This document shows, piece after piece, positions 1 through 20,479 of a stretch of 20,479 nucleotides of DNA. Below the pieces are notes generated by a model that ran no database searches, was not told where the DNA came from, and saw only the letters and a program-made list of their open reading frames with translations. Source of the stretch: a virus. Every line of letters begins with the position of its first letter. Positions within the stretch are counted from its first letter, which is position 1. A program made the position numbers and the translations under genes. Location of the stretch: positions 1 to 20,479 of IMG/VR virus record IMGVR_UViG_3300032326_001331. One strand, given 5' to 3'.

Positions 1-207
1 GAACAGGCTCGTGCTGTTCTTCCTGAAGGTCTGACCGTTTCTCGCATGTATATGAATGGTACTCTGCGTTCTTGGATTCATTACTGCCAGTTACGTATGG
101 GTCCAGAAACACAGAAGGAACATCGTGAAGTTGCTGCTGATGCTTGGTATCAGATCACGGAAGTATTCCCGTCGCTGAAGGATTGTCTTGATCTCGGAGA
201 CAAGTGA
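1..207 (+). CDS. thyX: ThyX, flavin-dependent thymidylate synthase (C-terminal part)
   Basis: The 5' end lies outside the window; 68 C-terminal residues are read in frame from base 1. ThyX makes dTMP from dUMP using FAD, NADPH and methylene-tetrahydrofolate. The visible part starts with EQARAVLPEGL and continues with the Asn-Gly-Thr-Leu-Arg-Ser-Trp-Ile-His-Tyr stretch and LRMGPETQKEHRE, the usual ThyX C-terminal pattern with the conserved Arg and the Q-x-E helix. The RHR signature would lie upstream and cannot be checked. The stop overlaps the start of the next ORF (TGATG). With nrdA and nrdB further along it belongs to the phage dNTP-supply set. This part is GC-richer than most of the window. 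Confidence 0.9.
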   Translation, partial: EQARAVLPEGLTVSRMYMNGTLRSWIHYCQLRMGPETQKEHREVAADAWYQITEVFPSLKDCLDLGDK

Positions 208-389
208 TGTTCCATATAACTGAAGAACTTGATACACCGAAGAACGGCTTCAACTTCTATCCGTGGAAAGATAGGAAGACATCTGGGATTGGTATCAAGT
301 TGAAGATCGATAACAGACTTTGGGCTGTCAGATATAGTCCAAAACGTAAGAAGTTCTTCTTTTGGAAAGCCGTCGCAGGAGAGAAGTGA
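207..389 (+). CDS. Hypothetical small basic protein
   Basis: A 60-residue protein beginning MFHITEELDTPKNGF. The ATG overlaps the thyX stop codon (TGATG), so translation is probably coupled; a GTG three bases upstream is a less likely start. It is rich in Lys, Arg and aromatic residues, with a basic C-terminal half (YSPKRKKFFFWKAV). I recognise no domain. It is the first of four short ORFs packed between thyX and the radical SAM gene, a typical arrangement for accessory phage genes. Confidence 0.65.
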   Translation: MFHITEELDTPKNGFNFYPWKDRKTSGIGIKLKIDNRLWAVRYSPKRKKFFFWKAVAGEK

Positions 390-649
390 TGAATGAACGT
401 ATCAAAGAACTAGCGATGCAATCAGGCTTTAGGAATTATAATGGTACTCATCTCTTCTCTCCTTATATCGAAGGAATGGAACTTGATGACGAGCTTGAAG
501 AGTTTGCTCAACTGATCATCAAAGAATGCGTTGCCATTATGCGAGAGCAGAGTTACAATACATCTATGCTGACGTGCAATCCTCCAAAGAGTTCTGCTGT
601 TTGGGATGCTTGTAATGCGATTGAAAAAAAGTTCGGGATCAAGTCATGA
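389..649 (+). CDS. Hypothetical protein, 86 aa
   Basis: Starts at the ATG that overlaps the upstream stop (TGATGAATG), preceded by a purine-rich AGGAGAG. Upstream TTG codons in the frame are less likely starts. The protein is mildly acidic, with a helical segment ELDDELEEFAQLI and C-terminal DACNAIEKKFGIKS. Its pattern, with a helix ending in IIKECVAIM and a Trp-Asp near the end, resembles short phage proteins of unknown function. I cannot assign a role. It overlaps the next ORF by 4 bases (ATGA). Confidence 0.65.
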   Translation: MNERIKELAMQSGFRNYNGTHLFSPYIEGMELDDELEEFAQLIIKECVAIMREQSYNTSMLTCNPPKSSAVWDACNAIEKKFGIKS

Positions 650-837
650 CTGATTCTGAAATCTATGAAATCGTTATGATTCAACCACGATCTGTAAAGG
701 CTGATCCTTATACTTTGAGCCTATTGAAGATCAAGACACAGACTGATTATGATAAGTTTCTAGAAACCCATGAGTACGTTTCTGAGAGAACACTAGATTC
801 AGGATACATTATGAAGACATATCAGGAGAAGATGTGA
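646..837 (+). CDS. Hypothetical protein, 63 aa
   Basis: Starts at an ATG overlapping the upstream stop (ATGA) and ends overlapping the next start (TGATG). The sequence MTDSEIYEIVMIQPRSVKADP has no motif I recognise. No signal peptide or membrane segment is visible. Gene status rests on its place in an unbroken chain of overlapping start and stop codons. Confidence 0.6.
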   Translation: MTDSEIYEIVMIQPRSVKADPYTLSLLKIKTQTDYDKFLETHEYVSERTLDSGYIMKTYQEKM

Positions 838-1103
838 TGCCATTTTATATGAAGAAGCCAATTGCAATCGAAGCTAGACAAATTACTACAGAAAATATAG
901 AAGAAATTATCGAATGGTCTAATGCTACAGCATCGCGAAGACCAGATGGTACACCTTCCGGTATGATGATATGGACTCTTGAAGGTAATATGACTGGTAA
1001 AATTGAAGATTATATTATTAAAGGTGTTAGAGGTGAATTTTATTTTTGTGATAGAGATATTTTTCATGAAACTTATAGTGAAGTAATAGTAACGGAACGA
1101 TAA
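837..1103 (+). CDS. Conserved phage protein of the 'IIKGVxGEFY' type
   Basis: An 88-residue protein with ATG at 837 and an AGGAGA ribosome binding site about 8 bases upstream; the GTG at 834 is an alternative. It opens with MPFYMKKPIAIEARQ and ends with DYIIKGVRGEFYFCDRDIF followed by a Thr-Tyr. This pairing of 'KKPxxIEAxQ' and 'DxIIKGVxGEFYxCxxDIFxxTY' is widespread in small phage and prophage proteins. From memory these have no established function, so I name the family but not a role. It ends one base before the radical SAM start. Confidence 0.7.
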   Translation: MPFYMKKPIAIEARQITTENIEEIIEWSNATASRRPDGTPSGMMIWTLEGNMTGKIEDYIIKGVRGEFYFCDRDIFHETYSEVIVTER

Positions 1104-1104
1104 T

Positions 1105-2760
1105 ATGAATGATCAACTTTTAACTGCCATAGATTATAACGAAACTTCTGGTTATAATATGATGATAGTGTGGGATTTAGGACGTAGGTGCAACTATGAT
1201 TGCACCTATTGTACTTTATACATGCATAACTCATGGTCTCCACATTCTGAGATGGAAGAGCTTAAAACTACCATGAAGCATATAGATGAATATTATTCAG
1301 TATATAAATCTTTTCATAATATGAAAATGGATTGTACTATTAGTTTTACCGGTGGTGAACCTACTGTAAATCCAAACTTCTTTAAGTTTGTACAATGGGT
1401 TAGAGAAACTTATCCTAACAAGTATCGTCTTAGCATGACTACTAATGCTACCTGGCCAATGGATACTAGTGAAAAGATTCTTAAGCTTTTTAATATGATT
1501 ACTGTTAGTTATCATACCGAAGCACATTCTAGTCTTAAGCAAAAAGTTGTTAAGAATATTTTAAATCTTCAGGATATTGGACAACGCTTTAAAGTTAACG
1601 TTATGATGCATGCAAATGATCAATATTTTAATGAATGTGTTGATCTTATGGAAAATGTTCTTACACCTCGCAAGATAAGTTTTATTCCAAGAATTATTGG
1701 TGAAAGATTAGAAGAACAACGTAAAGATGAAAAAGATCTTAAAAAGCAAAAAGTAATTACACGAAATAAAGTTCATGCTTATACGCATGATCAGGCAGCG
1801 TATATTACTATGTATTGGAATAAGAAAAATCTTGAATTGACTGATCATGCCTTTGCGAATGTTAAGACACCAAATCTTAGTGTAGAGGATTCTGTTCAAG
1901 GATTTTTTGACAGAATCTCTGCATCTAAAGAAATTGAAGTAGAATCTGTAGAAGAATATCTTTCCAAAGAAACACCTGCTGCACGAAAAGAAATTAAAGA
2001 TATTGAACAAAGACAGATGAAAGCAATAGTTAATAGAGCTGATAAAGTTCCATCACTATTAATTAGTCAGGGTGAGCATTCAGTAGAAAAGAAAACTTAC
2101 ACTCTTATTGATAATGTTAATAAGCCAGCTAAAGCTAGTATTGAAACTGCTAATATAGATTTTAATAAGAAACTAGAAACTATTAGAGAGTCACGTAAGA
2201 ATAAACAAGATCCTTTAAATATTGTTAAACCATTTGAAACTCTTAAGAAGTCTGAATTTGAACAAGATAAAATAGTTGGTCGTTCAATTGGTAGAATGTG
2301 TTGTGGTGGAAGAGATCTATCATGTCAGACAGTTGATTCTGAGAAAGATGAATGGGAAGAGATTAAATTTGCTACCAATACTAATTTTAAAGGCTGGAAA
2401 TGCATGATTAATTGGTTTTTCTTGCATATTGAACAAGAAAAAGATCTCGTATTCCATCATCAGACATGTAGAACAAGTCTTAATAGCGTAGAAGAACCTA
2501 TTGGTAAAGTTAGCGAGTTTCCTAAGATCATATCTAAACTTAAGGATTATCTTTATGGAAATATGGAAATTCCATTGATAACATGCCCGCATGATCTATG
2601 TGGATGTGGAATGTGTGTACCTAAAGCTAAGGATGAAGAGACTGCCAGAAAGCTTTTCCACAAATATATTAAACCTGCAGTTGAACCTATTATGGAACCA
2701 ATATTAATTGGTGATGATGATCTTCAAAAGCATATGAAAGAGATGAGGGATTATAAATAA
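1105..2760 (+). CDS. Radical SAM protein with cysteine-rich C-terminus
   Basis: A 551-residue protein. The radical SAM cluster motif is CNYDCTYC, with Cys29, Cys33 and Cys36 to bind a [4Fe-4S] cluster and S-adenosylmethionine; FTGGEPT follows as the usual GGE motif. The core runs to about residue 220. A charged, Lys/Glu-rich stretch of about 160 residues (225-390) separates it from a C-terminal region with nine cysteines: 399, 400, 407, 433, 455, 494, 499, 501 and 504, the last four as CPHDLCGCGMC. This resembles the SPASM/twitch auxiliary cluster regions of peptide- and sugar-modifying enzymes. The substrate is unknown and no obvious precursor peptide lies next to it. Base composition becomes more AT-rich from here on. 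The stop codon overlaps the late promoter box of the curli-like operon. Confidence 0.85.
   Translation: MNDQLLTAIDYNETSGYNMMIVWDLGRRCNYDCTYCTLYMHNSWSPHSEMEELKTTMKHIDEYYSVYKSFHNMKMDCTISFTGGEPTVNPNFFKFVQWVRETYPNKYRLSMTTNATWPMDTSEKILKLFNMITVSYHTEAHSSLKQKVVKNILNLQDIGQRFKVNVMMHANDQYFNECVDLMENVLTPRKISFIPRIIGERLEEQRKDEKDLKKQKVITRNKVHAYTHDQAAYITMYWNKKNLELTDHAFANVKTPNLSVEDSVQGFFDRISASKEIEVESVEEYLSKETPAARKEIKDIEQRQMKAIVNRADKVPSLLISQGEHSVEKKTYTLIDNVNKPAKASIETANIDFNKKLETIRESRKNKQDPLNIVKPFETLKKSEFEQDKIVGRSIGRMCCGGRDLSCQTVDSEKDEWEEIKFATNTNFKGWKCMINWFFLHIEQEKDLVFHHQTCRTSLNSVEEPIGKVSEFPKIISKLKDYLYGNMEIPLITCPHDLCGCGMCVPKAKDEETARKLFHKYIKPAVEPIMEPILIGDDDLQKHMKEMRDYK
2752..2759 (+). promoter_or_regulatory. Candidate T4-type late promoter for the curli-like operon
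   Basis: An exact TATAAATA lies at the end of the radical SAM gene. In T4 this is the late promoter -10 element read by the gp55 sigma factor. Transcription would start near 2765, giving a leader of about 18 bases that contains the GAGGAG ribosome binding site before the ATG at 2783. The octamer is expected a few times per strand by chance in DNA this AT-rich. The support is its spacing and a matching case at 8763-8770. Confidence 0.5.
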
Positions 2761-2782
2761 AGAAGTAATAGAGGAGTAAAAT

Positions 2783-3220
2783 ATGAAGAAAATAACATTA
2801 ATAATATGTTTATTTTCTTCTGCTTCTTATGCAGGTGAAGTGACTTTTGGATTTAAAAATCCATCTTTTTCTGGTGTCGGCTATTCGTCTCATGTTTTAA
2901 CTATTGATAACCTTGAACAAACAAGGAAGCAGAAGATAATAGAGGACAAAAAAACAGAGGCGGCCAAAGCAGCCGCTGATGCTAAAAACACAAACTTGTC
3001 TAAATTTCTAAATAATCTTGAAAGTAGAATCTACGCAACGATATCACAGAATATCGCTGCAGAACTATTTAAAGAAGGCGGAGCAACTTCAGGATCTTTT
3101 GATATCGGTGGAAATAATTTACAATGGTTGTCTGATGGAACTACTATAACTCTGAGAATTACAGATCCCGGTGGTAGTGTTACGCAAGTGGTAGTACCAT
3201 ACGGGAGTTTAGCATGGTAA
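2783..3220 (+). CDS. csgF: CsgF-like curli assembly factor
   Basis: A 145-residue protein with a Sec signal peptide (residues 1-17, cleavage after SYA) and a strong GAGGAG ribosome binding site. The mature N-terminus reads GEVTFGFKNPSFSG, matching the CsgF N-terminal FxFxNPxFxG segment that, in E. coli, inserts into the CsgG pore neck. The C-terminal region has the CsgF-like pattern of a beta domain (ITLRITDPGGSVTQVVVP). Between them lies an Ala/Lys-rich helical stretch (EAAKAAADAKN) that looks longer or more charged than in E. coli CsgF. It overlaps csgG by 7 bases. Its expected role is to dock on the pore at the cell surface and help nucleate or anchor the exported curlin. Confidence 0.85.
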   Translation: MKKITLIICLFSSASYAGEVTFGFKNPSFSGVGYSSHVLTIDNLEQTRKQKIIEDKKTEAAKAAADAKNTNLSKFLNNLESRIYATISQNIAAELFKEGGATSGSFDIGGNNLQWLSDGTTITLRITDPGGSVTQVVVPYGSLAW

Positions 3221-4041
3221 AATATACATTTTTAATGGTCTGTGCTTTAGTATTAGCAGGTTGTTCTGGTAATAAAATCACATCAAGTAGAGATTTAGAG
3301 AATCAAGTAGATAAAGCAGAGATAATTACTGCAAAAAGATTTAATGAAATCATAAATATACCAGCTGTTTCATCTGATCCTATTCCGGTGGCTGTATACA
3401 AATTTTCTGATATGAGTGGACAAAGAAAACCATCTAGTAATTATGCTAGCTTAAGTTCTGCTGTCACACAGGGTGGAGAAGTTATATTAATTAAATCTTT
3501 ACAGGATGCAGCTAAAGGTAAGTTTTTTAAACCTATTGAAAGAGTTAGTCTTGATAATCTTGTGAAAGAAAGACAACTCATTAGAAGTCAGCGTGAAGTA
3601 TACGAGAAAGAAGAAGCCAAACCATTAACACCACTTATAGTTGCTGGTATTTTAATAGAAGGTGGTATAGTTGGTTATGATAGTAACATAGCAACAGGTG
3701 GTATAGGTGCAAGATATCTTGGTCTTGGTATTCAACAAGAATATCGTAAAGATGAAGTAACAATTATGATGAGATTAATATCCATTAGTAATGGTGAAAT
3801 ATTAATTACAAGTGGTGTAACTAAAACAGTGTATAGTACAGGTGTTAATGCTAATATTTTTAAGTTTGTAGATGCTGGAACTAGATCAGTCGAATTGGAA
3901 GCAGGAACATCTATAAACGAACCAACTACATATGCTGTTAGAATAGCTATAGAAGCTGCAGTAGTTGATATTATAAAGCAAGGTGTGCAGAAGAAGTTAT
4001 GGAAATATAAAGAGACAACTAAAAAGGAAAACAAAAAATGA
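3214..4041 (+). CDS. csgG: CsgG-like outer-membrane secretion pore lipoprotein
   Basis: A 275-residue protein, close to the 277 of E. coli CsgG. A lipoprotein signal peptide with lipobox LAGC places the lipidated Cys at residue 17. The family pattern is clear: VAVYKFSDMSGQRKP, then IERVSLDNLVKERQLIR, then GGIVGYDSNIATGGIGARY, then NGEILITSGVTKTV, and INEPTTYAVRIAIEAAV. CsgG forms a nine-subunit ungated diffusion channel for curlin export. In my manual alignment the E. coli constriction residues Tyr51, Asn55 and Phe56 fall on Ser, Ser and Leu, so the channel gate probably differs. The gene overlaps csgF by 7 bases and the curlin-repeat gene by 4. No csgE-like gene is seen in the window. Confidence 0.93.
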   Translation: MVKYTFLMVCALVLAGCSGNKITSSRDLENQVDKAEIITAKRFNEIINIPAVSSDPIPVAVYKFSDMSGQRKPSSNYASLSSAVTQGGEVILIKSLQDAAKGKFFKPIERVSLDNLVKERQLIRSQREVYEKEEAKPLTPLIVAGILIEGGIVGYDSNIATGGIGARYLGLGIQQEYRKDEVTIMMRLISISNGEILITSGVTKTVYSTGVNANIFKFVDAGTRSVELEAGTSINEPTTYAVRIAIEAAVVDIIKQGVQKKLWKYKETTKKENKK

Positions 4042-4721
4042 AAACCCTAACAAGAATGATTATGTTTTTATCATTCTTCGTTATGACAGGTTATGTAAAT
4101 GCGGCGAACTTAATCTACATGGACCAGATAGGTGATGGTTCTACTATAAACATCACACAGTCTGGTGCTGGAAACGCAATTGGTACATCAAGTGTTAAAT
4201 CATCTTTTACAGGTGATAATAACACAGTGACAATTGAACAAATTGGAAACAATAACGTAACTAATATGACTGTCAGTGGTGATGGTGCTACAATATCATC
4301 TATAGTTAATGGTAGCAGTAATATATTAAATTTAGAGTGTGGTGCTAATGGAGGTTCTTGCGGACCTTCTAATATTACAAAAACTATAACAGGTGATGGT
4401 AACCAGGTAACACAGTCTACAGATACATTAACTACTACTTCTGTTAATGTTCAATCAGATAATAACCAAGTAAATATTACTAGTACTTCAACAGCTGTTG
4501 CTGGTACTAAAAATACAGTTGATATCACTGGTGGTAGCGGTAACATTGTAGATGTTGTGCAAGCTGGCACAGCTGCTACAGTTGGTCATGAAGTTGATTT
4601 AACAATAAATGGTGCTTTAAATACCATTGACTTCAGACAAGGCGGAGCAGTTGACTCTAAGATTGTTACAAATATTACTGGTTCTAGCAACGCTATTACT
4701 ATTAAATCCAACCACAACTAA
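4038..4721 (+). CDS. Secreted curlin-repeat protein (long)
   Basis: A 227-residue protein starting at an ATGA overlap with csgG. A Sec signal peptide covers residues 1-22 (cleavage after VNA). The mature part is rich in Asn, Thr, Gly, Ser and Val/Ile, with degenerate curlin-like strand-turn-strand units such as YMDQIGDGSTINITQSGAGN and VTIEQIGNNNVTNMTVSG, then further weaker repeats to the end. It is the probable amyloid substrate of the CsgG channel. Two cysteines, 101 and 108, sit in ECGANGGSCG; E. coli CsgA has none. The last 95 bases overlap, in another frame, the start of the FecR gene. It could be a CsgA- or CsgB-type subunit; the sequence does not decide. Confidence 0.85.
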   Translation: MKTLTRMIMFLSFFVMTGYVNAANLIYMDQIGDGSTINITQSGAGNAIGTSSVKSSFTGDNNTVTIEQIGNNNVTNMTVSGDGATISSIVNGSSNILNLECGANGGSCGPSNITKTITGDGNQVTQSTDTLTTTSVNVQSDNNQVNITSTSTAVAGTKNTVDITGGSGNIVDVVQAGTAATVGHEVDLTINGALNTIDFRQGGAVDSKIVTNITGSSNAITIKSNHN

Positions 4722-5760
4722 TGCTTCGGTTGGTCAAGTAACAGAACAGTCAGGACCTACAGAGATAAAAAGACAGACTGATGTTATACCCAGTTCTTTG
4801 CAATTTGGTGTAGAGATGAAAGATATCATCACTACAGCAAACTCAAAGGCTGGGATAACTTTTAAAGATGACACTAAAGTTCAAATTACAGAACATAGTA
4901 GATTAGTAATTGATAATTTTGTTTATGATGGCGAAAAGAAAACAGGCAAATTAGGTATCAAGATGGCTCTTGGTACTATAAAATATGCATCTGGTCAGAT
5001 AGCAAAAAATGATCCTCAACAAGTATTAGTAACTACACCAACTGCTACAATTGGTGTTAGAGGTACAGATTTTTCCAGTACAGTTGATGAACTTGGCAGA
5101 TCACAAATTATATTACTTCCTTCATGTCCAATAGGTTGGAAAGACATACAAAAAGATTGTGTGACTGGACAAATCATAGTTTCTTCAGCTATGGGTACAA
5201 TATTATTAACAAAACCATTTGAAACTACAACAGTTGATACAGGTTTTACTAGACCTAGTGCTTCTGTTATATTGAATTTAGATTTAAATCAAATTAATAA
5301 CTTAATCATTGTAAGTCCGCCAAAAATTGTAGAATCTTCTGAAAGAATTTTAGAAAAAAAAGGTTATAATTTTTTAGATGAAGATCTTTTAGGTAAAGAT
5401 CATTTAAAGTTTGCTGAATTTGATAGAGATTTTCTTAAAGAATTTAATAAATTAGATAAAGATTTTTTAGGTACTGATTATCTTTATAACTTTTTAGATG
5501 TTGCTTCTTCGCAGTTTTTATCCGATGAGTTATCAGAATTTAATGCACTTCTTCCTAGATTTAATCCTACAAGTGGATTGAAATTTTTTGTTGAAAATGA
5601 TATACTAACATTGTATAGAGAAACAGTAAATAGCTATACTGAACTAAGTATGTCTCAATATAGAGCTGGTACTCTTAAAATAACTCAAGAAGGCGTAGAA
5701 ATAAAACAAATTATTAATAATACTGGTACAACTATAATTAACATAAAGCAATCAGAATGA
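4627..5760 (+). CDS. FecR-domain periplasmic protein
   Basis: A 377-residue protein if read from the TTG at 4627, the only conventional start before the domain; an in-frame stop lies at 4618-4620 and the next Met is residue 64, inside the domain. From this TTG the N-terminus is a good Sec signal peptide (basic start, LLQILLVLATLLLL, cleavage near TNA at residue 33). The FecR domain follows at about 35-200, with the hallmark TPTATIGVRGTDF at 138-149 and a Cys pair (167, 178) that could form a disulfide. Residues 245-295 are acidic and Phe/Leu-rich. The last 30 residues (ITQEGVEIKQIINNTGTTII and on) resemble a curlin repeat. FecR proteins are periplasmic signalling or ligand-sensing partners and often sit beside CHASE2 cyclases. 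Domain certain; start less so. Confidence 0.85.
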   Translation: MTSDKAEQLTLRLLQILLVLATLLLLNPTTTNASVGQVTEQSGPTEIKRQTDVIPSSLQFGVEMKDIITTANSKAGITFKDDTKVQITEHSRLVIDNFVYDGEKKTGKLGIKMALGTIKYASGQIAKNDPQQVLVTTPTATIGVRGTDFSSTVDELGRSQIILLPSCPIGWKDIQKDCVTGQIIVSSAMGTILLTKPFETTTVDTGFTRPSASVILNLDLNQINNLIIVSPPKIVESSERILEKKGYNFLDEDLLGKDHLKFAEFDRDFLKEFNKLDKDFLGTDYLYNFLDVASSQFLSDELSEFNALLPRFNPTSGLKFFVENDILTLYRETVNSYTELSMSQYRAGTLKITQEGVEIKQIINNTGTTIINIKQSE

Positions 5761-6038
5761 AAATAATAATAGCACTTCTTCTTATGACTTCAACTGCATT
5801 TTCACAGACGATACCTTCGCCTGTAATGAATAATGCTGCAATAAACCTAATAGGAAATTTCAATAATGTTATTATTAATCAATCTGGTATTGGTTTTCAC
5901 AATGTTGTTATTAATAGTACTGGCGACAGTGTTCCCATTAACATTACGCAATCAGGCAATACCAATAAGTCTATACAACTTGATATTCACTGTGTTAGCA
6001 ATTGTGCAACTACTCCTTATATTATTAATCAATATTGA
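5757..6038 (+). CDS. Secreted curlin-repeat protein (short)
   Basis: A 93-residue protein starting at an ATGA overlap with the FecR gene. A signal peptide covers about residues 1-16 (cleavage after AFS). The mature part has two to three curlin-like units (NVIINQSGIGFHNVVINSTG, INITQSGNTN), then HCVSNCAT with Cys79 and Cys83. It may be a nucleator or capping subunit beside the long curlin-repeat protein, in the way CsgB serves CsgA, but that is inference from size and context. No clear independent ribosome binding site is seen, so translational coupling is likely. Confidence 0.75.
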   Translation: MKIIIALLLMTSTAFSQTIPSPVMNNAAINLIGNFNNVIINQSGIGFHNVVINSTGDSVPINITQSGNTNKSIQLDIHCVSNCATTPYIINQY

Positions 6039-6040
6039 AC

Positions 6041-8098
6041 ATGGAAACTTTAGGAAAAATATTAACCAGCGCATGGTCAACTGTTATTTCAGCGATAATA
6101 CTAGTGGCCGTATATGTTTACAACCCTAGTCCAATACAAATATTACAATTAAAAACTTTTGATTTTTTAATAAACACTTTAGAAGATAAAAAATCAGAGG
6201 AAATAATAATTGTTGACTTTGGTGAGAAGTCAGTTAAAGAATTTGGTCAATGGCCATTTGATCGTAGAGATGTAGCAAAAACTGTAAATAAACTAAAAGA
6301 AAATGGCGCTGCTGTAATAGTTATGCCAATACTTTTCTCCGAGAAAGATAGAGCAGGAGGAGACAATGAATTTACAAAAGCTTTGGATGGTGTTGTCATC
6401 GCACAAACACCTACTACTCAAAATATACCACCAGATACAGTACGTCGCGGGTTTGCTTCTATCGGTCCTGTTAACCCTGTCGATTATGTGTTTCGTTGGA
6501 ACGGTGGCATACGTCCTTTATCAGAGCATGCCAAAGTGGCCGGAGGTGTTGGTGTGGTCGCCACCATTAATGAGGTGGATGGTGTGGTTCGTCGTATCCC
6601 TTTACTTGTCAATATTGCTGGCAATTTGTATCCTTCATTACCCTTGGAAACAATTAGGGTTGCCGCCGGTGATCCTAGTTACCAAATTAAAACAAGTGAA
6701 AATGGGCCAGAATTTGTTAGAGTACCAGCATTCGCGCCGATACAGACTGATGAAAGAGGCAGAATCTGGTCAACGTGGAACACAAAATTCGAAAGAATAG
6801 AAGCTACAGAGATTGACCAACGCGTTCAGAATAAAATAGTAATTTTAGGCATTTCAATAGAAGGTGTAGGTGGTATAATAGCTACACCAACTGGTGAGAA
6901 GTGGGCTCATGATATACAGGCTAGCGCACTTCAGACAATTATTGATGGTTCTTCTATATCTAGACCAGGATATAGTAATCTAATTGAAAAAATTATATTA
7001 ATAAGCGTATTAATAATATTAATAATTTTAGTGCCTAGAACATCCGTTAAGTGGACTATTCCAGTTTATGTTGTAATTGTAGTATCATGTGTTACATTTG
7101 CAGTTTATATGTTTAATCAACATATGCAATTGTGGGATACTAGTTATTTGTTATTTGCTTCTACTCTAACATTTGGTCATCTTGTATTCAACAATTTTGC
7201 ACGTGAATTTAGATTAAAGCAACAGATTAAAAAACAGTTTGGCACTTATCTATCACCAGCACTTGTAGAAAAACTACAGAAGAACCCAGAGTTATTGCAG
7301 CTTGGCGGAGACACTAGAGAGCTATCAATCATGTTTACTGATGTTCGCGGCTTTACTAATATTAGTGAGCATTACGGAAGCGACGTTCAAGGATTAACAA
7401 AAATAATGAATCGCTATATGACAGCGATGACAGCTAAAATATTAGATAATAATGGAACTCTTGATAAGTACATTGGCGATGCACAGATGGCTTTTTGGAA
7501 TGCACCACTTGATGATGCAGATCATGCTAAACATGCGGTTAAAACAGCATTAGAGATGTTAGGTGACTTGGAAAAATTCAACAGAGAGATTGCTGACGAA
7601 GGTGTGCCTCCTTTTGGGATGGGTCTTGGTATTAATACAGGTAGCGTTGTGGTCGGAAATATGGGATCTAGTCAACGTTTTGATTACACTTGTTTGGGTG
7701 ATTCTGTTAACTTGGCAAGCCGTCTTGAAGGACAGAGCAAGCCGTATCATGTAAAAATGATTATTGGTCAAAGAACATACGAATTGGTAAAGGATGAATA
7801 TCTCTGCCTAGAACTTGATTGTCTGGCAGTTAAAGGTAAAAAACTAGGTGTAAATATTTACACTATAGTACCAAAAACAGCTCTTAATAGAGCATATTCA
7901 AAAACTCATAATGATTTTATTAAGCTATATAGAGAACAAAATTGGTTAGCTATAGATGAGTACTATAAAACATTAAAAAATGCTTTTGATGGTGAGATGA
8001 ATGAATATTATGATATGATGATGGAGAGAATAGAGGAATTTAAGAAAAATCCTCTATCATCTGATTGGGATGGTGTTTATCGTGCCACTAGTAAGTAA
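6041..8098 (+). CDS. CHASE2-domain adenylate cyclase, membrane-bound
   Basis: A 685-residue class III nucleotide cyclase starting at ATG 6041; a TTG at 6035 overlapping the upstream stop is an alternative. An N-terminal membrane helix (about 13-28) is followed by a periplasmic CHASE2 sensor domain (about 35-310, with QWPFDRRDVA and DGVVRRIPLL), three membrane helices (about 313-387) and a cytoplasmic catalytic domain (about 425-615). Catalytic residues are intact: metal-binding Asp434 (FTDVRGF) and Asp480 (YIGDAQMAFW), adenine-selecting Lys476 and Asp548, and transition-state Asn557 and Arg561 in NLASR. The Lys/Asp pair points to ATP rather than GTP. The expected activity is cAMP production in the host cytoplasm in response to a periplasmic signal, perhaps via the FecR protein. 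It ends one base from a convergent gene. Confidence 0.93.
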   Translation: METLGKILTSAWSTVISAIILVAVYVYNPSPIQILQLKTFDFLINTLEDKKSEEIIIVDFGEKSVKEFGQWPFDRRDVAKTVNKLKENGAAVIVMPILFSEKDRAGGDNEFTKALDGVVIAQTPTTQNIPPDTVRRGFASIGPVNPVDYVFRWNGGIRPLSEHAKVAGGVGVVATINEVDGVVRRIPLLVNIAGNLYPSLPLETIRVAAGDPSYQIKTSENGPEFVRVPAFAPIQTDERGRIWSTWNTKFERIEATEIDQRVQNKIVILGISIEGVGGIIATPTGEKWAHDIQASALQTIIDGSSISRPGYSNLIEKIILISVLIILIILVPRTSVKWTIPVYVVIVVSCVTFAVYMFNQHMQLWDTSYLLFASTLTFGHLVFNNFAREFRLKQQIKKQFGTYLSPALVEKLQKNPELLQLGGDTRELSIMFTDVRGFTNISEHYGSDVQGLTKIMNRYMTAMTAKILDNNGTLDKYIGDAQMAFWNAPLDDADHAKHAVKTALEMLGDLEKFNREIADEGVPPFGMGLGINTGSVVVGNMGSSQRFDYTCLGDSVNLASRLEGQSKPYHVKMIIGQRTYELVKDEYLCLELDCLAVKGKKLGVNIYTIVPKTALNRAYSKTHNDFIKLYREQNWLAIDEYYKTLKNAFDGEMNEYYDMMMERIEEFKKNPLSSDWDGVYRATSK

Positions 8099-8099
8099 A

Positions 8100-8453
8100 T
8101 TACTTTACTTTGTCAGTTTTTTTTTCTGGATAGCTAGCGGACTTCTGCTCTGGTGGAAATTTAATTTTAATCTGGTCTTTAACAACAAAATTATGAGCTT
8201 GCTTTGTTAATTCATCATGTTCCATTTTACGTAGTTGAAGAACTATATTAACTTTTTGATTTAAGCGAATAAGATCATTATCAAGCATGCGAATACGATC
8301 AATCAGCGCAATTAAAACTTTATTAGCTTCAGATAACACAGGTTTAACTTCCTGAGTTGCCCATGTCCAAACATAAAAAATCATATAACCCATACCTGCT
8401 GCTGCAACGATAGGGAAACCATATTTTGATATTAGTTGAGCAATATCACCCAT
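8100..8453 (-). CDS. Holin-like small membrane protein B
   Basis: A 117-residue minus-strand protein with a GGAGAG ribosome binding site 7 bases before its ATG, 2 bases downstream of its paralogue. The N-terminus YGFPIVAAAGMGYMIFYVW is one membrane segment (about 11-31), followed by a heptad-like helical part (about 40-90) and a charged Lys-rich tail. The layout of one N-terminal membrane helix plus coiled coil plus basic tail resembles BhlA/UviB-type and other small phage holins, proteins that permeabilise the inner membrane to time lysis. The function is inferred from architecture and the probable late promoter, not from a firm family match. Confidence 0.6.
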   Translation of the reverse strand: MGDIAQLISKYGFPIVAAAGMGYMIFYVWTWATQEVKPVLSEANKVLIALIDRIRMLDNDLIRLNQKVNIVLQLRKMEHDELTKQAHNFVVKDQIKIKFPPEQKSASYPEKKTDKVK

Positions 8454-8455
8454 GT

Positions 8456-8737
8456 TTAATCTCTCCTTGCATCATTTTTACCATCTGCGCGAGCAATACG
8501 ATCAATATCAGGTTTAACACCCATAGCATTGGAAACAAGAGTATCAATTCTAATAACATCATGATTCATGGTCTTAACTCTATTATCTAAAGCAGTAATA
8601 ATGCCACTAAGACCTTGCACACTACTCATAACACCAGCTAAAATAAATTTAATAGTAAGAAAAATAAAGTATCCCATGGCGCAGGCAGCTGCAATAGGAA
8701 AACCAACATCCGCAATTAATTTGAACCATGTATCCAT
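8456..8737 (-). CDS. Holin-like small membrane protein A
   Basis: A 93-residue minus-strand protein with GGAG 7 bases before its ATG. The N-terminal DVGFPIAAACAMGYFIFLTI matches the downstream protein's GFPIVAAAGMGYMIF, and both continue with a helical region having the pattern ITALDNRVKTMNHDVIRID versus LIALIDRIRMLDNDLIRLN. The two are therefore tandem paralogues. One membrane helix (about 10-35) and a charged C-terminus suggest a holin-type membrane protein; a structural or regulatory partner of the second copy (holin/antiholin) is possible. A T4-like late promoter lies about 26 bases upstream. Confidence 0.6.
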   Translation of the reverse strand: MDTWFKLIADVGFPIAAACAMGYFIFLTIKFILAGVMSSVQGLSGIITALDNRVKTMNHDVIRIDTLVSNAMGVKPDIDRIARADGKNDARRD

Positions 8738-8762
8738 GATTTTTCTCCATTATTAGTAATAA

Positions 8763-8770
8763 TATTTATA
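8763..8770 (-). promoter_or_regulatory. Candidate T4-type late promoter for the holin-like pair
   Basis: On the minus strand these bases read TATAAATA exactly. Transcription would start near 8757, giving a leader of about 19 bases that holds only the GGAG ribosome binding site before the ATG at 8737. The geometry is the same as at the curli-like operon. A TATAAT on the plus strand (8767-8772) overlaps it and could serve nrdA, but it lacks a convincing -35 element. Confidence 0.5.
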
Positions 8771-8825
8771 ATGTGTACAACCTAACTAATATATAGTAAT
8801 ATTAAAAGAAGAAAAGAGGTATTAA

Positions 8826-11114
8826 ATGATGTCGCAAATATTTGTAACTAAACGTAATGGTAATAAAGAGGCTTTGGATCTTAATAAGTTTCACAAGGTA
8901 GTAGAATGGGCATGTGAAGGTATAAGTAATGTTTCTGAGAGCGAAATTGAGTTAAAATCACGTATTCAATTCTATAATGGTATCAAGACTAGTGATATTC
9001 AAGAGACTTTGATTAAAGCTGCTGCTGATCTTATTGGAGAGGATAATCCTGGTTATCAATATGTTGCAGGTCGACTCATTAACTACCATCTAAGAAAGCA
9101 AGTATATGGCGATTATAATATTCCTCATCTGCGCGATCATCTTCGTTTGGTTATTGAGCAGGGATTTTACGATAAAGATATTGAAAGCTGGTATTCTTCT
9201 AATGATCTTGATATTCTTAATGGATATATTGATCACAAACGGGATTTTAACATTGCTTATGTTGGCATGGAACAATTTCGCGGTAAGTATTTAATTAAGA
9301 ATCGTTCTACTGGCCATATTCATGAGACACCTCAAATGGCCTATATGCTTATTGCTATGGTTCTTTTTCGAAACTATAAAAATGATAGACTAAAATGGGT
9401 AAAGGATTTATATGATGCGACAAGCTTATTTGAGATTTCGTTGCCGACTCCTATTATGGCGGGTCTGCGTAGTCCTCAAAAGCAATTCAGTTCGTGTGTA
9501 CTTATCGAAACTGATGACTCATTGGATTCAATTAATGCCACTTCTTCTGCCATCGTTAAGTATGTTTCTCAAAAGGCAGGTATTGGGATCGGTGCTGGCT
9601 GTATTAGGGCTCTCGGCTCTCCTATTCGCAACGGGGATACTAGTCATACTGGCGTGGTGCCTTTCTACAAACATTTTCAAAGCGCGGTTAAATCTTGTTC
9701 TCAAGGAGGTGTCAGAGGCGGTGCAGCAACTCTATATTATCCTATCTGGCATCTGGAAGTAGAAGATCTTCTTGTTTTAAAGAATAATAAAGGCACAGAA
9801 GATAATCGAATTAGAGGATTAGATTATGGCGTCCAATTTAACAAAGTCATGTATGAGCGACTTCTTTCTGGTGGGAACATTACTCTTTTTAGCCCTAACG
9901 ATGTCCCTGATTTATATAATATATTCTTCACCGATACTGAACAATTCAGGAGTTTGTACGAAAAGTATGAACGTTCTACCAAAATCAGAAAGAAGCAAAT
10001 ACCCGCTATTGATTTGTTCTCAGCATTCATGCAGGAACGTAAAGACACAGGACGTATATATCTTATGAATGTTGATCATGCAAATGATCATGGTTCATTC
10101 ATTAAGGAACTTGCACCTATTCGTCAGTCAAACCTTTGTTGTGAGATTGATCTTCCAACAAAACCATTGAATGATATTAACGATCCGAATGGAGAAATTT
10201 CGCTATGTACACTAGCAGCAATCAATTGGGGCAAGATTCGTGACCCTGCCGATTTTGAACGTCCTTGCATCCTTGCTGTGCGTGCTCTCGATGAGCTACT
10301 CGACTATCAAGACTATCCAGTGCTTGCGGCTAAAAATTCTACGATGGCCAGGCGGCCTCTCGGTGTTGGTATTATTAACCTTGCTTATTGGTTGGCTCGT
10401 AACGATATTAGTTATCAGCACATCGACCAAGATGGATTAAACCGTCTTCATGGTTATGTTGAGGGTTGGTCTTATTATTTGATCAAGGCATCTATTGAAC
10501 TTGCCAAGGAAAAAGGTGCTTGCCCGAAGAGTGGAGAAACTAAGTATGCTCAAGGTGTCTTCCCGATCGACACATATAAGAAAGAAGTGGACGAATTGGC
10601 GTCTCCAACATATCGATTTGATTGGGATGCTCTTCGAGAAGATGCACGACAGTTCGGTATTAGGAACTCTACACTCATGGCTCTCATGCCATCAGAGACA
10701 TCAGCTCAGATCTCAAATGCGACAAACGGAATTGAACCTCCACGCTCGTTGGTATCCGTTAAGCAGAGCAAAGATGGTGTTCTTAAGCAAGTGGTTCCCG
10801 AAGTTCGTAAGCTCAAGAATAAGTATGACTTGCTTTGGGATCAGAAATCGCCAGAGGGTTATATCAAGATCTGCGCTGTTCTCCAAAAGTTTATCGACCA
10901 AGGTATCTCGGTCAACACGTCGTACAACCCCAAGTTCTATGAAGAAGAAAAGATACCCATGAGTGAGATGATTGGTCACCTTCTTATGTTTTATAAGTAT
11001 GGTGGAAAACAACTTTATTATTTCAATACAAATGATGGTGCTGGTGAGTATGAAGAAAAGCCATTGGCATCTGGTGAAGTAAGTGAAGAGGATTGTGAGT
11101 CATGCAAAATTTAA
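8826..11114 (+). CDS. nrdA: NrdA, class Ia ribonucleotide reductase large subunit
   Basis: A 762-residue protein, about the E. coli NrdA length, with AGAGG 8 bases before ATG (an adjacent ATG at 8829 is possible). It reduces ribonucleoside diphosphates to deoxyribonucleotides with NrdB. An ATP-cone sits at the N-terminus. Active-site cysteines are Cys224 (FSSCVLI), thiyl Cys438 (NLCCEI, with Asn436 and Glu440) and Cys461 (EISLC). The radical-transfer Tyr731-Tyr732 is in QLYYFNT, and the C-terminal pair Cys757/Cys760 (CESC) should regenerate the active site, with closer spacing than in E. coli. All catalytic residues are intact and no intron or intein is seen. The 3' half is GC-richer than the 5' half. 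It overlaps the next ORF by 13 bases. Confidence 0.97.
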   Translation: MMSQIFVTKRNGNKEALDLNKFHKVVEWACEGISNVSESEIELKSRIQFYNGIKTSDIQETLIKAAADLIGEDNPGYQYVAGRLINYHLRKQVYGDYNIPHLRDHLRLVIEQGFYDKDIESWYSSNDLDILNGYIDHKRDFNIAYVGMEQFRGKYLIKNRSTGHIHETPQMAYMLIAMVLFRNYKNDRLKWVKDLYDATSLFEISLPTPIMAGLRSPQKQFSSCVLIETDDSLDSINATSSAIVKYVSQKAGIGIGAGCIRALGSPIRNGDTSHTGVVPFYKHFQSAVKSCSQGGVRGGAATLYYPIWHLEVEDLLVLKNNKGTEDNRIRGLDYGVQFNKVMYERLLSGGNITLFSPNDVPDLYNIFFTDTEQFRSLYEKYERSTKIRKKQIPAIDLFSAFMQERKDTGRIYLMNVDHANDHGSFIKELAPIRQSNLCCEIDLPTKPLNDINDPNGEISLCTLAAINWGKIRDPADFERPCILAVRALDELLDYQDYPVLAAKNSTMARRPLGVGIINLAYWLARNDISYQHIDQDGLNRLHGYVEGWSYYLIKASIELAKEKGACPKSGETKYAQGVFPIDTYKKEVDELASPTYRFDWDALREDARQFGIRNSTLMALMPSETSAQISNATNGIEPPRSLVSVKQSKDGVLKQVVPEVRKLKNKYDLLWDQKSPEGYIKICAVLQKFIDQGISVNTSYNPKFYEEEKIPMSEMIGHLLMFYKYGGKQLYYFNTNDGAGEYEEKPLASGEVSEEDCESCKI

Positions 11115-11302
11115 CATTTATACAGGACAAAATCTATATCGATAGAGAAGGTATAAAGTATATTTTTGTTGAACGTAGAGCTGGTGTAACTATTTTTAAA
11201 GAATATGATGGTGGTAAAAATCATGTTAAAAATTTAAATGGTCAATATAGATGGGATAATAAAGAAGATATGCGTGATATTATAGGAGAATATGTTGAGT
11301 AA
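11102..11302 (+). CDS. Hypothetical protein, 66 aa
   Basis: Starts inside the last codons of nrdA (overlap 13 bases) and ends overlapping the next ORF by 11 bases. It reads MQNLTFIQDKIYIDREGIKYIFVERR and looks like a small beta-rich soluble protein with a DIIGEYVE tail. No motif or family is recognised. It lies in the nrdA-nrdB interval, so co-expression with ribonucleotide reductase is expected. Confidence 0.6.
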   Translation: MQNLTFIQDKIYIDREGIKYIFVERRAGVTIFKEYDGGKNHVKNLNGQYRWDNKEDMRDIIGEYVE

Positions 11303-11510
11303 TATTATTAGGATAGATCCACCAATTCCATTGATGACTCCGAAAGGGCGAGCAATTGCCCACTTTCTTATTGATGCTGGAGTAGAAAATGACCTTCAAT
11401 GGGTGTGTTTTCAAGATGATACTGGCGAATGCTGGACATGGAAAAATGCACTTATCACGGCTAGAATAAATCAAACTATGGGTAGAACCTATCAATATAA
11501 AGAAAAATAA
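11292..11510 (+). CDS. Hypothetical protein, 72 aa
   Basis: ATG at 11292 with TAGGAG just upstream, overlapping the previous ORF by 11 bases. Features are the Pro-rich start IRIDPPIPLMTPKGRAIAHF and the Trp- and Cys-containing WVCFQDDTGECWTWKNALI. It resembles small conserved phage proteins whose function is unknown; I cannot name the family. No membrane segment or signal peptide is visible. Confidence 0.65.
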   Translation: MLSNIIRIDPPIPLMTPKGRAIAHFLIDAGVENDLQWVCFQDDTGECWTWKNALITARINQTMGRTYQYKEK

Positions 11511-11516
11511 AGTAAA

Positions 11517-12167
11517 ATGAGTTTCATAAACGCAAATATACCACCGATAGAGTGTTTTATTAGATCTAATTTTTTACAAAATAGACCTGATAAGTTTGAA
11601 GAAACTGATACATATCTACCATGTGTTATTATCGGTGTAGCATCTGTTCCACATAGAGCTCCTTTATTTCATTTTATTATGGAAGATGGTGGATTGTGGT
11701 GGAGAATGCCAATACACGCTTTTTGTTCTAAAGAAGGAAGTTTACAGGAAGAATTATATCAATTAGTTTTATGGGATAGTTTTTCTCCATATGTTGCAGT
11801 TAATAAATATGATTTCTTATCTGAGAAAAAAATGGTATACTATGATAGAAGTAAAAAAGAAAAACAAGGTAAATATCTTTTTACTTTAGATTGGCTTCAG
11901 GCTGATGCAAATATTATAGATGTTGGTTTTTCGCAAGTTCCTGGACAACATAAATGTGGTCATGTAATTGAATTAGATGATGGCAACTATGCAATACAAC
12001 CAAATAATAGAGTGAAATTATTTGAACCATCATTTGTTACTAAATGGGGTGAAACTGTAATTGATAGAAGACTTGGTACTGCATATTGGTCAGTAGAAAA
12101 TCAACCAAGATGGGTATTTTCTGATGATGATAGATATGAATATGAAATAAAGGAAAAAAATGATTGA
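11517..12167 (+). CDS. Hypothetical protein, 216 aa
   Basis: ATG at 11517 with only a weak purine-rich site upstream. This soluble protein contains ANIPPIECFIRSNFL near the start, GGLWWRMPIHAFC in the middle, and IELDDGNYAIQPNNR and PSFVTKWGETV later. Similar proteins occur, from memory, in marine myoviruses next to nucleotide-metabolism genes, but no function is known to me. It overlaps the next ORF by 8 bases. Confidence 0.7.
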   Translation: MSFINANIPPIECFIRSNFLQNRPDKFEETDTYLPCVIIGVASVPHRAPLFHFIMEDGGLWWRMPIHAFCSKEGSLQEELYQLVLWDSFSPYVAVNKYDFLSEKKMVYYDRSKKEKQGKYLFTLDWLQADANIIDVGFSQVPGQHKCGHVIELDDGNYAIQPNNRVKLFEPSFVTKWGETVIDRRLGTAYWSVENQPRWVFSDDDRYEYEIKEKND

Positions 12168-12354
12168 ACCTGATGAAACAAACTATCATTTATTTTTAAG
12201 TTATCATGGTATGAATGTTAAGGTTGCTACAAGAGTTGTTGCACAGTTTGATAACACAGATGCGTATCGTTCAAACAATTCTGTTAGACAATGGGTAGAA
12301 GCATCAAAATACGTAATAAAGGAAAGTTATAAAAATGGTCTACTCAGTCTTTGA
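12160..12354 (+). CDS. Hypothetical protein, 64 aa
   Basis: Starts with ATG inside the end of the 216-residue ORF, whose last bases AAGGAA serve as its ribosome binding site, and overlaps nrdB by 20 bases. It reads MIEPDETNYHLFLSYHGMNV and is a small soluble protein of unknown function. Gene status rests on the chain of overlaps and the ribosome binding site. Confidence 0.6.
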   Translation: MIEPDETNYHLFLSYHGMNVKVATRVVAQFDNTDAYRSNNSVRQWVEASKYVIKESYKNGLLSL

Positions 12355-13444
12355 TTCAAATAATAAAAAAGATCATTTAACAGTAAAGGCATTTTTCGAT
12401 GATGCACCCACTATTGCAAGATATGATAGACAGAAGTATCCTTGGATTGAGAAACTCACAGACAAGCAACTTGGGTTTTTTTGGAGACCTGAAGAAGTGG
12501 ATATCTACAAAGATGCAAAAGATTTCAAAGAACTAACTGAACATGAGCAACATATCTTTACATCAAATCTAAAACGCCAGATCCTTCTTGATAGTGTGCA
12601 AGGTCGAGCCCCAACAATGGCATTTGGACCTATTTGTAGTTTGCCTGAATTGGAAACTTGGATCACAACATGGGCTTTCTCTGAAACAATTCATTCACGT
12701 AGTTATACACACATTATCAGAAACATTTATCCAAATCCATCAAAAATCTTCGATGAAATAATGAATATTCCTGAAATTACTGAATGTGCTGGCGATATTA
12801 GTAAGTACTATGACGAATTAATTTGGATGAATAATCTATCGCCTCGAGAGCGTGATAATGTATTTGATGAACCAACAAATTATGGCCATAAGAAAACTCT
12901 CTGGCTTGCACTTATGTCGGTAAACATTCTTGAAGGTGTTAGATTTTATGTCTCGTTTGCATGTTCATGGGCATTCGCTGAAGTCAAAAAGATGGAAGGA
13001 AATGCTAAGATCATCAAACTTATCGCTCGTGATGAAAACTTACACCTTGCAGGAACCCAACAATTGCTTAAGGCGTTGCAAAAAGAAGATGCTGATTTTG
13101 CGAAAATTGCAGAGGAAACAAAGGATGAATGTATTAAATTATTCGTTGACGCAGTCGAACAAGAAAAGCAATGGGCTAAATTTCTATTTAAAGATGGGTC
13201 GATGATTGGTCTAAATGAGCATTTGCTGAGTGAATATATAGAGTGGATTGCTAATAAAAGAATGACTGCAATTGGACTGCCTACTACATATAAAGGTGGA
13301 AGTAATCCATTGCCTTGGACACAGAAGTGGATCAGCGGTTCTGATGTACAGGTTGCTCCACAGGAAACTGAGATTACAAGTTATATTAATGGTGGTGTTA
13401 AGAAAGATGTAACAACGGACACATTTAAGGGGTTTATCCTTTGA
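12335..13444 (+). CDS. nrdB: NrdB, class Ia ribonucleotide reductase small subunit
   Basis: A 369-residue protein, normal length for NrdB, with AAGGAA upstream of ATG 12335. It houses the di-iron centre and the tyrosyl radical used by NrdA. The ligands and radical residue are present: Asp86 (LLDSVQGR), Glu117 and His120 (SETIHS), radical Tyr124 (SYTHII), Glu200 (LEGVRFY), Glu234 and His237 (DENLHL). This makes it the classic Tyr-radical class Ia type, not the Phe-bearing class Ic. The C-terminus (DTFKGFIL) is the tail that would dock on NrdA. It is separated from nrdA by four small genes in the same orientation, and its stop overlaps the next gene's TTG. Confidence 0.97.
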   Translation: MVYSVFDSNNKKDHLTVKAFFDDAPTIARYDRQKYPWIEKLTDKQLGFFWRPEEVDIYKDAKDFKELTEHEQHIFTSNLKRQILLDSVQGRAPTMAFGPICSLPELETWITTWAFSETIHSRSYTHIIRNIYPNPSKIFDEIMNIPEITECAGDISKYYDELIWMNNLSPRERDNVFDEPTNYGHKKTLWLALMSVNILEGVRFYVSFACSWAFAEVKKMEGNAKIIKLIARDENLHLAGTQQLLKALQKEDADFAKIAEETKDECIKLFVDAVEQEKQWAKFLFKDGSMIGLNEHLLSEYIEWIANKRMTAIGLPTTYKGGSNPLPWTQKWISGSDVQVAPQETEITSYINGGVKKDVTTDTFKGFIL

Positions 13445-14142
13445 TATCTTTTATTATACCGTGCTATAATGAAGAACAATATATTAAAGAGTGTATTCAA
13501 TCTATTATGATAGAAGCTGCACTAATTCCTTATGAAATAATTGTTATAGATAATAATTGCACTGACAATACCGCTTCAATCGCATCACAAGAAGGTGCGA
13601 TTGTTGTTTCTGAAAAGCAAAAAGGTGTAGTGTTTGCCAGACAGAAAGGTTATGAAATTGCGCAATATGATCTAATTGCAAACATCGATGCTGATTCTAG
13701 ATTGTGTAAAGGTTGGATTAAGACTGCATTATCTCAGATAAATAACGATGATGTGGTTGCTGTTACTGGTCCTCTTGTATATGATGACGTTTCAAAAACA
13801 ATGACTATTATGACCAAGATGTATTATTATCTTGCATGGTTTAGTAATAACTATATTGGTGTTTTTCTTCAAGGAGGTAATGCTCTTATAAAGAAATCTG
13901 CCTTAGATAAAGTAAATGGTTATGATACATCTATTGCTTTCTATGGTGAAGACACTATGACAGCAAAAAGATTAAATGAGTTTGGTGAAATTAAATTTGT
14001 TATGAAATTAAAATTGCATTCATCTCCAAGGAGATTAAAAGATCAAGGTGTATTGAAAACGACTTGGTTATATCTATCTAATTATTTTTCCGTGACATTC
14101 AAAAATAAATCCACTACAAATGATTATAAGGATTTTAGATGA
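13441..14142 (+). CDS. Family 2 glycosyltransferase
   Basis: A 233-residue protein starting with a TTG that overlaps the nrdB stop (TTGA). It opens directly with MISFIIPCYNEEQYIKEC, the GT2 nucleotide-sugar fold, followed by VIDNNCTDNT and the metal-binding DxD-type NIDADS (Asp83, Asp85). FYGEDTMTAKRL supplies the ED acceptor-side motif. GT-A enzymes of this kind transfer a sugar from a nucleotide-sugar; donor and acceptor are unknown. The last residues overlap the LpxH-like gene (ATGA), suggesting paired roles at lipid or envelope sugars. A strongly hydrophobic patch around 125-140 (MYYYLAWFSNNYIGVFL) suggests membrane association. Confidence 0.88.
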   Translation: MISFIIPCYNEEQYIKECIQSIMIEAALIPYEIIVIDNNCTDNTASIASQEGAIVVSEKQKGVVFARQKGYEIAQYDLIANIDADSRLCKGWIKTALSQINNDDVVAVTGPLVYDDVSKTMTIMTKMYYYLAWFSNNYIGVFLQGGNALIKKSALDKVNGYDTSIAFYGEDTMTAKRLNEFGEIKFVMKLKLHSSPRRLKDQGVLKTTWLYLSNYFSVTFKNKSTTNDYKDFR

Positions 14143-14879
14143 AGTCATATAAAACAGTATTTATTTCCGATATTCATTTAGGCACAAAAATGAGTAGAGC
14201 AGATCAATTGCTCGAATTTATGAAAACGTTTGAATGTGATAAAATATATTTGGTTGGTGATATTATTGATTGCTGGGCTATGTCAAAGAAAACAATATGG
14301 TCGCAGTTTCATAATGACGTTATTCAAAAATTATTGCGTAGAGCAAGGAAAGGCACAGAGATAGTTTACATACCCGGTAATCATGATGAAGTAATGCGTG
14401 ATTATTGTGATAATGAATTTGGACATATCATCATAGCAAAAGAATCAATACATATTGGTGCAAATGGTAAACTTTACCTCGTTACTCATGGCGACCAATT
14501 TGATATTGTAATGAGAAATGCCAAATGGTTGGCTCATCTTGGTTCATGGGCCTATGATGTTAGTATATCTATAAGTATTGCACTTAATAAAGTTAGAAGT
14601 TTGTTTGGTATGTCTCATTGGTCTTTGTCTTCATATCTAAAAAATACCGTTAAAGAATCAGTAAATTTTATTGGTGACTATGAAGAAACATTAACAAAAT
14701 ATGTTAAAAATAAAGGATTGAATGGTATCATTTGTGGGCATATTCATCATGCTAATATAAGAGATATTGATGGAGTAACCTATATGAATTGTGGTGATTG
14801 GGTTGAATCATGCACAGCATTAGTTGAGAACCACGATGGTTCATTTGAAATTATATATTTTAAAGGAAATTTATCATGA
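14139..14879 (+). CDS. LpxH-like metallophosphoesterase
   Basis: A 246-residue calcineurin-like phosphoesterase. The metal-site motifs are in order: Asp11 and His13 (SDIHLG), Asp41 (GDIIDCW), Asn81 with His82 and Asp83 (GNHDE), His117 (THGDQFD) and His201/His203 (GHIHH). The GDIIDCW and THGDQFD signatures resemble UDP-2,3-diacylglucosamine pyrophosphohydrolases (LpxH), which act in lipid A synthesis at the inner membrane. Specificity for UDP-diacylglucosamine is inferred; another pyrophosphate substrate is possible. It overlaps the glycosyltransferase on one side and the Cys-rich protein on the other, each by ATGA. Confidence 0.88.
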   Translation: MKSYKTVFISDIHLGTKMSRADQLLEFMKTFECDKIYLVGDIIDCWAMSKKTIWSQFHNDVIQKLLRRARKGTEIVYIPGNHDEVMRDYCDNEFGHIIIAKESIHIGANGKLYLVTHGDQFDIVMRNAKWLAHLGSWAYDVSISISIALNKVRSLFGMSHWSLSSYLKNTVKESVNFIGDYEETLTKYVKNKGLNGIICGHIHHANIRDIDGVTYMNCGDWVESCTALVENHDGSFEIIYFKGNLS

Positions 14880-15130
14880 GTTGTGGTGAAGATTGTAAGT
14901 GTAAAGGAAAAAAAGATGTGCACAGTTCCGATGACTATGAGCGAGGTTATCGCCAAGGGTATCAAGACGGCTTGGATAATGCAAGAAAAATATATGATCC
15001 TTACATGCCAGTGGCTCCGGTTTTACCAAGTACGTTAAATAATTCATGTAAGATATGTGGAATAAAGTTAGATAGAGTTATGAATTATGTTTGTTATAAT
15101 TCAAACTGTCCGACAAAAGTAACCTGTTAA
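14876..15130 (+). CDS. Small cysteine-rich protein, zinc-ribbon-like
   Basis: An 84-residue protein starting at an ATGA overlap with the LpxH-like gene. The N-terminus MSCGEDCKCKGKKD has three cysteines. A repetitive YERGYRQGYQDGLD segment follows, and the C-terminus carries CKICGIKLDRVMNYVCYNSNCP, i.e. CxxC and CxxxxxC pairs suited to a zinc ribbon. Function unknown. Two cysteine-rich small proteins follow one another here, so they may be related in role. Confidence 0.7.
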   Translation: MSCGEDCKCKGKKDVHSSDDYERGYRQGYQDGLDNARKIYDPYMPVAPVLPSTLNNSCKICGIKLDRVMNYVCYNSNCPTKVTC

Positions 15131-15144
15131 TTAGGAGAAAAAAA

Positions 15145-15312
15145 TTGAGTGATAAAGAAATAGTTTGTACAAATTGTGAAGCAGAATTTCAAATAGTGTA
15201 TGATGGAGTAGATTCACCAGAGTTTTGTCCATTCTGCGGTGATAAAATAAGGTATGATGATAGTGATTTTGATGAATCACTTGACATAGATAATTGGGAA
15301 GAAGATGTATAA
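15145..15312 (+). CDS. Small zinc-ribbon protein, TTG start
   Basis: A 55-residue protein starting at a TTG with a good TTAGGAG site 8 bases upstream; there is no ATG in frame before the motif. It reads MSDKEIVCTNCEAEF and later SPEFCPFCGDKIR, so Cys8, Cys11, Cys28 and Cys31 form a CxxC-x16-CxxC zinc ribbon, followed by a very acidic tail (DDSDFDESLDIDNWEEDV). Zinc ribbons with acidic tails appear in phage transcription or replication accessory factors, but no function is proposed. The strong ribosome binding site and intact motif support a real gene. Confidence 0.75.
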   Translation: MSDKEIVCTNCEAEFQIVYDGVDSPEFCPFCGDKIRYDDSDFDESLDIDNWEEDV

Positions 15313-15318
15313 TAAATA
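15311..15318 (+). promoter_or_regulatory. Possible degenerate late promoter of the GIY-YIG gene
   Basis: AATAAATA differs at one base from the T4 late box TATAAATA. Transcription would begin near 15324, inside the left arm of the hairpin that covers the ribosome binding site of the next gene. A weak sequence match; the position is what makes it worth listing. Confidence 0.25.
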
Positions 15319-15320
15319 AA

Positions 15321-15336
15321 GGGAAAGGAATTTCCC
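15321..15336 (+). promoter_or_regulatory. Hairpin overlapping the ribosome binding site
   Basis: GGGAAAGGAATTTCCC is a 6-bp perfect stem with a GGAA loop. The only plausible ribosome binding site for the GIY-YIG gene (AAAGGAA) lies in its left arm and loop, and the ATG at 15339 is 2 bases past the right arm. Folding should lower translation from read-through transcripts. There is no T-tract, so it is not an intrinsic terminator. Confidence 0.55.
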
Positions 15337-15338
15337 TT

Positions 15339-15758
15339 ATGTCTTATGAAAACTCGTGGTATTATAATAACGAAATAGTAGAATCAGATAAAATAGAAGT
15401 ATTCTATGGTTTTGTATATCGAATCACCAATATTTTAAATAATAAACAATACATCGGAAAAAAGTTTTTCTGGTCATCAAAAACACGTGTAGTAAATAAA
15501 AAGAAAAAACGATACAAAGTGGAATCTGACTGGAAAAAATATTACGGTTCTAGTAAAGAATTGGTGTACGATGTTGAACAATATGGTAATATGAATTTTA
15601 GGAGAGAAATTCTTCGGTTATGCAAAACTAAAAGCGAATGCGGTTACTTCGAAGCAAAATATCAATTTCAAGAATCTGTTCTAGAGAGTGATAACTATTA
15701 CAATGCATGGATAATGTGTAAAATACATAAAAAGCATGTAAAAGGTAAAATAGCTTAA
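15339..15758 (+). CDS. GIY-YIG endonuclease, Seg-like
   Basis: A 139-residue protein starting at ATG 15339 (MSYENSWYYNN). The longer frame back to 15294 would run through the upstream zinc-ribbon gene and the hairpin, so it is rejected. The GIY-YIG pattern is seen as YGFVYRITNILNNKQYIGKK, with Lys/Arg-rich sequence after it (KKKKRYKVESDWKKYYGSSK) and a conserved Glu region (GYFEAKYQFQ). Comparable proteins are common in T4-like phages and are free-standing DNA endonucleases, some of them homing. It could promote gene transfer or attack competing DNA. Its own ribosome binding site is buried in a hairpin. Confidence 0.8.
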   Translation: MSYENSWYYNNEIVESDKIEVFYGFVYRITNILNNKQYIGKKFFWSSKTRVVNKKKKRYKVESDWKKYYGSSKELVYDVEQYGNMNFRREILRLCKTKSECGYFEAKYQFQESVLESDNYYNAWIMCKIHKKHVKGKIA

Positions 15759-15778
15759 AATTTTCCGGAAATATTTTT
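15757..15778 (+). terminator. Possible weak terminator after the GIY-YIG gene
   Basis: The palindrome TTTCCGGAAA is followed by TATTTTTT just after the stop codon and before a new promoter. The stem is short and AT-rich with little loop, so termination is uncertain. Confidence 0.25.
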
Positions 15779-15791
15779 TACAGATTACGGG

Positions 15792-15820
15792 TTGACATTT
15801 TTTCGCAGTTTTGGTACTAT
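15792..15820 (+). promoter_or_regulatory. Sigma70-type promoter for the tRNA-containing operon
   Basis: A perfect -35 TTGACA (15792-15797), a 17-base spacer, and TACTAT (15815-15820) as -10 (four of six consensus bases). Start of transcription is expected near 15827, about ten bases before tRNA-Leu. It should be read by the unmodified host RNA polymerase and is the best host-type promoter in the window. Confidence 0.75.
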
Positions 15821-15836
15821 AGATAATAGAGTTTAC

Positions 15837-15912
15837 GCGCTCGTAGCCCAATGGCAGAGGCATGAGACTTAAAATCTCCACAGTGTCGGTTCGAGTCCGA
15901 CCGGGCGCACCA
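15837..15912 (+). tRNA. tRNA-Leu (anticodon TAA)
   Basis: A 76-base cloverleaf with CCA encoded. The acceptor GCGCTCG/CGGGCGC pairs over 7 bp with one G-U; the T arm GTCGG-TTCGAGT-CCGAC is perfect; the anticodon loop is CTTAAAA with TAA at the anticodon. The discriminator base is A73, as leucine tRNAs require. The variable region is only about 5 bases, whereas bacterial leucine tRNAs usually carry a long variable arm. The D stem has one C-A mismatch and the first anticodon-stem pair is T-C. It would serve UUA codons, which are frequent in AT-rich phage genes. Confidence 0.85.
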
Positions 15913-15932
15913 ATTTAAAACAGGAGTATATA

Positions 15933-16037
15933 ATGGCACATCCTCATAAGAATCGGCCTCGTAAAGGACGTCGCAAGGTTGGAAGTAGAAAGCGCAAGGC
16001 TCGTCGCCTTAAGGGCAAGCGCAAGGGCAAGAAGTAA
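15933..16037 (+). CDS. Very basic 34-residue peptide between tRNA genes
   Basis: The ORF starts MAHPHKNRPRKGRRKVGSRK and ends GKKGKK-like (KGKRKGKK), with CAGGAG 7 bases before the ATG. It has 19 Lys/Arg in 34 residues and no acidic residue. It lies between tRNA-Leu and tRNA-Gly and shares the promoter at 15792. Composition suggests binding to DNA or RNA, like a protamine-like or ribosomal-type peptide, but no family is recognised. A good ribosome binding site and biased composition make it a probable gene; it is easily missed by gene finders because of its size. Confidence 0.65.
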   Translation: MAHPHKNRPRKGRRKVGSRKRKARRLKGKRKGKK

Positions 16038-16047
16038 ATAATATAAT

Positions 16048-16122
16048 GCGGGTATAGCTCAGAGGTAGAGCTTCAGTTTTCCAAACTGACTGTCGTCGGT
16101 TCGATCCCGACTGCCCGCTCCA
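16048..16122 (+). tRNA. tRNA-Gly (anticodon TCC)
   Basis: A 75-base cloverleaf. Acceptor GCGGGTA/TGCCCGC, D stem GCTC/GAGC, anticodon stem TCAGT/ACTGA with loop TTTCCAA (anticodon TCC), T arm GTCGG-TTCGATC-CCGAC, encoded CCA. All stems pair well. It reads GGA and, by wobble, GGG codons. Confidence 0.95.
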
Positions 16123-16136
16123 AACAAAGGTGATTA

Positions 16137-16613
16137 ATGTCTAGGGAATTCAACATTGAAGAAGTTAAAGAATTTATTCAGAACTCTTCAGTTACGTCCA
16201 ATATCTACATTGGAGCCGACAGTGAACGGTATCGTGGTAGGGATGACAAGTGGTATGCTGAGTATACAGTTGCTATCGTTGTGCATCTTGATGGCTCACG
16301 TGGATGTAAAGTATTTGGTAAAGTCTCCTCAGAAAGAGACTATGACAAACGCCACGATCGACCAGCATATCGTCTTATGAATGAAGTTTATCGTGCATCA
16401 GAAATGTACCTAGAACTTTTTGAGGCTATCGGTGATCGTCATTGTGAAGTTCACTTAGACATTAATCCTAATGAAATGCACGGTTCTTCATGCGTAATTC
16501 AACAGGCAACCGGTTATATTCGTGGTATGTGTGGTTTTGCTCCAAAGGTAAAACCAGAAGCTTTTGCTGCATCTTATGCAGCTGATCGTTTAAAAGAAAT
16601 CATAGCTGCTTAA
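16137..16613 (+). CDS. RNase H-like protein, DUF458/YkuK type
   Basis: A 158-residue protein starting 14 bases after tRNA-Gly with AAAGGTG upstream. IYIGADSERYRG (Asp28) opens an RNase H-like fold; RPAYRLMNEVYRASEMYLEL and CEVHLDINPNEMHGSSCVIQ (Asp108) follow, and AASYAADRLKE (Asp150) ends it. This order matches the YkuK/DUF458 RNase H-like family, whose biochemical role is not established. The acidic residues suggest a nuclease, possibly acting on RNA. It sits in an operon with tRNAs, so a part in RNA handling is conceivable (inference). Confidence 0.75.
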   Translation: MSREFNIEEVKEFIQNSSVTSNIYIGADSERYRGRDDKWYAEYTVAIVVHLDGSRGCKVFGKVSSERDYDKRHDRPAYRLMNEVYRASEMYLELFEAIGDRHCEVHLDINPNEMHGSSCVIQQATGYIRGMCGFAPKVKPEAFAASYAADRLKEIIAA

Positions 16614-16623
16614 GGAGAAAACA

Positions 16624-17322
16624 ATGCAACAATATATTTCAGAAGCTAGAAATGACGTTATCTATGATGAAGGTCTTCGTAACTTCATGCTTAATGTTTA
16701 TAATTATATGACTTTTGCTCTTGCAGTTAGTGGTCTCGTATCACTTGGCATTAACATGAGTCCGGATCTTCTTAAATTGATCTGGGGTACAAATTTTAAG
16801 TGGATTGCCATCTTCTCACCATTGGCTATGAGCCTTGCTTTTGCTTTCCTTGTACAGAATATGAGTGCTTATAGTGCTCGTATTTTCTTGATAGCATTTG
16901 CTGCTGTCATGGGTCTTAGTATGAGTTCAATTTTCCTTATCTTTAAGCTCGGAAGTATTGCACAGGTATTCTTTATTACAGCCGCAACATTCGGTGCTAC
17001 TTCTTTGTATGGTTATACTACAAAGAGAGATCTTACAAACATCGGTAGTTTCTTAATGATGGGTGTAATTGGTCTTGTTATTGCAGGTTTAATCAATGTA
17101 TTCTTGCAAAGTTCTATGATGTCATTGGTTATTAGTTGTATCTCTGTAATTGTATTTGTTGGTCTTACAGCATATGATACACAGAATCTTAAGAATACCT
17201 ATGATGAACTTGATGAAAGTGAGAGAGAAAAGGCTGGAGCTATTGGCGCTTTCAATCTCTATATCAACTTCATCAATATTTTCATGGCACTTATGAATAT
17301 TCTAGGTGAGAAGAAAGAATAA
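16624..17322 (+). CDS. Bax inhibitor-1/YccA family membrane protein
   Basis: A 232-residue multispanning protein with TAAGGAG before ATG. Hydrophobic segments lie at about 26-44, 58-77, 84-107, 112-131, 142-161, 166-184 and 206-226, as in the TMBIM/BI-1 family. Family motifs YGYTTKRDLTNIGSFL and GLTAYDTQNLKNTYDE are present. Family members are cation or calcium leak channels, or (YccA) inhibitors of the FtsH protease. Asp185 of AYDTQ is kept, but the second sensor Asp in the C-terminal LYxDFIN segment is Asn215 (LYINFIN). In a phage it could protect or modify the host membrane before lysis. Family identity is firm, function is not. Confidence 0.88.
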   Translation: MQQYISEARNDVIYDEGLRNFMLNVYNYMTFALAVSGLVSLGINMSPDLLKLIWGTNFKWIAIFSPLAMSLAFAFLVQNMSAYSARIFLIAFAAVMGLSMSSIFLIFKLGSIAQVFFITAATFGATSLYGYTTKRDLTNIGSFLMMGVIGLVIAGLINVFLQSSMMSLVISCISVIVFVGLTAYDTQNLKNTYDELDESEREKAGAIGAFNLYINFINIFMALMNILGEKKE

Positions 17323-17329
17323 GGAGTTC

Positions 17330-17404
17330 GCGCGAGTAGCTTAAAGGTGAAGCCGGCCGCTCATAACGGTCTGAGTGTAGGTTCGAGTCCTACCTCGCGC
17401 ACCA
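17330..17404 (+). tRNA. tRNA with CAT anticodon (Met, possibly Ile2)
   Basis: A 75-base cloverleaf. The acceptor GCGCGAG/CTCGCGC is fully paired; anticodon stem GGCCG/CGGTC with loop CTCATAA; T arm GTAGG-TTCGAGT-CCTAC; encoded CCA. The G1-C72 pair excludes an initiator tRNA. Elongator Met and lysidine-modified Ile2 (AUA-reading) cannot be told apart by eye; Ile2 would suit an AT-rich phage rich in ATA codons. Confidence 0.9.
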
Positions 17405-17423
17405 ATATATTTAAGGAAAATAA

Positions 17424-18686
17424 GTGAAAGATAATTTTTGGAATAGAAGTCTTAATGTTAGTGAACCCGCATGTTTACAAAAATGGGAATGGTCTACGAT
17501 ATATCTTATGCAACAAAATTCAAGTAGTTGTCATAGAGTAGATAAAGAACCATTTGATATAGAAACTTTTAATTTTCATAATACTCCTGGTGTTCTAGAA
17601 GCAAGAACACAAATGCTTAATGGTGTTTGGCCAGGTAAAGGGTGCGAGTATTGTAAAGATCTTGAAGATTCTGGCGGTTTAAGTGATCGTCAACAAGTTA
17701 ACAATAATTATAAGCTTTGGCATCTAACACCTAAAGAATTAGAACAAAACAATAAAAGTATTAATGTAACTCCATCAACATTGGAAGTTTATTTTTCAAA
17801 CTTATGTAATCAAGCCTGCTTATATTGTTATCCAAGATATAGTTCTAAAATAGAATCAGAACATAAAAGATTTAATCCACAAAATAAAGAATTAGAATTT
17901 ATTAATACACAAAAAAAGAATTATCAACAAGCTAAAAATAAATTTTGGTTATGGATGCAAGATAATTGTATTAACCTAAAAAGATATAGAATCTTAGGTG
18001 GCGAACCATTCTATCAAGAAGAAATATGGGAAAATATAAACTTCTTTAAAAATAATCCATGTTCTGAATTAGACATCCAGATATTCACTAATTTTAATGT
18101 AGACACTCAACGAGTTAGAACTATATTACAGGCATTCAAAGATCTTATAGATAACAAATATATAAAAAGTTTAAGATTAATACTTAGTATTGATGCATGG
18201 AGTCCAGCCGGAGAATATGTTAGAAGTGGATTAAATAATAAACTCTGGAAACAAAACTTTGATATGCTTAATACTGAATTTATTGAAGATTTTTCAGTTA
18301 CAGTACATTCAACGTTATGTAATTTGAATATAAAAACAACAGCAAACCTTGCTGAACTATTTAATCAATCTAATCTATCAAAGTTAAAATCTAATTTTCA
18401 TGATTTCGCATTAGCTGGAGGTCATGAACATCTATACATTGGTAATTTTCCAACTGGTTTTTTTGATGATGATTTTGATTTACTAATAAGTAAAGTTCAA
18501 GATTTACATAACACAAAAGAACAACTAACTGGTTTTAAAATTTTAGCTAATTCTAAACCATACAAACCAGACTTAATCTATGCACTTAAAAATTATTTAG
18601 ATAGCAATGATGCTAAAAGAAATACTAATTGGAAACAAACATTTCCTTGGTTAGAAAGTTTTAATCCAGAAGATTATAAAGAATGA
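17424..18686 (+). CDS. Radical SAM protein with N-terminal twitch domain
   Basis: A 420-residue protein with a GTG start and TAAGGAAAA upstream. The N-terminal part has the twitch-type pattern [16 protein letters not shown] (Cys36), [18 protein letters not shown] (Cys74, Cys77) and SDRQQVNNN. The radical SAM motif CNQACLYC (Cys128, Cys132, Cys135) and [11 protein letters not shown] follow. This order, with an auxiliary-cluster domain before the core, matches the N-terminal-twitch radical SAM group often seen in phages; substrate unknown. It follows the CAT tRNA by 19 bases and overlaps rlpA by 4. It is clearly different from the radical SAM protein at 1105, so it is not a duplicate. Confidence 0.87.
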
Positions 18687-19063
18687 AAAAAATAATATTA
18701 ATTACTACATTTAGTATTCTCTGTGGTTGCTCTGCTACTGATAGCAGAGCAAATCTTTTAGAAGAATCTGAAGGTATAAATAAAAAGTATCAGGTTAATG
18801 CTACATGGTACAAAGCGGGTCGTAAGACTGCCAATGGTGAAAAATTTGATCCTCATGGCATGACTGCGGCTCATAAAAAGTTGCCGTTTAATACTATAAT
18901 AAGAGTTACAAACCCTAATAACGGCAAGAGCATTTTGGTTAGGATTAATGATCGTGGCCCCTTTACTAAAGGTAGAGATTTAGATCTTGCCATGGGAGCT
19001 GCAAAAGCTATAGAGATGAAGAATACTTCTAAGCTAATAATGGAGATCATGCCTAAACAATAA
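18683..19063 (+). CDS. rlpA: RlpA-like lipoprotein (double-psi beta-barrel)
   Basis: A 126-residue protein starting at an ATGA overlap with the radical SAM gene. A lipoprotein signal ends at LCGC (lipidated Cys16). The mature part is a single RlpA domain: [30 protein letters not shown] and VRINDRGPF, with His64 and Asp90 at the positions needed for lytic transglycosylase activity in Pseudomonas RlpA. No SPOR domain is present, so it is shorter than bacterial RlpA. It should act on peptidoglycan glycan strands from the outer membrane and sits just before the secreted hydrolase, forming a cell-wall module. Confidence 0.87.
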
Positions 19064-19078
19064 CAAAAGGAAAAGCGC

Positions 19079-19867
19079 ATGAAAAAGATTATTTTAATTG
19101 TGTCATTAATGCTGGCACCATTTGCATTAGCAAATCTTGCAGAGGCTAGGCCAAACAGTGAAAATACTCAGGTCTCGCAACAACAAGTAAAGAAAAAACC
19201 GGTTAAAAAGAAACCAGTAAAGAGAGTTCAGCAAACACAGATACAACAACCTCAACAGGTTATTAATAATTCTACATATGATACAAATGAAGAAACTGCT
19301 TCTCAATATTGGGCAAGAGAACGTGAAAGACAACAGCAGATAGCGTCTTCTCTTGGTCTAGATAAAAAACAAAATAATAAAAAGACAGCACTACAGGTTA
19401 GTAAACAATGTAGTTGGTTTACATGTAAAGAAGAAACATTAAAACCAGTATATGCAGAAGCTAAAAAATGGGAAGGAAAAAACGCCAAGAAAAATCGTGG
19501 TGAACTTAAAAACCTTATGGCTGCAGGAAATAATAATACTCCGGTTGATCCAGTAAGAATCCCGTGGTGTGCAGGTTTTGTTAATGCTATATTAGCTCGT
19601 TCTGGTTATGAAACATCAGGCAGTCTTATGGCTAGAAGCTTCTTAAATTATGGTGTAGTAACAAAAGAACCAGTAATTGGTGATATAGTTGTTACAAAAA
19701 GAGGAAGTAATCAAATGGCAGGACACGTTGGTTTCTTCGATGGCTACGAATGGTTTGAAGGTGTTAAGTATATTAAGGTATACGGTGGCAATACTGCAAA
19801 ATCAGTACAGGTTGGTTATTTTCCTGTGAATCAAATATTAGGTTATCGTAAACCAGTAGTAGCGTGA
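19079..19867 (+). CDS. Secreted TIGR02594-type peptidoglycan hydrolase (endolysin candidate)
   Basis: A 262-residue protein with AAAAGGAAAA upstream. A signal peptide (about 1-23, cleavage after AEA) is followed by a Lys/Gln-rich linker with repeated KKPVKKKPVKR, and a papain-like NlpC/P60-related domain at about 120-262. The catalytic Cys164 (PWCAGFVN), His216 (AGHVGFF) and Asn238 (YGGN) match the TIGR02594 pattern, as does LGYRKP near the end. It should cleave peptide or amide bonds in the wall. With a Sec signal it would not need a classic holin to reach the periplasm. It could be an endolysin, or a hydrolase aiding entry or envelope remodelling. Confidence 0.85.
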   Translation: MKKIILIVSLMLAPFALANLAEARPNSENTQVSQQQVKKKPVKKKPVKRVQQTQIQQPQQVINNSTYDTNEETASQYWARERERQQQIASSLGLDKKQNNKKTALQVSKQCSWFTCKEETLKPVYAEAKKWEGKNAKKNRGELKNLMAAGNNNTPVDPVRIPWCAGFVNAILARSGYETSGSLMARSFLNYGVVTKEPVIGDIVVTKRGSNQMAGHVGFFDGYEWFEGVKYIKVYGGNTAKSVQVGYFPVNQILGYRKPVVA

Positions 19868-19909
19868 GATACATACTTATACAAAAATACAATTATAATA
19901 TTATATTAG

Positions 19910-19959
19910 ACACAGAGAAAGATCAAATAATCCTTCTATCGAAAGATCTTTCTCTGTGT
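19910..19959. repeat. Perfect 15-bp inverted repeat (strong hairpin)
   Basis: ACACAGAGAAAGATC (19910-19924) and GATCTTTCTCTGTGT (19945-19959) are exact reverse complements, separated by 20 bases. The hairpin lies in the only sizeable gap here, between the hydrolase and the next small ORF. No T-tract follows on either strand, so a standard intrinsic terminator is not supported. It may be an RNA processing or stability element at a transcription boundary. The gap could also be read as a GTG-started 48-codon ORF (19864-20010), which I consider unlikely. Confidence 0.7.
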
Positions 19960-19981
19960 ATAAAAAAATTGGAGTTATATA

Positions 19982-20143
19982 ATGCCACATATAGATCTTC
20001 TGAAAGTTGAAATCAATTGGTTAAGACAAATTTTAGAACATATTGAGACAGCAATTAAAACAGAGACAATGACTGATTATGAAAAAATTACTGCAATTAA
20101 TTGGTTAGTTCGTCAAACAAAAAGTGTAAATCGTGATGAGTGA
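19982..20143 (+). CDS. Hypothetical protein, 53 aa
   Basis: ATG at 19982 with GGAG 8 bases upstream, directly after the hairpin. The protein (MPHIDLLKVEINWLRQILEH and then IETAIKTETMTDYEKITAIN) is predicted all-helical and has no recognised domain. It overlaps the clpP-like start by 8 bases (GATGAGTGA), so the two should be translated together. It may be a small helical partner, but nothing more can be said. Confidence 0.6.
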   Translation: MPHIDLLKVEINWLRQILEHIETAIKTETMTDYEKITAINWLVRQTKSVNRDE

Positions 20144-20479
20144 TAAAGAAGATTTTAAAACAAGTATTCCAAACATTGAAGATCATCATTATCTTTTGTT
20201 TAATAAAGAATTTGATCTAGGTTCATGTGGAGATGCGATGGAGTTTATCATCGCCAGAAACCTGATGAGAAAAGATAGACCAAAACATATTAAGATGATT
20301 ATTAATTCTCCTGGTGGAGATGTTGGATCTGCTTTTGCATTAATTGATACATTAAAAGGATCTAAGATTCCTGTATATACATATGGTCTTGGTGAGATTG
20401 CAAGTTGTGGACTCATGACTTTTATTGCCGGAGAAAAAGGTCGTAGGTATTTAACTAGGAATACAGCAATTCTTTCTCA
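20136..20479 (+). CDS. clpP: ClpP-like serine protease (5' part)
   Basis: The first 114 residues; the 3' end lies beyond the window. ATG at 20136 overlaps the upstream ORF. The ClpP fold is recognised by IINSPGGDVGSAFALIDTL (oxyanion-hole NSPGG, residues 57-61) and GEIASCGLMTFIAGEKGRR, where Ser90 is the nucleophile; bacterial ClpP has the similar ASMG. NTAILS precedes the catalytic His, which falls at the cut. Phage ClpP-like proteases serve as prohead proteases or accessory peptidases. Without capsid genes here the role is open; a host-type ClpP variant that pairs with host ClpX or ClpA is an alternative. Confidence 0.85.
   Translation, partial: MSDKEDFKTSIPNIEDHHYLLFNKEFDLGSCGDAMEFIIARNLMRKDRPKHIKMIINSPGGDVGSAFALIDTLKGSKIPVYTYGLGEIASCGLMTFIAGEKGRRYLTRNTAILS

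Follow-up and report, generated by a model that had tools for sequence, protein, structure and literature searches.

A T4-like phage carries a curli-type gene module with two small membrane-protein partners and late promoter motifs

The 20,479-base window analysed here, the complete virus record IMGVR_UViG_3300032326_001331, carries eight genes in two operons. Together they may be a phage module that exports amyloid and signals at the envelope, and that is turned on late to remodel the surface of the infected cell. We hold this reading with evenly balanced confidence. csgF, csgG, a curlin-like gene, a FecR-domain gene, a second curlin-like gene and a CHASE2 cyclase gene form a single overlapping operon (2783-8098), as an earlier note on this DNA had described, with overlaps of 7, 4, 95, 4 and 4 nt between successive genes. 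The region marked in that note (2752-8098) captured these core genes and missed two further module genes past its right edge, smB and smA (8100-8737, minus strand). The features are:

2752..2759, plus strand: TATAAATA, an exact late promoter motif of T4 type, 23 nt upstream of the csgF start; an AGAGGAG ribosome-binding site follows
2783..3220, plus strand: csgF, 145 aa, signal peptide; Pfam PF10614, 9e-18
3214..4041, plus strand: csgG, 275 aa, secretion pore of the outer membrane, lipoprotein type; Pfam PF03783, 2.5e-48
4038..4721, plus strand: curlin-like protein 1, an exported protein of 227 aa with N/Q/G repeats; Curlin_rpt 0.0013, under the cut-off
4627..5760, plus strand: FecR-domain protein, 377 aa; PF04773, 3e-11; model pLDDT 80.9
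5757..6038, plus strand: curlin-like protein 2, 93 aa, exported, Q-x-G repeats; no Pfam match
6035..8098, plus strand: class III nucleotide cyclase with CHASE2, 687 aa, of the inner-membrane receptor type; PF05226, 6.6e-39, and PF00211, 1.8e-20
8100..8453, minus strand: smB, 117 aa, with a single hydrophobic segment at the N-terminus and a charged coiled-coil-like tail; phrog_18771
8456..8737, minus strand: smA, 93 aa, smB paralogue, most conserved protein of the module
8763..8770, minus strand: TATAAATA, again an exact late promoter motif of T4 type, 25 nt upstream of the smA start; ribosome-binding site GGAGA

The Pfam matches of CsgF, CsgG, FecR, CHASE2 and Guanylate_cyc all lie above the gathering cut-off, which upholds the earlier family assignments of CsgF, CsgG and the cyclase. 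CsgF scored 65.1 bits against PF10614 (cut-off 25.8) and CsgG 164.6 bits against PF03783 (cut-off 20.8); the latter also matched the E. coli CsgG structures 3x2r/6l7a at 3e-61 by profile. The CsgF N-terminus carries the F-x-F-x-NP-x-F-x-G CsgG-binding motif, with VTFGFKNPSFSG aligned to MTFQFRNPNFGG of E. coli CsgF (6l7a). The window module has in common with the E. coli curli (type VIII) system the CsgG and CsgF families, the pore-binding N-terminus of CsgF and exported curlin-repeat substrates, which are putative here. Curlin-like protein 1 reached 19.1 bits against a Pfam cut-off of 20.7, and Q30, G32, Q41, G43, Q68 and G70 are conserved in its alignment. Its AlphaFold model is all-beta (pLDDT 86.4, pTM 0.79) and gave no significant match in a PDB fold search; the structure predictions used alignments without rows from annotated records. 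Curlin-like protein 2 aligns with the second curlin-like genes of the phages HTVC008M and Melnitz, at the same position. The curlin identities, weak by profile, are suggested by the Q-x-G/N repeats, alignment to the annotated HTVC008M curlin, synteny and, for protein 1, the all-beta model. The earlier assignment of both as curlin-repeat proteins is weaker than the others: Pfam support was sub-threshold for protein 1 and absent for protein 2.

The module belongs to a T4-like phage. Related curli loci lie on contigs of 118-349 kb (n = 16), of which 14 encode a terminase as well as a Gp23 capsid protein of T4 type, the co-occurrence for which the earlier note had proposed a search, and the module was found too in capsid-bearing contigs of 140-350 kb. 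The window itself encodes phage-type NrdA/NrdB, a SegE endonuclease, a ClpP-like protease, tRNAs, RlpA- and CHAP-type genes, and, as envelope-modifying neighbours, a GT2 glycosyltransferase and an LpxH-like phosphoesterase. Therefore we conclude that the locus is phage-encoded rather than a piece of bacterial chromosome or a chimera.

The order csgF-csgG-FecR-cyclase was kept in all 35 FecR loci with enough room, so that the claim of one coupled unit holds and related phages do possess the set. The module genes tested are under purifying selection (dN/dS 0.003-0.17). The unit is not new, contrary to the earlier note: Wittmers et al. (2022; PMC9599517) had already described this set of six genes from pelagiphages, and the type VIII/curli modules of HTVC008M (gp014-019) and Melnitz (gp99-104) share the order, with 37-46% protein identity. 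In that account, csgF of the podovirus modules is preceded by a histidine kinase gene or two; in the window there is none at that place and a radical SAM gene lies 5' of csgF instead. The histidine-kinase ATPase domain HATPase_c was found on none of the 28 phage contigs searched, and the published kinase position is occupied by smA/smB, or else smA/smB lie convergent downstream.

By linkage, the two small membrane-protein genes belong to the curli module. With smA/smB as query, the cyclase was present in 67/67 loci with room and all four core genes in 59/67; in the reverse direction, 32 of 34 core loci had smA/smB. Among 50,697 phage records smA occurred in six only, the same six that carry a full-length CHASE2 cyclase and are annotated csgG phages. 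The amino acid identity of smA with that of one relative (L006) is 1.00, although synonymous sites are saturated. As far as the available text of the published pelagiphage accounts goes, near-constant smA/smB partners, late promoters of the module and 278-349 kb contigs do not appear there; all were found here.

Exact TATAAATA motifs precede both window operons, and the left edge of the region first marked, 2752, is the exact start of one of them. Among relatives, TATAAATA lies upstream of 24/66 operon-heading csgF genes and in 55/150 smA upstream regions (3.5 expected from shuffles), that is, at about a third only of operon heads, and upstream of csgG, FecR and cyclase genes in 0-1 of about 120. 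HTVC008M encodes a late sigma factor and has the motif ahead of csgF and 7/22 structural genes, as well as ahead of 3/18 replication or other genes. Because the exact motif stands before both window operons and in many relatives, both operons are probably expressed late in infection.

The signal peptide of the FecR-domain protein is encoded within the 3' end of the first curlin-like gene, in a different frame. This signal-peptide-like N-terminus stands directly ahead of the FecR fold (about 36-205), which is followed by a variable linker and a C-terminal six-strand beta unit (318-375). Foldseek with the model retrieved the PupR/anti-sigma periplasmic domains 6ovk and 4m0h, confirming the FecR fold. 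A cytoplasmic anti-sigma part and a transmembrane helix before the FecR domain are absent from the window protein, PF04773 was the sole family above chance common to all 17 members scanned with Pfam, and in NCBIfam the closest FecR proteins that bear a name are the surface proteins Lsa33 and LipL45. The label "iron regulator" is not supported. In a 48-row alignment the FecR proteins terminate in a beta unit with two Gln residues, of which Q375 is invariant and Q354 almost so. The resemblance of this tail to a curlin repeat stays a suggestion, since the tail profile failed to single out curlins above chance.

The catalytic residues of the cyclase are intact, as had been noted: it retains the metal-binding residues D436 and D482, the adenylate-type residues K478 and T552, and N559 and R563; CyaB (3r5g) is among the nearest solved cyclases. 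D436, D482, K478 and R563 were kept in 112/112 full-length phage cyclases. cAMP is the presumed product of the phage enzyme. A cNMP-binding domain was encoded by none of 16 long phage contigs; therefore a host cAMP target would be needed, and the earlier proposal that the phage couples the envelope state to host cAMP is at present an inference.

FecR and cyclase genes are absent from ordinary alphaproteobacterial curli loci (n = 20), unlike the phage module. The six-gene unit also occurs in two Caulobacteraceae MAGs (L093, L094); in a quick cyclase tree both branch among the phage sequences, and the CsgG tree leaves them unplaced. We therefore do not claim a bacterial origin of the unit, and transfer from phage to bacterium appears equally likely. 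A Pycsar link was also considered: a PycTM gene lies near the L093 cyclase, but as L094 has none at the corresponding place, PycTM was rejected as a module part. In Sinorhizobium meliloti (CyaD1-SMc02177-Clr), a FecR gene likewise lies close to a CHASE2 adenylate cyclase in envelope cAMP signalling; no curli genes are described there, and the gene for the cAMP receptor, Clr, lies in the vicinity (PMC5498481). Its FecR protein, SMc02177, is a target of cAMP control and dispensable for signal perception (PMC5498481). Together with the export of the phage FecR protein and its lack of an anti-sigma part, this leaves the earlier description of a periplasmic sensor unproven.

From these data we infer the following steps. 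A phage late sigma factor would read the TATAAATA promoters ahead of csgF and smA. CsgG/CsgF would build an outer-membrane pore, through which the two curlin-type proteins may exit and assemble on the infected-cell surface, and the exported FecR-domain protein would act with the pore or fibre, outside the cytoplasm. The inner-membrane CHASE2 cyclase may read the envelope or secretion state and signal through cAMP to a host target, with smA and smB as putative coupling or effector subunits for the cyclase or the pore. The purpose would likely be late surface remodelling through aggregation, progeny retention or an adsorption block, from which the phage may benefit. Counting against this explanation are the absence of clumping in Melnitz-infected cultures (PMC9004378), the lack of CsgE from the published description of phage modules (PMC9599517), the weak curlin profiles and unmatched curlin 1 model, the lack of a phage cNMP receptor on the 16 long contigs, and the partial occurrence of TATAAATA at operon heads together with its presence before some replication or other genes. 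A more far-reaching version, a self-contained, late, phage-peculiar signalling machine in which FecR and CHASE2 sense CsgG amyloid export, produce cAMP and, with smA/smB as phage-specific small proteins of the inner membrane, decide envelope fate (lysis delay, aggregation, progeny retention), appears doubtful to us.

Extending Buchholz et al. (2022), who proposed CsgG to be pinholin- or secretin-like, the module could instead be a lysis-timing device in which the CsgG pore and smA/smB permeabilise or depolarise the envelope late, with the cyclase as trigger or brake. This is possible, if improbable. The late promoters, the RlpA- and CHAP-type genes of the window and the holin-like size of smA/smB with one hydrophobic segment would fit, as would a weak match of smB to a holin family (phrog_4898, E 1.2e-4, residues 1-21 only) and a YvrJ match below the cut-off. 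However, smA/smB are confined to curli phages among the 50,697 records, whereas a general holin would be expected in T4-like relatives without curli too; CsgG is an outer-membrane pore and would not depolarise the inner membrane; and CsgF and two curlins would be superfluous. Superinfection exclusion as the chief role, with fibres or pore coating the infected cell and blocking other phages, was suggested by earlier authors and in the earlier note, and agrees with the surface-active products and the envelope-modifying neighbours. We regard it as unlikely, because late promoters would confer protection from mid to late infection only, whereas T4's own exclusion genes are early.

Import of nutrients or iron into the infected cell, by an ungated CsgG pore with an iron-type FecR regulator (PMC9599517), could draw on the lack of a CsgE gate in the published modules, as far as described, and on the confirmed FecR fold. 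It is very improbable given the signal peptide, missing anti-sigma part, sole shared domain and closest NCBIfam proteins (surface proteins) of FecR, and it leaves the two curlins and the cyclase unexplained. Decaying, functionless cargo, to which a few frame-broken copies might point (FecR in L013 and L041; cyclase in L021, L022 and L045; possibly assembly errors), is refuted by the dN/dS values, the 112/112 active sites and the 35/35 gene order.

Phage curli genes have been explained in the literature by sibling capture, superinfection exclusion, import and lysis control. The smA/smB partners, late-promoter control and strict conservation of the cyclase active site narrow these explanations, which can be tested in the cultured phages HTVC008M and Melnitz. 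The published names "histidine kinase" and "iron regulator" are both called into question. Since the module occurs in T4-like contigs of up to about 350 kb, it reaches beyond the described pelagiphages.

Six plus-strand open reading frames, namely csgF, csgG, a first curlin-like gene, fecR, a second curlin-like gene and a CHASE2-cyclase gene, were called at 2783-8098 of the window with successive overlaps of 7, 4, 95, 4 and 4 nt, confirming the coordinates that an earlier note had assigned to this unit. As a consequence of the 95-nt overlap, the FecR signal peptide is encoded within the 3' end of the first curlin-like gene in a different frame. CsgF, CsgG, FecR, CHASE2 and the class III cyclase yielded Pfam matches far over the cut-off, and in NCBIfam csgG and csgF are related to the E. 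coli equivalogs with scores below the cut-off. The first curlin-like protein stayed below the Pfam cut-off (19.1 bits, cut-off 20.7), and the Pfam profile search gave no match for the second. A radical SAM protein gene (1105-2760) is located directly upstream of csgF.

The proposed phage origin of the unit was borne out. The 20,479 bases of the window are one entire virus record, which also carries NrdA, NrdB, a SegE-type endonuclease, a ClpP-like protease, a CHAP protein and tRNAs. Among 16 long related contigs (118-349 kb), csgG is always present; T4-type Gp23 capsid genes occur on 14, and terminase genes likewise on 14. The same phage encodes further envelope-modifying proteins, a GT2 glycosyltransferase with an LpxH-like phosphoesterase after it (13441-14879). 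Additionally, we observed a Bax1-I/YccA family membrane protein (16624-17322; PF01027, 1.7e-55; no PHROG match) and a second radical SAM protein of the twitch-domain type, over its NCBIfam cut-off (17424-18686).

The assumption that the whole unit had been unknown was wrong, since the set was published in 2022, and the window therefore represents a new member of a described set. According to Wittmers et al. 2022 (PMC9599517), which extended an earlier csgFG report by FecR, a cyclase and a "histidine kinase" (HK), podo- and myo-type pelagiphages carry the six genes. CsgG matched HTVC008M and four Melnitz phages by tblastn; their annotated regions show the identical order (csgF, csgG, curlin, FecR-type, second curlin-type, cyclase), with 37-46% identity to the window for csgF, csgG, FecR and cyclase. 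A further CsgG match (37% identity) in OR851715.1 (Salmonella phage S.Kent 1-2-1), a 1,499-base "phage" record, is probably host DNA.

Two small paralogous proteins, both phrog_18771, are encoded next to the unit:
8100-8453, minus strand, smB
8456-8737, minus strand, smA
The same pair lies immediately upstream of csgF in HTVC008M (gp011-gp012) and Melnitz (gp97-gp98). We queried IMG/VR with both proteins and kept the best 80 of at least 559 and of at least 590 matches, a selection that samples distant relatives more thinly and in which the two queries share some contigs. Among these, the cyclase was found beside smA/smB in 67/67 loci with room (7.5 kb or more on each side) and all four core genes in 59/67; no smA/smB locus without the unit was detected (0/67). 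Using FecR as query in IMG/VR (at least 487 relatives, 80 kept), the csgF-csgG-FecR-cyclase order was held in 35/35 loci with room, and smA and smB were both present in 32/34, the two others being rearranged (L071) or having the contig end close to the unit (L073). The pair was placed directly upstream of csgF in 15 cases, convergent behind the cyclase, as in the window, in 16, and otherwise in 1. Across 50,697 phage records, the six smA carriers are identical to the six carriers of a full-length CHASE2 cyclase. Conservation within the module is highest for smA (amino acid identity of 1.00 to the related locus L006, with saturated synonymous divergence), and pairwise dN/dS of seven genes against two relatives, leaving out the second curlin-like gene, was 0.003-0.17. 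The position published as "HK, sometimes two" is filled by smA/smB, and the HATPase_c domain was found in 0/28 phage contigs (16 long), while control genomes were positive (14/14). We infer that the published label refers to smA/smB.

Exact copies of the T4-type late promoter motif TATAAATA occur three times in the window. One copy precedes csgF by 23 nt and another precedes smA by 25 nt, and a good ribosome-binding site comes after each of these two. In relatives, which are not independent, the motif lies near the start of 55/150 smA and 28/121 csgF genes, with the internal genes acting as controls (csgG 0, FecR 0, cyclase 1, smB 0). It accompanies csgF in 24/66 cases when csgF heads the operon vs. 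4/55 when smB precedes. HTVC008M, in which a late sigma factor is annotated, carries the motif ahead of csgF, 7/22 structural genes and also 3/18 replication or other genes. The best reading is late expression of the csgF and smA operons. At L001:7549, in a related locus, and at many smA and csgF starts, just 5 nt often separate the motif (position -13) from the start codon that follows it; either the late mRNAs would be leaderless or the starts are mis-set.

Two MAG contigs of Caulobacteraceae, both flanked by bacterial sequence and with a GC content of 54-57%, carry the six-gene unit but lack smA/smB:
L093:7049-13106, complete curli-FecR-cyclase unit
L094:7086-13106, complete curli-FecR-cyclase unit
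Their cyclases are nested within the phage clade in a quick tree, and phage-to-bacterium transfer is therefore possible. FecR and cyclase were both absent from 20/20 alphaproteobacterial curli loci. Just behind its cyclase, L093 encodes a PycTM (Pycsar effector) protein (13548-14141; PF18967, 8.8e-25), which was not seen at the corresponding place in L094, a close relative. Four contigs binned into Flavobacteriaceae, Rhodobacteraceae and Pirellulales MAGs (L092, L095, L096, L097) carry smA/smB with either the curli unit or just the right-hand part of it; because of their GC content of 34-37%, they look like misbinned phage DNA.

In the AlphaFold model of the FecR protein (pLDDT 80.9), a signal helix is followed by a FecR fold, which a poorly modelled linker joins to a six-strand C-terminal unit predicted with confidence. 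Foldseek matched the model to the periplasmic domains of two anti-sigma regulators, one of them PupR. The label "iron regulator" does not follow, since the protein lacks the cytoplasmic anti-sigma part. A by-eye likeness of the C-terminal beta unit (5578-5760; conserved Gln 354 and 375) to a curlin repeat was unsupported by profile search. FecR adjoins a CHASE2 cyclase without curli in many bacteria; S. meliloti encodes the FecR protein SMc02177, dispensable for signal perception, close to the CHASE2 cyclase CyaD1 (PMC5498481). D436, D482, K478 and R563 are conserved in 112/112 distinct full-length cyclases. T552 is replaced by Asp and N559 by Ser in the same 20/112 among those listed, Melnitz included, possibly altering activity or substrate.

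Judged from sequence, the module is probably late and combines an outer-membrane pore, its partner, exported amyloid-type substrates, a predicted extracytoplasmic FecR protein, a cyclase of the predicted inner-membrane receptor type and two small membrane proteins. Amyloid would be exported onto the surface of the infected cell, and the envelope state would be sensed and converted to cAMP. A cNMP-binding domain was found in 0/16 phage contigs; thus, the cAMP target would be host-encoded or of another kind. Among earlier proposals, sibling capture was put forward by Zaragoza-Solas et al. 2020 and a lysis-related pore by Buchholz et al. 2022 (PMC9004378), who observed no clumping. We prefer late surface remodelling as the role of the module, with lysis timing as its strongest rival.

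Follow-up and report, generated by a model that had tools for sequence, protein, structure and literature searches.

A predicted FecR signal peptide that overprints the last curlin repeat of a viral curli operon, and a probable embedded membrane-protein gene in the neighbouring curlin gene

The window, by which we mean the whole stretch of DNA that was analysed, is a virus record of 20,479 bases that contains ribonucleotide reductase genes and a curli-type operon. The operon lies on the plus strand and begins with a csgF-like gene (2783–3220; Pfam CsgF, E=9e-18), which overlaps the csgG gene (3214–4041; Pfam CsgG, E=2.5e-48) by 7 nt. The csgG gene in turn shares a 4-nt ATGA overlap with a CsgA/B-like curlin-repeat gene, here called curlin 1 (4038–4721). 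The Pfam Curlin_rpt match of this ORF (E=0.0013) is under the curated cut-off, and the gene aligns with the annotated curlin genes of HTVC008M and Melnitz. It is followed by a FecR-domain gene (4651–5760; 369 aa, with the mature part from about 4726), which is assigned by Pfam FecR (E=3e-11), by phrog_37870 (E=1.8e-95) and by its place in trees. A short curlin-like gene, curlin 2 (5757–6038), is joined to FecR by an ATGA overlap and is itself the next ORF that relatives conserve, and a TTGA overlap links it to a CHASE2 adenylate/guanylate cyclase gene (6035–8098; Pfam CHASE2 and Guanylate_cyc). All operon junctions other than that of curlin 1 with FecR are thus overlaps of 4–7 nt (ATGGTAA, ATGA, ATGA and TTGA). 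PMC9599517 describes viral T8SS (curli) clusters of pelagiphages in which csgF, csgG, curlin, FecR, a second curlin and an adenylate cyclase have the same order as in the window.

Several further features surround the operon. A radical SAM protein is encoded at 1105–2760 on the plus strand (Pfam), and a long plus-strand ORF at 17424–18686 contains a CNQACLYC motif and looks radical SAM-like by eye. Three tRNA genes, Leu(TAA), Gly(TCC) and Met(CAT), lie within 15837–17404 on the plus strand. On the minus strand, two tandem small paralogous membrane proteins are encoded at 8100–8453 and 8456–8737. Both belong to phrog_18771, and for the protein from 8100–8453 there is in addition a short hit (E=1.2e-4) to a PHROG with a holin annotation. 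By eye, small proteins resembling this pair occur near the operon in L147 and L148, two of the bacterial-genome loci described below.

The FecR frame opens at 4621, directly after a TAA at 4618–4620, and is the +1 frame of curlin 1, as the original prediction had stated. That prediction took TTG 4627 to be the sole start codon before the FecR domain, but TTG 4651 and TTG 4663 are also in frame upstream of mature FecR. Read from 4651, FecR begins with MTLRLLQILLVLATLLLLNPTTTNA-SVGQVTEQ, which is a compact, classical signal peptide of 25 codons (4651–4725). Of its 75 bases, 71 (4651–4721) are inside the curlin gene, where they correspond to the last 23 or so codons. The signal peptide had been expected to end exactly where the FecR domain begins. 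It ends at 4725, however, and the FecR match in Pfam does not start until residue 66 of the reading from 4627 (about base 4822), which is some 32 residues past the predicted cleavage site.

TTG is a weak start codon. We compared the candidate starts among 24 representatives of the clade to which the window belongs, and the column of 4651 is start-like in every one (TTG in 17, ATG in six, CTG in one). An SD-like sequence precedes this column in all 24, mostly by 5 nt, with 5–6 of 7 positions matching AAGGAGG; in the window it is AAGGCGG at 4639–4645, 5 nt upstream of the TTG, so the earlier impression that there is no good ribosome binding site does not hold. This SD-like sequence is encoded by a Q-G-G motif of the curlin protein. 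Among terminal QxG motifs, 39 of 82 are QGG in the full-overlap curlins (defined below) versus 2 of 135 in the other curlins, which suggests that the curlin residue itself has been shaped by FecR initiation. In other sub-clades the FecR start is an ATG or GTG at nearby positions, likewise within curlin. A GTG at −77 is an alternative FecR start in 20 of the 24 relatives and is absent from the window. We made no use of the observation that the wobble base is T in 34/34 cases at the start codon, since this count is conditioned on the presence of NTG; the unconditioned count for the window clade is NTG in 24/24.

The possibility that the signal peptide is real but begins elsewhere, at TTG 4627 or, for example, at TTG 4663, is the best of the alternatives, and we still consider it unlikely. 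Both codons are in frame in the window, and a start at 4627 would give a signal peptide of 33 residues. Against this, the 4627 column is a stop codon in nine of the 24 window-clade genomes and the FecR frame is shut by a stop between the 4627 and 4651 columns in 19 of them, which leads us to reject 4627, the start assigned by the original prediction. The 4663 column is TTG in just two of the 24, and the 4651 column alone combines a start-like codon in all genomes with a conserved SD-like sequence. The FecR start is therefore almost certainly TTG 4651 by these comparisons, and ribosomes probably initiate FecR internally, inside the curlin gene.

To place this arrangement among its relatives, we used a locus set of 308 sequences, made up of viral contigs together with two phage records and three loci from bacterial genomes; 236 distinct sequences were usable after completeness filters. 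In 80 of these 236 loci, which we call full-overlap, the distance from the curlin stop to the ‘VG’ of mature FecR is 10, 13 or 16 nt, the relative frame of the two genes is the same in all 80, and the 12-residue hydrophobic core of the signal peptide is 100% inside curlin. In the remaining loci the distance is at least 40 nt, all three frames occur, and the median fraction of the core inside curlin is 0. HTVC008M has a complete, separate FecR signal peptide that begins after the curlin stop, and in Melnitz and its relatives the overlap is restricted to the beginning of the signal peptide. (The FecR gene of HTVC008M, our locus L027, is annotated as a hypothetical protein; Melnitz is L028.) The full-overlap group is a large group of aquatic phages whose members all come from uncultured contigs, and in the six isolate records with homologues the signal peptide is separate or partly overlapping. 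Among the bacterial-genome matches, curlin-like genes adjoin FecR in L147–L149 only. These three loci may be phage or phage-derived contigs and served as outgroups only. The outgroup FecRs carry a signal peptide.

A single gain is the most likely origin of the full-overlap state. Trees were built on the mature FecR region, with the signal-peptide columns excluded, and the state requires one change among 168 representatives, and again one change among 94 representatives in a second tree that was rooted on bacterial FecRs and from which the long-branched L143 was left out. HTVC008M, Melnitz and L148 fall outside the full-overlap clade on these trees, and no reversal to the separate state is seen among the 64 overlap representatives on the tree. 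Support for the full-overlap branch is weak (SH-aLRT 63; 59/93), and 63% of bootstrap trees require one change, which makes a single origin the simplest reading rather than a proven one.

The present-day spacing suggests how the overlap could have come about. The ancestor would have had its own signal-peptide segment after the curlin stop, as in HTVC008M; a loss of about 30–65 bp would have removed this segment and brought mature FecR to within 10–16 nt of the curlin stop; and the last curlin repeat, hydrophobic in its +1 frame, would have been recruited to encode the new FecR signal peptide. The same geometry would be expected if the events had run in the opposite direction, with curlin losing its stop codon and extending into a pre-existing FecR signal peptide. 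We regard this reverse course as improbable, slightly more so than a different start codon, since it is disfavoured by the constant length of the curlin C-terminus. In the overlapping and separate classes alike, the curlin protein mostly continues for 12–13 residues beyond its last GxxN motif, and the terminal repeat can be aligned across both. The curlin C-terminus is thus unchanged, which indicates that FecR moved into curlin and not the reverse.

The relative position of the two frames explains why such recruitment is feasible. The wobble base of each curlin codon is the second base of a FecR codon, and T-ending codons for Asn, Thr, Ile, Val, Ser or Ala that are followed by a purine, when read one base later, would give Leu, Ile, Val or Met codons with T in the middle. 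The overprint works because the curlin wobble bases become the second codon positions of the signal peptide. The original prediction had gone further and proposed that curlin repeats pre-form signal peptides in this frame, an idea that finds weak support here. Signal-peptide-like +1 windows make up 0.6% of those in curlin interiors versus 1.0% in other genes of the window, so curlin repeats are not supported as an especially rich source; no such windows were found in the +2 frame of the genes scanned in the window. Since a hydrophobic +1 frame is a general property of T-ending codons, curlin repeats are permissive but not special.

This generality, with signal-peptide-like +1 windows in other genes too, is also what would support a reading without any dual coding. 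On that reading the codons of curlin would yield the +1 hydrophobicity incidentally, and FecR would have no leader or would initiate within its mature part. The codon-level evidence makes this very improbable, as does the presence of signal peptides in the outgroup FecRs. Over the last 24 curlin codons the +1 frame is open in 100% of the window-clade genes versus 9% of synonymous shuffles, and elsewhere in curlin 1 its openness is near the shuffle level. An open, hydrophobic frame with a start codon is present in 79% of the full-overlap genes, and synonymous-codon shuffling reproduces it in just 3.3% of cases. (For the non-overlap genes, most of which have a closed +1 frame, the ‘P<0.05’ of the shuffle test carries no information.) The wobble base of the codons underlying the hydrophobic core is T at a frequency of 0.615 in full-overlap genes versus 0.468 expected, an expectation set by how these amino acids are encoded in the remainder of each gene. 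The excess is present in each of three sub-clades, and in 25 of 25 genes of the window’s sub-clade. In clades with a separate signal peptide there is no such excess (0.485 versus 0.481 expected). Synonymous divergence is 0.23–0.24 over the last 12 curlin codons versus about 0.57 elsewhere, so the comparison of synonymous sites across related phages that the original prediction called for shows that divergence is more than halved in the overlap, to which both this constraint and the wobble T excess are confined. The loci are related and the counts in these codon tests are thus not independent, but replication clade by clade and the internal control make chance unlikely despite the kinship of the sequences. 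Two conserved coding frames accordingly lie on the same DNA in the manner of same-strand +1 overprinting (80 loci; the start column), with selection on the second frame beyond that on the first (wobble T, divergence and shuffles).

A curlin–FecR fusion arising from a programmed +1 shift late in curlin 1, which the original prediction had kept as an alternative, is equally improbable: the two frames do overlap without a stop between 4621 and 4718, so that a shift anywhere there would fuse them, but such frameshifting enters a downstream frame that has no start of its own, whereas here a start codon and SD-like sequence are conserved at the 4651 column, the start position is ATG in eight gap-10 loci, the +1 frame is kept hydrophobic across the whole signal peptide (which a fusion would not need), and relatives such as HTVC008M have an independent, complete signal peptide after the curlin stop.

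It is therefore very likely, on evidence drawn from sequence, that the last curlin repeat is dual-coding and provides the signal peptide of FecR from TTG 4651, in an arrangement that probably arose once and has been kept by selection. That the signal peptide is encoded in the +1 frame of the 3′ end of curlin 1 is strongly supported by some 80 related loci and by the codon-level evidence for selection, which bears out the central claim of the original prediction. In its own frame the last repeat would complete the amyloid-repeat protein. In the +1 frame, ribosomes would initiate at TTG 4651 with the help of the SD-like sequence provided by the curlin Q-G-G codons and make a 25-residue Sec signal peptide, and the FecR reading would continue beyond the curlin stop. 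The product would be exported and cleaved after residue 25, and selection on curlin wobble positions would have maintained the overlap ever since. 

Curlin 2 appears to harbour a second overprint. The Leu-rich hydrophobic stretch noticed in the +1 frame of this short curlin gene from 5866 is indeed there, and belongs to an ORF of 87 aa at 5866–6129 on the plus strand, with two predicted hydrophobic helices and a polar tail that runs past the end of curlin 2 into the start of the cyclase gene. A weak SD candidate, AGGA, lies at 5852–5855 and is AAGGAG in nine relatives; AGGA, GGAG or AAGGA(G) precedes the start of the ORF in 22 of 31 cases. In the window clade, the +1 frame of curlin 2 is open from an ATG or GTG at −167 or −170 nt, and in most genomes it stays open beyond the curlin stop. 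Of 36 genes, 86% combine a start codon, openness and hydrophobicity, a combination that 1.3% of synonymous shuffles show. The regions of both helices are open in 94% of the window-clade genes, and shuffling leaves them open in 13% and 33% of cases. The openness of the helix regions equals that of shuffles in the remaining overlap clades, and the non-overlap clades have a moderate excess of openness that is limited to the first region and comes without hydrophobicity. T at the wobble base is in excess within the ORF (0.634 versus 0.459; 0.529 versus 0.438). Before its start there is no excess (0.352 versus 0.407), nor is there one in the other overlap clades. Synonymous divergence in curlin 2 is lowest around the start and the first helix (0.32–0.37) and near normal in the second.

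These patterns suggest that 5866–6129 is probably an embedded membrane-protein gene, which we propose as the second overprinted gene of the operon. AlphaFold predicts two helices with modest confidence (pLDDT 68). Searches against PHROG, Pfam and PDB sequences gave no convincing functional homologue, and neither PHROG nor Pfam showed similarity to a known holin family. No standalone copy was found, and a search with the single protein matched only four loci of the same clade. The ORF is missing in L025, L029, L030 and L044, and its C-terminal end is variable. Taken together, we think it fairly likely that this curli operon carries two +1 overprints on amyloid-repeat genes, one giving the FecR signal peptide and the other a gene for a protein with two transmembrane helices; the repeats would then serve as an alternative-frame nursery for membrane-targeting sequences.

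The nature of the FecR-domain protein can be reconsidered in this light. It has the FecR periplasmic signalling domain by its Pfam match. Since its AlphaFold model, built on an alignment of the window and viral loci only, is weak (mean pLDDT 60.7), only the FecR domain was used for fold comparison, and the best match of this low-confidence model is the C-terminal signalling domain of PupR (6ovk; Foldseek E=6.8e-4). A search of the FecR profile against PDB sequences gave no convincing functional homologue. FecR and PupR have an N-terminal cytoplasmic anti-sigma domain and a transmembrane anchor, whereas the phage protein lacks a cytoplasmic anti-sigma segment, starts with a cleavable-type signal peptide at 4651, and its upstream sequence is occupied by the curlin gene, so that the name ‘iron regulator’ is unsupported. 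The secreted form argues against a membrane-anchored regulator of iron signalling, and the phage FecR is more likely a secreted FecR-domain partner of the curli system. Its C-terminal end has a curlin-like motif, ITQEG...IINIKQSE, and the protein may thus join or cap the curli fibre.

At this locus, which is well sampled, an existing protein has seemingly had its export signal replaced by one that is overprinted on the neighbouring gene. Relatives still have the separate arrangement, the overlap looks as if it arose once and is kept in 80 members, and the trade-off at the codon level can be read directly. The case also shows how a one-base shift in reading lets the T-ending codons of beta-repeats provide hydrophobic signals. 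In practical terms, automated annotation of viral curli operons may put the FecR start in the wrong place and overlook the embedded ORF. The two-helix ORF, if real, would add a concealed gene for a membrane protein to an operon about whose role, in fibres or in lysis control, there is still debate.

The text available from PMC9599517, PMC7029224 and PMC9004378, on pelagiphage curli clusters, yielded no mention of the overlap, the FecR signal peptide or the embedded ORF. The pelagiphages HTVC008M, with its separate signal peptide, and Melnitz, in which the start of the signal peptide is overlapped, both differ from the full overlap of the window. Close parallels for the FecR overlap are the overlapped and embedded spanins of lambda (Rz/Rz1), P2 and Jersey (PMC6139136, PMC5295617), in which a secretion signal also lies in an alternative frame of the 3′ part of the preceding gene, and in which separated and overlapped forms likewise occur among relatives. 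However, the proteins are unrelated. Two-component spanins consist of an inner-membrane i-spanin and an o-spanin lipoprotein, whereas here the partners are a curlin repeat and a FecR-domain protein, whose signal peptide ends in TTTNA-S and has no lipobox Cys; the overprinted signal peptide covers an amyloid repeat, in one frame and with a spacing of 10, 13 or 16 nt in 80 loci; and outgroups with a separate signal peptide have been identified. The ORF at 5866 is reminiscent of the embedded single-gene lysis genes of ssRNA phages (PMC7693330), as a small +1-frame embedded protein with little database similarity, but it lies in a curlin gene of a dsDNA phage and has a conserved start position and a predicted two-helix product. 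Genes D and E of phiX174 (PMC8227390) illustrate the same principle of overprinting, in which T-ending codons read in the +1 frame have T in the middle. There, E is a whole new lysis protein inside D, whereas the overprint described here would supply the signal peptide of an existing, older protein at the junction of two genes.

Follow-up and report, generated by a model that had tools for sequence, protein, structure and literature searches.

Curli genes were described in pelagimyophages in 2020 (PMC7029224), the CsgGF of phage Melnitz was discussed in 2022 as a possible lysis device (PMC9004378), and the full cassette, including FecR and an adenylate cyclase, was described in the same year (PMC9599517). 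The curli and FecR proteins of this cassette are present at all 65 GOV2.0 stations, and cAMP-linked regulation has been discussed for it (PMC9599517). A CHASE2 sensor is not named in any of these three papers (PMC7029224, PMC9004378, PMC9599517). In bacteria, the CHASE2 adenylate cyclases of Campylobacterota share a gene cluster with an outer-membrane protein that has a FecR domain (PMC9239204), and a Burkholderia biofilm operon pairs a FecR-LysM periplasmic protein with a CHASE2 histidine kinase (PMC5192318).

The locus considered here lies in IMG/VR record IMGVR_UViG_3300032326_001331; the whole stretch of DNA that was analysed (20,479 nucleotides) is referred to as the window. The window's cyclase closes a known virus-borne curli (type VIII secretion) cassette, whose genes run in the order CsgF–CsgG–curlin–FecR–curlin–cyclase on one strand (Table 1); both curlins are identified by weak matches below the Pfam cut-off. 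The first curlin gene has the position of the Melnitz 'curlin associated repeat protein'. A preliminary description of the cyclase, made from the DNA letters, had overlooked this context, namely the curli secretion genes and the periplasmic FecR directly upstream. It had placed the gene in a phage, which agrees with the viral record, the phage-type neighbours and the T4-type gp23 capsid gene found in 10/11 long relatives or isolates; a near-identity search of the window among known phages gave no match. Its further remark that phages seldom carry sensor-linked cyclases is contradicted by the at least 599 viral contigs that encode relatives of the cyclase, by the isolates HTVC008M and Melnitz, which have the gene order of the window cassette, and by the publication of the cassette in 2022 (PMC9599517). 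Among viral loci with room for the gene, FecR precedes the cyclase in the same orientation in 59/60, CsgG precedes it in 50/51 and CsgF in 45/50. In 10 viral loci the stop codon of FecR overlaps the start of the cyclase, and in some relatives a gap of ~4–6 kb with other genes separates the two.

Table 1 Features of the curli cassette and its cyclase in the window.
Feature	Position	Strand	Supporting match
CsgF-like curli assembly protein	2783..3220	+	PF10614 E=9e-18
CsgG-like outer-membrane curli secretion pore	3214..4041	+	PF03783 E=2.5e-48
Curlin-repeat protein (CsgA/B-like), 227 aa, signal peptide	4038..4721	+	Weak: NCBIfam CsgA E=0.0034; Curlin_rpt E=0.0013, below cut-off
FecR-domain periplasmic protein, C-terminal curlin-like repeat	4651..5760, start uncertain	+	PF04773 E=3e-11
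Short second curlin-like protein, 93 aa	5757..6038	+	Weak CsgB match E=0.0047
CHASE2 adenylate cyclase gene, 685 aa	6041..8098	+	phrog_35576 E=1e-219
CHASE2 periplasmic sensor domain, residues 20-327	6098..7021	+	PF05226 E=6.6e-39; AF2 pLDDT mostly >88
Class III cyclase catalytic domain, residues 426-609	7316..7867	+	PF00211 (Guanylate_cyc) E=1.8e-20; PDB matches 3r5g, 1wc1

The cyclase reading frame is uninterrupted and begins with ATG at 6041, with an in-frame TTG at 6035 as an alternative start. Pfam and AlphaFold2 together give the architecture N-terminal TM–CHASE2–3TM–class III cyclase, and the CHASE2 and Guanylate_cyc matches are both well past the cut-off. AlphaFold2 (mean pLDDT 86) places a helix at the N-terminus, followed by a periplasmic alpha/beta domain, three membrane-length helices (residues 312–333, 336–361 and 368–400), the cyclase fold and a helical tail, so that CHASE2 lies between the N-terminal TM helix and the three TM helices, as is characteristic of CHASE2 sensor proteins. 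The catalytic part matches CyaB (3r5g) and CyaC (1wc1) with a TM-score of ~0.85 over the target. Compared with L002 and L003, whose cyclases are 89 and 88% identical to the window's (tblastn), dN/dS by NG86 is 0.036–0.037 for the catalytic domain, a rough figure because its synonymous sites are near saturation, and 0.09–0.11 for CHASE2. In these comparisons, purifying selection clearly keeps both the enzyme and its CHASE2 sensor.

The preliminary description had reported a complete class III adenylate cyclase with a sensor domain that should be active, naming six catalytic residues. This is correct except for one of them: the intact 685-aa frame, the CHASE2 and cyclase domains and a Lys/Thr pair bear it out, and Asp434, Lys476, Asp480, Asn557 and Arg561 are present as named, but Asp548 was misnamed as adenine-selecting, since the window's 'FDYTCLGDSVNLASRLE' aligns with 'MDYTIIGREVNLASRLE' of Pseudomonas aeruginosa CyaB (3r5g) and gives that role to Thr550. 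The metal-binding Asp434/Asp480, the base-selecting Lys476/Thr550 and the transition-state Asn557/Arg561 are thus all present, and D434, K476, D480, N557 and R561 are invariant among 75 full-length viral homologues. Position 550 is Thr in 19/19 viral sequences compared and Ser in 15/15 bacterial ones; the HTVC008M cyclase also has Ser. In the same alignment output, Cya2 (2w01), a guanylate cyclase, carries Glu where the window's enzyme has Lys476 and Gly where it has Thr550, so that a preference for adenylate is the more likely one. Lys/Thr or Lys/Ser pairs are the mark of the cyanobacterial CyaC/CyaB1 type (class IIIb), and CyaC (1wc1) has a pair of the Lys/Thr type. With Lys476/Thr550 matching CyaB, the protein is very probably an active adenylate cyclase that forms part of the curli cassette. 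The cyclase of Melnitz (L082:8989-11040) has Asp at the Thr550 position and Ser replacing Asn557, so its activity may differ, and given this Ser not every member of the family need be fully active.

The protein that most regularly accompanies the cyclase, FecR, has two start candidates in the window (TTG 4627 or TTG 4651) and no ATG. Its signal peptide (4651–4721) is encoded in another frame within the 3' end of the curlin gene, an overlap that recurs in relatives such as L003 and L039. At the other end of the protein, the FecR C-terminus (NNTGTTIINIKQSE) resembles the curlin repeat, as seen in the window's own curlin (FTGDNNTVTIEQIG). Scanning with a position-specific score trained on viral curlins placed the best curlin-motif match within the last 15 residues in 43/65 viral FecR proteins, against 3/65 shuffled sequences, 0/37 bacterial FecR and 0/58 CsgG; the viral FecR sequences are related, so the 43 cannot be counted as independent, and among the most diverged of them the signal is weak. 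Across 36 aligned FecR proteins, Gln367 is the sole invariant residue in the C-terminal third. An AlphaFold2 model of modest confidence (mean pLDDT 66) has six C-terminal strands with pLDDT 60–77. On this evidence the viral FecR has a curlin-like repeat at its C-terminal end, in which a single Gln is invariant, a feature newly described here.

Several further genes of the cassette and the window deserve mention. In some relatives a longer protein takes the place of the short second curlin; this gene carries PA14 in L081 (5265-6551) and HTVC008M (L083:7664-8989), and F5/8C in L050 (3349-5235), L051 (6193-7941) and L062 (2673-4586). Curlin repeats on the same protein as PA14 or F5/8C pass the Pfam cut-off in HTVC008M (L083) and L051, and these additions look like fibre-borne binding domains. 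Small membrane proteins of a single family (phrog_18771) lie antisense just after the window's cyclase (two at 8100–8737 on the minus strand, the first weakly matching a holin profile) and flank the curli cassette in most relatives, either downstream and antisense or upstream and sense (L007, L008, L015 and others). Directly before the cassette lies a radical SAM protein (1105–2760), as also in L003 and L039. A histidine kinase reported before CsgF in a podovirus cassette (PMC9599517) is absent from the window, which has the radical SAM protein there instead, and none is annotated at this place in the myovirus isolates HTVC008M and Melnitz. A second radical SAM protein is found at 17424–18686. 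The window also encodes a SegE-type GIY-YIG endonuclease (15294–15758) in its tRNA-bearing part and a membrane protein of the BAX-inhibitor-1 (Bax1-I) family (16624–17322, E=1.7e-55). A search of the window for riboswitches found none, only tRNAs.

Taken as a whole, it is close to an even call whether the locus provides an active membrane adenylate cyclase within a curli cassette whose FecR and CHASE2 read fibre export, with cAMP reporting the export state. The sensing model itself, in which FecR/CHASE2 would read out curli export, is the mechanism we favour, tentatively and as somewhat less than an even chance. FecR would reach the periplasm by Sec export via its signal peptide, where its curlin-like tail may mix with the curlin subunits bound for the CsgG/CsgF pore. 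CHASE2 would then read whether FecR is free or engaged, and the state of FecR would, via CHASE2, set cyclase activity, making cAMP a report on fibre export. We infer the FecR–curlin and FecR–CHASE2 contacts from gene order and the tail, and likewise infer the direction of the response and the target of the cAMP. The weak curlin matches, the 93-aa length of the second curlin and the lack of a detected cAMP receptor count against an export read-out, as does the report that Melnitz cultures show no clumping (PMC9004378). Rather unlikely, in our view, is a phage secretion checkpoint in which the amyloid-tailed FecR would inform the CHASE2 cyclase of curli export and cAMP made only during infection would hit a non-CRP target, in hosts like SAR11 that appear to be without cAMP signalling of their own.

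Where the cAMP would go bears directly on the host CRP-type regulation proposed in the preliminary description; on such a view phage cAMP would act on a host CRP/Clr-type regulator and reprogram host transcription. As a general route this is not supported, and it fails for the SAR11-infecting members, because 117 SAR11-order genomes contained neither class III (0) nor class I (0) cyclases and no CRP-like cAMP receptor was found in them; SAR11 is the host of HTVC008M. The same genomes gave only seven weak cNMP-binding matches; L169, the one that was examined, has the domain fused to an acyltransferase and is not CRP. The set comprises genomes from the order of one that has four SAR11 probe sites in its 16S. 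Completeness figures are not given for these 117 genomes, but so uniform an absence is hard to blame on gaps. On the phage side, none of 11 long genomes has a cNMP-binding or GAF domain, which also speaks against the CRP route. In its favour, the enzyme looks like an adenylate cyclase, and a cNMP-binding protein scores above the cut-off in 210/289 sampled genomes of the class of G001, which was reached via an alphaproteobacterial contig, so the host of the window's phage may well have one. The capsid of L003, the closest long relative, is nearest to that of Stenotrophomonas phage DLP_6, followed by Sinorhizobium phages and Melnitz, and a CRP-bearing host for the window's phage is therefore quite possible. 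Overall, we consider action on host CRP somewhat unlikely. A phosphoesterase at 14139–14879 was considered as a cAMP phosphodiesterase partner and is unlikely to be one, as every PDB match is to LpxH (UDP-2,3-diacylglucosamine hydrolase). This LpxH-like gene adjoins a GT2 gene; in L010, L013 and L035 the gene immediately after the cyclase is a homologue of it.

CHASE2 might instead sense a small molecule or envelope stress without FecR or curli, leaving the cyclase as co-transcribed cargo of an ancestral adhesin operon and its cAMP minor or host-dependent. The ligands of CHASE2 domains are not known (PMC5192318), and the relatives with ~4–6 kb and other genes between FecR and cyclase fit this; we nevertheless judge it quite unlikely, as FecR and cyclase occur together in nearly all viral loci (59/60) and purifying selection acts on CHASE2 as well. 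Among PADLOC models, those for PycC hit the catalytic domain (PDLC00734, E=3.7e-26), which would suit a Pycsar-like cyclic-nucleotide defence or a superinfection-exclusion cyclase. However, the match covers the shared class III core only, the Lys/Thr pair in the active site is of the adenylate cyclase type, and the context is CHASE2 and curli with no effector gene, no effector being found in the window and no cNMP-binding effector in the 11 long phage relatives. Such a role is very improbable, and membership of Pycsar was rejected for want of an adjacent effector with a cNMP-binding domain. An inactive relic or an assembly artefact is less credible still, to the point of being negligible: no point in its support was found, 75 full-length homologues keep the gene whole and its catalytic residues unchanged, the catalytic dN/dS is ~0.036, and cultured phages keep the gene order. 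The gene neighbourhoods of bacterial relatives also speak for the favoured reading of the cyclase as a reporter of curli export.

An alignment-based search of genome contigs recovered 80 bacterial relatives of the cyclase, nearly all from Alphaproteobacteria and 32–37% identical over nearly the full length; a single-sequence search had found none. In a quick tree, viral and bacterial cyclases part at one branch (SH-aLRT 100), which would fit a single acquisition within this sample. Neither CsgG nor CsgF was found in the 80 bacterial cyclase loci, so simple transfer of one complete operon is unsupported by these relatives, and they were set aside as donors of the cassette in its entirety. Within 6 kb of the cyclase, 50/59 alphaproteobacterial loci with room carry FecR, type I secretion genes or both; FecR lies farther away in only 1/42. 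The FecR proteins beside these cyclases include a cadherin/RTX adhesin (L086), and in Alphaproteobacteria the pairing of FecR with a CHASE2 cyclase appears to work for adhesins exported by type I secretion. In two marine Alphaproteobacteria, the gene immediately before the CHASE2 cyclase encodes an HlyD whose N-terminal part is a cNMP-binding domain (L093:2753-4477 and L096:8238-9962; Pfam on L093). In L093 this gene ends at the cyclase start, a hint that in those bacteria the secretion machinery may be a direct target of cAMP, as a possible cAMP-gated type I secretion system.

What is new here is that the sensor is CHASE2, that FecR is the near-constant partner of the cyclase, the FecR tail, and the PA14 and F5/8C on the second curlin, together with the alphaproteobacterial relatives, whose neighbours are FecR adhesins and genes for type I secretion but never CsgG/CsgF, and the absences in the SAR11 order. 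The cassette was known already; the role of its cyclase was not, and the CHASE2, FecR, tail and SAR11 results sharpen that question. Either phages bring second-messenger signalling into cells without it, or cAMP works in an unrecognised way, and either outcome would inform how bacterial FecR/CHASE2 pairs work.

Among characterized enzymes, CyaB (3r5g) and CyaC (1wc1) share the catalytic fold of the window's cyclase and differ in their regulatory domains; in the alignment, CyaB has Lys/Thr-type base recognition as well. The alphaproteobacterial CHASE2 cyclases (e.g. L088, L086 and L155) have a full-length architecture like the window's and FecR and/or secretion genes nearby, but they are without CsgG/CsgF, their FecR is often within giant adhesins, and they have Ser at position 550. 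The Campylobacterota cluster likewise joins a CHASE2 cyclase to a FecR envelope protein, but is bacterial, has a phosphodiesterase and TPR, and has no curli (PMC9239204). The Burkholderia operon has the FecR/CHASE2 pair with a histidine kinase rather than a cyclase as its output (PMC5192318). With such pairs in Alphaproteobacteria, in Campylobacterota and in a biofilm operon, the FecR/CHASE2 pair looks older than its link to curli. Closest is the pelagiphage type VIII secretion cassette of HTVC008M and Melnitz (PMC9599517): the window's cyclase is 43% identical to that of Melnitz and 40% to that of HTVC008M and falls outside the near branch of these isolates, and its second curlin is only 93 aa, but the order CsgF-CsgG-CsgA/B-FecR-CsgA/B-cyclase is the window's own, and since the full cassette with its cyclase was described there, the window cassette belongs to this published kind.
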